Part shown: piece by piece, positions 1 through 64,000 of the stretch | Layout: each line of letters begins with the position of its first letter | Numbering within the stretch: position 1 is the stretch's first letter | Origin: Microbacterium aurantiacum | GTDB taxonomy: Bacteria > Actinomycetota > Actinomycetes > Actinomycetales > Microbacteriaceae | Direction: 5' to 3' | NCBI RefSeq assembly: GCF_002872075.1 | Contig: NZ_PGGU01000016.1 | Location: 193,009 to 257,008, forward strand | DNA length: 64,000 nt | Made by a program: the position numbers and the translations under genes | The notes under the pieces: generated by a model | Database searches by the model: none | What the model was told of the DNA's origin: nothing | What the model saw: only the letters and a program-made list of their open reading frames with translations

Positions 1-692
1 GCCGCCGCCTCGGCGGCGCCGCGGCCCCAGCGGAACGGCGACACCGTCGGGTCGTCGCCGATCCAGAATCGCCACGGGAACGCGGCGGTCCCGGCGACGC
101 CGGCCACACCGACGCGCGGACCCGACGTCGGCTCCACCGGTCGCTCCCGCAGCCACAGCTGGGCGCGGGCTCCGTGCAGCTCGGTCCCGCCGATCGCATC
201 GATGCCGTCGTGCAGCGGATGCCGCAGTCCGACCGCCTGCCCGAGCCGCCCCGGTCCGCGCGCGAGGTCGCGCAGCGCCGTTCGGCTCAGTGGCGTGGCG
301 ACGCCACGGCGTCGCGCTGCGGCATCCGCTCCGAAGACCACCTCACCCGCGCGCAGCAGCACACCGCCCGCCTGCCCTTCCGGGCCGCAGACGACGTTGA
401 CGCAGGAGTGGATGCCGTGACTGAGGTACACGTACAGATGACCGGGCTCGCCCCACATCGTGGCGTTGCGTGCCGTGCGCCCCATCCGGGCATGCGAGCC
501 GGGGTCCGGCTCCGGACCGGTTCCGTGCCCGTGATAGGCCTCGGTCTCCGTGATCCGCAGCCGCACCTCTTCGGCGACTCCGACAATCGTCACGACGGTG
601 CGCAGCTCGCCGCCGAGCAACCGCGGCGCGACCTCGAGCGGGAGGCCGCTCAATTCGGCGCGGGTGGCGAGCCGAAGCGCACCGTCGCCCAT
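1..692 (-). CDS. DNA-3-methyladenine glycosylase, AAG/MPG family (3' part cut by window)
   Basis: This is a base-excision-repair glycosylase that removes alkylated or deaminated purines. The reading frame runs off the left edge, so about 230 residues are visible. The visible protein has the AAG-family signatures: ETEAYHG around residue 45, which contains the catalytic glutamate, then RMGRTARNATMWG, then LYVYLSHGIHSCVNVV, and GGVLLRAGEV. These match the family order and spacing known from human AAG and bacterial homologues. The ATG at 692 is the only good start and lies 34 bases after the stop of the upstream gene on the same strand. No clear Shine-Dalgarno sequence is visible, and the leader consists of 17-bp repeats. 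Translation may depend on the upstream gene. Product assignment is secure; the true C-terminus is not visible. Confidence 0.9.
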   Translation of the reverse strand, partial: MGDGALRLATRAELSGLPLEVAPRLLGGELRTVVTIVGVAEEVRLRITETEAYHGHGTGPEPDPGSHARMGRTARNATMWGEPGHLYVYLSHGIHSCVNVVCGPEGQAGGVLLRAGEVVFGADAAARRRGVATPLSRTALRDLARGPGRLGQAVGLRHPLHDGIDAIGGTELHGARAQLWLRERPVEPTSGPRVGVAGVAGTAAFPWRFWIGDDPTVSPFRWGRGAAEAA

Positions 693-738
693 CAGAACGC
701 GATGCCCATCAGAAGGAGGTACCCATCAGAACCGCGGC
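688..738. repeat. Three tandem 17-bp units with a conserved CCCATCAGAA core
   Basis: The decamer CCCATCAGAA occurs at 688-697, 705-714 and 722-731, exactly 17 bp apart, each followed by seven variable bases. The array spans the stop codon of the upstream gene, the intergenic gap and the start codon of the glycosylase gene. On the coding (minus) strand each unit carries TTCTGATGGG, so each offers an overlapping stop and start (TGATG). Confidence 0.85.
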
Positions 739-2603
739 GCCGTCTGGCACCAGGAAGGGTCGAATCCGGTGAGGGCGACGAGCTCCTTGCCCGAGGCGAG
801 GTCGATGAGGTGGGTCTCGAGGTTCCGCGGAAGCGGAAGCAGCATGTTGTCGTAGGGGTTGTCGACGAGCTCCGGCGCGATCACGACGGCGGCGTACTGC
901 CCGCTCGGCGAGGCGCACGCCTGCAGGATCGAGTCGTTGGATCCGACTTCGACGAGCGGTTCCGCCGCGCCCGCCTCATCCACCCGGATGATGGCCTGCC
1001 CCGTGGGCATCCCGACCTCGTCGCGGGCGACGACATGGCGCAGTGTTCCGCCGGGGAACGGGGTGATGGTCGTGGCCTTGCCGTAGTCGGGGTCGGATGC
1101 CGCGAGCGGCTGCTCCGAACCGTCGGCGAGGTTCAGCTCGACGACCGTTCCGTCGGTGCGCTCCACGATCGCCGTGTAGGTGCCGCGCGAGATCCCCTGG
1201 ATCGTCGCGGCCAGCCCGAGCGACTGCACACCCGCATCGCCGGAGTGGTCGACGAGGGCGAGCGCGCCGTCGAAGTCGATGAACAGCACGGCGGCACTGT
1301 CCGGCACGAACTGCCAGGAGAAGATGCTCGCCTCCTTGTCGCCGACCTCGACGATCTGCGGCTCGTCGTCGCCGTTCAGGGACTGCGTCACCAGCACGCT
1401 GGCGCGACCGGAGGTGTCGCTGAGCTCGCGGTCGGAGTAGCTGTAGCCGACGAGCCCGCCGCGTTCGGACACCTGGATCGCGCCGACGAAACCCTCACCC
1501 GGAAGCGGCAGTTCGCGCTGGTTCTCGCCCTTGCGGTCCATCACCAGCAGTCGGGAGGTGTCGTCCTCACCGTCGGCGACCGAGACGACGAGCTGCGTCG
1601 ACGTCGCCCGGAAGTCGTTGATGCGCTCATCGGAGAACACCGGCACCGCCTTCTCGCCCGAGAGGTCGGTGCGGAAGATCACATCCTGGTCCTTGCCGTT
1701 CGCGTCGCGCTGGAGCAGGTAGAGGCTGGATGCCGGGGTCGTGAACGTCGTCGTCAGATCGGCGCTCGGCCCGCCGCCGATCCCGATCGCGTCACTCACC
1801 GTCACCGTGTACTTCGTCGAGTCGTCCAGCGGAACCGTGAACCGGATGCCGACACCGCGGCCGGCGGCGTCGACGGTGAACGGCACGGCCGGCTCGACCG
1901 TCACCTGTGCGGGGTCGATGGCGGCGAGCGCCTGGTTCGCCGTGAGGATGACCCGGCTGCCGGAGGAGTCGATGGCCTCGGTCGCGTTGACCTGCGTGCC
2001 GGTCAACCGCGGCCCCTGCACGAGGCTCGCGAAGCCCAGGCCCGCGCCGACGAGCACCAGAACGCCGATGACGGCGGCGAGGGCGACCAGGAACCGGCGA
2101 TTGGGACGGGATGCGGATGCGGATGCGGATGCGGATGCGGATGCGGGAGCGGATGCAGGAGCGGACACCGGCGGCTCATAGACCGCATCCGGTCCGGGGG
2201 CCGGTGCCGCTGCCGCGGGCTCGACCGGAGTCCGTTCGGGCCAGACATCGTCACTTTGTCGGCTCAGATCACGAATGTCGGTCGAAACCTCGGCGTTTCG
2301 ACCGACGAGTGTACTTTCAGCCGACAAAGCGCCGGGGGCCGGGTCGGATGCCGCAACCGGAACTTCGGCAGGGGCATCGACCGGGACGTCGGGGCCGGAT
2401 GCCGCGGCGGGCCCGTCGAGGGCAGCAGCACTGGGGGTCGACATGCCAGATGTCGGAACTTCCGGCGCAATCGGTCCGACATCTGGCGTGTCGGGCCCCG
2501 AAGTGACATCGGATGCGGCCGCGTCCGCCGCAGCCGCCGCCTCGCGCGCAGCGCGCATCTCGGCGCGGGTCCGCGGGACGGGCCGCTCCTCGTCAGTACT
2601 CAT
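726..2603 (-). CDS. Membrane-anchored extracytoplasmic protein with Ig-like and beta-propeller-like regions
   Basis: The 625-residue protein has a disordered N-terminal part (1-170) rich in Ala, Pro, Ser and Asp, including an Ala-Ser repeat at about 150-165. One transmembrane helix follows (about 171-193) and then a large exterior domain. Residues about 197-290 look like an Ig-like domain of the SbsA type (VTVEPAVPFTVDAAG..., YTVTVSDAIGIGGG). The rest contains repeated strand patterns such as SRLLVMDRKGE and THLIDLASGKELVAL that resemble TolB/WD40-like propellers. The function is unknown. The start at 2603 is preferred because it overlaps the stop of the upstream gene by 11 bp and matches the normal N-terminus. 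The gene is at the distal end of the zinc-regulated operon, but nothing in the protein itself indicates metal binding. Confidence 0.7.
   Translation of the reverse strand: MSTDEERPVPRTRAEMRAAREAAAAADAAASDVTSGPDTPDVGPIAPEVPTSGMSTPSAAALDGPAAASGPDVPVDAPAEVPVAASDPAPGALSAESTLVGRNAEVSTDIRDLSRQSDDVWPERTPVEPAAAAPAPGPDAVYEPPVSAPASAPASASASASASASRPNRRFLVALAAVIGVLVLVGAGLGFASLVQGPRLTGTQVNATEAIDSSGSRVILTANQALAAIDPAQVTVEPAVPFTVDAAGRGVGIRFTVPLDDSTKYTVTVSDAIGIGGGPSADLTTTFTTPASSLYLLQRDANGKDQDVIFRTDLSGEKAVPVFSDERINDFRATSTQLVVSVADGEDDTSRLLVMDRKGENQRELPLPGEGFVGAIQVSERGGLVGYSYSDRELSDTSGRASVLVTQSLNGDDEPQIVEVGDKEASIFSWQFVPDSAAVLFIDFDGALALVDHSGDAGVQSLGLAATIQGISRGTYTAIVERTDGTVVELNLADGSEQPLAASDPDYGKATTITPFPGGTLRHVVARDEVGMPTGQAIIRVDEAGAAEPLVEVGSNDSILQACASPSGQYAAVVIAPELVDNPYDNMLLPLPRNLETHLIDLASGKELVALTGFDPSWCQTAPRF
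2109..2156. repeat. GGATGC hexanucleotide microsatellite inside a CDS
   Basis: Six perfect GGATGC units run from 2109 to 2144, followed by GGGAGC and another GGATGC. On the coding strand the units read as Ala-Ser codon pairs and form the linker just before the transmembrane helix. Because the unit is six bases, copy-number change keeps the frame and alters only linker length. Confidence 0.9.
2254..2329. repeat. Nested inverted repeat inside a CDS
   Basis: An inner perfect 12-bp inverted repeat (2277-2288 and 2295-2306, 6-base loop) lies inside an outer perfect 11-bp inverted repeat (2254-2264 and 2319-2329). The whole structure is in frame and encodes part of the disordered N-terminal region of the membrane-anchored protein. 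Confidence 0.85.
2445..2487. repeat. 13-bp perfect inverted repeat inside a CDS
   Basis: The arms GCCAGATGTCGGA (2445-2457) and its exact reverse complement (2475-2487) are separated by 17 bases. Like the nested dyad at 2254-2329 it carries a TGTCGG core and lies in the disordered part of the same protein. Confidence 0.8.
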
Positions 2604-3366
2604 ACGGGTCACCCGGCTCGTCGATCTCGACCACCGAGGTCGGCACGATGCGCAGCTCGCCGCCGTCATCCGCCTTCACCGTCCCGGTGACCTCCACCCA
2701 CTGCCCGGTCGCGTATGCCCCGGGGTCGGCGCTGACCGACACCGCGGCCGGCTGGGCGTCGATGACGCAGTGCGTGATCACCATGCGGGTGAGCTGCACC
2801 TCGTCGGAGTTGGAACCGGCCGGCGTCACGAAACCGGTGAGGGTGACGGATGCTCCGTCATACGCCTCCGGCCGGGTCGCCGTCGCGAACACGCTCGCCC
2901 ACTCCCCGACGCCGAACGTCGTGGTGTCGGCGACCCCGAGCGTGACGTCGTCCGCACCGGCGAACAGCGTGGTGGCCTCTCCGGCACGGGACATCGCGAG
3001 CTGGACCGAGAGCGAGGCGGGAGGAAGGAGAAGGGCTGCGGCGACGACTCCGGTCGCCACGACGCCGGCCGAGACGGCACCCGCACGGGCGAGGGTGCGA
3101 CGCGGAGCGCCCGCGGGAGCATCCGCACCGTGGTCGTGACCGTGATCGCCCTCGCTGCCGATGGGGAGCGTGCACGACCAGATCGCCCCGGCCAGCGTCA
3201 CGACCGCCGCCGTGCAGGCGAACCACACGGTCTCCGGGCTGATGTACAGCGTCAGCTGACCGGCGATGCCGAGCCCGAGGGTGACCACCGCGATGACGGC
3301 GGCGAGGCCGACCCCGAGCCAGCGGGCGGCGAGGGCCTGTGCGCGAGAAGGAGCGTGCTCAGACAA
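2593..3366 (-). CDS. YcgQ/TIGR03943-like membrane protein, partner of the upstream permease
   Basis: The 257-residue protein has two N-terminal membrane helices (about 17-37 and 47-67), a His/Asp-rich cytoplasmic-looking loop (DHGHDHG, about 74-80), a third helix (about 93-115) and an exterior C-terminal domain ending with VEITGT-like strands (VEVTGTVKADDGGELRIVPTS). This layout and its position next to a YcgR-type permease match the TIGR03943 (YcgQ) family, which I assign by resemblance. Translation begins at TTG (3366), 8 bp inside the end of the permease gene; no ATG or GTG fits the conserved N-terminus. The two proteins probably form one transport complex. The substrate is unknown; operon position suggests zinc or another divalent metal. 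Confidence 0.75.
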   Translation of the reverse strand: MSEHAPSRAQALAARWLGVGLAAVIAVVTLGLGIAGQLTLYISPETVWFACTAAVVTLAGAIWSCTLPIGSEGDHGHDHGADAPAGAPRRTLARAGAVSAGVVATGVVAAALLLPPASLSVQLAMSRAGEATTLFAGADDVTLGVADTTTFGVGEWASVFATATRPEAYDGASVTLTGFVTPAGSNSDEVQLTRMVITHCVIDAQPAAVSVSADPGAYATGQWVEVTGTVKADDGGELRIVPTSVVEIDEPGDPYEY

Positions 3367-4387
3367 AGACGTTCACCCCGATCCCGATCGCGAACGCCGC
3401 GAGCACGACCACCCCGACGATGCCGCCGAGGGTGCGGGCGGTGAAGGTGGTGCGCATCAGCGCGAGCATCTTGATGTCGACGAGAGGGCCCACCAGCAGG
3501 AAGGCGATGAGCGCTCCCGAGGAGAACGTCGAGGCGAACGACAACGCGAAGAACGCGTCGACGTTGGAGCAGATGGCGACGGTCATCGCCAGGACCATCA
3601 TCGCCACGATCGACAGCACCGGGTTCGAACCGATCGCGAGCAGGACGTCGCGCGGGATGAGCACCTGCACGGCTCCGGCCAGCGCCGACCCGATGACCAG
3701 GGCCGGCATGACCGCGCGCAGCTCGACGAGGAACTGCGTGAGGCTGCGCCGCACCGGCGTGCCGTGCTCGTGCGTCACCCGGTCGCAGGTGTCGATGAAG
3801 CGTTCGGTGAGGAGCGCGTTCGGCGAGGGGTGCCGGCTGTAGATCCATCCGATGAGGTTGGCGATGAGGTAGCCGCCGACGAGGCGGGCGACGAGGATGC
3901 CGCCGTCCCAGCCGAACGCCGCGTGCGTGGTGAGGATCACGATCGGGTTGACGATGGGCGCCGCGATCAGGAACGTCAGCGCCTCGGCGGGAGCGAGGCC
4001 GCGCATCATCAGGCCGCGGGCGAACGGCACGTTGCCGCACTCGCAGACCGGGATCAGCATCCCGAGCAGCGACAGCACGGCCCGGCGCGCCCACGCCCGC
4101 TTCGGCAGCCAGCGGTGGATGACGTCGGCCGGGAGCCATACCTGCACGACGATCGACAGGATGACCCCGAGGATCACGAACGGCAGGGCCTCGATGAGCA
4201 CGCTCAGCGCGAGCGTCAGGCCGTCCTGCGCCCGCGTCGGCAGCGAGACGGTGAACAGCCTCGGCAGGAAGCGGTCGATGAGGAACAGCACGAGCAGGAT
4301 GCCGGCACCGACTCCGGCGCCCACCCAGGCCGAACGCGGCGAGCGCGTCGTCTGGCGGGGGTGCCGTGACGGGGTGAGCACGCTCAC
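3359..4387 (-). CDS. Permease, YcgR/UPF0718/ArsP-like family
   Basis: The 342-residue integral membrane protein has eight or more hydrophobic helices arranged as two related halves. The family signature CECGNVPFARGL is in the first half and CSNVDAFFALSFAS in the second, each in a membrane segment, which is typical of the UPF0718 permease family that includes ArsP and YcgR. The GTG start at 4387 overlaps the zur stop (GTGA), so the two are translationally coupled. Being downstream of znuACB-zur and directly before a YcgQ-type partner suggests metal transport, perhaps efflux or redistribution, under Zur control. This substrate assignment is inference from neighbourhood. Confidence 0.8.
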   Translation of the reverse strand: MSVLTPSRHPRQTTRSPRSAWVGAGVGAGILLVLFLIDRFLPRLFTVSLPTRAQDGLTLALSVLIEALPFVILGVILSIVVQVWLPADVIHRWLPKRAWARRAVLSLLGMLIPVCECGNVPFARGLMMRGLAPAEALTFLIAAPIVNPIVILTTHAAFGWDGGILVARLVGGYLIANLIGWIYSRHPSPNALLTERFIDTCDRVTHEHGTPVRRSLTQFLVELRAVMPALVIGSALAGAVQVLIPRDVLLAIGSNPVLSIVAMMVLAMTVAICSNVDAFFALSFASTFSSGALIAFLLVGPLVDIKMLALMRTTFTARTLGGIVGVVVLAAFAIGIGVNVFV

Positions 4388-4800
4388 GCGATCGGCGCTC
4401 CCGCGGCGTCGCGCTTCTTCGCGCACGGCGTGCACAGGCCGAAGATGTCGACGACGTGCGCCGCATCCGTGAAGCCGTGCAGCGCGGCGGTGCGATGCGC
4501 CCACTGCTCGACGTCCTTCGCCTCGATCTCGACGGTCAGACCGCAGGATCGGCAGATGAGGTGATGGTGATGCTCCTGGGTGGAGCAGGCGCGGTACAGC
4601 GCCTCACCCTCGGGGCTCTGCAGCGAGTCAGCGTCTCCGGAGGCGGCGAGACCGGCCAGCGCACGGTAGACGGTGGCGAGGCCGATGCCGGTGTTCTCGC
4701 CGCGAAGCGTCGCGTGAAGGCTCTGCGCGGACACGAATCCGCGCGCGCCGGAGAGTGCTTCCCGCACTCGTTCACGCTGCCAGGTGTTCCGCTGAGCCAT
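4384..4800 (-). CDS. zur: Fur-family metalloregulator, probably the zinc uptake regulator Zur
   Basis: The 138-residue protein has the Fur layout: an N-terminal winged helix (about 8-70, with TGIGLATVYRALAGL as the recognition region), then the EHHHHLICRSCG metal-binding segment, then a second CxxC near the C-terminus (CTPC). The two CxxC motifs make the structural zinc site. It is the fourth gene of the znu operon and 44 bp after znuB, so it very likely represses this operon in response to zinc. Fur and Mur cannot be excluded by sequence alone, but the linked high-affinity zinc importer favours Zur. Confidence 0.88.
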   Translation of the reverse strand: MAQRNTWQRERVREALSGARGFVSAQSLHATLRGENTGIGLATVYRALAGLAASGDADSLQSPEGEALYRACSTQEHHHHLICRSCGLTVEIEAKDVEQWAHRTAALHGFTDAAHVVDIFGLCTPCAKKRDAAGAPIA

Positions 4801-4844
4801 ACCGAGAGTCTAAACGGCGTGGCTTGCGCGCGGCTGGGAGGCGT

Positions 4845-5705
4845 TCATGGCGCCACGCGGCGCACGCGCGCCCGCGCCCGGTGCACCAGCCAGCACACGG
4901 CGTAGATGAGGAACGACAGCGTCGTGATGTACGGGCTGACCGGAAGGGTGCCGGCGAGCGCGAGCAGGATGCCGCCGACGGCGGAGACGAAGCCGAACAG
5001 GGCGGCGAGCAGCGGCACCGCCACCGGACCCGAGGTCACCCGCATCGCGGCGGCAGCCGGGGTCACCAGCAGCGCGAGCACGAGCAGCGCGCCGATGATG
5101 TGCACGCTGACCGCGACGATGAGGCCGAGCAGCACCATGAAAGCGAGGCTCACGAAGCGGGTGGGCACTCCGCGCGCGGCGGCGGACTCGGGATCGAGAG
5201 AGTCGAAACGCAGCGGGTTCCACATCAGCAGCAGGCCCAGCAGCACGACGATGCTGATGCCGAGGAGCCAGCCGAGGTCGGGGTTCGAGACCGACACGAT
5301 CTGTCCGGTGAGCAGGCTGAATCGGTTCGCACTGCGGCCCTCGTAGAGCGAGAGGAACAGGATGCCGAGGCCCAGGCCGAACGGCATCAGCACGCCGACG
5401 ATCGAGTTGCGGTCCCTGGCCTTGGCTCCGAGGATGCCGATGAGGATCGCGGCCACGAGGGCTCCGCCGATCGAGCCGGCGACCACGCTGCCGCCGAACA
5501 GCAGCGCCGCGGCGGCGCCGGCGAACGAGAGTTCACTCACGCCGTGCACCGCGAAGGCGAGGTCGCGCTGCATCACGAAGACGCCGATGAGCCCGCCGAC
5601 GATGCCGAGCACGGCACCGGCCAGGATCGAGTTGGCGAGCAGCTCCACGAGGGCGCCGTAGTCCTGGAAGGAGAAGACGTCGCCCCAGTCGACGATGAGC
5701 CTCAT
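4845..5705 (-). CDS. znuB: Zinc/manganese ABC transporter permease
   Basis: The 286-residue protein has about eight membrane helices and belongs to the ABC-3 (ZnuB/MntB) family, shown by segments such as SELSFAGAAAALLFGGS and the C-terminal transmembrane block with LLVTPAAAAMRV. It forms the channel through which the metal released by ZnuA crosses the membrane, powered by ZnuC. The ATG at 5705 overlaps the znuC stop (ATGA); the long upstream extension of the open frame is a shadow of znuC. Confidence 0.9.
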   Translation of the reverse strand: MRLIVDWGDVFSFQDYGALVELLANSILAGAVLGIVGGLIGVFVMQRDLAFAVHGVSELSFAGAAAALLFGGSVVAGSIGGALVAAILIGILGAKARDRNSIVGVLMPFGLGLGILFLSLYEGRSANRFSLLTGQIVSVSNPDLGWLLGISIVVLLGLLLMWNPLRFDSLDPESAAARGVPTRFVSLAFMVLLGLIVAVSVHIIGALLVLALLVTPAAAAMRVTSGPVAVPLLAALFGFVSAVGGILLALAGTLPVSPYITTLSFLIYAVCWLVHRARARVRRVAP

Positions 5706-6538
5706 GCGATCTCCCCGTGCTCGTGGTGCGGCTCCGCATCCGGCACACCCACCACGACCAGCCGGTCGCCCGCGCGGAGCACGAAGACGGGGGTTCCGTA
5801 GAGGTCGGTGAGCACGCGGCTCTGCAGGACCTCCTCCGGAGTCCCGAACACGAAGCGCCCGCCGGCGATGTAGAGGATGCGGTCGACGCGGCCGAGGATC
5901 GGATTGACGTCGTGGGTCACGAACAGCACGGCGGCGCCGCGCTCGCGACGCTCCCGGTCGATGATGTCGGTGATGCCGCGCTGATTGGCGAGGTCGAGGT
6001 TCGACAGCGGCTCGTCGCACAGCAGCAGGCTCGGTGCGTCGGCGAGCGCCTGGCCGACGCGCAGGCGCTGCTGCTCACCGCCGGAGAGGAGCCCCACCGG
6101 ACGTTCGGCGTAGTGCGCTGCGCCGACTCCGTCGAGGAGGGCATCGACGCGCGCCCGATCGCCGCGATGAGGAACCGGGAACCCGAAGCGGGTGCCCTGC
6201 ACGCCGAGTGCGACGACATCACGTGCGCGCATGCTGGTGTCCGGAGCCATCGGCCGCTGCTGCGGGATGTAGCCGATCCGAGGATTACCCCGCTGAACCT
6301 TCTCGCCGCCGACGAGGATCCGGCCGGCGGAGAGCGGCTGCAGGCCGAGGATGCTGCGCAGCAGCGTGGTCTTGCCGGAACCGGACGGACCGAGCACCGC
6401 TATGAACTCGCCGGGCTCGACGGTCAGGTCGAGTCCCGCCCAGAGTTCGTGGTTTCCACGGTGGAGAGCGGCCCCGGTGATCTGGAGGATCGGTGCCGGT
6501 TCGGAGGTGCGAGCGCGCGCGTCAGCGCCGCCGCTCAC
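5702..6538 (-). CDS. znuC: Zinc/manganese ABC transporter ATP-binding protein
   Basis: This ATPase of about 278 residues has the Walker A motif GPSGSGKTT, the Q-loop IGYIPQQRP, the signature LLSGGEQQR, the Walker B LLLCDEP, and the switch histidine in VTHDV. It powers the importer with ZnuA and ZnuB. The GTG start at 6538 overlaps the znuA stop (GTGA) and reads VSGGADARARTSEPAP; the longer in-frame extension overlaps znuA and is unlikely. Confidence 0.9.
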   Translation of the reverse strand: MSGGADARARTSEPAPILQITGAALHRGNHELWAGLDLTVEPGEFIAVLGPSGSGKTTLLRSILGLQPLSAGRILVGGEKVQRGNPRIGYIPQQRPMAPDTSMRARDVVALGVQGTRFGFPVPHRGDRARVDALLDGVGAAHYAERPVGLLSGGEQQRLRVGQALADAPSLLLCDEPLSNLDLANQRGITDIIDRERRERGAAVLFVTHDVNPILGRVDRILYIAGGRFVFGTPEEVLQSRVLTDLYGTPVFVLRAGDRLVVVGVPDAEPHHEHGEIA

Positions 6539-7539
6539 GAGTGGAGTGCGTCGGCGAGGTTCTGGATCGCATCGCGCATCCACTCAGAGTACGACGATCC
6601 GTCCTCGAGAAGTTCACTGAAGGCGACGACCGGGATGCCGGCCGCTTCGGCCGCATCCTCGACGCGCTCGGTCTCCGAGCCGCCGGTCTGCGCGTTGGTG
6701 AGCAGCACCTTCGCCTGCCCGTTCTCGATCACGGCGAGCGCCTCGAGCAGTGTGGCGGGTGCGACGTCCGCGCCCTCCTCGACCGCTTCGGCGAAGCCGG
6801 CCGGGGTGACGTCGGTGAGGCCGGCCGCGGCGGCGATGTAGCCCGGAAGCGGTTCGGTGATGAAGACGGGTGCGCCGGCCGCCTCGGTCTTGAGCGCATC
6901 GAGGTCGGCCTCGAAGCCCTCCAGATCGGCGACGATCTTCGCGGCGGACGCAGCGAAGTCGGCCTTGCCCGCGGGGTCGAGCTCGGTCAGCTCATCGGCG
7001 ATCGCTCCGACGACATCGACCATCGTGTGCGGGTCGAACCAGACGTGCTCGTTGAACCCCTCGACGTGATCGTGACCCTCACCGGCGTGCTCTTCACCGG
7101 CATGCTCGTCCTCGGCGTGCTCTTCTTCGGCGTGCTCGTCCTCTGCGTGGGCGTCACCCTCGTGCGCGTCGGCCCCGGGGTACTCGTGCGAGTACTCGAC
7201 GGCCGTGACGACTTCGGGGTCCGCCCCGTCGAGGAGCTCCTCGATGAATGAGTCGTAGCCGCCACCGTTCTCGATCACGAGTTCGGCCTTCTGCACGGCG
7301 AGGCGATCGCGGGCGCTGGACTCGTAGGAGTGCGGGTCCTGCGTCGCCGACGAGATGATCGAGGTCACCTCGACGCGATCGCCGCCGATCTGCTCGGCGA
7401 GCGAGCCGTACACGTTCGTGCTCGCGACGACCTGGATCTTCCCGTCGTCCGATCCGCCCGCAGCCGGTGCGCTGGAGCATCCGGCGAGCGCGAAGGCGGC
7501 GACGGATACGAGGGTGAGGGCGACGACGGGCTTGTGCAT
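6535..7539 (-). CDS. znuA: Zinc ABC transporter substrate-binding lipoprotein
   Basis: The 334-residue protein has a lipoprotein signal peptide (lipobox LAGC, acylated Cys21) and the cluster A-I metal-binding fold, with the metal ligands expected near YESSARD, FNEHVWFDPHTM and the C-terminal domain. Between about 118 and 158 it carries a His/Glu/Asp-rich loop of repeated EHAEE/EHAGE units ending in GHDH, a feature typical of zinc-specific ZnuA proteins. It captures zinc outside the membrane and delivers it to ZnuB. It is the first gene of the operon and follows a Zur-like operator. Confidence 0.92.
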   Translation of the reverse strand: MHKPVVALTLVSVAAFALAGCSSAPAAGGSDDGKIQVVASTNVYGSLAEQIGGDRVEVTSIISSATQDPHSYESSARDRLAVQKAELVIENGGGYDSFIEELLDGADPEVVTAVEYSHEYPGADAHEGDAHAEDEHAEEEHAEDEHAGEEHAGEGHDHVEGFNEHVWFDPHTMVDVVGAIADELTELDPAGKADFAASAAKIVADLEGFEADLDALKTEAAGAPVFITEPLPGYIAAAAGLTDVTPAGFAEAVEEGADVAPATLLEALAVIENGQAKVLLTNAQTGGSETERVEDAAEAAGIPVVAFSELLEDGSSYSEWMRDAIQNLADALHS

Positions 7540-7556
7540 GTTCCCACTCTAAACAC

Positions 7557-7574
7557 TAATGAGAACCATTATCA
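7557..7574. promoter_or_regulatory. Zur-like operator upstream of znuA
   Basis: The AT-rich island TAATGAGAACCATTATCA contains the imperfect dyad TGAGAA-CCA-TTATCA. It is 18 bases upstream of the znuA start in an otherwise GC-rich region and resembles the Zur/Fur-type boxes known in actinobacteria. Zur repression of the whole znuACB-zur-permease operon is the simplest reading. Confidence 0.65.
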
Positions 7575-7608
7575 AACTGGCACAGGCCCCGGCATCATCC
7601 CCGGGTCC

Positions 7609-7667
7609 GGAGAAATCCCCGGGTCAGGAGGAATCGACGCGCATTCTCCTGAGCCGGGGATTTCCCC
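7609..7667. repeat. Palindromic element (family A, copy 1), probable terminator of the glucosidase gene
   Basis: The left arm (7611-7634, core AAATCCCCGGGTCAGGAG) pairs with the right arm (7643-7665, core CTCCTGAGCCGGGGATTT) across an 8-base loop, with about two mismatches and one bulge. It lies just after the leftward glucosidase gene and before the Zur box. A related element occurs at 13863-13930 and a half-copy in gnd. Confidence 0.75.
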
Positions 7668-7682
7668 TGCGCGGGATGCGGC

Positions 7683-9365
7683 TCAGCCGACGAGCCCCGC
7701 CGGAGCGATCCAGGCCGTGGTCTCACCCGGAAGAACGCCGCCCTCGACCGCGGCAGTCGAGAGCACGATGCCGTCGACATCCGCACCGATCTCGAACGGT
7801 TCGGTGCCGAAGTTCGTCACGACCTGCCAGCCGTTGGGGCGCGCGAATCGCAGCACGTCATCGCGGCCCGTCTCGATCCACTCCAGGCGCTCATCCGTCT
7901 GCAGCCGATGCCGCAGGCGCAGAGCCTCCCGGTACAGCGACAGCGTCGATGTCGGGTCGGACGCCTCGGCATCCACTGCGTACTCGGCGAACCAGGCCGG
8001 CTGGGGCAGGTGGGCATCGCCGGATCCGAACCCGAAGGACGAGCCGGATGCCGTCCACGGCAGCGGCACCCGGCATCCGTCCCTGCCGAGGCCGTCGAAC
8101 TCGCCGCCACGGAAGAAGGCGGGATCCTGTCGTTGTTCCGGCGTGATCTCGGCGACCTCGTGCAGCCCGAGCTCCTCGCCCTGGTAGAGGTAGGTGCTGC
8201 CGGGCAGGCCGAGCAGGAGCAGCGTCGCCGCGTGCGCCCTGCGCCGTCCGCCGTCGCGGTCGAGCCGGTCCTCGGGGCCACCGGCGGCCACCCATTCGGT
8301 GCCCTGCTTGACCGCACGTCCGTTCAGCGCCGGGAGTCCGTAGCGCGTGGCGTGCCGGGTGACGTCGTGGTTCGAGAGCACCCAGGTCGTCGACGACCCG
8401 CTCATCTGCGACTGCGCCAGATTCTCGGCGATGATCGAGCGGAACTGCGAGGCGTCGAAGTCCGCGACCAGCAGATCGAAGTTGAACGCCTGGCCGAGCC
8501 CCTCTGCCGAGGCGTACTTCGCCCGGCGCTCGGACGTGGAGACCCACGCCTCGGCGACGGCGGTGCGCGGCGGGTCGTACTCGTTGAAGACCCGCCGCCA
8601 CTCGGCGTAGATCTCGTGCACGTCATCCCGGTCGATCAGCGGATGCTTGCCGTCCTGCGGGATGAGCTCGAGCTCGGCGCGCGACGGCAGCGGCTCGGTG
8701 AGATCCTTCGTCAGCATGTGCGCGACGTCGATGCGGAACCCGTCGACTCCGCGGTCGGACCAGAAGCGCAGGGTCGTCAGGAAGTCCTCTCGGACCTCCG
8801 GGTTGTCCCAGTTCAGGTCGGGCTGCTCGGTGGCGAAGTTGTGGAAGTACCACTGGCCGTCCTCGACGCGCTCCCAGGCGGGGCCGCCGAACACCGACTC
8901 CCAGTCGGTCGGCGGCAGCTCGCCGTTCTCGCCAGTGCCCTCACGGAAGATGTAGCGCTCGCGCGCCGCCGATCCGCGCCCGGCGGCGAGTGCCTCCTGG
9001 AACCACTCGTGCAGGTCGGAGGTGTGGTTGGGGACGATGTCGACCACGACACGGATGCCGCGGGCGTGGAGGGCTGTGACCATCGCGTCGAAGTCCTCCA
9101 GAGTTCCGAGCAGCGGATCGACGTCGCGGTAGTCGGCGACGTCGTATCCCCCGTCGGCGAGCGCGGACGGATAGAACGGGCTCAGCCACACGGCGTCGAT
9201 GCCCAGGTCGGCGAGATAGTCGACGCGGGAGAGGATGCCGGGGATGTCGCCGACGCCGTCGCCGTTCGCGTCGGCGAAGCTCCGCGGGTAGATCTGGTAG
9301 ACGGCGGCCTGCCGCCACCAGGTGGCGTCGGCCTTGCGGGTCTCGACGAGAAGCGCGTCGGTCAT
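7683..9365 (-). CDS. Alpha-glucosidase, glycoside hydrolase family 13
   Basis: The 560-residue enzyme starts with WWRQAAVYQIYPRSFADANGDGVGDI, typical of GH13 oligo-1,6-/alpha-glucosidases. The catalytic residues are visible: the nucleophile Asp in DGFRIDVAH, the acid/base Glu in AVAEAWVS, and the stabilising Asp in LSNHDVTRH, with the conserved region I as DIVPNHTS. No signal peptide is present, so it hydrolyses imported alpha-glucosides such as maltose, isomaltose or trehalose-like sugars in the cytoplasm. It follows the transporter genes on the same strand with a 56-bp gap. The exact substrate cannot be read from sequence. Confidence 0.92.
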   Translation of the reverse strand: MTDALLVETRKADATWWRQAAVYQIYPRSFADANGDGVGDIPGILSRVDYLADLGIDAVWLSPFYPSALADGGYDVADYRDVDPLLGTLEDFDAMVTALHARGIRVVVDIVPNHTSDLHEWFQEALAAGRGSAARERYIFREGTGENGELPPTDWESVFGGPAWERVEDGQWYFHNFATEQPDLNWDNPEVREDFLTTLRFWSDRGVDGFRIDVAHMLTKDLTEPLPSRAELELIPQDGKHPLIDRDDVHEIYAEWRRVFNEYDPPRTAVAEAWVSTSERRAKYASAEGLGQAFNFDLLVADFDASQFRSIIAENLAQSQMSGSSTTWVLSNHDVTRHATRYGLPALNGRAVKQGTEWVAAGGPEDRLDRDGGRRRAHAATLLLLGLPGSTYLYQGEELGLHEVAEITPEQRQDPAFFRGGEFDGLGRDGCRVPLPWTASGSSFGFGSGDAHLPQPAWFAEYAVDAEASDPTSTLSLYREALRLRHRLQTDERLEWIETGRDDVLRFARPNGWQVVTNFGTEPFEIGADVDGIVLSTAAVEGGVLPGETTAWIAPAGLVG

Positions 9366-9421
9366 GAGGGGTACAGCTCCTTCTTGGGGTGGTTGGTCGG
9401 AGGTTCGAGAGGACGGGCGAT

Positions 9422-10306
9422 TCAGCCCTTGACGGCGCCCTGAGTGACGCCTTCCATGACCCAGCGCTGCGTGAACAGGTAGGCCACGATGGCAGGCGCC
9501 ATCGCCATCAGGTACGAGGCGAAGGACACATGGTAGTTGTTGCTGAACTGCGTCTGGAAGAGGTTCTGCCGCACGGGAAGCGTCTGCAGGGCCGGGTCGG
9601 AGATGATCAGCGAGGGCATCATGAAGTCGTTCCACGCGTAGAGGAACGCGAAGATCCCGACGGTGGCGCTCATCGGTGCGAGCAGCGGGAAGATCAGTCT
9701 CCAGAAGGTCTGCCAGGTCGTCGCACCGTCGATGCGAGCGCTCTCCTCCAGCTCCAGCGGGATCGACCGCAGGAATGCGGTGAACAGCAGCACGCTGAAG
9801 CTCATCTGGAACATCGTCGCGAGGATGATCACGCCCGCCGGGTTGTCCAGCCCGACCTGGCCGGTGAGCTGGATCTGCGGCAGCGCGACCACGGGGAACG
9901 GGATGAACATCGCGGCGAGCAGGTAGAAGAACGAGTACCGGAAGAGCCTCCGGTCCCAGTTGCGCACGATCGCGTAGGAGGCGAATGCCGCCAGCACGAT
10001 CGTGGCGAAGACCGTGCCCGCGGTGACCAGCAGTGAGATCCCTGCACCGACCGGGAACTTCGTGAGGTTCCATGCCTGGACGAAGCCTTCGATGCTGAAG
10101 GGCGCGGGGAACGAGAAGGCGTTGCCGTCGACGGCCTGCGCCTGCGTCTTGAACGCCATCGAGAGCGTGACGTACAGCGGCAGGAGCACGGTGACCGCGC
10201 ACAGGATCAGGATGATCGTTCCGGGCCAGTTCACCCGCTCCATCCTGATGCGGGGCTTGCGGCCGGCGGTGGTCACGGCCTGGGTGGTGAGCGTCTGCGT
10301 GGACAT
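9422..10306 (-). CDS. Carbohydrate ABC transporter permease, MalG type
   Basis: The 294-residue membrane protein has six predicted helices and the EAA loop with the permease signature EESARIDGATTWQTFW. It is the second channel subunit of a CUT1-family sugar importer. Its ATG overlaps the stop of the MalF-type gene (TGATG). No ATPase gene is present at this locus; as in many actinobacteria a shared MsiK-like ATPase elsewhere probably serves it. Confidence 0.9.
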   Translation of the reverse strand: MSTQTLTTQAVTTAGRKPRIRMERVNWPGTIILILCAVTVLLPLYVTLSMAFKTQAQAVDGNAFSFPAPFSIEGFVQAWNLTKFPVGAGISLLVTAGTVFATIVLAAFASYAIVRNWDRRLFRYSFFYLLAAMFIPFPVVALPQIQLTGQVGLDNPAGVIILATMFQMSFSVLLFTAFLRSIPLELEESARIDGATTWQTFWRLIFPLLAPMSATVGIFAFLYAWNDFMMPSLIISDPALQTLPVRQNLFQTQFSNNYHVSFASYLMAMAPAIVAYLFTQRWVMEGVTQGAVKG

Positions 10307-11217
10307 CAGAGTGCGTTCCTTCCGCGCGTCAGCGAGAGCTGGAGGAGGGAGATGATGATCGCGACGATGAAGAAGATCGTCGCGTTGGCCATCTGGTACG
10401 CGTAGTCGCCGCCGTTGAATCCGGCGATCACCGTCATCGAGATGCTGCGGGTCGCGGTTCCCGGCCCGCCGTTGGTGAGGCCGACGATGATGTCGTACGC
10501 GCCGAGGAATCCCTTGAAGCCGAGGATGACGTTGATCATGACGTACCCCGCCACCAGGGGCAGGGTGATGCGCGTGAGCTGCTGGAACTTGTTGGCGCCG
10601 TCGATGTCGGCGGCCTCGTACACCTCCCCGGGCACCGAGAGGAGCCCGGCGATGTAGATGAGGAGCGTTCCGGGAACGGCCTGCCAGGCGGTCACGATCA
10701 CGATCGCGACCCAGGCGAGGTCGGGGTTCGCCAGCAGGCTGGTGGAAAGCCAGGGGATGCCGGTGACCGCGCCGGCCGCGGGCAGGGAGTTGGAGAACAG
10801 GAAGTTGAAGACGTACGCGATGATGATGCCCGAGATCACCATCGGGATCACGAAGATCGTGCGCAGGCCGGTCTTGAAGCGGATGCGCGAGGTCAGCCCG
10901 ACGGCCAGCAGGAACGCCACGACGTTGACGGCGAGCACCGTGACGATCGAGAACCCGAATGTGAACAGGTAGCTCTGCAGGATCGCCGGGTCGCTGAACA
11001 GCGCGATGTAGTTGGTCAGCCCGTTGAAGCTCCAGTCGCCGATGCCGATCGAATCGGTGAAGCTGAAGAAGATACCCACGACCGCCGGCACGGTGATGGC
11101 GAGGGTGAACAGCACCAGGGTCGGCAGCAGGAACAGGTAGTAGATGGGCTCGACGCGCTTCGCGGGGCGGCGCAGCTGGCGCGGGCCGCCGGTCACGATG
11201 GTCGTTGTCGTGGTCAT
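10306..11217 (-). CDS. Carbohydrate ABC transporter permease, MalF type
   Basis: The 303-residue protein has six membrane helices and the EAA loop EVYEAADIDGANKFQQ. It pairs with the MalG-type subunit to form the channel of the sugar importer. The ATG at 11217 overlaps the stop of the binding-protein gene (ATGA), so the three transporter genes are translationally coupled. Confidence 0.9.
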   Translation of the reverse strand: MTTTTTIVTGGPRQLRRPAKRVEPIYYLFLLPTLVLFTLAITVPAVVGIFFSFTDSIGIGDWSFNGLTNYIALFSDPAILQSYLFTFGFSIVTVLAVNVVAFLLAVGLTSRIRFKTGLRTIFVIPMVISGIIIAYVFNFLFSNSLPAAGAVTGIPWLSTSLLANPDLAWVAIVIVTAWQAVPGTLLIYIAGLLSVPGEVYEAADIDGANKFQQLTRITLPLVAGYVMINVILGFKGFLGAYDIIVGLTNGGPGTATRSISMTVIAGFNGGDYAYQMANATIFFIVAIIISLLQLSLTRGRNAL

Positions 11218-12518
11218 TTCGCGGACTCCTCTGTCGCGCTCGGGACGGGTGCGCGGAAGGCGACTCGGGCCCAGTCCGCATCCATGGTCCGCAGGGTGGC
11301 CACGGGGTCGGCGCCGAGAACGATCGCTTGCACGTAGTTGAAGACGGGGATGGTTTTCGGGACCAGCACCGAGGGGCCCTGGTACACCTGGGCGCTGTCG
11401 TAGTACTCGACCATCCCCTCGATCCGAGGATCGTCGGGTGCCGCGGCATCCTTCGTGGGAGTGAAGCCGAGCTGTGACGCGTTGTAGGCCTCGATGTTCT
11501 CCGGCTCGTAGAGGAACTCGAGGAAGTCGCGGGCAGCCTCCTGATGCCGCGAGCCCTCCGGGATCATCGCGGCGAGATCCATGTTGACGCGCACCGCGAG
11601 ATCGGCCGGATCGTCGGTCATCGGCAGCGGGAAGGTGCCGAGCGGAAGGTCGGGCGCGGTCTTCGCGATCTCGCTGAACGCCCACGGGCCCTGCAGGTAC
11701 ATCGCGGCTTCGCCCTTCGAGAAGGCGAGGTTGCCGTCGCCGTAGCCACGGCTCGACGCATCCTCATTGACGTAGTTCTCGGTGAGCTGGAGCATCCGCT
11801 CGATGGGCTCGGCGAAGTCGTTCTGGAAGGACACCGCGGAATCCGGGCCGACGTCGGCGCCTTCCGCCGCCAGTTGCTCATAGAAGTCGATGACGTCGAT
11901 CGAACCGCCCAGCGCGTAGTCGTACCAGCCCTGGCCGACCGTCCAGTCGTCCTTGAATGTCGCATAGAACGGCGTGATGCCCGCTGCCTTCAGCTGCTCG
12001 CACACGGCGATGAGCTCGTCCCAGGTCTGCGGGATCTCGAGGCCGTTGGCCGCGAAGATGTCCTTGTTGTAGATGACGGATGCCGCCATCACCGAGTACG
12101 GCAGGGCGCTGGTGCGCCCCTCGCACGAACCGTACTGATCCAGCAGCGGCTGCAGGTCCTCGCGGGTGCTGGCGGCGGCATCGGTGCCGGCGAGATCGGA
12201 CAGTGTGCAGCGCTGCACGAACCGAGCGATCTCCATGTTGTAGTTGGCCAGCATGATGTCCGGCGGGTTGCCCCGCACGAAGCTCGCCGAGACGACGTCC
12301 ACCCCGGAGGTGTCGATCTCGACGCGGACCTCGTCCTGCGAGGAGTTGTATTCGGCGACGAGCTCGGTCATGAACTCGATCGCCTCCCGCTTGCTGAACG
12401 TGAAGCGGATGGTCTCCCGATCCGATCCGGCGGCGCAGGCGGTGAGCGATGCGGCGAGCAGCCCGAGGGCGGTCGCGCCGGCGGCGAGCCGGATCGAGCG
12501 TGTGCGTTTCAGAGACAC
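11214..12518 (-). CDS. Sugar ABC transporter substrate-binding lipoprotein
   Basis: The protein of 434 residues begins at GTG 12518, seven bases after a GGGAAGGAC ribosome-binding site; a TTG 15 bases upstream is less likely because it overlaps that site. A lipoprotein signal peptide ends in LTAC. The rest is a CUT1-type extracellular binding protein (family 1), with TWDELIAVCEQLKAAGITPF and a C-terminal PGSRHQEAARDFLEFLYEPEN-like helix pattern. It delivers oligosaccharide to the two downstream permeases, and the linked GH13 glucosidase suggests an alpha-glucoside ligand. Confidence 0.9.
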   Translation of the reverse strand: MSLKRTRSIRLAAGATALGLLAASLTACAAGSDRETIRFTFSKREAIEFMTELVAEYNSSQDEVRVEIDTSGVDVVSASFVRGNPPDIMLANYNMEIARFVQRCTLSDLAGTDAAASTREDLQPLLDQYGSCEGRTSALPYSVMAASVIYNKDIFAANGLEIPQTWDELIAVCEQLKAAGITPFYATFKDDWTVGQGWYDYALGGSIDVIDFYEQLAAEGADVGPDSAVSFQNDFAEPIERMLQLTENYVNEDASSRGYGDGNLAFSKGEAAMYLQGPWAFSEIAKTAPDLPLGTFPLPMTDDPADLAVRVNMDLAAMIPEGSRHQEAARDFLEFLYEPENIEAYNASQLGFTPTKDAAAPDDPRIEGMVEYYDSAQVYQGPSVLVPKTIPVFNYVQAIVLGADPVATLRTMDADWARVAFRAPVPSATEESAK

Positions 12519-12549
12519 CGTTGTCCTTCCCAAGGTAGATTCATGGACT

Positions 12550-12573
12550 AAATCTAGTGAGCAAATCTACTGA
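12550..12573. promoter_or_regulatory. Direct-repeat operator between the sugar operon and the ROK regulator
   Basis: AAATCTAGTGA (12550-12560) and AAATCTACTGA (12563-12573) form a direct repeat with 13-bp period and one mismatch, in an AT-rich stretch of the divergent intergenic region. It is the best candidate site for the adjacent ROK repressor and could control both directions. Confidence 0.5.
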
Positions 12574-12616
12574 TGAAGGGTACTCTCTCATCTGAGGGAG
12601 AGCGAGGTCAAGAGCT

Positions 12617-13837
12617 GTGGCAGATGTTTCCGCAGACCTCGGCACCGGCCGCGCGAGTGTCGGTGCTGTTCTCGACTTCGCCTGGACCGCGGGAGAGTTC
12701 ACCGCCACGGAGGCGATGGCGAGCACTTCGCTGACCCGATCGACGGCGATCGACGCCATCGACACGCTCGTCGGCGCCGAGGTGCTTCAAGAGCTGCCCA
12801 ACGCTCGAGCCGCCGGCAGCTACCGCTCCGGTCGCCCGGCGCGGCGTTTCACGCTCTCGTCAGACATCGGCATCGTGATCGGCGTGGACGCCGGTGACAC
12901 CCACCTCGCGGTGACGATCGCCGACCCGCTCGATCGCACCCTCGTGCACCACCGCACCGATCTGGACCCCTCCCAGTCGGCGGCCGAGCGACTCCAGACG
13001 ATCATCGGGCAGTTGCAGCGCGCTCTCAATGAGACCGATCGATCCCGGAGCGACATCCTCGCGATGTGCATCGGCGTCGCTGCGCCCGTCGACCGCGACG
13101 GCGTCTCGCCGCCGCATCCGGACGGCTTCTGGGAGCGCACCAACCCCGGCCTCGCCGAGGCTCTGCGCGACTGGGCACCCGTCGTGGAGATCAAGAACGA
13201 CGCGCAGCTCGCCGCGATCGCCGAGGGTTCGGCCGGAGCAGCGGTCGGATGCCGCGACTACGTGGCGCTTCTCTCCAGCGAGCGCTTCGGCGGGGGCGTC
13301 GTGGTCGACGGCCACGTGCTGCACGGCGCTCACGGCGGAGTCGGCGAGGGCGTCGTCTTCGATCACATCATCGGCGTCGGCTCGGCGTTCGGACTCCGGT
13401 ACGCCCTGCAGGATCAGGTGCGCGCAGCCGTGGAGAGCGGCGAGATCGACCGCGGCAGCGCGATGGGCCGGCTCACCGACGCCCGCCGCATCGATCCCCG
13501 CGCGGTGCTCACCGCGGCCGCAGCGGGAGACCCGGGCGCCCTTCTCGTCGCCTCCCGCGTCGGCGAGACACTGGCCCGTGTCGTCGGCGTGCTCGGCAGC
13601 ATGTACGACCCCGCACGCGTGATCGTCTGCGGCGCCGTAGCCGAGAGCATCGAACCCGTTCTCGCCGCCGCGCGTGTGATCCTGCCCGAGCAGCTGCACC
13701 TTCCGGCGCCTGAGCTGCTCGCTTCGACACTGGGGGGCGAGGTGGTGTCGCTCGGCGCCGTCGCCACCGCTCGCCGCGCGGCGAGGGAGCACGCCGTGCC
13801 ACTGCTGGCGGAGCGGCGACTGAGCGCGCGGGCATAG
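12617..13837 (+). CDS. ROK-family transcriptional regulator
   Basis: The 406-residue protein has an N-terminal winged helix (about 15-75, TATEAMASTSLTRSTAIDAIDTL) and a C-terminal sugar-kinase-like ROK domain with GVDAGDTH, and EIKNDAQLAAIAEG. The glycine-rich GGGVVVDGHVLHGAHGG segment aligns with the ROK signature, but the zinc-binding GHxxxxxxGxxCxCGxxGCxE motif of ROK kinases and repressors such as NagC and Mlc is absent. It is divergent from the sugar transporter operon and most likely represses it until the sugar binds. GTG is the start codon. Confidence 0.85.
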   Translation: MADVSADLGTGRASVGAVLDFAWTAGEFTATEAMASTSLTRSTAIDAIDTLVGAEVLQELPNARAAGSYRSGRPARRFTLSSDIGIVIGVDAGDTHLAVTIADPLDRTLVHHRTDLDPSQSAAERLQTIIGQLQRALNETDRSRSDILAMCIGVAAPVDRDGVSPPHPDGFWERTNPGLAEALRDWAPVVEIKNDAQLAAIAEGSAGAAVGCRDYVALLSSERFGGGVVVDGHVLHGAHGGVGEGVVFDHIIGVGSAFGLRYALQDQVRAAVESGEIDRGSAMGRLTDARRIDPRAVLTAAAAGDPGALLVASRVGETLARVVGVLGSMYDPARVIVCGAVAESIEPVLAAARVILPEQLHLPAPELLASTLGGEVVSLGAVATARRAAREHAVPLLAERRLSARA

Positions 13838-13862
13838 GCCGCGGCATCCGCCCCGGCGTCCC

Positions 13863-13930
13863 GGGCTCAGGAGATATCCCCGGCTCAGGAGGACTCTGTG
13901 CGGATTCTCCTGCCCACGGGATTTCTCCTG
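13863..13930. repeat. Palindromic element (family A, copy 2) between convergent genes
   Basis: The left arm (13870-13893) carries GGCTCAGGAG and TATCCCC, and the right arm (13903-13928) carries ATTCTCCTG and GGGATTTCTCC, giving an imperfect long hairpin. It shares sequence with the element at 7609-7667. It lies between the ROK gene and the convergent E2 gene and is placed to act as a two-way terminator. Confidence 0.7.
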
Positions 13931-13948
13931 CCGTAGGGTCGGCCGAGA

Positions 13949-15277
13949 TCAGTCGACGAGCAGCGCCGGCTCCTCGAGGATGGACGCGACGTCGGCGATG
14001 AACCGGCTCATGCCGTCCCCGTCGACCACGCGGTGATCGAACGAGCCGGCGACGGTCGTGACCCACCGGGGGCGCACCTCGCCGTCGACGACCCACGGCT
14101 TCTGGCTGATCGTTCCCAGCGCCACGATCCCGGCCTCGCCGGGGTTGATGATCGGCGTGCCGGCATCCATCCCGAACACACCGATGTTCGTGATCGTGAT
14201 CGTGCCGCCCTGCTGGTCGGCCGGCGTGGTCTTGCCCTCGCGGGCGGTCAGCGTCAGGCGGTTCAGGGCGCGGGCGAGATCCTTCATGCCGAGGTCCTGC
14301 GCGTCCTTGATGTTCGGGACGAGCAGACCCCTCGGCGTCGCCGCAGCGATGCCGAGGTTCACGTAGTGGCGCACGGCGATCTCGGCTCCGCCATCCTTGT
14401 CGACCCAGGCGGCGTTCACCATCGGCGTGCGACGGGCGGCCCAGATGACGGCACGGGCCATGATCAGCAGCGGCGAGACCCTGATCTCGGCGTAGTCCGG
14501 CGACGCCTTCAGCCGCTTGACGAGCTCCATCGTGCGGGAGGCGTCGATCTCCTTCCACACCGTGACGTGCGGCGCGGAGTAGGCGCTCTGCACCATGGCA
14601 GACGAAGTGGCCTTGCGCACGCCCTTCACCGGGATGGATTCGGTGCGGTCCTCTGATGCCGTGGACGGCGCGACCCCGCGGGCGATGCCGGCCGCGGCGG
14701 CGTGCGGAGCCGGAACAGTCTCCTCGCGCACGTCTCCCCACTCGGGAGTCTGGATGTTGCGGAAGACGCTGGCCTGCGAGGCGTGGTTCATCACGTCGTC
14801 GCGCGTCACCTCGCCGTCGCCGCCGGTGGCGGTGACCGCGGTCAGGTCGACGCCGAGGTCGCGGGCGAGCTTGCGGATCGGCGGCTTCGCGATGACGCCG
14901 ACCGAGGAGAGCACCGGGCGCTCCGGCGGCTTGCGCCGACGCGAGGTGGCACCTCCCCCGGTGCCGTAGCCGACGAGCACCGAGCCGCCGGCCTCCTCTG
15001 CAGCGGGTGCGGGAGCGGCAGGCGCTACATCCACGGCATCCGTCACGAAGGTGATGATCGGCGACCCGACCTCGACGGTCGTACCTTCACCGACGAGGAG
15101 CTCGCCGACGATGCCGGCGTGCGGGGACGGCAGCTCGACCAGCGACTTGGCCGTCTCGATCTCGCAGATGACGTCGTTGATCGCGACGGTGTCGCCCGGG
15201 GCGACCTTCCACGTGACGATCTCAGCCTCGGTGAGGCCTTCGCCGACATCGGGGAGGTTGAAGTTCTGCGTGCTCAT
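13949..15277 (-). CDS. 2-oxoacid dehydrogenase E2, dihydrolipoamide acyltransferase
   Basis: The 442-residue E2 has one lipoyl domain (1-80, with the lipoylated Lys in [10 protein letters not shown]), a peripheral-subunit-binding domain (about 133-166, [14 protein letters not shown]), and a C-terminal acyltransferase domain with the catalytic [10 protein letters not shown] motif (His415). It transfers the acyl group formed by E1 to CoA. The layout resembles branched-chain 2-oxoacid dehydrogenase E2 as much as pyruvate dehydrogenase E2, so the substrate is open. It is the third gene of an E1a-E1b-E2 operon, 24 bp after E1 beta. Confidence 0.9.
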
Positions 15278-15301
15278 TGCGAGTCCTTCCGGACGGTGGA
15301 G

Positions 15302-16282
15302 TCAGTAGGCCAGTGAACGATCGACGGCCTCGAGGATGCGATCGGCATCGGGGAGGTAGGAGCCCTCGAGCTTCGCGGGCGGGAACGGGGTGTCGTAGCC
15401 GGACACGCGCAGCACGGGCGCCTCGAGCGCGTAGAACGCGCGCTCCATGACGGTCGCCGCGACTTCGCTGCCGACGCTGGTGAAGCCCTGCGCCTCCTGC
15501 GCGTAGACCATGCGACCGGTCTTGCGCACCGAGTCGAGGATCGGCTCGTAGTCGATGGGCGACAGCGAACGCACGTCGACGACCTCGCAGCTCGTGCCCT
15601 CCGCCTCGGCGAGCGCCGCGGCCTGCAGCAGCGTGGTGACGATCGCGCCGTGACCGACGAGGGTGACGTCGGAGCCGGTGCGCACCACCCGCGAGGCGTG
15701 CAGCGGGACGGCGGATGACTCGAGGTCGACCTCGCCCTTCTGCCAGTACCGGCTCTTCGGCTCCATGAAGATCACGGGATCGTTCGAGCGGATCGCCTCC
15801 TGGATCATCCAGTACGCGTCATTCGGCGTCGACGGCGACACCACCCGCAGGCCGGGGGTGTGCGCGAAGTACGCCTCCGGGCTCTCCTGGTGGTGCTCGA
15901 CGGCGCCGATGTGGCCGCCGTACGGGATGCGGATGACGATCGGCAGCGAGAGACGGCCCTCGTGACGATTCGTGAGCTTGGCCAGCTGCGTCGTGATCTG
16001 GTCGAACGCCGGGAACACGAAGCCGTCGAACTGGATCTCGCACACCGGACGGAATCCGGTCATCGCCAGGCCGATCGCGGTGCCGACGATCCCGGATTCG
16101 GCGAGCGGAGTGTCGAGCACCCGCTTGTCGCCGAAGTCGCGCAGCAGGTGCTCGGTGACCCGGAACACACCGCCGAGCTTGCCGATGTCCTCGCCCATCA
16201 TGAGGACGCGGGGGTCGTCTTCCATGGCCTTGCGCAGGCCCGCGTTGAGCGCCTTGCTGAACGGCATCGTCTCGAGAGTCAT
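15302..16282 (-). CDS. 2-oxoacid dehydrogenase E1 component, beta subunit
   Basis: The 326-residue protein matches the transketolase-type beta subunit of heterotetrameric E1, with MGEDIGKLGGVFRVTEHL at the N-terminus, ESGIVGTAIGLAMTG, and a C-terminal domain ending with LPDADRILEAVDRSL. Together with the alpha subunit it binds thiamine diphosphate and decarboxylates the 2-oxoacid. The ATG at 16282 overlaps the alpha-subunit stop (ATGA). Confidence 0.92.
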   Translation of the reverse strand: MTLETMPFSKALNAGLRKAMEDDPRVLMMGEDIGKLGGVFRVTEHLLRDFGDKRVLDTPLAESGIVGTAIGLAMTGFRPVCEIQFDGFVFPAFDQITTQLAKLTNRHEGRLSLPIVIRIPYGGHIGAVEHHQESPEAYFAHTPGLRVVSPSTPNDAYWMIQEAIRSNDPVIFMEPKSRYWQKGEVDLESSAVPLHASRVVRTGSDVTLVGHGAIVTTLLQAAALAEAEGTSCEVVDVRSLSPIDYEPILDSVRKTGRMVYAQEAQGFTSVGSEVAATVMERAFYALEAPVLRVSGYDTPFPPAKLEGSYLPDADRILEAVDRSLAY

Positions 16283-17406
16283 TTCGCGCCTCCCTCGAAC
16301 GAGGCCTCGTAGCTGTCGCGCCATGCGCGCTGCTCGTCGATGAGTGGATGCGGCTCGCTGTAGACGTGATCGAAGATCTTCGAGGCGGGCGGCGGTCCGA
16401 GTTCGACGGTGCGGGAGCGCAGATCCTCCGCGGCATCCGCCCCCTCGGTCTCGACGTCGTCGAAGAACGCGGCCGATGCTCCGCGGCCCTCGAGGAACGC
16501 GCGCATCCGGATGATGGGGTCGCGCTCTGCCCAGGACTGCTCCTCGTCGGAGCCGCGGTACTTCGTGGGGTCGTCACTGGTGGTGTGCGCGCCGAGGCGG
16601 TAGGTGACGGCCTCGATCGCGCGCGGGCCGAGGCCGCTGCGCGCCTCGTCGAGGGCGACGCGGGACACCGCGTAGCTGGCGAGCACGTCGTTGCCGTCGA
16701 CGCGGATGCTCGGGATGCCGTAGCCGGCGCTGCGCTGCACCAGCGGCACCGGCGACTGCGTGGAGACCGGGACCGAGATCGCCCAGTGGTTGTTCTGCAG
16801 GAAGAAGACCTCGGGGGTCTGGTAGCTCGCCGCGAAGACCATGGCCTCGTGCACGTCGCCCTGGCTGGAGGCTCCGTCGCCGTAGTAGACGATGACGGCC
16901 TGGTCGCTCTCGACGTCTCCGGTGCCGGACTTGCCGTCGAAGGAGAGACCCATCGCGTAGCCGGTGGCGTGCAGCGCCTGCGATCCGAGCACCAGTGTGT
17001 ATAGACGGGTGTTGCCGTTCTTGGGATCGCTCGGATCCCAGCCGCCGTGCGAGACCCCGCGCATCAACTTGATGATGTCGAGCGGGTCGACGCCGCGGAT
17101 GCGGGTGACCGCGTGCTCGCGGTACGAGGGGAAGATCGTGTCCTGCGCGCGGGCGGCACGGGCCGAACCCACCTGCGCGGCCTCCTGCCCGCGGCTCGGC
17201 GGCCACAGGGCGAGCTGCCCCTGTCGCTGCAGGTTGGTCGCCTGCACGTCGATGGCGCGGATGACGACCATGTCGCGGTAGAACTGCTCGAGTTCGGCGT
17301 CCGTGATCGCGTCGATCAGGGGCAGGTATCGCTCGGCGGCGTCCGACGGCGCGAACCGTCCGGTCGCGTCGAGGACGCGCACGAGGGGGGTGTCGGAGGT
17401 AGTCAC
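16279..17406 (-). CDS. 2-oxoacid dehydrogenase E1 component, alpha subunit
   Basis: The 375-residue protein contains the thiamine-diphosphate motif GDGASSQGDVHEA ... NNHWAIS, the TPP/Mg-binding region of E1 alpha, and the YRLGAHTTSDDPTKYR segment that resembles the phosphorylation loop region. The GTG start at 17406 reads VTTSDTPLVRVLDATG; the longer frame is not supported. The operon encodes E1 and E2 but no dihydrolipoamide dehydrogenase, which must come from elsewhere. Because actinobacterial pyruvate dehydrogenase usually has a one-chain AceE, this heterotetrameric type more likely acts on branched-chain 2-oxoacids. That is inference. Confidence 0.9.
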   Translation of the reverse strand: MTTSDTPLVRVLDATGRFAPSDAAERYLPLIDAITDAELEQFYRDMVVIRAIDVQATNLQRQGQLALWPPSRGQEAAQVGSARAARAQDTIFPSYREHAVTRIRGVDPLDIIKLMRGVSHGGWDPSDPKNGNTRLYTLVLGSQALHATGYAMGLSFDGKSGTGDVESDQAVIVYYGDGASSQGDVHEAMVFAASYQTPEVFFLQNNHWAISVPVSTQSPVPLVQRSAGYGIPSIRVDGNDVLASYAVSRVALDEARSGLGPRAIEAVTYRLGAHTTSDDPTKYRGSDEEQSWAERDPIIRMRAFLEGRGASAAFFDDVETEGADAAEDLRSRTVELGPPPASKIFDHVYSEPHPLIDEQRAWRDSYEASFEGGAK

Positions 17407-17492
17407 GGCTCTTACGCTACCCGCGCCGGCATGCCGGGGCACGCATACCTAGGACGCCCTCGTATCTGCCGGGAAACCGGAGAAACGGCCGG

Positions 17493-18560
17493 TCAGCGGG
17501 CGGCGGCCGCGACCTCGAGCACGCGGGCGACGGACGCCTCCTCCCCCACGGAGATGCGGATGCCGTCGCCGCTGAACGGCCGTACGACGAGGTCCGCGGC
17601 GACGAACGCGGCGGCCACCTGGTCGGTGCGCTCCCCCGTCGGCAGCCAGATGAAGTTGCCCTGCGCGTCGGGCACGTCCCAGCCCTGGGCGTGCAGGCCG
17701 TCGCGGAGACGGGTGCGGCGCTCCACGATCACCGCGACACGATCGAGCAGCTCGGCTTCGGCGTCGAGGCTCGCGATCGCCGCGTTCTCAGCGGCCGACG
17801 TGACGGACAGCGGGATGCCGGTGGTGCGGGCGGCATCGAGCACCTTGCTGTTGCCGATCGCGTAGCCGATGCGGAGGCCGGCGAGCCCGTAGGCCTTGGA
17901 GAAGGTGCGCAGCACGACCACGTTCGGATGCTTCTCGAAGGAACGCTCCTTCAGGCCGTCTATGGCCCCGGGTGCCGTGACGAACTCGGCGTATGCCTCA
18001 TCGAGGACGATCAGGACGTCGTTCGGCACCCGGTCGACGAAGGCGGCGAACTCGGCGCTCGTGATGATCGGCCCGGTCGGGTTGTTCGGGGTGCACAGGA
18101 TGACGGCGCGGGTGCGTTCGGTGACCGCGTCGGCCATCGCGTCGAGGTCGTGCCGCGAATCGGCGGTCAGCGGCACCTGCACGCCGGTGGCGCCGGCGAC
18201 GAGGGGAAGGCTCGGGTACGCCTCGAAGGAGCGCCAGGCGTAGACGACCTCGTCGCCGACCGAGGAGGTCGCGAGGATCAGCTGGTGCAGGATCGAGACG
18301 GAGCCGGCGGCGACGTGCACCTGGTCGGAGTCGACGCCGTAGCGGACGGCGAGGCGCTCGCGCAGCCGGCCGGCCGAGGCATCCGGGTAGCGGTTGACCG
18401 GAGTCGTGTGCTGTAGCGCTGCGACGACGGAGGGCAGCGGGTCGAACGGGTTCTCGTTGCTGGACAGCTTGAACGCGTCAGGGCCGGCCTGCTTTCCCTG
18501 CCGGTACGGCGCCAGCGCGGCGATGGCGGGGCGGATGCGGGGCAGGATGGGCTCGGTCAC
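17493..18560 (-). CDS. hisC: Histidinol-phosphate aminotransferase
   Basis: The 355-residue PLP enzyme of aminotransferase class II has [13 protein letters not shown] at the N-terminus, the PNNPTGP motif (158-164), the DEAYAEF motif, and the PLP-binding lysine in [15 protein letters not shown] (Lys222). It converts histidinol phosphate and 2-oxoglutarate into imidazole acetol phosphate and glutamate. The rest of the his operon is not here. Some actinobacterial HisC-like proteins act on aromatic 2-oxoacids (PatA), which cannot be excluded. Confidence 0.85.
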
Positions 18561-18614
18561 GAACCGAGTCTACGAGCGACGGATGCGACCTGGCCGCGGC
18601 GTTTCCGAGAGTAG

Positions 18615-18627
18615 TACCATATTGGTA
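18615..18627. promoter_or_regulatory. Palindromic operator overlapping the antitoxin start
   Basis: TACCA-TAT-TGGTA is a perfect 5-bp-arm dyad ending on the first base of the ATG at 18627. Ribbon-helix-helix antitoxins typically bind short dyads of this sort, so it is the likely autoregulatory site of the toxin-antitoxin operon. Confidence 0.6.
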
Positions 18628-18833
18628 TGGCCATGACCGTGCGGCTCCCGGAAGAACTCGACGCGAAGCTCGAGGAGATCGCCCGCGCCCGCCACATCTC
18701 GAAGCACGCGGTGATCATCGAAGCAGCGACACGATTCGCGAACAGCGAGTCGAAGACCGATCGTGTGCTGGCGATCGCGGACGAGATCTCGGAGCGATAT
18801 GCCGAGACGATCAAGCGGCTCGAAGACGCGTGA
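18627..18833 (+). CDS. Ribbon-helix-helix antitoxin, CopG-like
   Basis: The 68-residue protein begins with MTVRLPEELDAKLEEIARARHISKHAVIIEAATRF, the classic ribbon-helix-helix DNA-binding fold, followed by a C-terminal helix (SERYAETIKRLEDA) that probably neutralises the toxin. An alternative ATG is at 18633, and the operator overlaps the first start. The toxin gene starts 10 bp downstream. The pairing with Doc rather than Phd is seen in several actinobacteria. Confidence 0.82.
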   Translation: MAMTVRLPEELDAKLEEIARARHISKHAVIIEAATRFANSESKTDRVLAIADEISERYAETIKRLEDA

Positions 18834-18843
18834 CCGCGCGGCG

Positions 18844-19209
18844 ATGATCGAGTACATCGAGCCGGAGCAAGCGCTCGCCGTCATCGAGAAGCTCGGACTT
18901 CGCGTTCGCGATCGGGGCCTGCTCTTCTCCGCGCTGGCACGGCCATCGGCGAGCATGTTCGGCGTCGACGCCTATCCGACGCTCGAGGAGAAGGCCGCTG
19001 CGCTCATCAGCTCCCTCGGTCAGAACCATCCACTGTTCGATGGCAACAAGCGGCTGTCGCTGTACCTCACGTTCGCATTCATCCGCCTCAACGGCTTCGA
19101 GCTGACATTTACCAACGAGGAGGCGTTCGACCTCGTGCTCGGTGTCGCCCAGAGTCGCCTCGAGCTCGAGGAGATCGCCGAAGTCATCCGCGTGCACATC
19201 CGCCTTTGA
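18844..19209 (+). CDS. Doc/Fic-family toxin
   Basis: The 121-residue protein has the Fic-fold active-site motif HPLFDGNKR (His62 to Arg70), close to the Doc consensus of death-on-curing toxins, which phosphorylate EF-Tu. The Gly in DGNKR lies between the Doc (DANKR) and Fic patterns. Length is typical of Doc (about 125). The start at 18844 is chosen because the longer frame overlaps the antitoxin gene and lacks similarity. It forms a module with the upstream RHH antitoxin. Confidence 0.85.
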   Translation: MIEYIEPEQALAVIEKLGLRVRDRGLLFSALARPSASMFGVDAYPTLEEKAAALISSLGQNHPLFDGNKRLSLYLTFAFIRLNGFELTFTNEEAFDLVLGVAQSRLELEEIAEVIRVHIRL

Positions 19210-19251
19210 CCGGCTGACATCGGGCGCCGATCGTGCCACACTGAAACGATC

Positions 19252-19656
19252 ATGCGCTTCATCATCCGAGTCATCGTGAACGCCTTCGCCCTGTGGGTGG
19301 TGACGTTGATCCCCGTGCTGCAGGTGGCGATCACCGCCTTCCCTCCGGGCGAGACGCTGCAGCTCGTGCTGACGCTGCTCGCGGTCGGCGCGATCTTCGC
19401 GCTGGTGAACACGATCATCGGCACGATCGTGAAGATCGTCGCCTTCCCGCTCTACATCCTCACGTTCGGCCTGATCGGCTTCGTCATCAACGGCTTCCTG
19501 CTCTGGCTGACCGCCTGGATCACCAGCGGCTTCGGCTGGGGCCTCACCGTCGGCCACTTCTGGTGGGGCGTGCTCGCCGCGATCATCATCTCGGTGATCA
19601 ACGGCATCTTCGGCTTCATCCTGCGCCCGCAGAAGCGCCAGCCCCGCCGCGACTGA
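19252..19656 (+). CDS. Small four-helix membrane protein, PF04020-like (phage holin family 4)
   Basis: The 134-residue protein has four hydrophobic helices with small loops, including TLLAVGAIFALVNTIIGTIVK and FPLYILTFGLIGFVINGF, which are typical of the phage_holin_4_2 (PF04020) family of bacterial chromosomes. Despite the name, members are common chromosomal proteins of unknown function. The basic tail RPQKRQPRRD is cytoplasmic by the positive-inside rule. No phage genes are nearby. Confidence 0.8.
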   Translation: MRFIIRVIVNAFALWVVTLIPVLQVAITAFPPGETLQLVLTLLAVGAIFALVNTIIGTIVKIVAFPLYILTFGLIGFVINGFLLWLTAWITSGFGWGLTVGHFWWGVLAAIIISVINGIFGFILRPQKRQPRRD

Positions 19657-19657
19657 C

Positions 19658-20215
19658 GTGCCGCAGTTCGACGACGTCACCGTCCAAGCGGGCGGACAAC
19701 TGACTCTGTCTTCGTTCACGATCGACGATGTCCCCGCGCTGCTGGATGCTGTGGCCGACGACGAGATCCGCCGGTGGCTGCCCCTCCCCGATCCCTACAC
19801 GCGTGCGCTTGCCGAGTCCTGGTGCACGAGCATCACCCGTGAGCTCCGCGACAGCGGACGGGGCCTGGTGCTCGCCATCCGCGACCGCGGAGAATTCGCC
19901 GGCTGCATCGATGCCAAGCGAGTGGACTGGCGCGCGATGAGTGCAGAGTTCGGATACTGGAGTGCCGCAGGGCATCGTGGGAGAGGACTGATGCCCACCG
20001 CAGTCAACACTCGCTCGACCTGGATGATCCGCGAACTCAGATTCGAACGCATAGAGTTGCGCATCGCGCCGGACAATCAGAAGTCGATACGGGTCGCGCA
20101 GAAGGCAGGCTTCACCGCGGAAGGCATCGCCCGCAACGCCGGCTTCACGGATACCGGGCGCGTCGATCTCGCGATCTTCTCCAGGATTCGCACTGACCTC
20201 GCCCGCCCCATGTAG
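19658..20215 (+). CDS. GNAT-family N-acetyltransferase, RimJ/RimL-like
   Basis: The 185-residue protein carries the GNAT acetyl-CoA signature AAGHRGRGLMPTAV and the C-terminal ERIELRIAPDNQKSIRVAQKAGFTAEGI block, typical of the RimJ/RimL group that acetylates N-terminal residues or small amines. GTG at 19658 starts one base after the stop of the upstream gene, so the two are probably cotranscribed. The substrate is unknown. Confidence 0.85.
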   Translation: MPQFDDVTVQAGGQLTLSSFTIDDVPALLDAVADDEIRRWLPLPDPYTRALAESWCTSITRELRDSGRGLVLAIRDRGEFAGCIDAKRVDWRAMSAEFGYWSAAGHRGRGLMPTAVNTRSTWMIRELRFERIELRIAPDNQKSIRVAQKAGFTAEGIARNAGFTDTGRVDLAIFSRIRTDLARPM

Positions 20216-20245
20216 AACTCCGCCGACGCTCTTCCCCGCCGGGCA

Positions 20246-21535
20246 TCATGGCGCCCAGCCCGTGCGCTCGGCGCTGTACTCCGTCGACTCGATCACCTCG
20301 GCCTCATCGAGCATCCTCCAGTAGTCGTCGAGTGCCACGGCCCGCGGGTCGTCGGATGCATCGACCATCTCCGCAGTCTCGATGTAGGAGTGCATCCAGT
20401 GGGTGTCCACCCAGACGTCCTGCACCCCGTCGGACGCGTCTCCCTCTCTGGTCACGGTGAAGCTGCCGGGTGACCCGGTGCCGCCGGGGGACCCTCCTCC
20501 GGCGAGCGACGAGACGATGTCGTCGGAGTGCACCAGCTGGACCAGCAGCTGGTCCTCGCGCAGCGTCGGCTCGGTGGGGCTGCCCGCCGTCACCATCACC
20601 TGCACGTCGAACTCGCTCTCCATGGCGAGATGCGATGCGATCATTCCCGCCTGGGAGTGCGCGAACAGGTCCACGCGATCCCCCGGCCGGGCGCCCGCCG
20701 CCTCGAGCGCGTCGAGGGTGGCCTGGTAGGAGGCCGAGGTCTTGCCCGCGTAGAGCTCGGCGTTCGACTTCATGTCCCACGGATCGCCCGCGCCGAAGAA
20801 CGGCGACTGGGTTCCCTTGATGTACGCGATGAACTGGGTCGAACCGTCGCTCATCGTGAGGCGATCGATCCTGATCTGCGCTTCGGGCGCCTCCGGGAGG
20901 CGGCGAAAGGCGTCGGCGAGACTCGCCGGCGTGCCCACCGGGCTCGACGTCGCCACGGGCCGCACCGTCACCGGATCGGCCCTGCCGCTGAGCGTGCTCC
21001 CCGGGTGCACCTTGCCCAGCCCCAGCGTCGATCCGAGCAGGCCGCCGCTCACGAACAGGGGCGCCATCATCCCGCCGAGGTCGTACTGCGATGCGAGCCC
21101 TTCGTAGCGCCCGTCCTTCCAGCCCGCGACGAGCATGTCCGCCATCCCACCCAGCCGCTCATCGGATGCCTCCAGCCGCTCGATCCGCGCGTACAGCGCA
21201 TCCGCCGCCGCGGCATCCGTGAGCGCGAGCGCATCCGCCTGGGCGCGCAGCTCGACGAGTTCGTAGGCGTCGGCCATCAGCAGCGTGCCGACGCTCGCCT
21301 CCTCGCACCGGGCCCGAAGTTCTCCCGCGCGATCACCGCTCGTCCACAGCGCGACCGTGTCGAGCGCAGCGCTGAGCCCCGGTGCGTCGACGATGATCCC
21401 GTGCGCGCGGCGGATCGACGCCTGGGTGTCGGCGAAATGCGCTGCGACGGCGGCGATGCGCACTCCCACGTCGCGCAGCCCCTGGGTGTCGACCGCGATC
21501 GCACCGCCGTGGCTGATGTCGAGCTCGTCACTCAT
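20246..21535 (-). CDS. Serine-hydrolase-like protein with an N-terminal ESX-like helical region
   Basis: The 429-residue protein has a helical N-terminal region (1-150) like WXG100/ESX-type secreted proteins and a C-terminal alpha/beta-hydrolase-like domain. The possible nucleophile elbow is FAHSQAG (Ser294), the acid may be Asp338 or 339 in HSDD, and the base may be His379 or His382 in THWMH. A strand before the elbow (GDRVDLFAHS) and after it (VQVMVTAGSP) fits a lipase-like fold. The protein has no signal peptide. Its start overlaps the stop of a small helical protein gene by 4 bp. It may be an effector or a lipase; neither is proven, and I know no named family for certain. Confidence 0.6.
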   Translation of the reverse strand: MSDELDISHGGAIAVDTQGLRDVGVRIAAVAAHFADTQASIRRAHGIIVDAPGLSAALDTVALWTSGDRAGELRARCEEASVGTLLMADAYELVELRAQADALALTDAAAADALYARIERLEASDERLGGMADMLVAGWKDGRYEGLASQYDLGGMMAPLFVSGGLLGSTLGLGKVHPGSTLSGRADPVTVRPVATSSPVGTPASLADAFRRLPEAPEAQIRIDRLTMSDGSTQFIAYIKGTQSPFFGAGDPWDMKSNAELYAGKTSASYQATLDALEAAGARPGDRVDLFAHSQAGMIASHLAMESEFDVQVMVTAGSPTEPTLREDQLLVQLVHSDDIVSSLAGGGSPGGTGSPGSFTVTREGDASDGVQDVWVDTHWMHSYIETAEMVDASDDPRAVALDDYWRMLDEAEVIESTEYSAERTGWAP

Positions 21536-21795
21536 GCGGCACCGATCCTCTCCAGTTCACGCTCGCGTTCGAAGAGGCTCGCGAGCTCTGCCGAGGCGCG
21601 CGACCGGAGATCGGAGAGCAGCGCATGCAGCGCGCGCACGCCGTCCGACTGCCAGTCGCTGTCCTCGGCGAGTGTCTGGAGGCCGGCGACGGCGACGTCG
21701 AGAGCGGCGGTCGCCGACTCGATCTCGCGCCTGGCGGCGATCCAGGCCCACAGTGCTTCCGAGGAGCCGGCTCCGGCGATCGCGAATGAGTACAT
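21532..21795 (-). CDS. Small helical protein, ESX/WXG100-like
   Basis: The protein of 87 residues is almost all helix (SSEALWAWIAARREIESATAALDVAVAG ... RSRASAELASLFERERELERIGAA by segments) and carries a WAW patch where WXG100 proteins have their turn. Its gene overlaps the downstream hydrolase-like gene (ATGA). The ATG at 21795 is chosen because the upstream frame is a shadow of the phosphatase gene. The name is by fold-like resemblance; no secretion tail motif (YxxxD/E) is clear. Confidence 0.5.
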   Translation of the reverse strand: MYSFAIAGAGSSEALWAWIAARREIESATAALDVAVAGLQTLAEDSDWQSDGVRALHALLSDLRSRASAELASLFERERELERIGAA

Positions 21796-21928
21796 GCGCC
21801 CAGCATCCGTGGTCCGCGCCGTTGCCGGGATGCCGGTTCGCGCGACGGGTGGAGAGCTCGGACGCAATCGCTTCCGTGCAGAACCAGTGCGAGGACTCGG
21901 CTGTGCAGAAGCGCCGCCGCCGGGCACA

Positions 21929-22450
21929 ATGGACTCTGTGACATCCCCGGATCCCTTCCGCGTGATCTTCGTCTGCACGGGGAACATCTGCCGCTCGCCG
22001 ATGGCAGAAGTCGTGTTCCGCGACCTCGCCGAACGGCAGGGTCTCGGGTCGAGGATCGTGTCTCGCAGCGCCAGCACCGGCGACTGGCACCTCGGCGAGC
22101 GCGCCGATCACCGCACGATCGACTCGCTGTCACGGCGGGGGTACGACGGCTCGCAGCACCGGGCACGGCAGTTCACCACGGCGTCCTTCGCCGACAACGA
22201 CCTGATCGTCGCGCTCGACCGTACGCACGAGCGGATCCTCCGTGAGTGGGCCAACGGCGAAGATGAGGAGGGCAAGGTCACCCTGTTGATGTCCTTCGAC
22301 GCGGATGCCGACGGCCTCGACGTCCCCGATCCGTACTACGCGGGCGCGGACATGTTCGATTCCGTGCTCGGTATGATTGAGGCGGCGACTCGGGGTCTGT
22401 TCCACCAGCTCGAACCCGCCCTGCGTCTCCCCCGCACTCCCCGCATCTGA
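21929..22450 (+). CDS. Low-molecular-weight protein-tyrosine phosphatase
   Basis: The 173-residue enzyme has the LMW-PTP active site VFVCTGNICRSPMAE (Cys-X5-Arg) near the N-terminus and the general-acid Asp in DVPDPYY. It dephosphorylates protein tyrosines or acts as a related phosphatase. The ATG at 21929 (MDSVTS) or the GTG at 21938 could start it. The long upstream frame is a shadow of the divergent gene pair. purB begins 24 bp downstream. Confidence 0.9.
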   Translation: MDSVTSPDPFRVIFVCTGNICRSPMAEVVFRDLAERQGLGSRIVSRSASTGDWHLGERADHRTIDSLSRRGYDGSQHRARQFTTASFADNDLIVALDRTHERILREWANGEDEEGKVTLLMSFDADADGLDVPDPYYAGADMFDSVLGMIEAATRGLFHQLEPALRLPRTPRI

Positions 22451-22461
22451 CGGGCCCGATC

Positions 22462-22476
22462 AGGAGGACTCCCCTG
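22462..22476 (+). promoter_or_regulatory. Strong ribosome-binding site that fixes the purB CTG start
   Basis: AGGAGG at 22462-22467 is followed after six bases by CTG at 22474-22476. No other start codon is in frame between here and ATG/GTG codons deep inside the conserved protein. Confidence 0.8.
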
Positions 22477-23856
22477 ACTTTCCAGCCTTCGCTTCCGCCG
22501 CAGCCACTGAGCCCGCTCGACGGACGCTACCGCGCTGCCGTCGCCGGTCTCGCCGACTTCCTCTCCGAGGCGGGTCTCAACCGCGCCAGGGTCGAGGTCG
22601 AGGTCGAGTGGCTGATCGCCCTCACCGACCGCTCGCTGTTCGAGACCTCACCCCTGCCGGATGCCGACAAGGAGCGCCTGCGCGCGCTCTACCGCGACTT
22701 CGGACAGACCGAGATCGACTGGCTCGCCGAGAAGGAAGCCGTCACCCGCCACGACGTGAAGGCCATCGAGTACCTGGTGCGCGACCGGCTGTCGGCGCTC
22801 GGTCTCGACGGCATCGCCGAGCTCACCCACTTCGCCTGCACCAGCGAGGACATCAACTCGGTCTCGTACGCGCTCACCGTGAAGCGCGCCGTCGAGAACG
22901 TCTGGCTGCCGGCCCTGGACTCCGTGATCGCCAAGCTCCGCGAGCTCTCCGTCGAGCACGCAGATGCCGCCATGCTCTCCCGTACCCACGGCCAGCCGGC
23001 GACCCCGTCGACCATGGGCAAGGAGATCGCCGTCTTCGCATGGCGTCTCGAGCGGGTGCGCGCGCAGATCGCGGCATCCGACTACCTGGCGAAGTTCTCC
23101 GGCGCGACCGGCACCTGGTCGGCGCACCTCGCCGCCGATCCGGATGCGGACTGGCCGACCATCGCCCGCGAGTACGTCGAGGGCCTGGGTCTCGGCTTCA
23201 ACATCCTCACCACGCAGATCGAGTCGCACGACTGGCAGGTCGAGCTCTACGACCGGGTGCGTCACGCCGGCGGCATCCTGCACAATCTCGCCACCGACAT
23301 CTGGACCTACATCTCGCTCGGCTACTTCGCGCAGATCCCGGTCGCCGGAGCCACCGGCTCGTCGACGATGCCGCACAAGATCAACCCGATCCGGTTCGAG
23401 AACGCCGAGGCGAACCTCGAGCTGTCGGCGGCACTGCTCGGCTCGCTGTCGCAGACGCTCGTCACCAGTCGCCTGCAGCGCGACCTCACCGACTCGACGA
23501 CGCAGCGCAACATCGGCGTCGCGTTCGGGCACTCGCTGCTCGCGCTCGACAACCTGCGCCGCGGACTGAACGAGATCTCGCTGTCGCGCGACGTGCTGCT
23601 CGCCGATCTCGACGTGAACTGGGAAGTGCTGGCCGAGGCCATCCAGACCGTCATCCGCGCCGAGGTGGTCGCCGGCCGTTCCACGATCAGCGACCCGTAT
23701 GCGCTGCTGAAGGAGCTCACTCGCGGTCACCGCGTCGGCGGACCGGAGCTCGCCGCGTTCGTCGAGGGCCTGGAGATCGGGGATGCCGCGAAGCAGCGCC
23801 TCATCGCCCTCACCCCCGCGACCTACATCGGCATCGCCGAGCGCCTCGCGAAGTAG
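22474..23856 (+). CDS. purB: Adenylosuccinate lyase, CTG start codon
   Basis: The 460-residue enzyme splits SAICAR and adenylosuccinate in purine synthesis. It has the N-terminal SPLDGRYR motif typical of the PurB type, SEDINSVSYAL, the catalytic-loop signature GSSTMPHKINPIRFENAEAN, and the C-terminal lyase domain. The conserved N-terminus requires a start before SPLDGRYR, and there is no ATG, GTG or TTG in frame there. The CTG at 22474 lies 6 bases after a perfect AGGAGG (22462-22467), so it is the start by site spacing. The protein would begin MTFQPSLPPQPLSPLDGRYR. Confidence 0.93.
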   Translation: MTFQPSLPPQPLSPLDGRYRAAVAGLADFLSEAGLNRARVEVEVEWLIALTDRSLFETSPLPDADKERLRALYRDFGQTEIDWLAEKEAVTRHDVKAIEYLVRDRLSALGLDGIAELTHFACTSEDINSVSYALTVKRAVENVWLPALDSVIAKLRELSVEHADAAMLSRTHGQPATPSTMGKEIAVFAWRLERVRAQIAASDYLAKFSGATGTWSAHLAADPDADWPTIAREYVEGLGLGFNILTTQIESHDWQVELYDRVRHAGGILHNLATDIWTYISLGYFAQIPVAGATGSSTMPHKINPIRFENAEANLELSAALLGSLSQTLVTSRLQRDLTDSTTQRNIGVAFGHSLLALDNLRRGLNEISLSRDVLLADLDVNWEVLAEAIQTVIRAEVVAGRSTISDPYALLKELTRGHRVGGPELAAFVEGLEIGDAAKQRLIALTPATYIGIAERLAK

Positions 23857-23899
23857 GCGATCCCGCGGAGTCGAGCCTTCGTGCGCCGACGGTTCTGCG

Positions 23900-23999
23900 G
23901 CGAGTGCACGGCCTGTTGCCGAACGCACGGCTTATTCGCGTGAAGAACCCGTGCACTCGACGAGATCCCGTGCACTCGACGACGCCGGTAGCGGCGTCG
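23900..23999. repeat. Dyad and direct-repeat element between convergent genes (family B)
   Basis: CGAGTGCACGG (23901-23911) is the reverse complement of two later copies of CCGTGCACTCG. Those copies belong to a 16-bp direct repeat, CCCGTGCACTCGACGA, at 23948-23963 and 23967-23982. A GACGCC/GGCGTC hairpin follows at 23980-23998. The element separates purB from the convergent membrane-protein gene. Confidence 0.75.
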
Positions 24000-24017
24000 T
24001 TCACGCACGGGGGGCTA

Positions 24018-24374
24018 CTATGCGCGCGGCGCAGCGCCCCCGGGGTTCACGTCATCCGCGCCGTCGGCCGGCTCTTTGTCGAACAGCACGGGACGATCGA
24101 CCGTCTTCGTGACCTCGGCCGGGTCGACGGCGAGGATCAGCATCGCCAGGATCAGCAGGGTGGCGATGAATGCGCCGCCGCCGACGACGAGGCCGAGCGC
24201 GATCGGGGTGAGTCCGTCATAGGTGCCGGCGGCGATCGCCGCGTTCACCCGTGCGGTGAAGGCGCCGGTCGAGACGAGGGTCACGACCATCGCGAAGATG
24301 CCGCAGGCGAGGGCGATGCCGAGCAGATGCAGCGGTCGCAGGATGTCCCGACGGGTGGGCTTCTCGTCGCTCAT
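24018..24374 (-). CDS. Small membrane protein of unknown function
   Basis: The 118-residue protein has two or three membrane helices (LLGIALACGIFAMVVTLVSTG and LGLVVGGGAFIATLLILAML) and an acidic C-terminal tail. The ATG at 24374 overlaps the stop of the gene before it (ATGA). I recognise no family. The tight coupling suggests it works with the upstream membrane protein. Confidence 0.7.
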   Translation of the reverse strand: MSDEKPTRRDILRPLHLLGIALACGIFAMVVTLVSTGAFTARVNAAIAAGTYDGLTPIALGLVVGGGAFIATLLILAMLILAVDPAEVTKTVDRPVLFDKEPADGADDVNPGGAAPRA

Positions 24375-25033
24375 CGCTCTCCTCCGCGATCCGCCGCTGC
24401 CGGCGTCGCGCTCTGGTCGGGTTCGGTGATGCCGGCATCCACCGCTGTGTCCTGGCCGCGGGGGCTGAGCCCGGCGATGCCGAGGAAGACCGCGACGATG
24501 GCCGCGTAGGCGCCGAGCATCCCGACGCCGAGGATGATGCCGGTGAGTTCGAACGTTCCGGCGCTCTCGATCGAGTACTCCTGCACGAGCCCGGCGGGGA
24601 TGAGCAGGAGCAGGATGCCGAGCAGGATGCCGAAGGCGCCGACGGTGATCGAGTCGCGCGCGGTCGGGTCGTCGATGCGTCGGGCGCGGATGCCGGCGAG
24701 CAGTTCGATGCCGCCGGTGATCAGGGCCCAAGCGCTGACGACGGCGAAGAACAGGTCGTCGCTGCGCCAGGGCGGGATGCCGCTGAGCATGCCGGCCGCG
24801 AATCCGAGCGCGGCGAGCAGCAGGTACGACCACCGGGAGCCGGCGGGGACGGCGAGCCAGGCCGCGAGCACGAGGACGAACGCGCTGACGAACGCGAAGC
24901 CGCTGAAGACCGACAGACCGACGGCCGCCGAGTGGTCAGGCGAGAACGTGATCATCAAAGCTGCGGCCGCCGCGAACAGTGCACGAATCAGCTGTACGTT
25001 GCGCACGGTGAAGGTGCGAGCAGGGGCAGACAT
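24371..25033 (-). CDS. Membrane protein of unknown function, HdeD/DUF308-like
   Basis: The 220-residue protein has six or seven hydrophobic helices in pairs (AALMITFSPDHSAAVGLSVF, AFVLVLAAWLAVP, WSYLLLAALGFAAGML, DLFFAVVSAWALITGGIELLAG, GAFGILLGILLLLIPAGLV, GMLGAYAAIVAVFLG). The WALITGGIELLAGIRAR repeat-like piece recalls the short-repeat family that includes HdeD. No enzyme motif is present. It is coupled with the next gene, and its start at 25033 is followed upstream by a strong terminator-like hairpin. Confidence 0.65.
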   Translation of the reverse strand: MSAPARTFTVRNVQLIRALFAAAAALMITFSPDHSAAVGLSVFSGFAFVSAFVLVLAAWLAVPAGSRWSYLLLAALGFAAGMLSGIPPWRSDDLFFAVVSAWALITGGIELLAGIRARRIDDPTARDSITVGAFGILLGILLLLIPAGLVQEYSIESAGTFELTGIILGVGMLGAYAAIVAVFLGIAGLSPRGQDTAVDAGITEPDQSATPAAADRGGER

Positions 25034-25146
25034 GACGATCCAGGATCCTCCGGGGTGTTCCCCCCAGTCTACGCGGGGTGCCGAACCCGGAGCGCCGCGC
25101 TGCGGGCGACGGTGGACGCTCCGTCCTGCCGCCTCACGGGAGTGAT

Positions 25147-25185
25147 GAGGCCCGGCGGATCTCCCCAGAATCACCGCCGGGCCTC
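25147..25185. terminator. Strong GC-rich hairpin with no obvious gene to terminate
   Basis: GAGGCCCGGCGG (25147-25158) pairs perfectly with CCGCCGGGCCTC (25174-25185) across a 15-base loop. No U-run follows on either strand, which is common in actinobacteria. The flanking genes diverge here, so no protein gene ends at this hairpin. Confidence 0.6.
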
Positions 25186-25330
25186 AATCAGGTTTCGCAG
25201 CGTGGGGGTTCACTGCGTCAGGCCGAGGTCCTCCGCAGGATCGAGCCCCTCCCTGCTTCGGGTACAGCCTGTTGACCCCACTTCGCCACCTCATCCCCAA
25301 GAGGCGCCCATGCGGTCGTATGCTCACTGT
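25186..25330 (-). ncRNA. Candidate structured RNA ending at the 25147-25185 hairpin (weak)
   Basis: The 333-bp gap at 25034-25366 holds no convincing gene. On the minus strand this stretch has complementary segments that could fold: GTGGGG near 25280 with CCCCCAC near 25204, CAGGC near 25269 with GCCTG near 25220, and a GATCCTGCGGAGGAC hairpin near 25235. A terminator-like hairpin stands at its 3' end. It matches no RNA family I know (no SRP, tmRNA, RNase P or 6C signature). The promoter is not clear, so the call rests on the unexplained terminator and pairing. Confidence 0.25.
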
Positions 25331-25366
25331 AAAGGGGAATTCTTCACATACCGGAGGGGGTCTGTG

Positions 25367-26278
25367 ATGAAGATCGAAGAGGATCACCTGGGTCCGGGAT
25401 CCGAGCGGATCGCATCTGCTCTCCGTGATGCCATCAACGCCCGCCGCGTGACGCTGGCATGGTTGCACGAGCGGCTCCGAGAGCGCGGGAACACCGTGTC
25501 GATGGCGACGCTGAGCTACTGGCGTTCCGGCGCACGGCGGCCCGAGGGTGCGCAGTCCGTCGCCGCACTCTCCGACATCGAGTCGCTGCTCGACCTCGAA
25601 CACGGCGCGCTCACCGGGCTGCTCGGACGCAGCCACCGGACGGGTCCGGTCGGGTCGGCCCGCTTTCCCCTGGGGACGATCGATGTCGAGCGCGCGGTCA
25701 CGGACGCGTACGCCGCGTTCGGCGTTCCCTACCCGAACACCTCCCGCGAGGTGACGACGCATTCCGTCACCGATGTGGGGCCCGATGGGAACGTCGCCGT
25801 GTCGAGCATCCGGAGCATCGTGCAGGCGACCGTGGGAACAACCCGCGCGATTCCCTTCCTGGAGATGACTCCGGGCATCGACGCACCGGCCCCGCGCCTC
25901 ACCGCGGTCGCGGGCGGGCATCTGGGAGCGCTCTACTCGCACCCGAGCGGTCAGGTGCACGGCGGTCTGTTCGAACTGGATGCGCCGATCACCGCGCCCG
26001 AGACGACGATCGTCGAATGGTCGATCACGTATCCGCCGGGGTATCCGCCGACCCGCGAATCCGGTTATGCCGTCAGCCGGCAGTGCCGCGAGCTTCTTCT
26101 CTGGATCCGTTTCCATCCGGATGCGCTCCCGTACTGGTGCGAGGAGCGAGTGGAGACGCCCGGTGGAGCCGTGGTCACCCCCGTGTCCGTGGACCGCGGA
26201 GGGTCGGTGCACCTGGTGCACCGCGCGTTCGGGCCGGGGGCAGTGGAGCTGCGTTGGGGCTACGGTTCGAGGGAGTGA
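25367..26278 (+). CDS. XRE-type HTH protein with an unrecognised C-terminal domain
   Basis: The 303-residue protein has an N-terminal helix-turn-helix (about 10-85: RIASALRDAINARRVTLAWLHERLRERG, then MATLSYWRSGARRPEG) and a C-terminal domain (about 100-303) rich in beta strands, with GGLFELDAPI, IVEWSITYPPGYPP and CRELLLWIRFHPDALP. I recognise no family in the second part; it may sense a ligand. Start ATG 25367 follows GGAGGGGG (25352-25359) after seven bases; a GTG lies three bases before it. It is a stand-alone gene. Confidence 0.7.
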   Translation: MKIEEDHLGPGSERIASALRDAINARRVTLAWLHERLRERGNTVSMATLSYWRSGARRPEGAQSVAALSDIESLLDLEHGALTGLLGRSHRTGPVGSARFPLGTIDVERAVTDAYAAFGVPYPNTSREVTTHSVTDVGPDGNVAVSSIRSIVQATVGTTRAIPFLEMTPGIDAPAPRLTAVAGGHLGALYSHPSGQVHGGLFELDAPITAPETTIVEWSITYPPGYPPTRESGYAVSRQCRELLLWIRFHPDALPYWCEERVETPGGAVVTPVSVDRGGSVHLVHRAFGPGAVELRWGYGSRE

Positions 26279-26287
26279 GGTCGGCCC

Positions 26288-27124
26288 TCAGCCGGGTTCG
26301 GATCCGGTCGCGACGGGGCGGCCCGGCGTGTTCGACCACTGGCTCCACGAACCCGGGAACACCTTCGCGTCGATCCCGGCCTCGGCGAGGACCAGTGCCG
26401 TGTGCGCGGCGGTGACGCCCGACCCGCAGTAGGCGGCGACCGGCGTACCCGCGGTCACGCCGGCCTCGGCGAGGGTGGTGCGGAGCGTCTCGACATCGAG
26501 CACCTTGCCCTCGGCATCCAGATGGCGCAGCGTCGGGAGGCTCTTGGCACCTGGGATGTGTCCCGCCTGCGGGTCGAGCGGCTCCGTCTCGCCGCGAAAG
26601 CGCTCAGCGGCGCGCACGTCGAGGAGCACTCCGGATGCCGGGAACGCGGCGGCTTCGTCGATCGAGAGCGCGCCGGCGCCGATCTCATCGAGCACGACGT
26701 CGCCGGGCTCCGGAATCACATCGTCCGTGCTGAGTTCGTATCCCGCCGCGGTCCAGGCGCGGAGCCCGCCGTCGAGCACCCGGATGTCGATGCCCGCCTG
26801 GCGGAGCAGCCACCACGCGCGTGCCGCGGAGATGCCCTTCGCGTCGTCATACGCCACGACGAGGTCTCCGGAATGGATGCCCCAGCGGCGCGTCGCCGCC
26901 TGCAGGGTGGCCGTCGACGGCAGCGGATGCCGCCCCTCGTCGGCGCGGCCGTGGGTGGAGAGCTCCGTGTCGAGCGGCACATAGACCGCGCCCGGGAGGT
27001 GTCCGGCGAGATAGTCCTCGTGCCCGTCCGGGCGGTCCAGCCGCCAGCGCACATCGATCAGACGTACCGAGGCACCCTCCGCCTGCAGTGCGATCAGCTC
27101 GTCGACGCTCAGCAAATTCTTCAT
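26288..27124 (-). CDS. Two-domain rhodanese-type sulfurtransferase
   Basis: The 278-residue protein has two rhodanese domains. The first (about 1-130) includes the RLIDVRWRL strand and GHLPGAVYVPLD helix; the second has DVRAAERFRGETEPLDPQAGHIPGA and the active-site loop CGSGVTA (Cys233). This is the layout of thiosulfate and 3-mercaptopyruvate sulfurtransferases. The loop CGSGVTA is usual in the mercaptopyruvate group. It likely moves sulfane sulfur to cyanide or thiol acceptors in the cytoplasm. Confidence 0.88.
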   Translation of the reverse strand: MKNLLSVDELIALQAEGASVRLIDVRWRLDRPDGHEDYLAGHLPGAVYVPLDTELSTHGRADEGRHPLPSTATLQAATRRWGIHSGDLVVAYDDAKGISAARAWWLLRQAGIDIRVLDGGLRAWTAAGYELSTDDVIPEPGDVVLDEIGAGALSIDEAAAFPASGVLLDVRAAERFRGETEPLDPQAGHIPGAKSLPTLRHLDAEGKVLDVETLRTTLAEAGVTAGTPVAAYCGSGVTAAHTALVLAEAGIDAKVFPGSWSQWSNTPGRPVATGSEPG

Positions 27125-27181
27125 GATGCGAGGCTACCGGCGGCGGTGGTCACGATCTGTCGAGCGGCGAGCAGCCGACCC

Positions 27182-27200
27182 GTTCTGCTCTGAGCAGAAC
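27182..27200. promoter_or_regulatory. Palindromic operator upstream of the PopR-like gene
   Basis: GTTCTGCTCTGAGCAGAAC is a perfect dyad with 9-bp arms around a central T, 38 bases before the regulator's start codon. The same sequence, lacking one arm's end, occurs at 28984-29002 before the clpP pair. Confidence 0.75.
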
Positions 27201-27238
27201 CGCTGGAGACCGCGAAGGACGCGGCGTTACCGTGGGGC

Positions 27239-27577
27239 ATGGCCGAGCTCCTGCACCTCCCGCGCACCCCCCGCCCGAAGGCGACCGACCCCGAGCCGCT
27301 GTGGCGCCAGCTGCTCGGCGACCAGCTGCGCCGACGTCGCCATGAACGCGAAGAGACGCTCACCGAGACCGCCGAGAAGGCGGGAGTCTCGCCGCAGTAC
27401 CTCTCCGAGGTCGAGCGCGGATTGAAAGAGCCGTCGAGCGAGATGATCGCCGCGATCAGCGGGGCGCTGGAGACGTCGCTCATCGAGCTGACCAGCGCCG
27501 TGGCCGATGAGCTGCGTTCTGCTCTGGCATCCGCCGCCGTCTCGGCCGGCCGAGGCGCCTTCGCCCTCGCGGCCTGA
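27239..27577 (+). CDS. PopR/ClgR-like XRE regulator of clpP genes
   Basis: The 112-residue protein is a single XRE helix-turn-helix (about 28-85: LRRRRHEREETLTETAEKAG then VSPQYLSEVERGLKEPSSEM) plus a short C-terminal tail. It resembles the ClgR/PopR group that controls clp genes in actinobacteria. From memory, Streptomyces PopR controls the clpP3-clpP4 operon and is degraded by ClpP1P2 through its last two alanines. This protein ends in ALAA, like an SsrA-type degron. It is convergent with the neighbouring clpP pair, and its own promoter and the clpP promoter share one palindrome. The regulator name is by inference. Confidence 0.75.
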   Translation: MAELLHLPRTPRPKATDPEPLWRQLLGDQLRRRRHEREETLTETAEKAGVSPQYLSEVERGLKEPSSEMIAAISGALETSLIELTSAVADELRSALASAAVSAGRGAFALAA

Positions 27578-27607
27578 CTCGCCCCGGCATCAGCCTTTCC
27601 GCGTGCC

Positions 27608-27683
27608 ACCTGCAGGACCGATGCACATCTGCAGGACCGAATCACGGCGTTTCGTCATGCATCCGTGATCCGACCCTGCAGGT
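27608..27683. repeat. Dyad element with tandem CTGCAGGACCGA (family C)
   Basis: CCTGCAGGACCGA (27609-27621) repeats as TCTGCAGGACCGAATCACGG (27628-27647), and the right arm at 27663-27683 is nearly its reverse complement with three or four mismatches. The element separates the PopR-like gene from the convergent clpP paralogue. Confidence 0.7.
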
Positions 27684-27692
27684 CGCACAGGC

Positions 27693-28289
27693 TCAGGGCG
27701 CGGTCCGCTCCCCCAGCACACTGTCGATGAGTCCGTACTCGAGCGCCGCGGATGCCGCGAACACCCGGTCGCGATCGGTGTCGGTGCGCAGCTCGGCGAG
27801 CGAGCGGCCGCTGTGCCTGGCGAGGATCTCCTCCATGTCGGCGCGCACCCGCACCACCTCGTCGGCGGCGAGGATGAGGTCGGGGATCGCACCGCGCGAC
27901 TGACCGGCGGGCTGGTGCAACACGATCCTGGCGTGTGCGAGGGCCGCCCGCTGACCCGGCGCGCCGGATGCGACGAGCAGCGCCGCAGGCCCGATCGCCT
28001 GCCCGACGCACGTCGTCGCCACCGCCGGGCGGATGTGCTGCATGGTGTCGTAGATCGCAAGGGCCGCGCCCGGGTCACCGCCCTCGCTGTTGATGTAGAA
28101 CTGGATGCCGGACTCCGGGCTGTCGGCGTCGAGATGCAGCAGTTGCGCGATCAGCGCGTTCGCGACGCCGGCGTCGATGCCGGTGCCGAGGTAGATGACG
28201 CGCTCGGCGAGCAGGTGCGAGTAGACGTCCATGATGCGTTCGCCGCGCGGATGCTGGGCGATGACGTTCGGAATCGTGTAGCTGCTCAT
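27693..28289 (-). CDS. ClpP-like protein lacking the catalytic serine
   Basis: The 198-residue protein follows ClpP throughout: FYINSEGGDPGAALAIYDTM, then CVGQAIGPAALLVASGA, ARIVLHQPAG and TDTDRDRVFAASAALEYGLID. Aligned to canonical GQAASMGAFLL, the catalytic Ser is Gly100, while the His (125) and Asp (170) remain. It should therefore be unable to cleave peptides by itself. The ATG overlaps the stop of the active paralogue (ATGA), so the two should be made in equal amounts and could form mixed rings. An alternative is a scaffold or regulatory subunit such as ClpR. Confidence 0.85.
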   Translation of the reverse strand: MSSYTIPNVIAQHPRGERIMDVYSHLLAERVIYLGTGIDAGVANALIAQLLHLDADSPESGIQFYINSEGGDPGAALAIYDTMQHIRPAVATTCVGQAIGPAALLVASGAPGQRAALAHARIVLHQPAGQSRGAIPDLILAADEVVRVRADMEEILARHSGRSLAELRTDTDRDRVFAASAALEYGLIDSVLGERTAP

Positions 28290-28930
28290 GACTTCGCTCC
28301 CTTCGGGGCGGATGCCGCAGCATCCGTTCCCAGTCCGACCCGCGCGCGTCGGCGCGGCATGACGCCTTCGATCGAGGTGACGATCTCGTCGATGAATCCG
28401 TACTCCCGCGCCTGGACCGACGTGTACCAGCGGTCGTGCAGGGAGTCCTCGAAGATGCGCTCGATCGGCTGCCCGGTGTCGTCGGAGATGAGACCCAGCA
28501 CGGTGTCGCGCATGTGACGCAGATCGTCGGCCTGCGCCTCGATCTCCACGGCGGATCCGCCGATGCCCGCCGAACCCTGATGCATGAGGATGCGCGCGTG
28601 CGGTAGCGCCCGGCGCTTGCCCGGAGTGCCCGCCGAGAGCAGGAACTGTCCGGCGCTGCACGCGAGGCCGAGCGCGAGGGTCGCGACGTCGTTCGGGATG
28701 AGCCGCATGATGTCGCGGATCGCCAGCATCGACGGCACCGAGCCGCCGGGCGAGTGGATCCAGAGGGCGATGTCGGCCGTGGCGTCCTCGGCGGCGAGCG
28801 CGAGCAGCTGCGTCATCAGCAGCGTGCCGTTGTCGTCGTCGAGTGCTCCGTCCAGCACGAGCACGCGCTCGTGGAACAGGGCACGGCGGGCCTCGGGGCC
28901 GAACTGCGGGACAGGATGCTCTTCGCTCAT
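28286..28930 (-). CDS. ClpP-family protease subunit with intact catalytic triad
   Basis: The 214-residue protein has the ClpP core with HSPGGSVPSMLAIRDIMR, GLACSAGQFLLSAGTPG (Ser92), ARILMHQGSAG (His117) and FEDSLHDRW (Asp162), so the triad is complete. The C-terminal tail (MPRRRARVGLGTD...) is longer than in canonical ClpP. It is the first gene of a two-gene operon with the serine-less paralogue and has the palindromic operator about 40-70 bases before its start. No clpX or clpC gene is near, so its ATPase partner is elsewhere. Confidence 0.88.
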   Translation of the reverse strand: MSEEHPVPQFGPEARRALFHERVLVLDGALDDDNGTLLMTQLLALAAEDATADIALWIHSPGGSVPSMLAIRDIMRLIPNDVATLALGLACSAGQFLLSAGTPGKRRALPHARILMHQGSAGIGGSAVEIEAQADDLRHMRDTVLGLISDDTGQPIERIFEDSLHDRWYTSVQAREYGFIDEIVTSIEGVMPRRRARVGLGTDAAASAPKGAKS

Positions 28931-28970
28931 GACCTCATCGTGCGCGGCTCGGCGGGCGAGCGGGGCGGGA

Positions 28971-29002
28971 TCTGCTCTCAGCTGTTCTGCTCTGAGCAGT
29001 CC
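28971..29002. promoter_or_regulatory. Palindromic operator of the clpP pair, with a second partial copy
   Basis: GTTCTGCTCTGAGCAGTCC at 28984-29002 repeats the PopR-promoter dyad in 17 of 19 positions. A second partial copy, TCTGCTCTCAG, lies at 28971-28981. The site stands 41-72 bases upstream of the clpP start and between it and the divergent mnt operon. Confidence 0.7.
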
Positions 29003-29029
29003 GCCCGATGCGGAGCATCCGCTGGTATG

Positions 29030-29047
29030 TTTTCGGTGTGCCTAAAA
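29030..29047. promoter_or_regulatory. DtxR/MntR-like operator over the start codon of the metal transporter
   Basis: TTTTCGGTGTGCCTAAAA has arms TTTTCGG and CCTAAAA that differ from a perfect TTTTAGG dyad at one place. It covers the GTG at 29038 and resembles MntR/DtxR boxes, so metal-loaded repressor would block translation and transcription initiation of this operon. Confidence 0.6.
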
Positions 29048-29961
29048 ATTCCGCCCGTCGAGTGATCGTCGCCCTTTCCGCACTGGGCGCTCTCGCCCTC
29101 GCGGGCTGCGGCAACAGCGAGCCCGACGCGTCCGACGGGCGGCCCGTCGTCCTGACGACCTTCACGGTGCTCGCCGACATCGCCGAGAACATCGCCGGCG
29201 AACACCTCGTCGTGCAGTCGATCACCAAGCCAGGGGCCGAGATCCACGGCTACGAGCCGACGCCCGGCGATATCCGCAAGGCCACCGACGCCGACCTCAT
29301 CCTCGACAACGGACTGAACCTCGAGGTGTGGTTCGCCCAGTTCGTCGACTCCGTCGATGTGCCGCACGTGGTCGTGTCCGACGGCGTCGACCCGATCGAC
29401 ATCACCGAGGACAGCTATGCGGGAAAGCCCAACCCGCACGCCTGGATGAGCCCGGTGAACGTGCAGCTGTACGCCGACAACATGGCCGAGGCGTTCAGCG
29501 AACTCGACCCTGCTCACGCCGACGACTTCGCCGCCAACGCCGAGGCGTACAAGGCGCAGCTGCAGGAGGTGCAGGACCAGTTGGTGAGCGAACTCTCCCA
29601 GCTGCCGGCGAGCCAGCGCGCCCTGGTGACCTGCGAGGGGGCGTTCTCGTACCTCGCCCGCGACGCCGGGCTCACCGAGGCGTACATCTGGGCGGTGAAC
29701 GCCGAGCAGCAGGCGACGCCGCAGCAGATCGCCGGCACGATCGAGTTCGTGAAGGAGAACGACGTTCCGGCGGTGTTCTGCGAGTCCACGGTGTCGGACA
29801 AGCCGATGCGGCAGGTCGTCGAGGCGACCGGGGCCGAGTTCGGCGGCACGCTCTACGTCGACTCGCTCTCCGAGCCCGACGGCCCCGTTCCCACCTACCT
29901 CGACCTGATCCGGCACGACGCGAAGACCATCATCGACGCCCTGACCGGGGGCACCCCGTGA
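29038..29961 (+). CDS. Manganese/zinc-type ABC transporter substrate-binding lipoprotein
   Basis: The 307-residue protein begins at GTG 29038, reads VPKNSARRVIVALSALGALALAGC and has a lipobox with Cys24. The mature protein is a cluster A-I metal-binding protein, with HGYEPTPGDIRKATDADLI, KPNPHAWMSPVNVQLY and FCESTVSDKPM near the metal site. It lacks the His-rich loop of the ZnuA in this window, which favours manganese or iron as ligand. The MntR-like box over the start supports manganese. First gene of a three-gene operon. Confidence 0.88.
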   Translation: MPKNSARRVIVALSALGALALAGCGNSEPDASDGRPVVLTTFTVLADIAENIAGEHLVVQSITKPGAEIHGYEPTPGDIRKATDADLILDNGLNLEVWFAQFVDSVDVPHVVVSDGVDPIDITEDSYAGKPNPHAWMSPVNVQLYADNMAEAFSELDPAHADDFAANAEAYKAQLQEVQDQLVSELSQLPASQRALVTCEGAFSYLARDAGLTEAYIWAVNAEQQATPQQIAGTIEFVKENDVPAVFCESTVSDKPMRQVVEATGAEFGGTLYVDSLSEPDGPVPTYLDLIRHDAKTIIDALTGGTP

Positions 29962-30698
29962 GCTCCGCGATCGAGGTGCGCGGCACGACGGTCCGCTACG
30001 GCGACGTGCTCGCCCTCGACGACGTCTCGCTCACCGTCGAAGCCGGCCGCGTCACCGGGCTCATCGGCATGAACGGATCGGGCAAGTCCACGCTCTTCAA
30101 GACGATCGTCGGCATGATCCGCCCCAGCACCGGCAGCGTGCTGCTCGACGGCGTCGACGCGGCCACCGCACGCCGGCGCGGACTGATCGGATACGTGCCG
30201 CAGAGCGAAGACGTCGACTGGGCGTTCCCCGTCTCGGTCCGGGATGTCGTGATGATGGGGCGGTACGGCCGCCAGGGATTCACCCGCCGGACGAGGCCGG
30301 CCGATCGCGTCGCGGTCGACGAGGCGCTGGAGCGCGTCGAGCTGACGGCACTGGCGGATCGTCAGATCGGCCAGCTCTCGGGCGGGCAGCGCAAGCGCGC
30401 ATTCGTCGCCCGCGGGATCGCGCAGGAAGCCGATATCCTGCTGCTCGACGAGCCGTTCGCGGGCGTGGACAAGCGCTCGGAGGCGACGATCGTGCGCCTG
30501 CTGCGGGAGCTGGCAGCCGCGGGCCAGACGGTCTTCGTCTCGACGCACGATCTGCACGCGCTGCCGTCGCTCGCCGACGAGGCGGTGCTGCTGCTGCACC
30601 GCGTGATCATGCACGGCTCCGTGGAAGAGGCCCTGCTGCCGGCAAATCTCGCCCGAGCGTTCGGGCTCGAGGATCCTGCCGAGGGTGGTGCCGCATGA
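29958..30698 (+). CDS. Manganese/zinc-type ABC transporter ATP-binding protein
   Basis: The 246-residue ATPase has Walker A GMNGSGKST, the Q-loop IGYVPQSEDVDW (typical of the MntB/SitB group), signature QLSGGQRKR, Walker B ILLLDEPF and switch histidine STHDL. The GTG start at 29958 overlaps the stop of the binding-protein gene (GTGA). It powers import through the next gene's permease. Confidence 0.9.
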   Translation: MSSAIEVRGTTVRYGDVLALDDVSLTVEAGRVTGLIGMNGSGKSTLFKTIVGMIRPSTGSVLLDGVDAATARRRGLIGYVPQSEDVDWAFPVSVRDVVMMGRYGRQGFTRRTRPADRVAVDEALERVELTALADRQIGQLSGGQRKRAFVARGIAQEADILLLDEPFAGVDKRSEATIVRLLRELAAAGQTVFVSTHDLHALPSLADEAVLLLHRVIMHGSVEEALLPANLARAFGLEDPAEGGAA

Positions 30699-31549
30699 GC
30701 ATCCTCGACCTCCTCATGGAACCGCTCCAGTACGACTTCATGGTGCGTGCCCTCGTGACGACGGTGATCGCCGCGATCGTCTGCGCCCTCCTCTCCTGCT
30801 GGCTGGTGCTCGTGGGCTGGTCGCTGATGGGCGATGCCGTCTCGCACTCCGTGCTGCCGGGTGTCGTGCTCGCCTACATCTTCGGCGCCCCGTTCGCGCT
30901 CGGCGCCCTCGTCTTCGGATTCCTCGCGGTCGCGCTCATCGGTCTCATCCGCGGCACGAGCCGGATCAAGGAGGATGCCGCGATCGGCATCGTCTTCACG
31001 ACTCTGTTCGCCCTGGGCCTGGTGCTGATCTCGGTCACGCCGAGCCAGACCGACCTGAACCACATCATCTTCGGGAACATCCTCGGGGTCTCCGTCGCAG
31101 ACCTCGTGCAGATCAGCATCCTGGCGGCGATCGCGTTCACCGTTCTCATCGTGAAGCGGCGCGACCTCACCCTCTATGCGTTCGACCCCACGCACGCCTT
31201 CGCGATCGGCCTCTCCCCGAAGATCCTCGGCGCGCTCCTCCTCGGCGTGCTGGCGCTCACGTCGGTCGTCGCACTGCAGGTCGTCGGCGTGGTGCTGGTG
31301 GTGGCGATGCTCATCATCCCCGGTGCCACGGCTTACCTGCTCACCGACAGGTTCGGACGGATGCTGGTGATCGCACCGATCATGTCGGCGGTGTCGAGCG
31401 TGATCGGCATCTACCTCAGCTACTGGATCGACGCCGCCTCCGGCGGGCTGGTCGTCGTCGTTCAGGGTGTCGTCTTCGGTCTGGTCTACCTGTTCAGCCC
31501 GCGGCAGGGCGTGATCGGCAAGCGCCTCCTGCGCGCGCGACGGCGCTGA
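30695..31549 (+). CDS. Manganese/zinc-type ABC transporter permease
   Basis: The 284-residue protein has eight or nine membrane helices with ABC-3 family features: MVRALVTTVIAAIVCALLSC, GWSLMGDAVSHSVLPGVVLAY, and ALQVVGVVLVVAMLIIPGATAYLLTD. It forms the channel of the importer. ATG overlaps the ATPase stop (ATGA). The operon ends 11 bp before a convergent gene. Confidence 0.9.
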   Translation: MSILDLLMEPLQYDFMVRALVTTVIAAIVCALLSCWLVLVGWSLMGDAVSHSVLPGVVLAYIFGAPFALGALVFGFLAVALIGLIRGTSRIKEDAAIGIVFTTLFALGLVLISVTPSQTDLNHIIFGNILGVSVADLVQISILAAIAFTVLIVKRRDLTLYAFDPTHAFAIGLSPKILGALLLGVLALTSVVALQVVGVVLVVAMLIIPGATAYLLTDRFGRMLVIAPIMSAVSSVIGIYLSYWIDAASGGLVVVVQGVVFGLVYLFSPRQGVIGKRLLRARRR

Positions 31550-31559
31550 CCCCCGAAGT

Positions 31560-32789
31560 TCAGCGGGTCGCGTGCAGCTCCTCCACCGGGACGGATGACT
31601 CGGCATCCCGTCCCGCCACGACGGCTTCGAACGCCTGACGCAGATCGGCGATGAGGTCGTCGACGTTCTCCAGGCCGATGGAGAGGCGCAGCACATCGGC
31701 GGCGGGCCGAGCCTCCGGGGGAACCGGGCGGTGCGTGAGGGCGGCGGGATGCTGGATCAGCGAGTCCACGCCGCCGAGCGAGACCGCGTGGGTGAACAGC
31801 CCCACCGCCGATGCGATGGCGCTCGCCGCCGCGTAACCGCCACTGAGCCGCATCGCGATCATCGCGCCGGTGCCGCGCATCTGCCGGGCGACGATCCCGT
31901 GCGGGTCGCCGTCGAGGCCCGGGTAGAACACCTCGGCGACCTCGGGGCGGTCGATCAGCCACTGCACGATCCGCCGCGCGTTCTCCTGCTGCTGACGCAT
32001 CCGCACCGGCAGGGTCGTGAGTCCGCGGTGCAGCAGGTAGGCACCGAGTGGATGCAGCAGCCCGCCGGTCACCGCCCGCACCCGGCGCAGCGCCTCGGCC
32101 GTCTCCTCGCTGCACGCGACGACGCCGGCGATGACGTCGCCGTGCCCGCCCAGGTACTTGGTCGCGCTGTGCAGCGACATCGCCGCGCCGAAGTCGATCG
32201 GGTTCTGCAGCACCGGCGTCGCGAAGGTGTTGTCGACGACCACCGGCACCGCGCCCGCCTGCGCGACGACCGACGCGATGTCGGTGAGCTCGAGGGTCGG
32301 GTTCGCCGGCGTCTCCACGACGACCAGGCCGGTGTCGGCTCGGACGGATGCGGCGACCTCGTCCGGCCGGCAGTACGTGGTCTCCACACCCAGCAGGCCG
32401 GAGCCGAGCAGGTGATCGGTGCCACCGTAGAGCGGGCGGACCGCGACGACGTGCCGGTTGCCGGTGGCCGCGCACTGCGAGAGGATCACCGCGGTCATAG
32501 CAGCCATGCCGGAGGAGAACGCGACGGATGCCTCGGCGTGCTCGAGTTCGGCGAGCGCCTCCTCGAAGCGCGCGACCGTGGGGTTCCAGAGGCGGGCGTA
32601 GACCATGCTGCCGTCTGCCGGCGGGCGGCCACCGGTCGCCATCGCCTCATACGAGTCGCCGCCCCGCTCGATATCGGGGAGCGGATTCGTCGTCGACAGA
32701 TCGATCGGCAGCGCGTGCACGCCCAGACCCTCGAGGTCGGAACGGCCGCTGTGGACGGCGACGGTGTCGGGATGCAGCGGTGCAGTCAT
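31560..32789 (-). CDS. Cys/Met-metabolism PLP enzyme (cystathionine gamma-synthase/lyase family)
   Basis: The 409-residue protein is of the Cys/Met gamma-family, with YARLWNPT, SGMAAMTAVI, DNTFATPVLQNP and the PLP lysine in SLHSATKYLGGHGDV (Lys211). The substrate loop has RPLYGGT (Tyr121), without the cysteine that follows in methionine gamma-lyases (LYGCT). Cystathionine beta- or gamma-lyase, gamma-synthase, or an O-acyl-homoserine enzyme are all possible. A divergent Lrp-type regulator suggests amino-acid-responsive control, as in degradative systems. Start ATG 32789; a much longer frame is a shadow. Confidence 0.82.
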   Translation of the reverse strand: MTAPLHPDTVAVHSGRSDLEGLGVHALPIDLSTTNPLPDIERGGDSYEAMATGGRPPADGSMVYARLWNPTVARFEEALAELEHAEASVAFSSGMAAMTAVILSQCAATGNRHVVAVRPLYGGTDHLLGSGLLGVETTYCRPDEVAASVRADTGLVVVETPANPTLELTDIASVVAQAGAVPVVVDNTFATPVLQNPIDFGAAMSLHSATKYLGGHGDVIAGVVACSEETAEALRRVRAVTGGLLHPLGAYLLHRGLTTLPVRMRQQQENARRIVQWLIDRPEVAEVFYPGLDGDPHGIVARQMRGTGAMIAMRLSGGYAAASAIASAVGLFTHAVSLGGVDSLIQHPAALTHRPVPPEARPAADVLRLSIGLENVDDLIADLRQAFEAVVAGRDAESSVPVEELHATR

Positions 32790-32904
32790 CCCTCCACGTT
32801 GCCGGAATCGCAATGAGAATGGGCCAAATCGGCAGACTTCGCCGATTCCGCCTGGGAGATTGCTATTCTGTGCAACATCCACGGGATCGGGGCACCACGA
32901 GTTG

Positions 32905-33384
32905 ATGAAATCGCAAGAGGCCGGAACCGCCCTCGACGAGATCGACCTGGAGCTGCTCGCCGCCCTCACCCGTGACGCGGACATCACGAACAAGGCACTG
33001 GCGCATCGGCTCGGACTCGCCGAGTCGACCTGCGCGCATCGGGTGCGGGCGCTCCGCACGCGCGGCATCATCCGCGACACCCGCATCCGTGTCGACGAGG
33101 CGGCGCTCGGCTTCCCGCTCCAGGCGATCATCAAGGTGCGCCTCGCGAATCACACCGGCCCCAAGGTCATCGCCCTGTTCGACGCACTGGCGAGCATCCC
33201 CCGGGTGCTGCAGGTGTTCCATGTCGCCGGCGTCGATGACTTCCTGGTGCATGTGGCGGTGCAGGATGCCACGGCGCTGCGCGACATCGTGCTCGAGCAC
33301 ATCACGGTCCACCCGGTCGTGCGCGGCACCGAGACGCAGCTCGTGTTCGAGCTGCGTGACGGCAGCGGGCTGCTGCCGCGGTGA
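32905..33384 (+). CDS. Lrp/AsnC-family regulator
   Basis: The 159-residue protein has an N-terminal HTH (LDEIDLELLAALTRDADITNKALAHRLGLAESTCAHRVRALRTRGII) and a C-terminal RAM domain (VLQVFHVAGVDDFLVHVAVQD). It most likely binds an amino acid and controls the divergent PLP lyase gene; the 115-bp intergenic region contains AT-rich patches. ATG 32905 is the start. Confidence 0.88.
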   Translation: MKSQEAGTALDEIDLELLAALTRDADITNKALAHRLGLAESTCAHRVRALRTRGIIRDTRIRVDEAALGFPLQAIIKVRLANHTGPKVIALFDALASIPRVLQVFHVAGVDDFLVHVAVQDATALRDIVLEHITVHPVVRGTETQLVFELRDGSGLLPR

Positions 33385-33412
33385 ACGGCTGGCGACTCCC
33401 GTAGCAACCCGG

Positions 33413-33835
33413 TCAGGATGCGGCTGCCGGGCGGCCCAGGGCGATCGTTCCGGTGGATGCCGTGGGCGTGGCCGTGCCGACGGCAGGACGCGTCACCGTT
33501 GCCGGCGCGTTCGAGACCGCACGATCGGAGGTGGAAGCCGACGCCCCATGCCGAACGACGTTCATGATCGCGCGGACCGCGCCGCCGAGCACGAGCATCA
33601 CGGCGAGAGCGGCGCCGGCGGCGAGCAGCGGCAGCCATTGGTGCGCGAAGAGTGCCGTACAGCTGAGCAGCGCGCTGGGGATCCAGAGGGCGACTCCGCC
33701 GGCACACAGTTCCGCGGATCCGCGCACGATGGCGATACCGGCGACGACCGCGCAGACAGCCGCCAGCGCGGCCCCGGCGATTCCGAGCGGCACCAGAATC
33801 GCCGCCAGCGCATTCGCCACAGTCAATGTCGTCAT
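33413..33835 (-). CDS. Small membrane protein, paralogue of the next gene
   Basis: The protein of 140 residues has three membrane helices: LAAILVPLGIAGAALAAVCAVV, CAGGVALWIPSALLSC and WLPLLAAGAALAVMLVLGG. The tail is Ala/Ser/Thr-rich. It is clearly homologous to the next gene (34019-34459) over the membrane part. The upstream DNA of both genes is also alike (see finding). The family is not one I know. Confidence 0.7.
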   Translation of the reverse strand: MTTLTVANALAAILVPLGIAGAALAAVCAVVAGIAIVRGSAELCAGGVALWIPSALLSCTALFAHQWLPLLAAGAALAVMLVLGGAVRAIMNVVRHGASASTSDRAVSNAPATVTRPAVGTATPTASTGTIALGRPAAAS

Positions 33836-34018
33836 GGGATCCCCGATCCGCGGCTCTTCCGCTCCTTCGAGGCTAGGAACGGACGACCGCTCCCGGCATC
33901 CCTCTCCGGTTCCATCGGCATCATCCTCGAGGAGGATCTTCGCGCCAAGGGGCTTGACGAGCGCGATGGACCCGCTCTCGCAGATGGCGGCGCACACGCG
34001 CCGCATCCGAGCGGGCCG

Positions 34019-34459
34019 TCAGGCCGCGCGAGCCGGACTCTGCTGGGCGAGCGGGGACACCGTGATCGCACCGGCCGCAGACTTCGCGGGGACGGCGGCG
34101 ATCCGCGCATCTGCGGCGACGCGCGCGGCATCCCGCACCTCGGCGCGCGCTGCGCGCGTCAGAGCCCGCCGCGGCGCCGTCGCACTCACGACCGCGCGGA
34201 TGATCCCGCCGCCGACCAGACCCACGGCCAGCGCGAAGACGGACAGCTGCAATGGAAGCCACAGGCCGGCGAACGACGACGTGGAACTGAGGATGACACC
34301 CGGGATCCACACCCCCACCGCTCCTGCGCACAGCCCGCCCGCACCCCGGACGATCGCGAAAGCCGCGATCACCGCGCACAGCCCGGCCAGCACGGCTCCG
34401 GCCACTCCGATCGGCACCAGTACCTGCGCCAGGTCATTGACCCACATCGATGACGTCAT
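34019..34459 (-). CDS. Small membrane protein, paralogue of the downstream gene
   Basis: The 146-residue protein has the same three-helix layout as its neighbour: VLVPIGVAGAVLAGLCAVIAA, CAGAVGVWIPGVILSS and WLPLQLSVFALAVGLVGGG, followed by a basic, Ala-rich tail. Both carry the WIP motif in the second helix. The two genes arose by local duplication. Each has its own upstream region, and no functional motif is seen. Confidence 0.7.
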   Translation of the reverse strand: MTSSMWVNDLAQVLVPIGVAGAVLAGLCAVIAAFAIVRGAGGLCAGAVGVWIPGVILSSTSSFAGLWLPLQLSVFALAVGLVGGGIIRAVVSATAPRRALTRAARAEVRDAARVAADARIAAVPAKSAAGAITVSPLAQQSPARAA

Positions 34460-34561
34460 GACGACCCCCCGTCAGCGGAATCTCCGCACTCTCAGACTAC
34501 GGACCGCAACCGGCTCCGGCATCCTCCTGAAGGGGGATGTTCCTCAACCGTGACGGATTGT

Positions 34562-36034
34562 TCAGCGGCGATTCAGAAGGCGCAGCCGGGATCGGCGGAT
34601 GGTCCGCGTGGGCTGCGTGAGGACGGCATCCACCACCATCGATCCGTCCACCGGGCCGACGATCGCGATCGCCGAGGTCTCGGTCGCCTCGACCGGATCG
34701 ACCGCCATCCGTCCGAGGTCGTGATGCGCACGGATGTATGCCGGCACGAGCAGCACGATCGCGCCGAGCCAGGCCAGCGGATTGCTCAGTGCGACGCCGG
34801 AGAACCCGATCATCGCGCCGAGGACGACGGCGGCTCCGACGCGCATCACGAGCTCGATCACGCCGGTGACCGTGGGCACGAGTGTGTGGCCGAGTCCCTG
34901 CAAGGCGCCACGGAGCACGAAGAGCAGGCCCAGCGCCCAGTAGCCGCATCCGTTGACGATCAGCATGAAGTGCGCGAGTTCGACGACGTCGTCGGAGCCG
35001 TCCCCGATGAACAGGCGCACCATCGGCACGCCGAACGCGATGAGCAGCACGCCGAGCAGAACGCCGGTGCCGACGGCGATCCACGTCGCCTCGATCACGC
35101 CGCGGCGGATGCGGTCAGGACGACGCCCGCCGAGGTTCTGTGCGGCGTACATCGACATCGCGAGACCGATCGACGAGAGGAAGGCCACCGCGAGGCTGTC
35201 GACGCGAGCGGCTGTCGTGTACGCGGCGATCGCGTCGGTGCCGAGAGTGTTCAGCGCGACCTGCACGGCGAGCGTGCCGATCGCGATGATCGACGCCTGG
35301 AAGCCCATCGGCAGTCCGAGCCGGAGATGCTCGGCGACATCCGCGCGGGTGACGCGCCAGTCGTCGCGCCGCAGATGCAGCATGGGCAGCCGCCGCCGCA
35401 CGAACTCGAGGCACAGCAGCACCGACACGGCCTGCGCGACGACGGTCGCCAGCGCCGCCCCGGCCACTCCCCATCCGAGCGGACCGACCATCAGCACGAC
35501 GAGACCGACGTTCAGGGCGCACGACACGGTGAGGAACACCAGTGGCGTGCGCGAGTCGCCGATCGCCCGGATGATCGCGGAGAGGAAGTTGAAGAACATC
35601 GTCGCCCCGGCTCCGATGAAGCTGATCTGGGTGAAGACGGTCGCCTCCGCGAGGAGTTCCTCCGGCGTCTGCAGCAGCACCAGCGTCGACTCGGAGATCA
35701 GCGGGGCGATGATCGTCAGCACCACGCTCGTGATGCCCGTGAGCAGCACGCCCGTCGCGACGGATCGGCGCACCGCCGTCTCGTCGCCCGCGCCGAAGGC
35801 CTGGGCGATCGGGATGGCGAAACCGCTGGTCAGGCCCCAGGCGAAGCCGAGCAGCAGGAACAGCAGGCTGCCGGTCGCGCCGACGGCGGCGAGGGAGTCC
35901 ACGCCGAGGTGCCGTCCGACGACGATGGCGTCGGCGAACTGGTACAGCTGCTGGACGACGTTGCCGATGAGGAGCGGAACGGAGAAGGACAGGATGACAC
36001 GCCACGGGCGGCCCGTGGTGAGGGAGGTGGCCAT
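34562..36034 (-). CDS. MATE-family efflux transporter
   Basis: The 490-residue protein has twelve membrane helices in two halves and the MATE N-terminal pattern PWRVILSFSVPLLIGNVVQQLYQFADAIVVGRHLG. It exports drugs or metabolites with Na+ or H+ antiport. The ATG at 36034 is the natural start; the longer frame overlaps the J-domain gene region. The C-terminal cytoplasmic tail is 60 residues of basic and Thr-rich sequence. Confidence 0.9.
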   Translation of the reverse strand: MATSLTTGRPWRVILSFSVPLLIGNVVQQLYQFADAIVVGRHLGVDSLAAVGATGSLLFLLLGFAWGLTSGFAIPIAQAFGAGDETAVRRSVATGVLLTGITSVVLTIIAPLISESTLVLLQTPEELLAEATVFTQISFIGAGATMFFNFLSAIIRAIGDSRTPLVFLTVSCALNVGLVVLMVGPLGWGVAGAALATVVAQAVSVLLCLEFVRRRLPMLHLRRDDWRVTRADVAEHLRLGLPMGFQASIIAIGTLAVQVALNTLGTDAIAAYTTAARVDSLAVAFLSSIGLAMSMYAAQNLGGRRPDRIRRGVIEATWIAVGTGVLLGVLLIAFGVPMVRLFIGDGSDDVVELAHFMLIVNGCGYWALGLLFVLRGALQGLGHTLVPTVTGVIELVMRVGAAVVLGAMIGFSGVALSNPLAWLGAIVLLVPAYIRAHHDLGRMAVDPVEATETSAIAIVGPVDGSMVVDAVLTQPTRTIRRSRLRLLNRR

Positions 36035-36104
36035 GAGGGAGCGGCTCGCAGGACTCGGATGCGGATCGAGGACGGGGCATCGCGCGGGTGCCTCCCGACA
36101 CTTT

Positions 36105-36115
36105 ATCGAAACGAT
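36105..36115. promoter_or_regulatory. LacI-type half-spaced dyad upstream of the MATE gene (weak)
   Basis: ATCG-AAA-CGAT lies 71 bases before the MATE start in an AT-rich patch. LacI-family operators in actinobacteria often look like this. No LacI regulator is nearby. Confidence 0.3.
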
Positions 36116-36226
36116 TCGGCGCAGCGCATCCCCTTTCTTGCCGAATGATCCCTTTCCCGGCTGATCGCTCACGGCTTTCGCCTCGATCCGCGGGATATCC
36201 TGGGTCCCGCGGTCGGAAGGAGAGCG

Positions 36227-37141
36227 ATGTTCGACAGTCCGCTCTCCGCCTCGGCGTACGAGGTGCTCGGCGTCGCGCCCACGGTCGACCACGACGAGTT
36301 GCGGCGCGCTTACCGCTTGCGGATGCGTCAGACCCACCCCGACACCGGCGGTGATGCGGCGGTGTTCATCCAGGTGCAGTACGCCTGGGAGCTCGTCGGC
36401 ACGCCGGAGGGGCGGGCCGCGTACGACCGCGGTCATGGCTTCGCCGACAAGAGCGAGTGGAGCGGATGGCGGCCTCCGGCCGCCCGCACCGATACTCGTC
36501 CGCGCGCCCGCTCGTACGGGCACCCGGGCGGATGGCGCCGCGAGCGCTATCTCACGCTCATCCGCGAGTGGGCGGGCCACGGAGTCGAGGTGCCCGACCC
36601 GTACGATCCCGCACTGGTTCGGCAGGCTCCGCGCGAGCTGCGCCGGCTGCTCGCCGACGCGCTCGCCGAAGAGGCGACAGCCCGCACGGTCGCCGACCTC
36701 GGCATGGGCTTCACCGTCTGGCACGACGTCGCAGCGGGGACGGATCTCGAGGACAAGCTCGACCATGTCGTGCTCAGCCCGTCCGGTCTGTACGGCGTGA
36801 TGTCGGAGGACTTCGGCGGGATCGTCGGCTTCCGTCGCGGCGAGATCACCGGCCCCAGCCTCGGTCACCGGGCGCCCGTCACCACCCTTCTGGCCCGGTT
36901 GCGCGTGGTCTCCCGCGCCGCGAAGGTGCGCTTCGGGGGCGCGATCATCGTGCTCCCCGACGACGACCTCGCCCAGGCGGTCACGCCGATGGGCAGCATC
37001 CGCGGAGTGCCCGTCGTCGTCGTGCGCCGCAGCGCTCTGGCCATGGTGCTCCGCCAGGGCGTACCCGGCGCACGGGCGATCGGCGGCAACGAGCTCTTCG
37101 ACGTGCGCACGCGCCTGCAGCAGACGGTGCGCTTCGTCTGA
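36227..37141 (+). CDS. J-domain protein with NERD-like C-terminal region
   Basis: The 304-residue protein has an N-terminal J domain (about 9-70; HPD motif at 37-39 in QTHPDTGG) that would stimulate DnaK-type chaperones. The C-terminal part (about 160-304) contains DLEDKLDHVVLSPSGLYGV, then SLGHRAPVTTLLARLRVV, which resembles NERD nuclease-like domains: the core pattern is a D-hVLh-tGLYhh stretch with charged residues. It has no signal or membrane segment. The substrate and the nuclease activity are uncertain. Confidence 0.75.
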   Translation: MFDSPLSASAYEVLGVAPTVDHDELRRAYRLRMRQTHPDTGGDAAVFIQVQYAWELVGTPEGRAAYDRGHGFADKSEWSGWRPPAARTDTRPRARSYGHPGGWRRERYLTLIREWAGHGVEVPDPYDPALVRQAPRELRRLLADALAEEATARTVADLGMGFTVWHDVAAGTDLEDKLDHVVLSPSGLYGVMSEDFGGIVGFRRGEITGPSLGHRAPVTTLLARLRVVSRAAKVRFGGAIIVLPDDDLAQAVTPMGSIRGVPVVVVRRSALAMVLRQGVPGARAIGGNELFDVRTRLQQTVRFV

Positions 37142-37165
37142 GCCGGACTCGCGCCCGGCCAGGTA

Positions 37166-37182
37166 TTTTTAGCTATTCAAAA
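37166..37182. promoter_or_regulatory. AT-rich operator-like dyad upstream of the Fur-family gene
   Basis: TTTTTAGCTATTCAAAA is an AT-rich island with TTTT and AAAA ends, 23-39 bases before the start of the Fur-family gene. Such sites bind Fur/PerR-type proteins, so autoregulation with the catalase gene is likely. Confidence 0.45.
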
Positions 37183-37204
37183 CAACCGGTGTTAGCGTGA
37201 GGGC

Positions 37205-37627
37205 ATGGAGACAGACCTCGGCGCGGTGTTGCACGACGCCGGCCTTCGGGCGACCGCGGGCCGGGTCGCCGTGCTCGAGGCACTGGACTCCATGGCACAC
37301 ACGGATGCGGAGCGGGTCTACCGCACCGTGTCCGACGTGCTTCCGACGACGTCGATCCAGTCGGTGCACAACATCCTTGCGGACCTGACGACGGCGGGGC
37401 TGATCCGACGGATCGAACCGGCGGGCTCCGCAGCGCTCTACGAACGGCGCACCGGCGACAACCACCACCACGTCGTCTGCACCCACTGCGGTGCGGTCGG
37501 CGATGTGGACTGCGTGGTCGGCGCTGCACCGTGCCTCATCCCCTCCGAGACGGGGGGATTCACCGTCCAGACAGCCGAAGTCACCTTCTGGGGCGTCTGT
37601 CCCAGTTGCCAGAACGCCGCACGGTAG
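37205..37627 (+). CDS. Fur-family regulator linked to catalase (PerR/CatR-like)
   Basis: The 140-residue protein has the Fur winged helix ([23 protein letters not shown]) and metal-binding regions with [16 protein letters not shown] (His-rich plus CxxC) and CPSCQNAAR. It is directly upstream of the catalase gene by 65 bp. Peroxide-sensing PerR/CatR-like control of catalase is the obvious reading; iron-sensing FurA is the alternative. Confidence 0.82.
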
Positions 37628-37692
37628 CATCCCCCGCTCGGTCCCGTCCACAGATGGAGCGAGCGTCGCCCCGTGCGCAGAAGGAGAAGTAC

Positions 37693-39144
37693 ATGACCGA
37701 ACCGTCCACGACCACCCAGACCGGCACCCCGGTCGCCAGCGATGCGCATTCGCTGACCGTCGGGGCCGACGGCCCCACCGTCCTGCACGACCGCTACCTC
37801 GTCGAGAAGCTCGCCTCGTTCAACCGCGAGCGTGTGCCGGAGCGCAACCCGCACGCCAAGGGCGGCGGCGCCTTCGGCGAGTTCACGGTGACGGAGGACG
37901 TCTCCGCGTACACGCGCGCCGCGGCGTTCCAGCCGGGAGCGGTGAGCGAGACGCTGCTGCGCTTCTCCTCGGTCGCCGGCGAGCAGGGCTCCCCCGACAC
38001 CTGGCGCGACGTGCGCGGCTTCGCGCTGCGCTTCTACACGCCCGAGGGCAACCTCGACATCGTCGGCAACAACACCCCGACGTTCTTCCTGCGCGACGCG
38101 ATGAAGTTCCCGGACTTCATCCACTCCCAGAAGCGCCTCGGCGACTCCGGACTGCGCAACTCCGACATGCAATGGGACTTCTGGACGCTCTCTCCGGAGA
38201 CCGCCCACCAGGTGACCTACCTCATGGGAGACCGCGGCCTCCCCCGCAGCTGGCGGCACATGAACGGCTACGGTTCGCACACCTACCAGTGGGTGAACGC
38301 CGCAGGCGAGCGCTTCTGGGTGCAGTACCACTTCCTCTCCCACCAGGGTGTGGAGAGCATGGGCGCCGACGAGGCCCAGCAGCTGGCCGGATCGGATGCC
38401 GACTTCTACCGCCGCGATCTGTTCGACGCGATCGACAGGGGCGAGCACCCCTCGTGGGACGTCTACGTGCAGGTCATGCCGTACGAAGAGGCCAAGGACT
38501 ACCGCTTCAACCCGTTCGACCTCACCAAGACGTGGTCGAAGAAGGACTACCCGCGCATCAAGGTCGGCACCTTCACGCTGAACCGCAACCCGCAGAACTT
38601 CTTCGCCGACATCGAGCAGGCCGCCTTCTCGCCCGGCAACCAGGTTCCGGGCACCGGCATCTCGCCGGACAAGATGCTGATGGCTCGTGTCTTCGCCTAC
38701 GCGGATGCCCAGCGCTACCGCATCGGGGCCAACTACAACCAACTGCCGGTGAACCAGCCGCACGCGGCCGAGGTGCGCAACTACATGCACGAGGGCCAGA
38801 TGCAGTACAAGGCGAACCCCGCCGAGCACCGCGTGTACACGCCGAACTCGTTCGGCGCCGCCGGCGGTCCGGTCGCCGACCCCGCAGCGGGCGTCGAGGC
38901 GAGCTGGGAGTCCGACGGCGAGCTGATGCGCTCGGCGGCGACCCTGCACCTCGACGACGACGACTTCGGTCAGGCCGGAACCCTGTACCGCGTGGTCTTC
39001 GACGATGAACAGCGTGCCCGCTTCCTCGAGACGCTCACCGGCCAGGGTCGGTCGATCACGATCCCCGAGATCCGCGAGCGCTTCTTCCAGTACTGGACGA
39101 ACGTGGATGCCGCGCTCGGAGAGTCCCTCCGCGCCGCGGTCTGA
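37693..39144 (+). CDS. Monofunctional catalase
   Basis: The 483-residue enzyme is a small-subunit clade 3 catalase. The catalytic His54 is in [15 protein letters not shown], the Asn in the [17 protein letters not shown] region and the haem-ligand Tyr in [21 protein letters not shown]. It breaks down hydrogen peroxide. The start ATG follows AGGAGAAGT by a few bases. It is most likely coregulated with the upstream Fur-family gene and also serves to remove peroxide made by the uricase of this window. Confidence 0.95.
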
Positions 39145-39157
39145 CCTTCACGACATC

Positions 39158-39193
39158 GAGAACGCCGGGGGATCCGCATCCCCCGGCGTTCTC
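39158..39193. terminator. Perfect 16-bp hairpin terminator after catalase
   Basis: Arms 39158-39173 and 39178-39193 are exact reverse complements with a 4-base loop. It lies between convergent catalase and gntR and probably ends both transcripts. Confidence 0.85.
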
Positions 39194-39198
39194 CGCGT

Positions 39199-39909
39199 TC
39201 AGGCGCCGCCCGAGGAGTCCGCCATCTCGACCATGGCATCCGTCGACTCGGCGACGATCGCGCGCATCGCCCGCTCCGCCCCCGCTGCGTCTCCGGACTG
39301 CACGGCGGCGGCGACGTCTGCATGCAGCTGGAGAGCCGCGGCTTCGGCGACGGATGGCATCAGTGCATGGTGCGTGCGCCCTTCGAGCACCGCGATGACG
39401 ATGGACCCGAGGCTCGCGAGCATCACGTTGTCCGATGCCTGCAGCAGCACGGAATGGAAGTCGATGTCGTGGCCGAGGTACTCGTCGGCGTTGGCCGCAC
39501 GCGCGGTCGAGGCCATTCCGATCACCGCGGCGGCCAGCGCGCCGCACTGCTCCGGAGTGGCGCGCTCGGCCGCGAGCCGCGCAGCCACGGGCTCGACGGC
39601 CCCGCGCAGTTCGCTGAGGCTCCGCAGCAGCTCGACGCGATCGGGTCCGTCCAGACGCCAGCGCAGCACACGCGGGTCGTAGGGACTCCACGACCGTGGA
39701 GGCAGCACCGTGATGCCCACGCGCTGGCGGGACTCCACCATGCCCAGCGATTCGAGCACGCGCACGGCCTCACGGATCGCGCTGCGGGATGCCCCGAACT
39801 CGAGCACGGCCTGCTCCATCACGATCCGGCTGCCCGGCGGGCGGCGGGCGGCCCCGATGTCGGCGCCCCAGCGCTCTACGATCACGTCGTGCAGCGGAGT
39901 CTGGGCCAT
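39199..39909 (-). CDS. GntR/FadR-family regulator of the gluconate locus
   Basis: The 236-residue protein has an N-terminal winged helix (HDVIVERWGADIGAARRPPG, GASRSAIREAVRVLESLGMVES) and a C-terminal FCD effector domain with histidines and Asp for a metal site (DIDFHSVLLQAS, ...LHADVAAAVQSGDAAGAERAM). It stands divergent from gntP. Gluconate or 6-phosphogluconate release of repression is the likely mechanism. Confidence 0.85.
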   Translation of the reverse strand: MAQTPLHDVIVERWGADIGAARRPPGSRIVMEQAVLEFGASRSAIREAVRVLESLGMVESRQRVGITVLPPRSWSPYDPRVLRWRLDGPDRVELLRSLSELRGAVEPVAARLAAERATPEQCGALAAAVIGMASTARAANADEYLGHDIDFHSVLLQASDNVMLASLGSIVIAVLEGRTHHALMPSVAEAAALQLHADVAAAVQSGDAAGAERAMRAIVAESTDAMVEMADSSGGA

Positions 39910-39988
39910 GCCGTCAGAGTACGGGACAAGACCGATCATTCCCCACCCAGCACTTTGAAAACCTTGTTATTTTTGATTGTTCCTTGCA

Positions 39989-40003
39989 ATAGTCATACTA
40001 TTT
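39989..40003. promoter_or_regulatory. Palindromic operator in the gntR-gntP intergenic region
   Basis: AATAGT-CAT-ACTATT is a perfect dyad in an AT-rich stretch (39956-40010) between gntR and gntP. FCD-type GntR regulators bind short dyads of this kind, so it is the best site for the adjacent repressor. Confidence 0.6.
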
Positions 40004-40077
40004 GGCTACCGTAGTCTCAAATATCAGACGGAAGCGCAGTCGCTCTCGCTGCACATCCCTCAATGGAGAGGAACACC

Positions 40078-41481
40078 ATGGTTCCCTTGTCACTTCTGCC
40101 GATGGCCGATCCTGCGCCGATCGTGCCGGTCGGCTCGGATGCTCAGCTGATCACCGCTGCGCTCATCGGCTTCACCGTCATCATCGTGCTGATCACCTGG
40201 CTGAAGGTGAATCCGTTCCTCGCCCTGACGATCGGCGCGCTCGGCGTCGGCATCGGTGCGGGAATGGCGACCGACCAGGCCCTCACCAGTTTCGCGACCG
40301 GGTTCGGCTCGACGATGGGCGGGGTCGGCGTACTCATCGCCCTCGGGGCGATGTTCGGCAAGCTGCTCGCCGACTCCGGCGGTGCGGACCGCGTCGTCGA
40401 CACGCTGGTCGCCCGATCGAGCCCCCGCGCACTGCCCTGGACGATGGGCGTCGTCGGCGCCGTGATCGGCCTGCCGATGTTCTTCGAGATCGGGCTCGTG
40501 CTCCTCATCCCGGTGATCATCCTCGTGGCCCGCCGCTCGGGCGTCGCGCTCATGAAGATCGCGATCCCCACCCTGGCCGGCCTCTCCGCGATGCACGGCC
40601 TGGTGCCGCCGCATCCGGGTCCTCTCATCGCGATCGACGCCCTGGGCGCGAACCTCGGGCTCACCCTCGCCTTCGGCGTGATCATCGCCATCCCGACCAT
40701 CATCGTCGCCGGACCGTTGTTCAGCGGCTTCGCCGCCCGGTGGGCACCGGTGCCGGTGCCGGACATGTTCATCACCGCCGAGGACGAAGGAGAGGACGTT
40801 ACCCGGCGTCCCCGCCCCTCGTTCGCCGCGGCGCTCGCCAGCATCCTCCTGCCGGTGATCCTGATGATGGCGAAGGCCATCGCCGCAGTCTTCGCGCCCG
40901 AGTCGGCCGATGCCTGGAAGGGCTTCATCGACTTCGTCGGAACGCCGACGATCGCACTGCTCATCACTCTCGTCTTCGGCATCTTCGTCCTCGGCGCCGG
41001 CGGCAGGATGAACCGCACATCCGTCGCGCACTCGCTCGAGAGCAGCCTCCCGCCGATCGCGGCTATCCTGCTCATCGTCGGCGCCGGCGGTGCTTTCAAG
41101 CAGGTGCTGATCGATACCGGCATCGGCGAGGTCATCACCCGGGCCGTCCTCGAGAGCGGCATCTCCGTGCTGCTGCTCGGCTGGCTCGTCGCGGTGCTCG
41201 TCCGGATCGCGACCGGATCCGCGACCATCGCCACCATCACGGCGGCAGGGCTGATGACACCGGTCGCCGCGACGCTTCCCGGCCCTGAGGTCGCACTCCT
41301 CGTGCTCGCGATCGGCTCTGGTTCGGTGTTCCTCTCCCACGTCAACGACGCCGGCTTCTGGCTCGTCAAGCAGTATCTCGGCACGAGCCTCCCCCAGACT
41401 TTCAAGACCTGGACGGTGCTGGAGTGCCTCATCTCGGTCGTCGGCCTCGCCGGCGTGCTCCTGCTGGACCTGGTGGTGTGA
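40078..41481 (+). CDS. gntP: Gluconate permease, GntP family
   Basis: The 467-residue protein has about twelve membrane helices with GntP-family features: LKVNPFLALTIGALGVGIGAG at the N-terminus, GLPMFFEIGLVLLIPVI, LVPPHPGPLIAID, and HVNDAGFWLVKQYLG. It imports gluconate by proton symport. The ATG at 40078 follows GGAGAGG by six bases. Second unit of the gluconate locus, followed 2 bp later by the kinase. Confidence 0.92.
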   Translation: MVPLSLLPMADPAPIVPVGSDAQLITAALIGFTVIIVLITWLKVNPFLALTIGALGVGIGAGMATDQALTSFATGFGSTMGGVGVLIALGAMFGKLLADSGGADRVVDTLVARSSPRALPWTMGVVGAVIGLPMFFEIGLVLLIPVIILVARRSGVALMKIAIPTLAGLSAMHGLVPPHPGPLIAIDALGANLGLTLAFGVIIAIPTIIVAGPLFSGFAARWAPVPVPDMFITAEDEGEDVTRRPRPSFAAALASILLPVILMMAKAIAAVFAPESADAWKGFIDFVGTPTIALLITLVFGIFVLGAGGRMNRTSVAHSLESSLPPIAAILLIVGAGGAFKQVLIDTGIGEVITRAVLESGISVLLLGWLVAVLVRIATGSATIATITAAGLMTPVAATLPGPEVALLVLAIGSGSVFLSHVNDAGFWLVKQYLGTSLPQTFKTWTVLECLISVVGLAGVLLLDLVV

Positions 41482-41483
41482 CC

Positions 41484-42068
41484 ATGGCGACGAACGAATC
41501 AGCGTCCGAGAAGGTCCGACCCGATCCGCCGATCGTGCTGGTGGTGATGGGCGTCTCCGGCTCCGGAAAGTCCACCGTCGCCGGGATGCTCGCCGGCCGC
41601 CTCGGCTGGGACCTCGAGGAGGGCGATGACCTCCACCCCGCCGAGAACGTCGCCAAGATGGCTTCCGGCGAGCCGCTCACGGATGAGGATCGCTGGCCCT
41701 GGCTGGACCGGATCGCCGCCTGGATCCACCTGCACACGGCATCCGGGACTCCCGGAATCATCACCTGCTCCGCCCTGCGCCGCGCCTACCGCGACCGCCT
41801 GAGTGGGCCCGGCGTCGCGTTCGTGCACCTGGACGGAACCCGCGAGGCGATCGCCGCGAGGCTGAACAGCCGTCTCGACCACTTCATGCCGAGCACGCTG
41901 CTCGGATCGCAGTTCGCGACCCTGGAGCCTTTGGAGGACGATGAGAACGGCGTCATCGTCGAGCTCGGCCGCCGGCCGAAGGATGAGGTCAAGGAGATCA
42001 TGCGCCGACTGCGCCTCGAGGCGCTGCCGGCACCGGAGTACAACGAAGACGGCCTGCTGGCCGACTGA
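41484..42068 (+). CDS. gntK: Gluconokinase
   Basis: The 194-residue kinase has the P-loop VMGVSGSGKST, then EEGDDLHPAENVAKMASGEPLTDEDRWPWL, the substrate-binding signature of the GntK family. It phosphorylates gluconate to 6-phosphogluconate. A GTG at 41478 overlapping the gntP stop is an alternative start; ATG 41484 gives the usual protein. Confidence 0.92.
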   Translation: MATNESASEKVRPDPPIVLVVMGVSGSGKSTVAGMLAGRLGWDLEEGDDLHPAENVAKMASGEPLTDEDRWPWLDRIAAWIHLHTASGTPGIITCSALRRAYRDRLSGPGVAFVHLDGTREAIAARLNSRLDHFMPSTLLGSQFATLEPLEDDENGVIVELGRRPKDEVKEIMRRLRLEALPAPEYNEDGLLAD

Positions 42069-42083
42069 GACGAAGGAGCAGTC

Positions 42084-43133
42084 ATGCAACTGGGAATGGT
42101 CGGCCTCGGCCGAATGGGCGCCAACATCGCGCGTCGCATCATGCGGGAGGGGCACGAGTGCGTCGCCTACGACGTGAACTCGGATTCCGTCGCGACCCTC
42201 GTCGCCGACGGGGCGACCGGCGCTGCGAGCCTCGCCGACCTCGTCTCGTCGATGAGCGCACCCCGCGCCATCTGGCTGATGATCCCGGCCGGCTTCACCG
42301 GCGGCGTCGTCGATGAGCTCGCCGGGCTGCTCGAGCCCGGTGACATCCTGATCGACGGAGGCAACTCCAACTACCGCGACGACGTGCGGCGGGCGGCGGC
42401 CCTTCGGGAGCGCGGCATCGACTACGTCGACGTCGGAACCAGCGGAGGAGTGTTCGGCCTCGAACGCGGTTACTGCCTCATGGTCGGCGGCTCGGACGCC
42501 GCCGTCGCCACGATCGATCCGCTCCTGCGGACCATCGCTCCCGGCTCAGGAGAGATCCCCCGCACTCCCGGCCGTGAAGGCGAACTCGCCCCCGAGGAAC
42601 TCGGTTACCTGCACTGCGGCCCCGCCGGCGCCGGGCACTTCGTGAAGATGGTGCACAACGGCATCGAATACGGCATCATGGCCGCGTTCGCGGAGGGGCT
42701 CAACATCCTGGAGAACGCGGATGCCGGCATCCGCGAGGCCGAGCACTCCGCCGAGGTGGCGCCGCTGGAGGAGCCGGAGTTCTACCAGTTCGACATCGAC
42801 ACGGCGAAGGTCTCGGAGCTCTGGCGTCGCGGCTCGGTCATCTCGTCGTGGCTGCTGGATCTCACCGCCACCGCGCTGCACGCGAACCCCACCCTCGACG
42901 GACTCGCCGGCCGCGTCTCCGACTCGGGCGAGGGCCGGTGGACCGTCAAGGCCGCCGTCGACATCGGTGTGCCGGTTCCGGTGCTCGCCGCATCGCTGTT
43001 CGAGCGCTTCGCGTCACGCGACGAGGATCACTTCGCCAACCAGGTGCTCTCTGCGATGCGCCAGCAGTTCGGCGGGCATCAGGAGCTCCCGGCCGGTGAC
43101 GTGCTCGAAGCCGGTGGCAAGAAGGCCGACTGA
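42084..43133 (+). CDS. gnd: 6-phosphogluconate dehydrogenase, decarboxylating (short, NAD-type)
   Basis: The 349-residue enzyme is the short form of Gnd: the Rossmann motif GLGRMGANIARR, DGGNSNYRDD, VGTSGGVFGLERGYCLMVGG, KMVHNGIEYG, and the C-terminal domain with SLFERFASRDEDH. It converts 6-phosphogluconate to ribulose 5-phosphate. The last gene of the gntP-gntK-gnd operon. The linker PGSGEIPRTPGREGE holds the half-copy of the family A repeat. Confidence 0.92.
   Translation: MQLGMVGLGRMGANIARRIMREGHECVAYDVNSDSVATLVADGATGAASLADLVSSMSAPRAIWLMIPAGFTGGVVDELAGLLEPGDILIDGGNSNYRDDVRRAAALRERGIDYVDVGTSGGVFGLERGYCLMVGGSDAAVATIDPLLRTIAPGSGEIPRTPGREGELAPEELGYLHCGPAGAGHFVKMVHNGIEYGIMAAFAEGLNILENADAGIREAEHSAEVAPLEEPEFYQFDIDTAKVSELWRRGSVISSWLLDLTATALHANPTLDGLAGRVSDSGEGRWTVKAAVDIGVPVPVLAASLFERFASRDEDHFANQVLSAMRQQFGGHQELPAGDVLEAGGKKAD
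42541..42560 (+). repeat. Half-copy of the family A palindromic element inside gnd
   Basis: CCGGCTCAGGAGAGATCCCC in gnd matches the left arm of the elements at 7609 and 13863. It codes for GSGEIP between the two domains of the enzyme. Confidence 0.5.
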
Positions 43134-43169
43134 GACGACATCGCGAGCCCGAGTCGGGTGGGAAGGGCC

Positions 43170-43982
43170 ATGATGGATGACGTGGCCCTTCCTCTCTCCG
43201 ACCTGACCACGATGCCGGAGCCGCAGCATGTGTATGCGAGCGACGGCGTCCGGCTCGCGACGTACACCTGGGGCGAACTCGATGCCCCGGTGATCGTGAC
43301 CGTGCACGGCTTCGCGTCGAACGCCCGGGACAACTGGGTGCTCACCGGCTGGGTGCGCGACCTCACGCGCGCCGGATACCGGGTGCTCGCCCTCGATCAG
43401 CGCGGCCACGGCCTGAGTCAGAAGCCGCATCTGCCGGCGGACTATGCCATCCGCACGCTCGCGACCGACGTCGAGGCGGTGATGGATGCGTACCTCGTCG
43501 ACGATGCGCTCTACGTCGGATACTCCCTCGGCGCGCGCGTCGGCTGGGAGGTCGTCCGCGACCTTCCGCAGCGGATCGGCCGGGCGGTGCTCGGCGGCGT
43601 GCCGGACGGCATCCCCCTGGCCCGCCTGAATCTCGACCAGGTGCGGGCGTTCGTCGCCGACGGCACGCCGGTGCAGGACCCCACGACGCAGAACTACATC
43701 GCCCTCACCGAGCGCGTCGCCGGCAATGACCTGCAGGCACTCGTCGCGCTGGCGGAGGGGATGCGGAGGTCGCGGACCATCGACCCGGATCCGGCGGATG
43801 CTCCGCCGCAGCCGATCCTGTTCGCGACCGGGTCGAAGGACGCCATCATCGAAGGCTCCCGGAATCTCGCATCCGCCGCCCCGCAGGGACGCTTCTTCGA
43901 GATCCCGGACCGAAACCACTTCAACGCTCCGGGTTCGCGGGCGTTCCGCGAGGCGGCGCTGGCGTTCCTCGCGGAGGGCTGA
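43170..43982 (+). CDS. Alpha/beta hydrolase
   Basis: The protein of about 270 residues has the alpha/beta-hydrolase core: HGFASNARDNW (oxyanion region), the nucleophile GYSLGARVGW, and the His near DRNHFNAPGSRAF. The acid Asp is probably in ATGSKDAIIEG. The substrate is unknown; short acyl esters or lactones are possible. Start ATG 43170 or 43173, both after GGAAGGG. Confidence 0.85.
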   Translation: MMDDVALPLSDLTTMPEPQHVYASDGVRLATYTWGELDAPVIVTVHGFASNARDNWVLTGWVRDLTRAGYRVLALDQRGHGLSQKPHLPADYAIRTLATDVEAVMDAYLVDDALYVGYSLGARVGWEVVRDLPQRIGRAVLGGVPDGIPLARLNLDQVRAFVADGTPVQDPTTQNYIALTERVAGNDLQALVALAEGMRRSRTIDPDPADAPPQPILFATGSKDAIIEGSRNLASAAPQGRFFEIPDRNHFNAPGSRAFREAALAFLAEG

Positions 43983-44017
43983 CGCCCGTACGCCGAGGCG
44001 CGCGTCGCGCGTCGGCG

Positions 44018-44073
44018 CGCACGAGGCGACACGTTCCGCATGGGACACCACGTACGACGTGTCGCCTCGTGCG
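44018..44073. repeat. 17-bp perfect inverted repeat between convergent genes (family D)
   Basis: Arms 44018-44034 and 44057-44073 are exact reverse complements (CGCACGAGGCGACACGT). A third shorter copy, TGTCGCCTCGTG, follows at 44080-44091. The element separates the hydrolase from convergent msrA and may act as a two-way terminator. Confidence 0.8.
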
Positions 44074-44099
44074 GATGATGTCGCCTCGTGGGGCGGCAC

Positions 44100-44645
44100 T
44101 CAGGCGGTCGCGGCCTCCTCGCGCCGCGGCAGGACCCAGCCGGCGCGCGGGAAGTGGCAGGTGTAGCCGTTCGGGTAGCGGATCAGATAGTCCTGGTGCT
44201 CGGGCTCGGCCTCCCAGAACGGGCCCTCGGGCTCGATCGCGGTCACGGCCTTCGCCGGCCACAGACCGGATGCGTCGACGTCGGCGATGGTGTCGCGCGC
44301 GACCTGCTCCTGCTCGGGCGAGAGCGGGAAGATCGCCGAGCGGTAGCTCGAGCCGATGTCGTTGCCCTGGCGGTTCAGCGTCGAGGGATCGTGGATCTGG
44401 AAGAAGAACGCGAGGATGTCGCGGTAGGTCGTCTTCGTGGGATCGAAGACGATCTCGACGGCCTCCGCGTGCCCGGGGTGATTGCGGTAGGTGGCGTGAT
44501 CGTTCGAGCCGCCGGTGTAGCCGACGCGCGTGCCGAGCACGCCCGGCTGACGGCGGATCAGATCTTCCATGCCCCAGAAGCATCCGCCGGCGAGGACCGC
44601 CGTCTCGGTACCAGGGGTGCGGGTGATGTTTCCGGTGTCGCTCAT
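44100..44645 (-). CDS. msrA: Peptide-methionine (S)-S-oxide reductase
   Basis: The 181-residue enzyme has the GCFWG active site with catalytic Cys22, [30 protein letters not shown], and the C-terminal [20 protein letters not shown]. It reduces methionine sulfoxide in proteins. No msrB is seen near. Confidence 0.93.
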
Positions 44646-44840
44646 GGTGTCTGCTCCTCGATGCTGGTGCCTCTGATGCCGCCGGCTCGCGGCACCATGG
44701 GGTACAACGCACGGATGCCTCGTTTTGGTCCCGACGCATCACCAGTCTCGTCCCTCCCGCGCCGAAGCGCACTCTCGGGCGTTCGCCGCGCCATCCGACG
44801 TGGATAGAGTTGCTAACCGGATCCAGATACAGGGGGACAC

Positions 44841-45758
44841 ATGTCGGTTGGTCTGCTCGCCGTCGTCGACGACATCCTGAGCGCAGCGCTCAAGGCATCC
44901 GCGAAGGCCGCGGGTGTCGTCATCGACGACGCCGCCGTGACGCCGCAGTACGTGCAGGGCATCACGCCCGCGCGCGAGTTGCCCGTCGTCGGCAAGATCG
45001 CCCTCGGCTCGCTCGCGAACAAGTTCCTCGTCATCATCCCGGCGGCGCTTCTGCTGACGGCTTTCGCGCCCTTCGTGCTGCCGTACCTGCTCATCATCGG
45101 CGGCGCCTATCTGTGCTTCGAGGGCGCCGAGAAGGTGCTCGAGTGGTTCGGCGTGCAGCACGGGCACGGCGAGGAGGAATCCCGCGACGAGAAGCGGCTC
45201 GTGCTCGGCGCCGTGCGCACCGACCTCATCCTCTCGACCGAGATCATGCTCATCTCGCTCGCCGGGCTCGACGCGGGCATGGGCATCTGGATGACCCTCG
45301 CCGTGCTCTCCGTGATCGCCCTGCTGATGACCGGCGTCGTCTACGGTGCGGTGGCGCTGCTGGTGAAGATCGACGACATCGGCCTGCGGATGGCCCAGAG
45401 CGGCACCGCACACGTCGTCCGCACCGGCAACCGCATCGTGAACTCGATGCCCGCCGTGTTCCGCTTCATCAGCATCCTCGGCACCGTCGCGATGCTCTGG
45501 GTCGGCGGCCACCTCGTGCTCGTCAACCTCGCCGAGGTGGGTGTGCACTTCGGTGCAGACATCCTGCACGGCATCGAGCACGCCCTCGAACCGCTCGGAG
45601 CCGTAGTGGTCTGGATCGGCGACACGCTCTTCTCCGCGATCGCCGGCCTCGTGCTCGGTCTCGCGATCGTCGGAGTGGTACTGCTGATCGCGCGGATGCT
45701 GGGCAAGAAGCCGAATTTCCACGAGGGTGAGGAGTCCCCGGCAGACGTTCACGTCTGA
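44841..45758 (+). CDS. DUF808-family membrane protein
   Basis: The 305-residue protein belongs to the DUF808 family, with VVDDILSAALKASAKAAGVVIDDAAVTPQYVQG and FLVIIPAALLLTAFAPFVLPYLLIIGG at the N-terminus, GVQHGHGEEESRDEKRLVLGAVRTDLILSTEI in the centre and several more helices. Its function is not known. Confidence 0.85.
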   Translation: MSVGLLAVVDDILSAALKASAKAAGVVIDDAAVTPQYVQGITPARELPVVGKIALGSLANKFLVIIPAALLLTAFAPFVLPYLLIIGGAYLCFEGAEKVLEWFGVQHGHGEEESRDEKRLVLGAVRTDLILSTEIMLISLAGLDAGMGIWMTLAVLSVIALLMTGVVYGAVALLVKIDDIGLRMAQSGTAHVVRTGNRIVNSMPAVFRFISILGTVAMLWVGGHLVLVNLAEVGVHFGADILHGIEHALEPLGAVVVWIGDTLFSAIAGLVLGLAIVGVVLLIARMLGKKPNFHEGEESPADVHV

Positions 45759-45785
45759 CAGGCCTCACGATCGAAGGAGTCTCGC

Positions 45786-46247
45786 GTGACCGATGCTGTG
45801 CGCCCCGCTCCTTCGGCGACGTCGACCAACCTGGGTGCTGCGTTCTTCGTCTGGGTTTCCGCTCTCGGGCCGGCCATTCTTGCGTGGTCCTCGCTGACCA
45901 CTGGTTTCCCGATGCTCGGCGCAGAAGGCATGAGCGGAGCATTCGCTCACGTCCCCCTGGTACTCGGCGGACTCGCCGCCGTCCTTGTCGCTGCCACGAT
46001 CTACATCGGCGTCCTCGCTCACCGCGGATCCCGCATTGCTCTGGTCTGGTCGACCATCTCCGCCGCCCTGCAGGTGCTCATCCCGTTGTTCCTCGCGCCT
46101 ATTTCCTTGCGCCCCTTAATCGACCCCCTCATCGAGGATAAGTCGCCCTATCTCATCGTGGGCGTCGGTCCTCTTGTGAGCGCGGTACTCGCCATCATCG
46201 CCGTGATCATCATCGCCCGGTCACGCAGAGCACCGCCGCGCGCCTGA
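45786..46247 (+). CDS. Hypothetical four-helix membrane protein
   Basis: The 153-residue protein has four membrane helices (AAFFVWVSALGPAILAW, VPLVLGGLAAVLVAATIYIGVLA, LVWSTISAALQVLIPLFLAPI and LVSAVLAIIAVIIIARS) and no motif. The GTG start follows GAAGGAGT by five bases. The gene ends in a terminator hairpin. Confidence 0.65.
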   Translation: MTDAVRPAPSATSTNLGAAFFVWVSALGPAILAWSSLTTGFPMLGAEGMSGAFAHVPLVLGGLAAVLVAATIYIGVLAHRGSRIALVWSTISAALQVLIPLFLAPISLRPLIDPLIEDKSPYLIVGVGPLVSAVLAIIAVIIIARSRRAPPRA

Positions 46248-46275
46248 GGCTCATGCTGTCGTCATGAGCCTCAGG
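46243..46275. terminator. 13-bp hairpin terminator between convergent genes
   Basis: CCTGAGGCTCATG (46243-46255) pairs with CATGAGCCTCAGG (46263-46275) with a 7-base loop. It lies at the stop of the hypothetical gene and 15 bp before the convergent uricase stop. Confidence 0.8.
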
Positions 46276-46289
46276 GCGTGCAGCGCTGT

Positions 46290-47243
46290 TCAGCAGAACG
46301 CGGTCGCCGCCTCCCATGCCTGCGGAACCTCGGCCTGTCCCTCGCGAGTCACGGTCGCCTCGATCAGGCCGTAGGAGCGGTCGGAGGCGAAGAAGACCTC
46401 GTTCGGGTTGTCGAGTCCGAACGGGGAGAGATCGACGACGAAGTGGTGCTTGTTCGGCATCGACAGGCGGATCTCGGCGATCTCGGGGTGCGCTTCGAGC
46501 ACGAGACGGCCCATGTCGAACAGCGTGGCCTGCAAGGCCGCCGAATAGCGGCGCGTGAACTCCTCGAGGAGCAGGCGCTTGACGTCGTCGTAGATCGCCG
46601 TGAAGTCGAGCTCGCGCGCCTCCTCGCCCTCCGCGTATCGCCAGCGAGCGGTGACGTCGGTCGCGAGGATGCGGTCGGTCGTCTCCTGGAGCGAGGTGTA
46701 GCGATCCTTCGGGTAGCCGACGAAACCCGACTGCGTGGTCTTCAGCACGGTCAGGCCCTTGAGCCCTCCGATGATGTGCCGCCGCGCGCCGTCCGCGACG
46801 ACGACCGCGGTGCGCGTGACCTGCCCGTTGCGCACGAAGGAATGATCGTGCTCGGCACCGTCGACCCGGATGCGATCCCAGGCGTAGCTCTCGGCGAGCC
46901 AGCGCCCGCCGTCGACCCAGGCGAACTCGCCGGTGAAGTGATCGGACAGGCGCAGCAGGAAACTCTCCGGCGAGCCGATGCCGTCACGGGCGAAGGCGAA
47001 AATGGTGTTCTTCTGCGTGTCGGTGGCCACGACGTGCGCGTTGTCGCCGGCCAGATGGGCGGCCTGGAAATCGCCTCGCAGCTGCGAAGTGACGTTCAGG
47101 TCTTCGATCTCGTGCCGATCGCTGTCGCGGGTCACCTTGACGACGCGCACCTCCGCCTTTCCGTACTGGTTGTGGCCCAGGACGATGCGGTCGGTCGTGG
47201 TCGTCATCTCGGTCTCCGTCGAACGAGTCAGGGTGTCGGTCAT
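46290..47243 (-). CDS. Urate oxidase (uricase)
   Basis: The 317-residue enzyme oxidises urate to 5-hydroxyisourate and makes hydrogen peroxide. It has HNQYGKAEVRVVKVTRD, NAHVVATDTQKNTIFAFAR and NKHHFVVDLSPFGLDNPNEVF, the three uricase signatures with the catalytic Lys-Thr-His set. It is the last gene of the eight-gene leftward operon that begins with hyi, and 6 bp after uraH. Confidence 0.95.
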   Translation of the reverse strand: MTDTLTRSTETEMTTTTDRIVLGHNQYGKAEVRVVKVTRDSDRHEIEDLNVTSQLRGDFQAAHLAGDNAHVVATDTQKNTIFAFARDGIGSPESFLLRLSDHFTGEFAWVDGGRWLAESYAWDRIRVDGAEHDHSFVRNGQVTRTAVVVADGARRHIIGGLKGLTVLKTTQSGFVGYPKDRYTSLQETTDRILATDVTARWRYAEGEEARELDFTAIYDDVKRLLLEEFTRRYSAALQATLFDMGRLVLEAHPEIAEIRLSMPNKHHFVVDLSPFGLDNPNEVFFASDRSYGLIEATVTREGQAEVPQAWEAATAFC

Positions 47244-47249
47244 GATGGT

Positions 47250-47606
47250 TCAGCTTCCTCGGTAGGTCGAATAGGCGAAAGGGCTCAGCAGCAGGGGCAC
47301 GTGATAGTGCCGCGTCTCGTCATCGATGACGAAGGTGAGCTGAGCCTCGGGAAAGAAGGTCGGGGTGCTTCGGCTCGCGAAGTACGCGCCGGTGTCGAAC
47401 CGGAGGCGGTAGGTGCCGGCGGGGACGGTCTCCGGGCCGAGCTGCTTCGCTCGGCCGTCGGCATCGGTCACGGCTTCGGCCAGGAGCTGCCACTCCCCGT
47501 CACGGAGAGCGGACAACTGGACCGCCACACCCGGGGCAGGGAGCCCCTGGGCGGCATCGAGCACATGCGTGGTGATGTGCGACACGTTCGACGGCGATGC
47601 GGTCAT
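47250..47606 (-). CDS. uraH: 5-hydroxyisourate hydrolase
   Basis: The 118-residue protein is a transthyretin-like hydrolase, with HITTHVLDAAQGLPAPGV (catalytic His), RLRFDTGAYF and the C-terminal signature YSTYRGS. It converts 5-hydroxyisourate to OHCU. The ATG at 47606 overlaps the uraD stop. Confidence 0.93.
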   Translation of the reverse strand: MTASPSNVSHITTHVLDAAQGLPAPGVAVQLSALRDGEWQLLAEAVTDADGRAKQLGPETVPAGTYRLRFDTGAYFASRSTPTFFPEAQLTFVIDDETRHYHVPLLLSPFAYSTYRGS

Positions 47607-48100
47607 GCGGTCACGGTTCCCTTCAATCGGAGCAATGCGATCTCGCGCAGTTGACCTGCGACGACGCGTTCCTCGGCGACGGCATCATTCTGCAGCCGAT
47701 CCCGCAGAGCCGACAGGATCTCCTGCGCACTGCGGCCGGCGGCACGGATCAGGAAGACCCGGCCGAACTGCTCCTCGTACCGGCGGTTCCCCTCACGAAG
47801 CGCCTGCTGGACCTCGGAGTCGGCGGGGTCCACCCCGGTCTGCTCGGAGCGCGACATCGCCGCCTCCCGGCTATCACCGTCGGCGCGCTCGCCGATCCGC
47901 GGATGGTGCGCCAGCGCGGCCTCGATCTCCTCCGCGATGAAGGGATCCGCCGCCTCGCCGGCCACGATCATGAGATCGTCGACGGTGGCGTACGGACGAC
48001 GGTCGGCGATGCCCTCGCACCACCGCGTCACGTCGACGCACGGTCGGAGCACGGCGATCGCATCGCCCCGATCCGCGCGATTGAACTCGTCGAGCAGCAT
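47603..48100 (-). CDS. uraD: 2-oxo-4-hydroxy-4-carboxy-5-ureidoimidazoline (OHCU) decarboxylase
   Basis: The 165-residue protein has the OHCU decarboxylase features: EEIEAALAHHPRIGERAD with the catalytic His-Pro, then the RRYEEQFGRVFLIRAAGRSAQEILSALRDRL helix. It converts OHCU to S-allantoin. It is 3 bp after the peroxiredoxin stop in the same operon. Confidence 0.92.
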   Translation of the reverse strand: MLLDEFNRADRGDAIAVLRPCVDVTRWCEGIADRRPYATVDDLMIVAGEAADPFIAEEIEAALAHHPRIGERADGDSREAAMSRSEQTGVDPADSEVQQALREGNRRYEEQFGRVFLIRAAGRSAQEILSALRDRLQNDAVAEERVVAGQLREIALLRLKGTVTA

Positions 48101-48103
48101 CCG

Positions 48104-48592
48104 TCACGCTCCCCTCTGCACCGCGAGCGATTCGCGAAGACGGGCGACATGACCCTCCGGGTCGACGTTGTACTCGATCGACGACACGACACCCTCGGCG
48201 TCGATGACGGCGGTCGTCCGGATCAGCCCGTCGAAGGTCCGCCCGTTGCGCTTCTTCTGCCCCCACGCGCCCCAGGCCCTGGCGACGGCGGAATCCTCGT
48301 CGGAGAGCAGCGGGAAGCTCAGCTGCTCCGCCGCCGCGAACTCGGCGAGCTTCGCGACCGGGTCGGGCGAGATCCCGATGACCGCATACCCCGCGCTCTG
48401 GAACGAACCGAGGTTGTCACGGAAATCGCATGCCTCGGTCGTGCACCCGGGTGTGAAGGCGGCCGGGTAGAAGTACACGATCACAGGCGTGCCACGCAGC
48501 TCTGCGAGGGTGCGCACCGTGCCGGTCGCGTCGGTGAGGGAGAAGTCGGGGGCGGTCTGACCGACCTCCAGTTCTTCTGAGGAGTTGATCAT
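48104..48592 (-). CDS. bcp: Peroxiredoxin, BCP/PrxQ type
   Basis: The 162-residue protein has the atypical 2-Cys peroxiredoxin signature TPGCTTEACDFRD, with peroxidatic Cys and a second Cys five residues later, so it can form an intramolecular disulfide. It reduces peroxide with thioredoxin. Its place inside the uricase operon suits it to peroxide made by urate oxidase. The ATG overlaps the stop of the glycerate kinase-allantoinase gene (ATGA). Confidence 0.9.
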   Translation of the reverse strand: MINSSEELEVGQTAPDFSLTDATGTVRTLAELRGTPVIVYFYPAAFTPGCTTEACDFRDNLGSFQSAGYAVIGISPDPVAKLAEFAAAEQLSFPLLSDEDSAVARAWGAWGQKKRNGRTFDGLIRTTAVIDAEGVVSSIEYNVDPEGHVARLRESLAVQRGA

Positions 48593-51069
48593 GAGCGTGC
48601 TCCATTCTCGATACCGGCGCGACGCAGCAGCCGTCCGCGCGGAACGTCCTTCTCGACCGGAATCCCGGCCAGGTAGGTCGTCCGCACGACACCGCTCAGC
48701 TCGCGACCGTCGTAGGGGGTGATCGGATGCCGGTGCGCCAGCGCGGCGGCATCCACGGTGAAGGTCTCCTCGGGGGCGAAGACGACGAAGTCGGCGGCGC
48801 TGCCCTCGCGGATGCGGCCCTTGTCGGCCAGTCCGACGCGAGCCGCCGGCTTCTCGGCCATGAGTGCCACGACGTGCTCGAGGGCGAGTCCACGCCGGCG
48901 CGCCTCGGTCCACACCAGAGGAAGCCCCAGCTGCAGTGACGCGATGCCGCCCCAAGCGACCGCGAAGTCCCCGTCGCCGGCGAACTTCATCTCGGGCGTC
49001 GAGGGCGAGTGGTCCGAGACGATGAAGTCGATCGTGCCGTCCGCGATCCCGCGCCACAACTCGTCGCGGTTGCCCTTCTCGCGGATCGGCGGGCAGCACT
49101 TGAACGCGGTGTTCCCCGCCGGGATGTCCTCGGCGGCGAGCGTCAGGTAGTGCGGGCAAGTCTCGACGCTCAGATCGACGCCGTCGACGCGGGCCGCGGC
49201 GATCCGGCCCAGCGAATCGGCGTTGGACAGGTGCAGGATGTGCGCCCGGACGCCGGTGTCCACCGCGCCGCGGATGACCTCGGCGATCGCCGCGTCCTCG
49301 GCGGACCGGGGGCGCGAGGCGAGGAACGGCGCGTAGTCTCGACTGCCCGCCTGGATGGACTCCTCGATGATGTGCGCGTCTTCGGCGTGCACGATGAGCA
49401 TCGAGCCGAGGCCGGCCAGCACCGCCATCGCCTGACGCATCTCCTCCACCGAGAGGTCGGGGAACTCGTCGACGCCCGACGGCAGCAGGAAGCACTTGAA
49501 CCCGAAGACGCCTTCGTCGTGCAACGGCGCCAGGTCGGCGAGATTGCCCGGAACGGCACCGCCCCAGAATCCGACGTCGACGAAGACGCGGCCATCGGCG
49601 ACGGCACGCTTCTCGTCGAGGGCTGCGACCGAGACGGTCGGCGGGATGCTGTTCAGCGGCATGTCGACGATGGTGGTGACGCCGCCGGCTGCGGCGGCGC
49701 GGGTGGCGGACTCGAAGCCCTCCCACTCGGTACGGCCGGGTTCGTTCACGTGCACGTGCGTGTCGACCAGGCCCGGCAGCAGCACCTCGTCAGCGGAGAG
49801 TTCGACGATGTGGTCGGCATCCAGTTCGGCCCCGGCAGGAGCGATCCGAGCGATGCAGCCAGCGCGCACGCCGATCTCGGCATCCGCGAATGCGCCGTCG
49901 ATGAGCGCGCGGCCGCGAAGGACGACGTCGTAGCGTGGCACCGGCATGGCCCGCACCATACTCTCTGCGAGCTCTTCGAGCAGCACTCCGGCGTTCTTCA
50001 TGCTCCGCTCGGGATCCGGCTCCAGCTCCGAGAGCGCGCGCACCCCGGCGAAACCGGCATCGGCGACGACCTCTGCGGAGAGCGTGGTGCGCCCGCACAC
50101 CGCGTACACGGGAACACCGGCAGCGGCTGCGGCACGCGCGACGCCGACCGGGGTCTTGCCCATCAGGCTCTGCTCGTCGAGGCTGCCTTCTCCGGTGATG
50201 ACGGCGTCAGCCCCGCGCAGACGATCGGCCAGACCTGTCATCTCGAGGACGACGTCGATGCCCGCGCGCCTCTTCGCGCCGAGTGCGATCGCGGCGAAGC
50301 CGACACCGCCGGCGGCTCCGGCGCCGGCCCGCGATGACGCTTCGGCGGCGGGAACGGCCAGCGCATCGCCGGTCGCGGCGAGCACCTCGACCAGACGCGC
50401 GAGTGCGGCATCCAACACGGTGACATCGGCCGGCGAGGCACCCTTCTGCGGAGCGAAGACCGCTGCGGCACCCGACGGCCCGACGAGCACGTTGTCGACG
50501 TCGCTCGCCAGGGTGATCTCCGTCTCGGCCAGACGCGGATCCAGGCCCTTCAGATCGACCTCTGCCAGGCCCGCAAGGGCGCCGCCCCCGACCGGGAGCT
50601 CGCGACCCGCATCGTCGAGGAAGCGCGCGCCGAGCGCCTGCAGCAGGCCGGCGCCGCCGTCGGTCGAGGCGCTGCCGCCGATCCCCAGCACGATACGCCG
50701 GCATCCGGCATCCAGCGCCGCTCGCACGAGCTGACCGGTGCCGAGACTCGTCGCGCCGAGCGCATCCTTGCGCCCGTCGGGCAGCAGGTCGAGCCCGGAG
50801 GCCCGCGCCATCTCGATGACAGCCTCGCCGTCGCGCACAGCGAACGCCGCGTCGACCTGCTCACCCGTGGGACCGGCCACCACCGCTGTGCGCCGCTCGA
50901 ACCCGGCCGCCAGCACGGCATCCAGGGTCCCCTCGCCGCCATCGGCGACGGGGATGGCGACGACCTCGATCGAGGGATCGGCTCGACGAGCCCCAGAGGC
51001 GACCCGTTCGGCCACCTCGGGGGCCGTGAGCGACCCCTTGAACTTGTCCGGAGCGATGACCAGCCGCAT
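48589..51069 (-). CDS. Glycerate kinase - allantoinase fusion
   Basis: One reading frame encodes 826 residues. Residues 1-374 are a glycerate 2-kinase of the GlxK/GarK type (MRLVIAPDKFKGSLTAPEVA, GIGGSASTDGGAGLLQALG, ITGEGSLDEQSLMGKTPVGVA). Residues about 378-826 are an allantoinase: VDTHVHVNEPGRTEWEGF binds metal, GFKCFLLPSG holds the carboxylated Lys, HAEDAHIIEES, HLSNADSL and SDHSPSTPEMK complete the site. The Met375 codon (49947) is where a separate allB would begin; no stop precedes it. The kinase completes glyoxylate-to-glycerate assimilation and the allantoinase starts allantoin breakdown. The gene starts 1 bp after gcl. A lost stop codon or a sequencing error could also give this frame, but both domains look intact. 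Confidence 0.88.
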   Translation of the reverse strand: MRLVIAPDKFKGSLTAPEVAERVASGARRADPSIEVVAIPVADGGEGTLDAVLAAGFERRTAVVAGPTGEQVDAAFAVRDGEAVIEMARASGLDLLPDGRKDALGATSLGTGQLVRAALDAGCRRIVLGIGGSASTDGGAGLLQALGARFLDDAGRELPVGGGALAGLAEVDLKGLDPRLAETEITLASDVDNVLVGPSGAAAVFAPQKGASPADVTVLDAALARLVEVLAATGDALAVPAAEASSRAGAGAAGGVGFAAIALGAKRRAGIDVVLEMTGLADRLRGADAVITGEGSLDEQSLMGKTPVGVARAAAAAGVPVYAVCGRTTLSAEVVADAGFAGVRALSELEPDPERSMKNAGVLLEELAESMVRAMPVPRYDVVLRGRALIDGAFADAEIGVRAGCIARIAPAGAELDADHIVELSADEVLLPGLVDTHVHVNEPGRTEWEGFESATRAAAAGGVTTIVDMPLNSIPPTVSVAALDEKRAVADGRVFVDVGFWGGAVPGNLADLAPLHDEGVFGFKCFLLPSGVDEFPDLSVEEMRQAMAVLAGLGSMLIVHAEDAHIIEESIQAGSRDYAPFLASRPRSAEDAAIAEVIRGAVDTGVRAHILHLSNADSLGRIAAARVDGVDLSVETCPHYLTLAAEDIPAGNTAFKCCPPIREKGNRDELWRGIADGTIDFIVSDHSPSTPEMKFAGDGDFAVAWGGIASLQLGLPLVWTEARRRGLALEHVVALMAEKPAARVGLADKGRIREGSAADFVVFAPEETFTVDAAALAHRHPITPYDGRELSGVVRTTYLAGIPVEKDVPRGRLLRRAGIENGARS

Positions 51070-51070
51070 G

Positions 51071-52867
51071 TCAGACCCTGGCGAGGGAGAGGATCGCCGT
51101 CGGAGCATCCTCCGGCATGACCGCGAGATCTTCGAACTCGTTGATGCTGTCGATCTCGGCGCCCATCGGCACGTTCGTCACGCGCTCGAGGATCGCCTCG
51201 ACGACGACGGGCACCTGGAACCGGTCGATGAGCGACTGCGCCTCGGCGAACGCCGCGGCCAGATCCTCCGGGCGCTCGACACGGATCGCCTTGCAGCCCA
51301 GCCCCTCGGCGACCTTGATGTGATCGACGCCATAGCCGTTCGCGGTGCTGCCCTCGACGTGGGGCGAATTGACGTTGTCGAACGCGAGCGACACGTGGTA
51401 ATCCATGTCGAACGGGCGCTGCGACTGGCGGATGAGGCCGAGGTAGCTGTTGTTCACCACGACATGGATGTACGGCAGCTTGTGCTGCGCGCCGACGGCG
51501 AGCTCTTCGATCATGAACTGGAAGTCGTAGTCGCCGGACAGCGCGACCACGGTCTCCCCCGGCTTGCCGCGGACCACGCCGAGGGCGGCGGGCCCGGTCC
51601 AGCCGAGGGGCCCCGCCTGCGCGGCGTTGATCCACCGGCGGGGTCCGAACACATGCAGCAGCTGGGCGCCGGCGATCTGCGAGAGGCCGATGGTGGTGAC
51701 GTAGGTGACGTCCTTGCCGAAGGCACGGTTCATCTCCTCGTAGACGCGCTGCGGCTTCATCGGCACGTTGTCGAAGTGCGTCTTGCGCTGCAGAGTGGCC
51801 TTGCGCTCGCGGCTCTTCGCCGCCCACGCCGAGTAGTCCGGCAGTGTGCCGGCGGCACGCCGCTCACGAGCCACCTCGAGGAAGGCGTCCAGCGCCGCCC
51901 CGGCATCCGACACGATCCCGAAGTCGGGCGCGAACACCCGGCCGATCTGCGTCGGCTCGATGTCGACGTGCACGAAGGTGCGTCCTTCGGTGTACTTCTC
52001 GACGCTTCCGGTGTGCCGGTTCGCCCAGCGGTTGCCGATGCCGATGACGAAGTCGGCCGCGAGCATCGTCTGGTTGCCGTAGCGGTGCGAGGTCTGCAGG
52101 CCGACCATCCCGGCGTTCAGCTCGTGGTCGTCGGGGATCGTGCCCCAGCCCATCAGGGTCGGGATGACCGGCACGCCGAGAATCTCGGCCAGTTCGACGA
52201 GCTGCGTCGACGCGCCGGCGTTGATGATGCCGCCACCGGCGACGATCAGCGGGCGTGCGCTCGCGGTGAGCATGTCGATCGCCTTCTCGGCCTGACGGCG
52301 GGATGCAGCGGGCCTGGCCACCGGGAGCGGCTCGTAGGTGTCGATGTCGAACTCGATCTCGGTCTGCTGCACGTCGATCGGCAGGTCGATGAGCACCGGC
52401 CCCGGCCGACCCTCGCGCATCAGCTGGAACGCCTTCTGGAAGGCGCCGGGAACCTGAGCGGCCTCGAGGACGGTCATCGCCATCTTGGTGAGCGGCTTCG
52501 CGATGGTCTCGATGTCGACCGCCTGGAAGTCCTCCTTGTGCAGCTTCGCCACCGGCGCCTGGCCGGTGATACAGAGGATCGGCAGCGAATCCGCCCAGGC
52601 GGCGTACAGCCCGGTGATCATGTCGGTGCCGGCGGGGCCGGACGTTCCGATGCACAGGCCGATGTTGCCGTCGGCGGAACGGGTGTAGCCGTCCGCCATG
52701 TGGGCGGCGCCCTCGACGTGACGGGCGAGAGTGTGCCGGATGCCGCCGTTGGCGCGCATCGCGGAGTAGAACGGGTTGATCGCCGCCCCGGGAAGGCCGA
52801 ACGCCTCGGTGGCGCCCTCCTTCACCAGGATGGCCACGGCGGCATCCACCGCACGCATGCGAGTCAT
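51071..52867 (-). CDS. gcl: Glyoxylate carboligase
   Basis: The 598-residue ThDP enzyme condenses two glyoxylates to tartronate semialdehyde and CO2. It has the N-terminal [32 protein letters not shown] (with Val where other ThDP enzymes have Glu, a known Gcl trait), and the ThDP motif [17 protein letters not shown] ... [10 protein letters not shown]. It is the third gene of the operon, after hyi and glxR. Confidence 0.95.
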
Positions 52868-52890
52868 GAGAGTCTCCTGTCGTCTGAGGG

Positions 52891-53769
52891 TCAGCTGCGG
52901 CCGGCGAAAGCGGCGGTCAGCTTGAAGAGCCCGGAGTGATCGAGGCCGCCGTCGCCCTGCTGCACGGTCGAGCCGACGAGCTGGGCCACGTGGGCTCCGA
53001 GCGGGATGGTGATGCCGGCCTGTCGTGCGGCGGCGGTGATGATGCCCATGTCCTTGTTGTGCAGGGCGAGGCGGAAACCGGGGGCGAAGTCACGGTCGAG
53101 CATCTTCTGCCCCTTCTGGTCGAGGACCTTGGAGCCGGCGAGGCCGCCGCCGAGCACCTTGAGCGCGGCATCGGTGTCGACGCCGTACGCCTCGAGGAAG
53201 ATGATCGCCTCGGCGAGCGCCTGGATGTTCACCGCGACGATGAGCTGGTTCGCGGCCTTGACGGTCTGTCCGGCGCCGGCCGGGCCGACATGGACGACGG
53301 TCTTGCCGACGGCCTCGAGGATGGGGAGTGCCGCGGCGAAGTCGGCGTCGCTGCCGCCGACCATGATCGACAGTGCGGCGTCGATCGCGCCCTGCTCTCC
53401 GCCGGAGACCGGCGCGTCGACGGCGTGCAGGCCGCCGGCGATCGCCTCTTCGGTGAGTTCCTTGGCGACATCGGGGCGGATGCTGGAGGCGTCGATCCAC
53501 AGCGCGCCCCGGCGGGCGTTCGCGAAGACGCCGTCCTCGCCGCGGACGGCGGCCGCGACATCCGGCGAGTCCGGGACCATCGTGATGATGATGTCGGCGT
53601 CGGCCACGGCATCCGCGATGCTGGCGGCTCCCCGCCCGCCCGCGGCGACGAGCGCGTCGATGCGGTCCTGGGTGAGGTTGTATCCGGTGACGGAGTGGCC
53701 GGCGGTGAGGAGGTTCCTGGCCATGGGCAGGCCCATGATTCCGAGGCCGATGACTGCGATGCTGCTCAT
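52891..53769 (-). CDS. glxR: Tartronate semialdehyde reductase
   Basis: The 292-residue 3-hydroxyisobutyrate dehydrogenase-family enzyme has [18 protein letters not shown] (NAD(P) binding), [11 protein letters not shown], and the catalytic Lys in [17 protein letters not shown]. It reduces tartronate semialdehyde to glycerate, which the fused kinase then phosphorylates. It stands between hyi and gcl. Confidence 0.93.
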
Positions 53770-53831
53770 GATGTTCCTTCTGTACGGAGTGGGGAGGCGG
53801 TTGCTGCCGCCGAGTCGATGGGGGTGGATGG

Positions 53832-54635
53832 TCAGCGGGTTCCGCTGACGCTCTCGGTCGCCCAGGTGAAGGCGGTCTCGATGGGCGCCTTGTACTCGAG
53901 ACCGATGTAGCCGTCGTATCCGAGCTCGTGGCTGCGGGCGATCCAGGCGTCGATCGGAAGCGTTCCGGTGCCGGGAGCGCCCCGGCCGGGGTTGTCCGCG
54001 ATCTGGATGTGGCCGAACGAGGCGGCGTGCTCCTCGATCACCGCGGCCACGTCATCGCCGTTGACGGCGAGGTGGTAGAAGTCGGCGAGGAGGGCGAGGT
54101 TGCGCGCGCCGGTCGCGGTGCGCACATGGTCGATGACATCGAGCGCCTGGGCCGCGGTGCGCAGCGGGTACCGGTCGGCGCCGCTGACCGGCTCGACCAG
54201 GACGGTGCCGCCGATGGGAGCTACGGCGGCGGCCGCCGCGGCGAGGTTCTCCACCGCGACCGCATCCTGCGCCGCCGGGTCGACCCCGACGATGCGGTTG
54301 CCGTAGAGGGCGTTGAACCCCTTGGTGCCGAGGATGTCGCCGATGCCGGCGACGACTGCGAGGTTGTCGCGGAACTCGGAGCCGCGCGCCGGCCAGGACA
54401 GCAGGCCGCGGTCGCCGCCCGGCATGTCGCCGGCGTTGAAGTTCAGGCCGCTCAGGCGGACCCCCGCGTCGCGGACGGCGGCGATGAAGGCGTCGACGTC
54501 GGCGTCGAGCGGCACAGACGTCGAAAAGGGCCACCAGAACTCGACGGCGTCGAAGCCGGCCGCCTTCGCGGCGGCAGGGCGCTCGAGCAGGGGCAGCTCC
54601 GTGAGGAGGATCGAGCAGTTCACCGTGTACGTCAT
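53832..54635 (-). CDS. hyi: Hydroxypyruvate isomerase
   Basis: The 267-residue TIM-barrel enzyme has VNCSILLTELPLLERPAAAKAAGFDAVEFWWPF, GFNALYGNR, VEPVSGADRYPLRTAAQAL and IQIADNPGRGAPGTG, the Hyi pattern. It interconverts hydroxypyruvate and tartronate semialdehyde. First gene of the long operon; the ATG at 54635 follows an in-frame GTG at 54641. Confidence 0.9.
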   Translation of the reverse strand: MTYTVNCSILLTELPLLERPAAAKAAGFDAVEFWWPFSTSVPLDADVDAFIAAVRDAGVRLSGLNFNAGDMPGGDRGLLSWPARGSEFRDNLAVVAGIGDILGTKGFNALYGNRIVGVDPAAQDAVAVENLAAAAAAVAPIGGTVLVEPVSGADRYPLRTAAQALDVIDHVRTATGARNLALLADFYHLAVNGDDVAAVIEEHAASFGHIQIADNPGRGAPGTGTLPIDAWIARSHELGYDGYIGLEYKAPIETAFTWATESVSGTR

Positions 54636-54660
54636 CGTCACTCGCTTTCCCGTTTGTGAT

Positions 54661-54698
54661 TTCCGTAATACGGAAGACAGTTTCTACTAGATGAAACT
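54661..54698. promoter_or_regulatory. IclR/AllR-type operator with a second dyad, upstream of hyi
   Basis: TTCCGTAATACGGAA (54661-54675) is a perfect 15-bp dyad, and AGTTTC...GAAACT (54679-54698) follows. The first site matches dyads upstream of the aceB operon, allR and xdhA. The likely regulator is the IclR-family protein encoded at 58764. Confidence 0.7.
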
Positions 54699-54823
54699 AT
54701 AGGCGACCGAAAGAGTCGCGTCAACCGTGCGCGGAGACCTTCGCGAGCGCCGTCGACCGACGCACGAACGCCCCGCAGTCCGAGGAGTGCGAGGCGTTCG
54801 AGGGTGCTGCGGATGCTGCGCGG

Positions 54824-55651
54824 CTACGCCCCACCGGGGGTGGTGAGCATGACCTGGCGGTTGACGTCCTTGTACAGCAGGTAGCGGAACGGGCCGGGTC
54901 CGCCCGCGTAGCAGGCCTGCGGGCAGAACGCGCGGAGCCACATGAAGTCGCCCGCCTCGACCTCGACCCAGTCGTCGTTGAGCCGGTACACCGCCTTGCC
55001 CTCGAGCACGAAGAGCCCGTGCTCCATCACGTGCGTCTCCGCGAACGGGATCGTGCCGCCGGGCTGGAATGTGACGATGTTCACGTGCATGTCGTGCGCG
55101 AGATCATCCGGGTCGACGAACCGCGTCGTCGCCCAGGCACCGCCGGTGTCCGGCATCGCGCGCGGTTCGACGTCCTGGTCGCGGGTGACGAACGACGGCG
55201 GTGCGTCGATGCCGTGCACCTTCTCGTAGGCCTTGCGCACCCAGTGGAACGAGGTCAGCGCGGACCCGTCGTTCGACAACGACCAGCTCTCGCCCGCCGC
55301 CAGGTACGCGTAACCCCCTTCGCCGAGCACGTGCTGCTCCCCCGCGATGGTCAGCGTCAGCTCGCCGGTGGTGACGAAGACCACCCCTTCGACCCCGGCC
55401 TCCGGTTCCGGATGAGCCGCGCCCCCTCCCGGCTGGATCTCGACGATCAGTTGCGAGAACGTCGTGGCGAAGCCCGCGATCGGGCGGGCGATGATCCACG
55501 ACCGCGTCTGCGTGAAGCCCGGCAGATTGCTCGTGACGATGTCACGCATCACCCCCTTCGGGATGACGGTGTACGCCTCTTTGACGATGGCGCGGTCGGT
55601 GAGCAGCTCGCTCTGGCCGGGAAGTCCGCCGGCCGGCGTGTAGTAGCCCAT
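54824..55651 (-). CDS. allE: (S)-ureidoglycine aminohydrolase, bicupin
   Basis: The 275-residue protein has two cupin domains with the AllE/YlbA pattern: SWIIARPIAGFATTFSQLIVEIQPGGGAAHPEPEAGVEGVVF in the first and FAETHVMEHGLFVLEGKAVYRLNDDWVEVEAGDFMWLRAFCPQACYAGG in the second, which holds the manganese ligands. It releases ammonia from ureidoglycine to give ureidoglycolate. Third gene of the aceB operon, 34 bp after the DUF6986 gene. Confidence 0.9.
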   Translation of the reverse strand: MGYYTPAGGLPGQSELLTDRAIVKEAYTVIPKGVMRDIVTSNLPGFTQTRSWIIARPIAGFATTFSQLIVEIQPGGGAAHPEPEAGVEGVVFVTTGELTLTIAGEQHVLGEGGYAYLAAGESWSLSNDGSALTSFHWVRKAYEKVHGIDAPPSFVTRDQDVEPRAMPDTGGAWATTRFVDPDDLAHDMHVNIVTFQPGGTIPFAETHVMEHGLFVLEGKAVYRLNDDWVEVEAGDFMWLRAFCPQACYAGGPGPFRYLLYKDVNRQVMLTTPGGA

Positions 55652-55685
55652 GATTCTCCTCGGGTGTCGGGTGGTCGTTCGCTCG

Positions 55686-56939
55686 TCAGACGTGCGCGAG
55701 CCGGGGGTGGGCGAGGGCGGTGAGCCCGTCGACGTCGATGTCGATGTCGGCGCGCACCTCTGCCACGTCGATGGCTCCGCACTGCACGCCGCGCAGCACG
55801 AACCAGGCGAGCGCGCGGGCCGTCGCCGGCTCGTCGAGCACCGCGCCCGCCGTCTGCGCGAGATAGGCGTGCAGCCTCGCCGCAGCCTCGGGGTACCCCT
55901 CGAGGTAGAACGCGTAGCTCGCCAGGTATCGCGTCGGCAGTTGATGATGGTGCAGATCCCACCCCTGATAGAAGCCGCGTTCGAGCGATCGCCTGACGAG
56001 TCGTGCATGCAGCTTCCACGCCTCGTCGGCGTTCTCGCCGAGCGGGAGGATGTTCGTCGAGCCGTCGGACAGGCGGAGGCCGGTGCCGGCGACGGCGAGC
56101 TGCATGATCTCCTTCGCCAGGTCCGCGACCGGATGCTCCATGGATTGGCAGTGCGCGGCGATGCCGAGTGACGCGCTGTAGTCGTACGTGCCGTAGTGCA
56201 GGGCCGAGATCCGTCCAGGAGCGGCCAGCGGCAACTGCGCCAGCGGCGAGCGCCCATCAGGTCCGAGCACGAGCTGCGGGGTCTCCACCTGCACTTCGAA
56301 GCGCAGACGCCCCGGCGCCAGGCCGTGCGCCCGCTCCAGTGCCTCAGCGACGTCGGCCATCGCCTCGACCTGCGCCGTCGTCGCCACCTTCGGCAGTGTG
56401 AGGATCAGTCCGTCCGGCAGCCCGCCCGCGTCCATCAGCCCGCCCACGAAGATGTCGAGGGTGCGCAGCGCCCGGGCGCGGGTCGGCTTCTCGAAGCATT
56501 TGAAGCGGATGCCGATGAAGGGCGGTGCGGTCCCCGCAACGACGGCGGCCGACACCAGGGCAGCGGCCCGTTCGGCATCCGCGTCCTCGGCGGTGCCGCG
56601 GTCGCCGTAGCCGTCTTCGAAGTCCAGGCGGAGGTCTTCGATCGGCTCGGCGACGAGCTTCGCGACGACCCGGTCCGCGACGCGTTCGACGAGCGACGGT
56701 GCGACCCCGACGAGTTCGGCGAGCCGCGTCATCCCCCCGATGTCATCGACCGCGGCGAGCGCCTGCGCGCCCCACTGCGTGGCGAGATCGGGAGCGAACA
56801 CGTCGGCCGGCACGTAGACGGTGTGCACCGGCTGGCGTGATCCGTCGTCACCCGGGTACGCCGTCTCGAGCAGCTCGTCGGTCGCTGCGAGACGCTTCTC
56901 CACGCGCAGCAGATCAGCGGCACCGAGGACGGTGCTCAC
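55686..56939 (-). CDS. HpcH/HpaI-like aldolase family protein (DUF6986)
   Basis: The 417-residue protein is a TIM-barrel of the citrate lyase/HpcH family, shown by DLRLDFEDGYGDRG (metal and substrate site), RFEVQVETPQ and the GTYDYSASLGI motif. It resembles the DUF6986 group often found with malate synthase and purine genes in actinobacteria. Its reaction is not established. Being between aceB and allE suggests a C-C bond step with glyoxylate, or a missing ureidoglycolate-related step. Its ATG overlaps the aceB stop (ATGA). Confidence 0.75.
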   Translation of the reverse strand: MSTVLGAADLLRVEKRLAATDELLETAYPGDDGSRQPVHTVYVPADVFAPDLATQWGAQALAAVDDIGGMTRLAELVGVAPSLVERVADRVVAKLVAEPIEDLRLDFEDGYGDRGTAEDADAERAAALVSAAVVAGTAPPFIGIRFKCFEKPTRARALRTLDIFVGGLMDAGGLPDGLILTLPKVATTAQVEAMADVAEALERAHGLAPGRLRFEVQVETPQLVLGPDGRSPLAQLPLAAPGRISALHYGTYDYSASLGIAAHCQSMEHPVADLAKEIMQLAVAGTGLRLSDGSTNILPLGENADEAWKLHARLVRRSLERGFYQGWDLHHHQLPTRYLASYAFYLEGYPEAAARLHAYLAQTAGAVLDEPATARALAWFVLRGVQCGAIDVAEVRADIDIDVDGLTALAHPRLAHV

Positions 56940-58558
56940 GCGATCGCCTCATGCTCGGCGTGCACCAGAAGGTCGTAGGCGGGCAGCGTGAGGAAGTCGA
57001 CGTAGTCGTCGTCGAGGCAGATCGTCGAGACGAGGCGGGTCGCCGGCTCGTAGTATGCCGTGAACTCCGCATCCGGCACTCCCGCGCGCAGCGTGGCGAC
57101 CTCCTCGGCGAGCAGACGCTCGACCAGGGCCGGCGTCACCTGCTCCCCCGTGTCGGCGAGCCGCACCCCGTTGCGGAGCTGCTGCCAGACCTGCGACCGG
57201 GAGATCTCGGCGGTCGCCGCGTCCTCCATCAGGTTGTTGATCGCGACGGCGCCGTTCCCGGAGAGCCACACCGCCGTGTAAGTGACGGCGACGGCGAGAT
57301 TGGTGCGCAGGCCGGTCTCGGTGACGCTTCCGGAGGCGGATGCCACATCCAGAAGCTGATCGGCCGTGACCGACACCTCGGGACGTTGGCGGTCGAGCTG
57401 GTTGGGCCGCTCGCCCAGGACCTCGTCGAAGACCTCGCGGCAGACCGGGACGAGGTCGGGATGCGCGACCCAGGACCCGTCGAAGCCGTCGTTCGCCTCC
57501 CGCGTCTTGTCGGCGCGCACCTTCTCGAACGCCGCTCTGGTCGCATCGAGGTCGTTGCGGTTGGGCACGAAGGCGGCCATCCCGCCCATGGCGAATGCAC
57601 CGCGGCGGTGACACGTCTTGACGAGGAGCTCGGTGTAGGCGCGCATGAACGGCGCCGTCATCGCGACGTCGGCGCGGTCGGGCAGCGCGAACGCCTCGCC
57701 CTGGTCGCGGAAGACCTTGATCAGGCTGAACAGGTAGTCCCAGCGCCCGGCGTTGAGACCCGAGGCGTGGTCTCGGAGCTCGTAGAGGATCTCATCCATC
57801 TCGAACGCCGCAGGGATCGTCTCGATCAGCACGGTGGCGCGGATCGTGCCCTGCGGGATGCCGAGGGCGTTCTGCGCGTGCACGAAGATGTCGTTCCAGA
57901 GCCGTGCTTCGTGGTGGCTCTCCATCTTCGGGAGGTAGTAGTACGGTCCGTGGCCGTTGGCGATCAGCTGACGGGCGGTGTGGAAGAAGTGCAGCCCGAA
58001 GTCGACCAGCGCACCGCTGCCCGGCTCACCGTCGATCAGCACATGCCGCTCCGGCAGGTGCCAGCCACGCGGGCGGGCGACGACGGTGGGCCGATGCACG
58101 TCGGTGCGCAGCGCATAGGCCTTGCCCGCCGGCGACGTGTACGCGAGAGTGCCACGGGCGGCGTCTCTCAGGTTCTTGACGCCGGCGACGACGTTCTCCC
58201 ATGTCGGGCTGGCGGCGTCCTCCAGGTCGGCGAGCCAGATCCGCGCCTGCGAGTTGAGGGCGTTGATCGCCATCTTGGGCGGGGCGGCAGGTCCCGTGAT
58301 CTCGACCCTTCGATCCTGCAGCGCCTCGGGTGCGGGGGCGACCTGCCACTCGGACTCGCGGATGTGAGCGGTCTCCGGCAGGAAGTCGAGGCGGCCGGTG
58401 CGGACGACTTCATCACGGCGCTCCCGACGGGCGTCGAGCAGTTCCCGGCGCCGGGCGTCGAAGCGGCGATGCAGCTCCTCGACGAAGGCGAGCGCATCCG
58501 CGGTGAGAATGTCGTCGGCGCCGTCGATGCGGCATTCACGGGTGATCTGGATGGTCAT
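56936..58558 (-). CDS. aceB: Malate synthase A
   Basis: The 540-residue enzyme condenses glyoxylate with acetyl-CoA to malate. It has LEDAASPTWENVVAGVKNL, GPYYYLPKMESHHEARLWNDIF, IRATVLIETIPAAFEMDEILYELRDH and GGMAAFVPNRND, the malate synthase A signatures. It is the first gene of the aceB-DUF6986-allE operon, so glyoxylate from purine breakdown can enter the TCA cycle here. Confidence 0.93.
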   Translation of the reverse strand: MTIQITRECRIDGADDILTADALAFVEELHRRFDARRRELLDARRERRDEVVRTGRLDFLPETAHIRESEWQVAPAPEALQDRRVEITGPAAPPKMAINALNSQARIWLADLEDAASPTWENVVAGVKNLRDAARGTLAYTSPAGKAYALRTDVHRPTVVARPRGWHLPERHVLIDGEPGSGALVDFGLHFFHTARQLIANGHGPYYYLPKMESHHEARLWNDIFVHAQNALGIPQGTIRATVLIETIPAAFEMDEILYELRDHASGLNAGRWDYLFSLIKVFRDQGEAFALPDRADVAMTAPFMRAYTELLVKTCHRRGAFAMGGMAAFVPNRNDLDATRAAFEKVRADKTREANDGFDGSWVAHPDLVPVCREVFDEVLGERPNQLDRQRPEVSVTADQLLDVASASGSVTETGLRTNLAVAVTYTAVWLSGNGAVAINNLMEDAATAEISRSQVWQQLRNGVRLADTGEQVTPALVERLLAEEVATLRAGVPDAEFTAYYEPATRLVSTICLDDDYVDFLTLPAYDLLVHAEHEAIA

Positions 58559-58619
58559 GCGACCGCTCCTCCTTCGTTGGCGCGAGCTGTAGTCCGTTGT
58601 TCGTTATGTGGATATTAAC

Positions 58620-58634
58620 CTCCACTATACGGAA
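58620..58634. promoter_or_regulatory. IclR/AllR-type operator upstream of aceB
   Basis: CTCCACTATACGGAA matches the hyi site TTCCGTAATACGGAA in 11 of 15 places. It lies 62-76 bases upstream of aceB in an AT-rich stretch (GTGGATATTAACCTCCAC precedes it, itself a dyad). Confidence 0.6.
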
Positions 58635-58723
58635 TTTCAAGAGCAGCGCCCCGTCCGCTCGAGTCCCGCCCGTTCCATCTGCTCTGCAATCCGGCGATGG
58701 GATAGCCTGTTCGACAGATCATT

Positions 58724-58738
58724 TCCACGATGCGGATA
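58724..58738. promoter_or_regulatory. IclR/AllR-type operator upstream of the IclR gene
   Basis: TTCCACGATGCGGAT matches the hyi operator in 10 of 15 places and stands 26 bases before the IclR-family start codon. It suits autoregulation. Confidence 0.55.
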
Positions 58739-58763
58739 GTTGCCGCAGACAAGAGGTCCCCGC

Positions 58764-59513
58764 ATGCCCGCAGGCGCAACCGATGGCGTCAAGTCCGTCG
58801 CCCGAGTCTTCGACCTGCTCGAACTCATCGCCGACGCCGGCGGCGATGTCACCCTGAGCGAGCTGTCGACGTCGGCCAACCTGCCGCTGCCGACGATCCA
58901 TCGGCTGCTCCGCACACTCGTCTCCCTCGGATACGCCCGTCAGCTCGCGAACCGCCGCTATGCGCTCGGCCCGAAGCTCGTGCGCCTGGGCGAAGTGGCG
59001 AACCGCAAGTTCGGGCAGATCGCGATGCCGCAGCTGAAGGACCTCGTCGAACGCCTCGGCGAGACGGCGAACCTCGCCACGATCGACGGCGACCGGGTGA
59101 TCTACGTGTCGCAGGCCCCATCGCCCCACGCAATGCGGATGTTCACCGAGGTCGGCCGCCGCTCCTTCCTGCACTCGACCGGCGTCGGCAAGGCGATCCT
59201 CGCGCAGCTGGGCGACGACGCCGTCCGCGAGATCATCGCGCGCACCGGCATGCCACGCGCCACCGAGCGCTCCCTCGACTCCATCGAGGCCCTGCTGGCC
59301 GACCTCGCGCTGACCCGGGAGCGGGGATACGCCATCGACGACGGCGAGCAGGAGATCGGCGTGCGCTGCTACGCGATGTCAGTTCCCGACATGCCGGTGC
59401 CCACCGCGGTGTCGGTGTCAGGCCCGGTCGCGCGCGTCGACGAAGGCTTCGCTGAGCGGTCGGTACCCGTGCTCCGCGAGATCGTCGCGGAGATCTCCGC
59501 CCTCGCCACTTGA
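58764..59513 (+). CDS. IclR-family regulator of purine and glyoxylate genes (AllR-like)
   Basis: The 249-residue protein has the IclR N-terminal winged helix (ARVFDLLELIADAGGDVTLSELSTSANLPLPTIHRLLRTL) and the C-terminal effector domain with GKAILAQLG and AVSVSGPVARVDE. It lies between the aceB operon and the xdh operon. AllR of E. coli (glyoxylate-responsive) is the nearest functional parallel. The related dyads in front of four transcription units support a shared regulon; the effector is inferred to be glyoxylate or allantoin. Confidence 0.85.
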   Translation: MPAGATDGVKSVARVFDLLELIADAGGDVTLSELSTSANLPLPTIHRLLRTLVSLGYARQLANRRYALGPKLVRLGEVANRKFGQIAMPQLKDLVERLGETANLATIDGDRVIYVSQAPSPHAMRMFTEVGRRSFLHSTGVGKAILAQLGDDAVREIIARTGMPRATERSLDSIEALLADLALTRERGYAIDDGEQEIGVRCYAMSVPDMPVPTAVSVSGPVARVDEGFAERSVPVLREIVAEISALAT

Positions 59514-59538
59514 CCACATCCTCAGACCGGCATACTCT

Positions 59539-59574
59539 TTCCATAGTTCAGAATCGCATTTCCGAATCATGGAA
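59539..59574. promoter_or_regulatory. Double IclR/AllR-type dyad upstream of xdhA
   Basis: TTCCATAGTTCAGAA (59539-59553) and TTCCGAATCATGGAA (59560-59574) lie back to back and the whole also pairs end to end (TTCCAT with ATGGAA). They are 117-152 bases before xdhA. Confidence 0.6.
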
Positions 59575-59690
59575 TAGTGTCAGCTGAACTCTCGATGGAG
59601 AAGGGACGGCCGGAAGCATAGACTCGCATCACTCGAGTCGGCATCCGGCAGCTGCTCCCCGCACCACCGCCGGATCTGAGGAGATCTTCC

Positions 59691-61198
59691 ATGAATGACA
59701 TCGCCGTCAACGTCAATGGCCGGCGCCGCCCGCTCGCCGGCGCCGCTGCTCACGCGACCGCCCTCGACTGGTTGCGCGATTCCGGGCTCTCCGGAAGCAA
59801 GGAGGGCTGCGCCGAGGGCGAATGCGGCGCCTGCGCGATGCTGCTGGCCACGCCGACCCCCGACGGAGGCACGGCATGGACGCCGGTGAACGCCTGCCTC
59901 GTTCCGGTCTATGCCCTGAACGGGCAGGAGATCGTCACGGCCGAAGGCCTGGGAACCACAGAGGCACTGCATCCTGTGCAGGAGAAGCTGGCCGAGGCCG
60001 GCGGATCGCAGTGCGGATACTGCACTCCGGGTTTCGCCTGCAGCATGGCGGGCGAGTTCTACCGCAGCGACCGCACACCCCCGGCGCTCGACGAGCACGA
60101 CGAGGGATGCTCGGAGCACGACGCCGAGCACGGGCCCAACGGCTTCGACCTGCACGCGCTCAGCGGCAACCTCTGCCGCTGCACCGGTTATCGGCCGATC
60201 CGCGACGCCGCGTACACGCTGGGCTCGCCCGAGCAGGACGATCCCCTGCAGCAGCGCCTCGCGGAACCGGCGCCCCGCGCGGTGCCCACGGATGCCGAGA
60301 TCGACGGCGCCCGGTTCGTCCGCCCCGCCTCGCTCGACGACGCGCTGCGGATGCTGCGCGACGAACCGGACGCCCTGCTGGTCGCCGGTTCCACCGACTG
60401 GGGAGTCGAGGTCAACATCCGCGGCCGTCGCGCACCGCTCGTCATCGCCATCGAGCAGCTCGACGAGCTGCGCACCCTGACCGTCACCGATGACGTCGCC
60501 TCCGGCGCCGAAGGCCATATCGAGATCGGCGCCGCGCTGGCGCTGTCCGAAATCGAGCAGCGCCTCAACGGCACCGTGCCGCTGCTCGCCCAGCTGTTCC
60601 CCCAGTTCGCCTCCCGGCTGATCCGCAACCGCGGGACGCTCGGCGGCAACCTGGGCACGGGCTCGCCGATCGGCGACACACCGCCGGCGCTCCTCGCCCT
60701 CGGGGCGCGCCTCGTCCTGGCATCCGCCCCAGGAGCAGGCGCATCCGGGATCGTCGAGCGCGAGGTCGACCTCGCCGAGTACTTCACCGGCTACCGCCAG
60801 ACCGTGCGGCGTCCGGACGAGCTGATCCGCGCCATCCGCATCCCGCGACCGCTGGCACGGGTGACGTCCTTCCAGAAGATCGCCAAGCGTCGCTTCGACG
60901 ACATCTCCAGCGTCGCCATCGCGTTCGCACTCGACATCCAGGACGGGGTCGTCACCGCCGCCAGGATCGGACTGGGCGGCGTCGCGGCCACGCCGCTCCG
61001 CGCCCGCGCGACCGAGGACGCCCTGATCGGCCGGCCGTGGAACATCGCCACCGTGCGCGCGGCATCCGAGGTCCTCGGCGGTGAAGGCACCCCGATGTCC
61101 GACCATCGCGCGAGCGCGGGATACCGCTCGCTCATGTTGAACACCGCGCTGCTGAAGCTGTACAGCACGACGGTCATCGATTCGAAGGAGGTGCCGGC

Positions 61199-61202
<4 letters not shown>
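59691..61202 (+). CDS. xdhA: Xanthine dehydrogenase small subunit (2Fe-2S and FAD domains)
   Basis: The 503-residue protein has two [2Fe-2S] cluster domains (GCAEGECGACAML, and CGYCTPGFACS ... GNLCRCTGYRPI) at 1-190 and an FAD-binding domain with RFVRPASLDDALRMLRDEPDALLVAGSTDWGVEVNIR and GGNLGTGSPIGDTPPALLALG. Between clusters is an unusual acidic, His/Cys-rich insert (DEHDEGCSEHDAEHG). It passes electrons from the molybdenum subunit to NAD+. First gene of xdhABC. Confidence 0.93.
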
Positions 61203-63592
<2,390 letters not shown>

Positions 63593-63604
63593 TCGGAGCC
63601 CGCG

Positions 63605-64000
63605 ATGGACTGGCTCGACGCTCTGCAGGACCTGCGCTCACGGCGCACTCCCGCGGTCGTCGTGACCCTCGCCCTGGTGCGCGGCCATGCGCCGCGCAAC
63701 GGCGGCGCGAAGATGGTGGTCTCCCCCGGCGAGGTCTTCGGAACCGTCGGCGGGGGCAACCTCGAGGCGACAGCGATCGACCGTGCACGCGAGATTCTGG
63801 CGGCGGGATCCGCCGAGCCGGAACTGCTGACGCTCACGCTCAGCGACAAGGCCGTCACGGAGTACGGCGTGCAGTGCTGCGGAGGAGAGGTCACGATGAT
63901 GCTCGAGCCGATGCGCGTGACGCCGACGGTCGCGATCTTCGGGATCGGCCACGTCGGGCTGGAACTGGCCCGCATCCTCTCCCGGCACGAACTCGACCTG
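63605..64000 (+). CDS. xdhC: Xanthine dehydrogenase accessory protein XdhC (3' part cut by window)
   Basis: The 132 visible residues match XdhC: TPAVVVTLALVRGHAPRNGGAKMVVSPGEVFGTVGGGNLEATAIDRAREIL, GVQCCGGEVTMMLEPM, then a Rossmann start IFGIGHVGLEL. It inserts sulfurated molybdopterin into XdhB. The ATG at 63605 is 12 bp after xdhB; the gene continues beyond the window. Confidence 0.92.
   Translation, partial: MDWLDALQDLRSRRTPAVVVTLALVRGHAPRNGGAKMVVSPGEVFGTVGGGNLEATAIDRAREILAAGSAEPELLTLTLSDKAVTEYGVQCCGGEVTMMLEPMRVTPTVAIFGIGHVGLELARILSRHELDL

Follow-up and report, generated by a model that had tools for sequence, protein, structure and literature searches.

Many bacteria retain two unlike ClpP subunits, and why they do so is an open question. 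The 64,000-nucleotide stretch of Microbacterium aurantiacum analysed here (hereafter, the window) raises this question in an acute form. It carries a two-gene clpP operon in which one product has an intact catalytic triad and the other lacks the serine, with a small regulator beside it. What is this protease for, and what does the serine-less subunit do in it? The features of the locus are listed below.

27184-27198: single, perfect PopR-type dyad TCTGCTCTGAGCAGA, 40 nt 5' of the popR start codon
27239-27577, + strand: popR, encoding a 112-aa XRE/HTH regulator (Pfam HTH_3) with the C-terminus ...AFALAA
27566-27574, + strand: C-terminal Leu-Ala-Ala of PopR, a likely ClpP1P2 degron
27693-28289, - strand: clpP4, a CLP_protease ORF of 198 aa, ClpP2-type, with a broken triad (G100/H125/D174) and an axial-loop N-terminus
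27990-27992, - strand: GGG codon of G100 in clpP4, at the position of the catalytic Ser
28074-28085, - strand: Glu-Gly-Gly-Asp (E69, D72) of ClpP4, where Pro-Gly-Gly-Ser is usual
28286-28930, - strand: clpP3, a CLP_protease ORF of 214 aa, ClpP1-type, with an intact triad (S92/H117/D166) and no axial-loop motif
28971-28985 (2 mismatches) and 28986-29000 (1 mismatch): tandem PopR-type operator 5' of clpP3, with 15-bp spacing

The initial annotation had described an XRE regulator converging with a two-gene clpP operon, and this arrangement is present. clpP3 is upstream and clpP4 downstream, the two frames overlap by 4 nt (ATGA), and both converge with popR. The annotation had also assigned an intact triad to one ClpP and a missing Ser to the other. 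Alignment with ClpP1 and ClpP2 of the same genome bears this out; Gly replaces Ser at position 100 of ClpP4, and its His and Asp are kept.

The simplest reading would make these the housekeeping subunits, and there is next to no chance that it is correct. A separate clpP pair, clpP1P2, is found at C33:97151-98372 of the same genome, and a ClpX-like ATPase end is also on C33. In the tree, ClpP1 and ClpP2 of this genome group with other housekeeping subunits. The housekeeping reading was thus rejected on account of the second clpP pair, in agreement with the initial annotation. Within the reach of the single model used (ClpB_D2-small), its statement that no Clp ATPase is linked to the module also stands: the model matched three Clp-ATPase-type genes in the genome, at C7:76160, C22 and C33, and even the closest is some 144 kb from the module. 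All 40 housekeeping subunits from 20 genomes are triad-intact (42/42 including the window genome). Nineteen of these 20 genomes carry the module, and 15 have a broken ClpP4.

Relatives of the module were collected from 231 loci, of which 21 gave no pair under the pairing rule, including L075, whose ClpP genes are too far apart. The resulting 210 pairs were reduced to 185 by duplicate removal and to 183 by dropping L227 and L229, whose ClpPs grouped with housekeeping ClpPs. A PopR-like gene is found on the opposite strand beside clpP3-clpP4 within the fetched stretch of 173/183 pairs, and in 149 it is no more than 300 nt from clpP4. In the phylogeny, 27 ClpP3 representatives form one side of a branch (support 98, starred), as do 27 ClpP4 representatives (support 94). 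L113, a row from the Streptomycetaceae draw, is inside both groups. On a starred branch in each case, ClpP3 groups with ClpP1 and ClpP4 joins ClpP2 and single ClpPs. The named S. fungicidicus pair, which is outside the tree, has the same gene order as the window and a His-less ClpP4 like those of Streptomycetaceae.

The C-terminus of the regulator fits this picture. An Ala-Ala C-terminus is present in 160/173 module PopRs (LAA in 148), compared with 11/185 ClpP4s and 12/185 ClpP3s. The NCBIfam cut-offs were reached by none of PopR, ClpP3 and ClpP4. ClgR was considered in place of PopR and is disfavoured by the ClgR model (63.5 bits against a cut-off of 170), the gene order and the operator. 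The regulator tree itself, which is poorly supported, does not separate PopR from ClgR and places five ClgR-like proteins inside the PopR rows.

The initial annotation had proposed one operator shared by the regulator and the clpP operon. The motif does occur at both genes, but as a separate copy before each rather than as a single shared site. The clpP3 operator in the window matches the doubled PopR operator TCTGCC-3N-GGC...TCTGCC-3N-GGCAGA as quoted in PMC9775585; passages of that paper give the PopR site of S. lividans and name Ala-Ala as a signal for degradation. Genome-wide, the dyad motif is no rarer than chance, with three perfect sites against three for the reversed control pattern, so the operator pattern by itself is no evidence. 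Its placement is not chance, because it is kept upstream of clpP3 across relatives far above shuffles: a dyad with at most 2 mismatches is found in 175/181 clpP3 upstream regions, where about 7 are expected. Upstream of popR, it is found in 88/171 relatives against about 6 expected from shuffles. A second dyad (at most 5 mismatches of 12) offset by +-15 accompanies the first at clpP3 in 150/175 relatives, compared with 2 to 30 for the nine control offsets. No such excess is seen at popR, where 16/88 have a second dyad and the controls range from 0 to 17.

Given the ClpP phylogeny, the gene order, the operator and the C-terminal Ala-Ala, assignment of the window module to the PopR-clpP3-clpP4 backup system is supported at the level of sequence. 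The likeness drawn in the initial annotation is supported in these respects. The locus is a predicted self-regulated operon for a backup protease, a type already described in Streptomyces. It shares with the S. lividans/S. hawaiiensis system the gene order (seen in S. fungicidicus), the tandem TCTGCY-3N-RGCAGA operator and the Ala-Ala end, and the window ClpPs are in clades of Streptomycetaceae pairs, the S. lividans and S. hawaiiensis sequences being outside the comparison. For Streptomyces, passages in PMC9765437 and PMC12607617 describe PopR as the activator of clpP3clpP4 and as a substrate that ClpP1P2 degrades.

How, then, would the module work? We think it quite probable that it encodes a PopR-controlled backup core in which ClpP3 cuts and ClpP4 is non-catalytic and most likely faces the ATPases. 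While ClpP1P2 is working, PopR would be degraded via its C-terminal Ala-Ala and the operon would be off. When ClpP1P2 fails, PopR would accumulate, bind the tandem dyads before clpP3 and turn clpP3-clpP4 on. ClpP3 and ClpP4 would assemble into one core, with cutting by ClpP3, the ClpP1 paralogue. ClpP4, the ClpP2 paralogue with an axial-loop N-terminus, would be structural and most likely face ATPases encoded elsewhere. We infer the joint assembly, the inactivity of ClpP4, its docking role and the Streptomyces-like regulation at this locus from sequence comparison.

The broken triad of ClpP4 is widespread among the relatives. It is broken in 162/183 distinct pairs, in 18 combinations striking Ser, His or Asp, and all three residues are present in 21/183, so inactivity is not required everywhere. 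The ClpP3 triad is intact in 182/183 pairs and unreadable because of a gap in the remaining one. About 6-17 separate losses are required by the tree, assuming no regain, in a 55-row set that still includes L227 and L229 (both intact). Among the actinobacterial relatives covered, ClpP4 seems to have lost part of its catalytic site on several independent occasions and in different ways, with its partner ClpP3 left intact. The initial annotation had implied that the Ser-less partner sets this module apart from Streptomyces, and this contrast does not hold. ClpP4 of S. fungicidicus, the sole named Streptomyces ClpP4 examined, has Gly in place of His, and among 30 loci of the Streptomycetaceae draw His is lost in 23 and Ser in 7. 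Since Streptomyces ClpP4 is also broken, a dead ClpP4 is probably typical of the system and not special to this genome. The two differ in the manner of loss: the window ClpP4 has Ser->Gly and an EGGD loop, whereas S. fungicidicus ClpP4 has His->Gly and keeps SPGGS. What is new here is the predicted dead ClpP4 partner as the rule in the PopR system. In the open literature, this recurrent pattern was not found among the matches listed, most of them assessed from the title and the opening of the abstract, with the founding 2000/2002 papers outside the scope. The passages on PopR-clpP3-clpP4 that we consulted hold no statement of ClpP4 residue losses (Ser->Gly or His->Gly).

So many different triad losses could mean that ClpP4 is a dispensable subunit becoming a pseudogene. 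We regard such decay as very improbable. ClpP4 frames are complete in 183 pairs and the operon is tight. In simple pairwise counts, median dN/dS of ClpP4 is 0.09 to 0.21 in three broken-triad sets and never exceeds that of ClpP3; for the 23 nearest ClpP4s it is 0.094, against 0.143 for their ClpP3s. The values for the 21 intact pairs (0.438 for ClpP4, 0.527 for ClpP3) are distrusted because the sequences are very divergent. ClpP4 is under purifying selection.

The retained structure may serve docking. An axial-loop motif of our own definition is present in 172/183 ClpP4s and 0/183 ClpP3s. Structure prediction of the ClpP4 monomer gave one good model of five (pLDDT 83 versus 46-59), which confirmed the ClpP fold and nothing beyond. 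At E. coli ClpP positions 60/82/90/112, which we take to be sites of the ATPase-docking pocket, the window ClpP4 has Q/H/T/A, and ClpP3 is hydrophobic at 62, 82, 90 and 92. By this comparison, the hydrophobic pocket of ClpP4 is not clearly better than that of ClpP3 and does not single out one subunit for docking. Docking by ClpP4 therefore rests on its paralogy and its N-terminus. Streptomyces ClpP1P2 is still fully active with a Ser-to-Ala ClpP2, and ClpP2 recruits the ATPases, according to passages in PMC12607617 and PMC9765437. For the M. tuberculosis enzyme, passages in PMC4416901 report that chaperones need the ClpP2 face alone and that active ClpP1 with inactive ClpP2 gives full propeptide processing. 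They also report that inactivating either subunit barely slows protein degradation in vitro. This precedent therefore does not mark ClpP2 as the dispensable cutter.

ClpP4 could also act as a damper or spacer, fixing how many active sites each core holds and so making the emergency protease slow or selective, an idea already raised for cyanobacterial ClpP3/R. We hold this to be possible but doubtful. In Synechococcus, ClpP3/R with a restored site in ClpR is no faster, and the authors conclude that activity is limited in some way by the active subunits alongside (passages in PMC4673316). The same result, together with an inactive chloroplast CLPP3 that complements fully, suggests that dead sites need not slow the core (PMC4673316, PMC6508832, in part). 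The CLPP3 argument is qualified by inactive CLPP5, which fails to complement (PMC6508832). The triad retained in 21/183 ClpP4s also speaks against a damper. Sequence cannot separate this reading from the backup core with a structural ClpP4.

At least in the EGGD-loop clade, the old site may have found a new job, with the acidic pair and the kept His and Asp binding a ligand, an ion or a neighbouring subunit; this we judge unlikely. The E..D pair at the E69/D72 positions occurs in 100/183 ClpP4s and 0/21 ClpP2s, where P..S is found in 21/21. Among 125 Ser-less ClpP4s, 105 retain both His and Asp, as if still selected. However, four acidic-loop members still have Ser, and in lineages without the acidic pair, His (Streptomyces) or Asp is lost. 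Tentatively, one history could join these observations. An ancient clpP1-clpP2 duplication may have been followed by selection for a division of labour, ClpP3 cutting and ClpP4 holding and presenting, that let or drove repeated destruction of the ClpP4 triad by different residues. A large clade might then have put the vacated site, with its new Glu/Asp pair and kept His/Asp, to another use, for example gating of the backup core through binding of a ligand or ion.

Unequal ClpP pairs are known elsewhere. In the ClpP3/ClpR systems of cyanobacteria, plastids and apicoplasts, an inactive paralogue is likewise paired with an active one. ClpR is described in passages of PMC4673316 and PMC7966870 as being without the triad, whereas ClpP4 has mostly lost one residue, which one depending on the lineage; the two are set apart here by description. 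Unlike ClpR, the ClpP4 system is PopR-controlled and actinobacterial. Listeria, too, has two ClpPs, and its ClpP1 carries an unusual triad with Asn in place of Asp. That triad becomes active in the complex (PMC9765437, in part), whereas a Ser->Gly or Ser->Ala subunit is without such a nucleophile. Actinobacterial ClpP1P2 of M. tuberculosis and Streptomyces likewise has two unlike subunits of unequal roles, beside which ClpP3 and ClpP4 fall; it differs from the module in that both triads are intact in those examined. Against this background, the repeated natural disarming of one subunit is a direct experiment on why two are retained, suggesting that the ClpP2-type subunit can do without catalysis but not without its structure. 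The Streptomyces ClpP3P4 core, described in part of PMC12607617 as an acyldepsipeptide-insensitive backup, would also have to be read differently. Streptomyces ClpP4 probably does not cut, in which case active-site drugs would find their sites in ClpP3 alone.

In the window, popR and the overlapping clpP3-clpP4 operon are convergent, with the following features.

27184-27198: popR dyad, single, a perfect match to the operator motif
27239-27577, strand +: popR, HTH regulator of 112 aa
27693-28289, strand -: clpP4, triad positions G100/H125/D174
28286-28930, strand -: clpP3, triad S92/H117/D166
28971-28985 and 28986-29000: clpP3 operator dyads, with two mismatches and one mismatch

ClpP4 has Gly in place of the catalytic serine, and the remainder of the protein is well conserved. 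The module of one intact-triad and one Ser-less ClpP described in the initial annotation is real. That annotation would have taken the two proteins for the housekeeping subunits if the genome held no second clpP pair. Because clpP1P2 is present on contig C33, this reading falls: the genome has four CLP_protease matches, namely the module pair and clpP1P2. The proposed lack of linkage to a Clp ATPase also holds for the one model used, that of the ClpB/ClpC/ClpX C-terminal domain: it matches at three places in the genome, none of them near the module; the match on C33 is probably clpX, judging from its position and length. The earlier interpretation was in the main correct.

The module itself is a known kind of system. 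In a tree of 85 ClpPs, 27 ClpP3 representatives form one side of a branch, as do 27 ClpP4 representatives. ClpP3 groups with ClpP1; the neighbours of ClpP4 are ClpP2 and the single ClpPs from other actinobacteria. Both the ClpP3 and ClpP4 groups include L113, a locus from the Streptomycetaceae draw, and the clpP3-clpP4-regulator order recurs in a record named Streptomyces fungicidicus. On these sequence grounds, the window module is concluded to be the PopR-clpP3-clpP4 operon of Streptomyces. The ClpP4 triad (residues at the Ser/His/Asp columns) is SGD in S. fungicidicus, beside an SHD ClpP3, and GHD in the window. We infer that the operon arose by an ancient duplication of a clpP1-clpP2 pair. 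In the tree of the regulator, PopR and ClgR-like proteins do not form separate groups.

A total of 231 loci gave 210 pairs, 185 after removal of duplicates and 183 after two housekeeping-type pairs were dropped. Among these 183 pairs, a ClpP4 with a triad that reads as broken is the rule (162/183); Ser is lost in 125, His in 31 and Asp in 27. The ClpP4 triads are AHD (66), GHD (37), SGD (26), SHD (21), EHN (5), EHH (5), SHN (4), GHE (3), SHA (3), WHT (3), SHS (2), and DHD, GND, ADD, SGE, WHD, FHN, AQD and SDD (once each). ClpP3 of the same operons is SHD in 182/183, the remaining one (L074) having a gap at the Ser column. Housekeeping ClpP1 and ClpP2 from 20 genomes are SHD in 40/40. The pair set covers the module of 19 of these genomes, with ClpP4 broken in 15 and intact in 4; the twentieth yielded only the dropped pair L227. 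The 30 loci fetched in the Streptomycetaceae draw have SGD (22), SGE (1), AHD (6) and GHD (1). In L175, L178, L180, L183 and L184, the serine position is occupied by Trp (four) or Phe (one), so that the site is filled rather than emptied.

ClpP4 is broken in 75 and intact in 4 of the 79 named pairs, a set that was found by similarity to the window ClpP4 and leans to the Ser-less clade. Pairs found with a ClpP3 query, and so without selection on ClpP4, gave 60 broken and 17 intact (n = 77; 82 loci, five left out); this set is a sample rather than a census because those to fetch were picked by hand from the matches listed, mainly by score. Losses were counted on a quick tree of 55 representatives and six outgroup rows, built after masking the triad columns. 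Single ClpPs served as the root, and the outgroup does not fall cleanly on one side of a branch. Without regain, 17 losses are needed, 10 when branches below 80 are merged and 6 when those below 95 are merged; with regain allowed, the minimum is nine intact/broken changes. Since every ClpP4 serine codon is TCN and every alanine codon GCN, a single base change separates them and Ser might have been regained. Different clades have lost different residues: Streptomyces has lost His, family f29 Asp, the window's clade Ser, and family f94 Asp and partly also Ser. Whatever the exact number, this argues for separate events.

The window's dead subunit is thus one case of repeated ClpP4 inactivation in actinobacteria, a pattern not found described among the papers listed, none of which appears to report a triad-deficient ClpP4. 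The available portions of PMC12607617, PMC9775585, PMC4416901, PMC10149685, PMC4673316, PMC7966870, PMC8182300 and PMC6508832 contain no mention of an incomplete ClpP4 triad, and the five places naming ClpP4 in that of PMC9765437 do not state one. Priority is not established, since the original Streptomyces papers (2000, 2002) fall outside this comparison.

Decay of ClpP4 is very unlikely, as its constraint at least equals that of ClpP3 in every set compared. Median pairwise dN/dS is 0.094 (ClpP4) against 0.143 (ClpP3) for the 23 closest relatives, 0.157 against 0.175 for 42 named AHD pairs, 0.209 against 0.216 for 26 SGD pairs, and 0.438 against 0.527 for the 21 intact pairs, which are too divergent for trustworthy values. 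Both His and Asp are kept in 105 of 125 Ser-less ClpP4s. All 21 ClpP2 examined and nearly every ClpP3 keep the SPGGS loop, which we take to adjoin the active site (E. coli numbering 65-69). In 100/183 ClpP4s, including that of the window, it reads [CS]EGGD. Four Ser-bearing ClpP4s also have an acidic loop (three EGGD, one DGGD), so the change in the loop can be separated from the loss of Ser. The acidic loop and the former active site could possibly form a new site.

In Streptomyces, PopR is reported to be degraded by ClpP1P2 and, upon ClpP1P2 failure, to activate clpP3clpP4 (PMC9765437, in part). By analogy, PopR would be degraded by ClpP1P2 here and would switch on clpP3clpP4 when ClpP1P2 fails. 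ClpP3 and ClpP4 would then assemble, ClpP3 as the predicted cutting subunit and ClpP4 as the non-cutting one. ClpP4 may face the ATPase, given its kinship with ClpP2, the axial-loop motif (ClpP4 172/183, ClpP3 0/183) and the ATPase docking by ClpP2 only that parts of PMC4416901, PMC12607617 and PMC9765437 report for the enzymes of M. tuberculosis and Streptomyces. Docking-pocket residues gave no clear support for this orientation. Inactivation of either subunit of M. tuberculosis ClpP1P2 is reportedly tolerated in vitro (PMC4416901, in part), so that this precedent does not mark out ClpP2 as the dispensable cutter.

Copies of the module, with two ClpP genes and a convergent HTH regulator in module order, are also present on records labelled as plasmids, 386 kb to 927 kb in size; the module may therefore be mobile. 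These copies lie outside the 183-pair counts.

L275, NZ_LR134452.1: Tsukamurella, ClpP4 AHD
L276, NZ_CP121764.1: Prescottella equi, ClpP4 GHQ
L274, NZ_CP023408.1: Streptomyces fungicidicus, ClpP4 SGD

Within the window's genus the module is seemingly patchy, with at least four ClpP matches in 4 of 13 genomes (its own included) and two in nine.

A PopR-like gene lies on the opposite strand in 173/183 pairs, no more than 300 nt from clpP4 in 149. These regulators end in Ala-Ala in 160/173 and in Leu-Ala-Ala in 148/173; Ala-Ala ends 11/185 ClpP4 and 12/185 ClpP3. The operator motif TCTGCY-3N-RGCAGA (at most two mismatches) occurs in the 250 nt preceding clpP3 in 175/181 loci (about 7 in shuffled controls) and precedes popR in 88/171 (about 6). 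A second dyad (at most five mismatches of 12) at an offset of ±15 accompanies 150/175 clpP3 sites, whereas counts at the nine control offsets range from 2 to 30. The clpP3 operator is thus doubled with a 15-bp step, and the S. lividans PopR site has this doubled form in a 2022 review (PMC9775585, in part). Before popR, a second dyad at ±15 was found in 16/88 versus 0 to 17 at control offsets, and therefore the operator is not doubled there. The double site would serve clpP3 activation and the single site feedback on popR.

The window's popR dyad lies between popR and a divergent rhodanese-domain gene (26288-27124) like 3-mercaptopyruvate sulfurtransferase, scoring below the NCBIfam cut-off. 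The stretch 28971-29045 holds the clpP3 operator, flanked by clpP3 on one side and on the other by a divergent gene for a ZnuA-type lipoprotein of a metal ABC transporter (Pfam PF01297; ORF 29008-29961, start perhaps 29038), whose promoter PopR might also affect.
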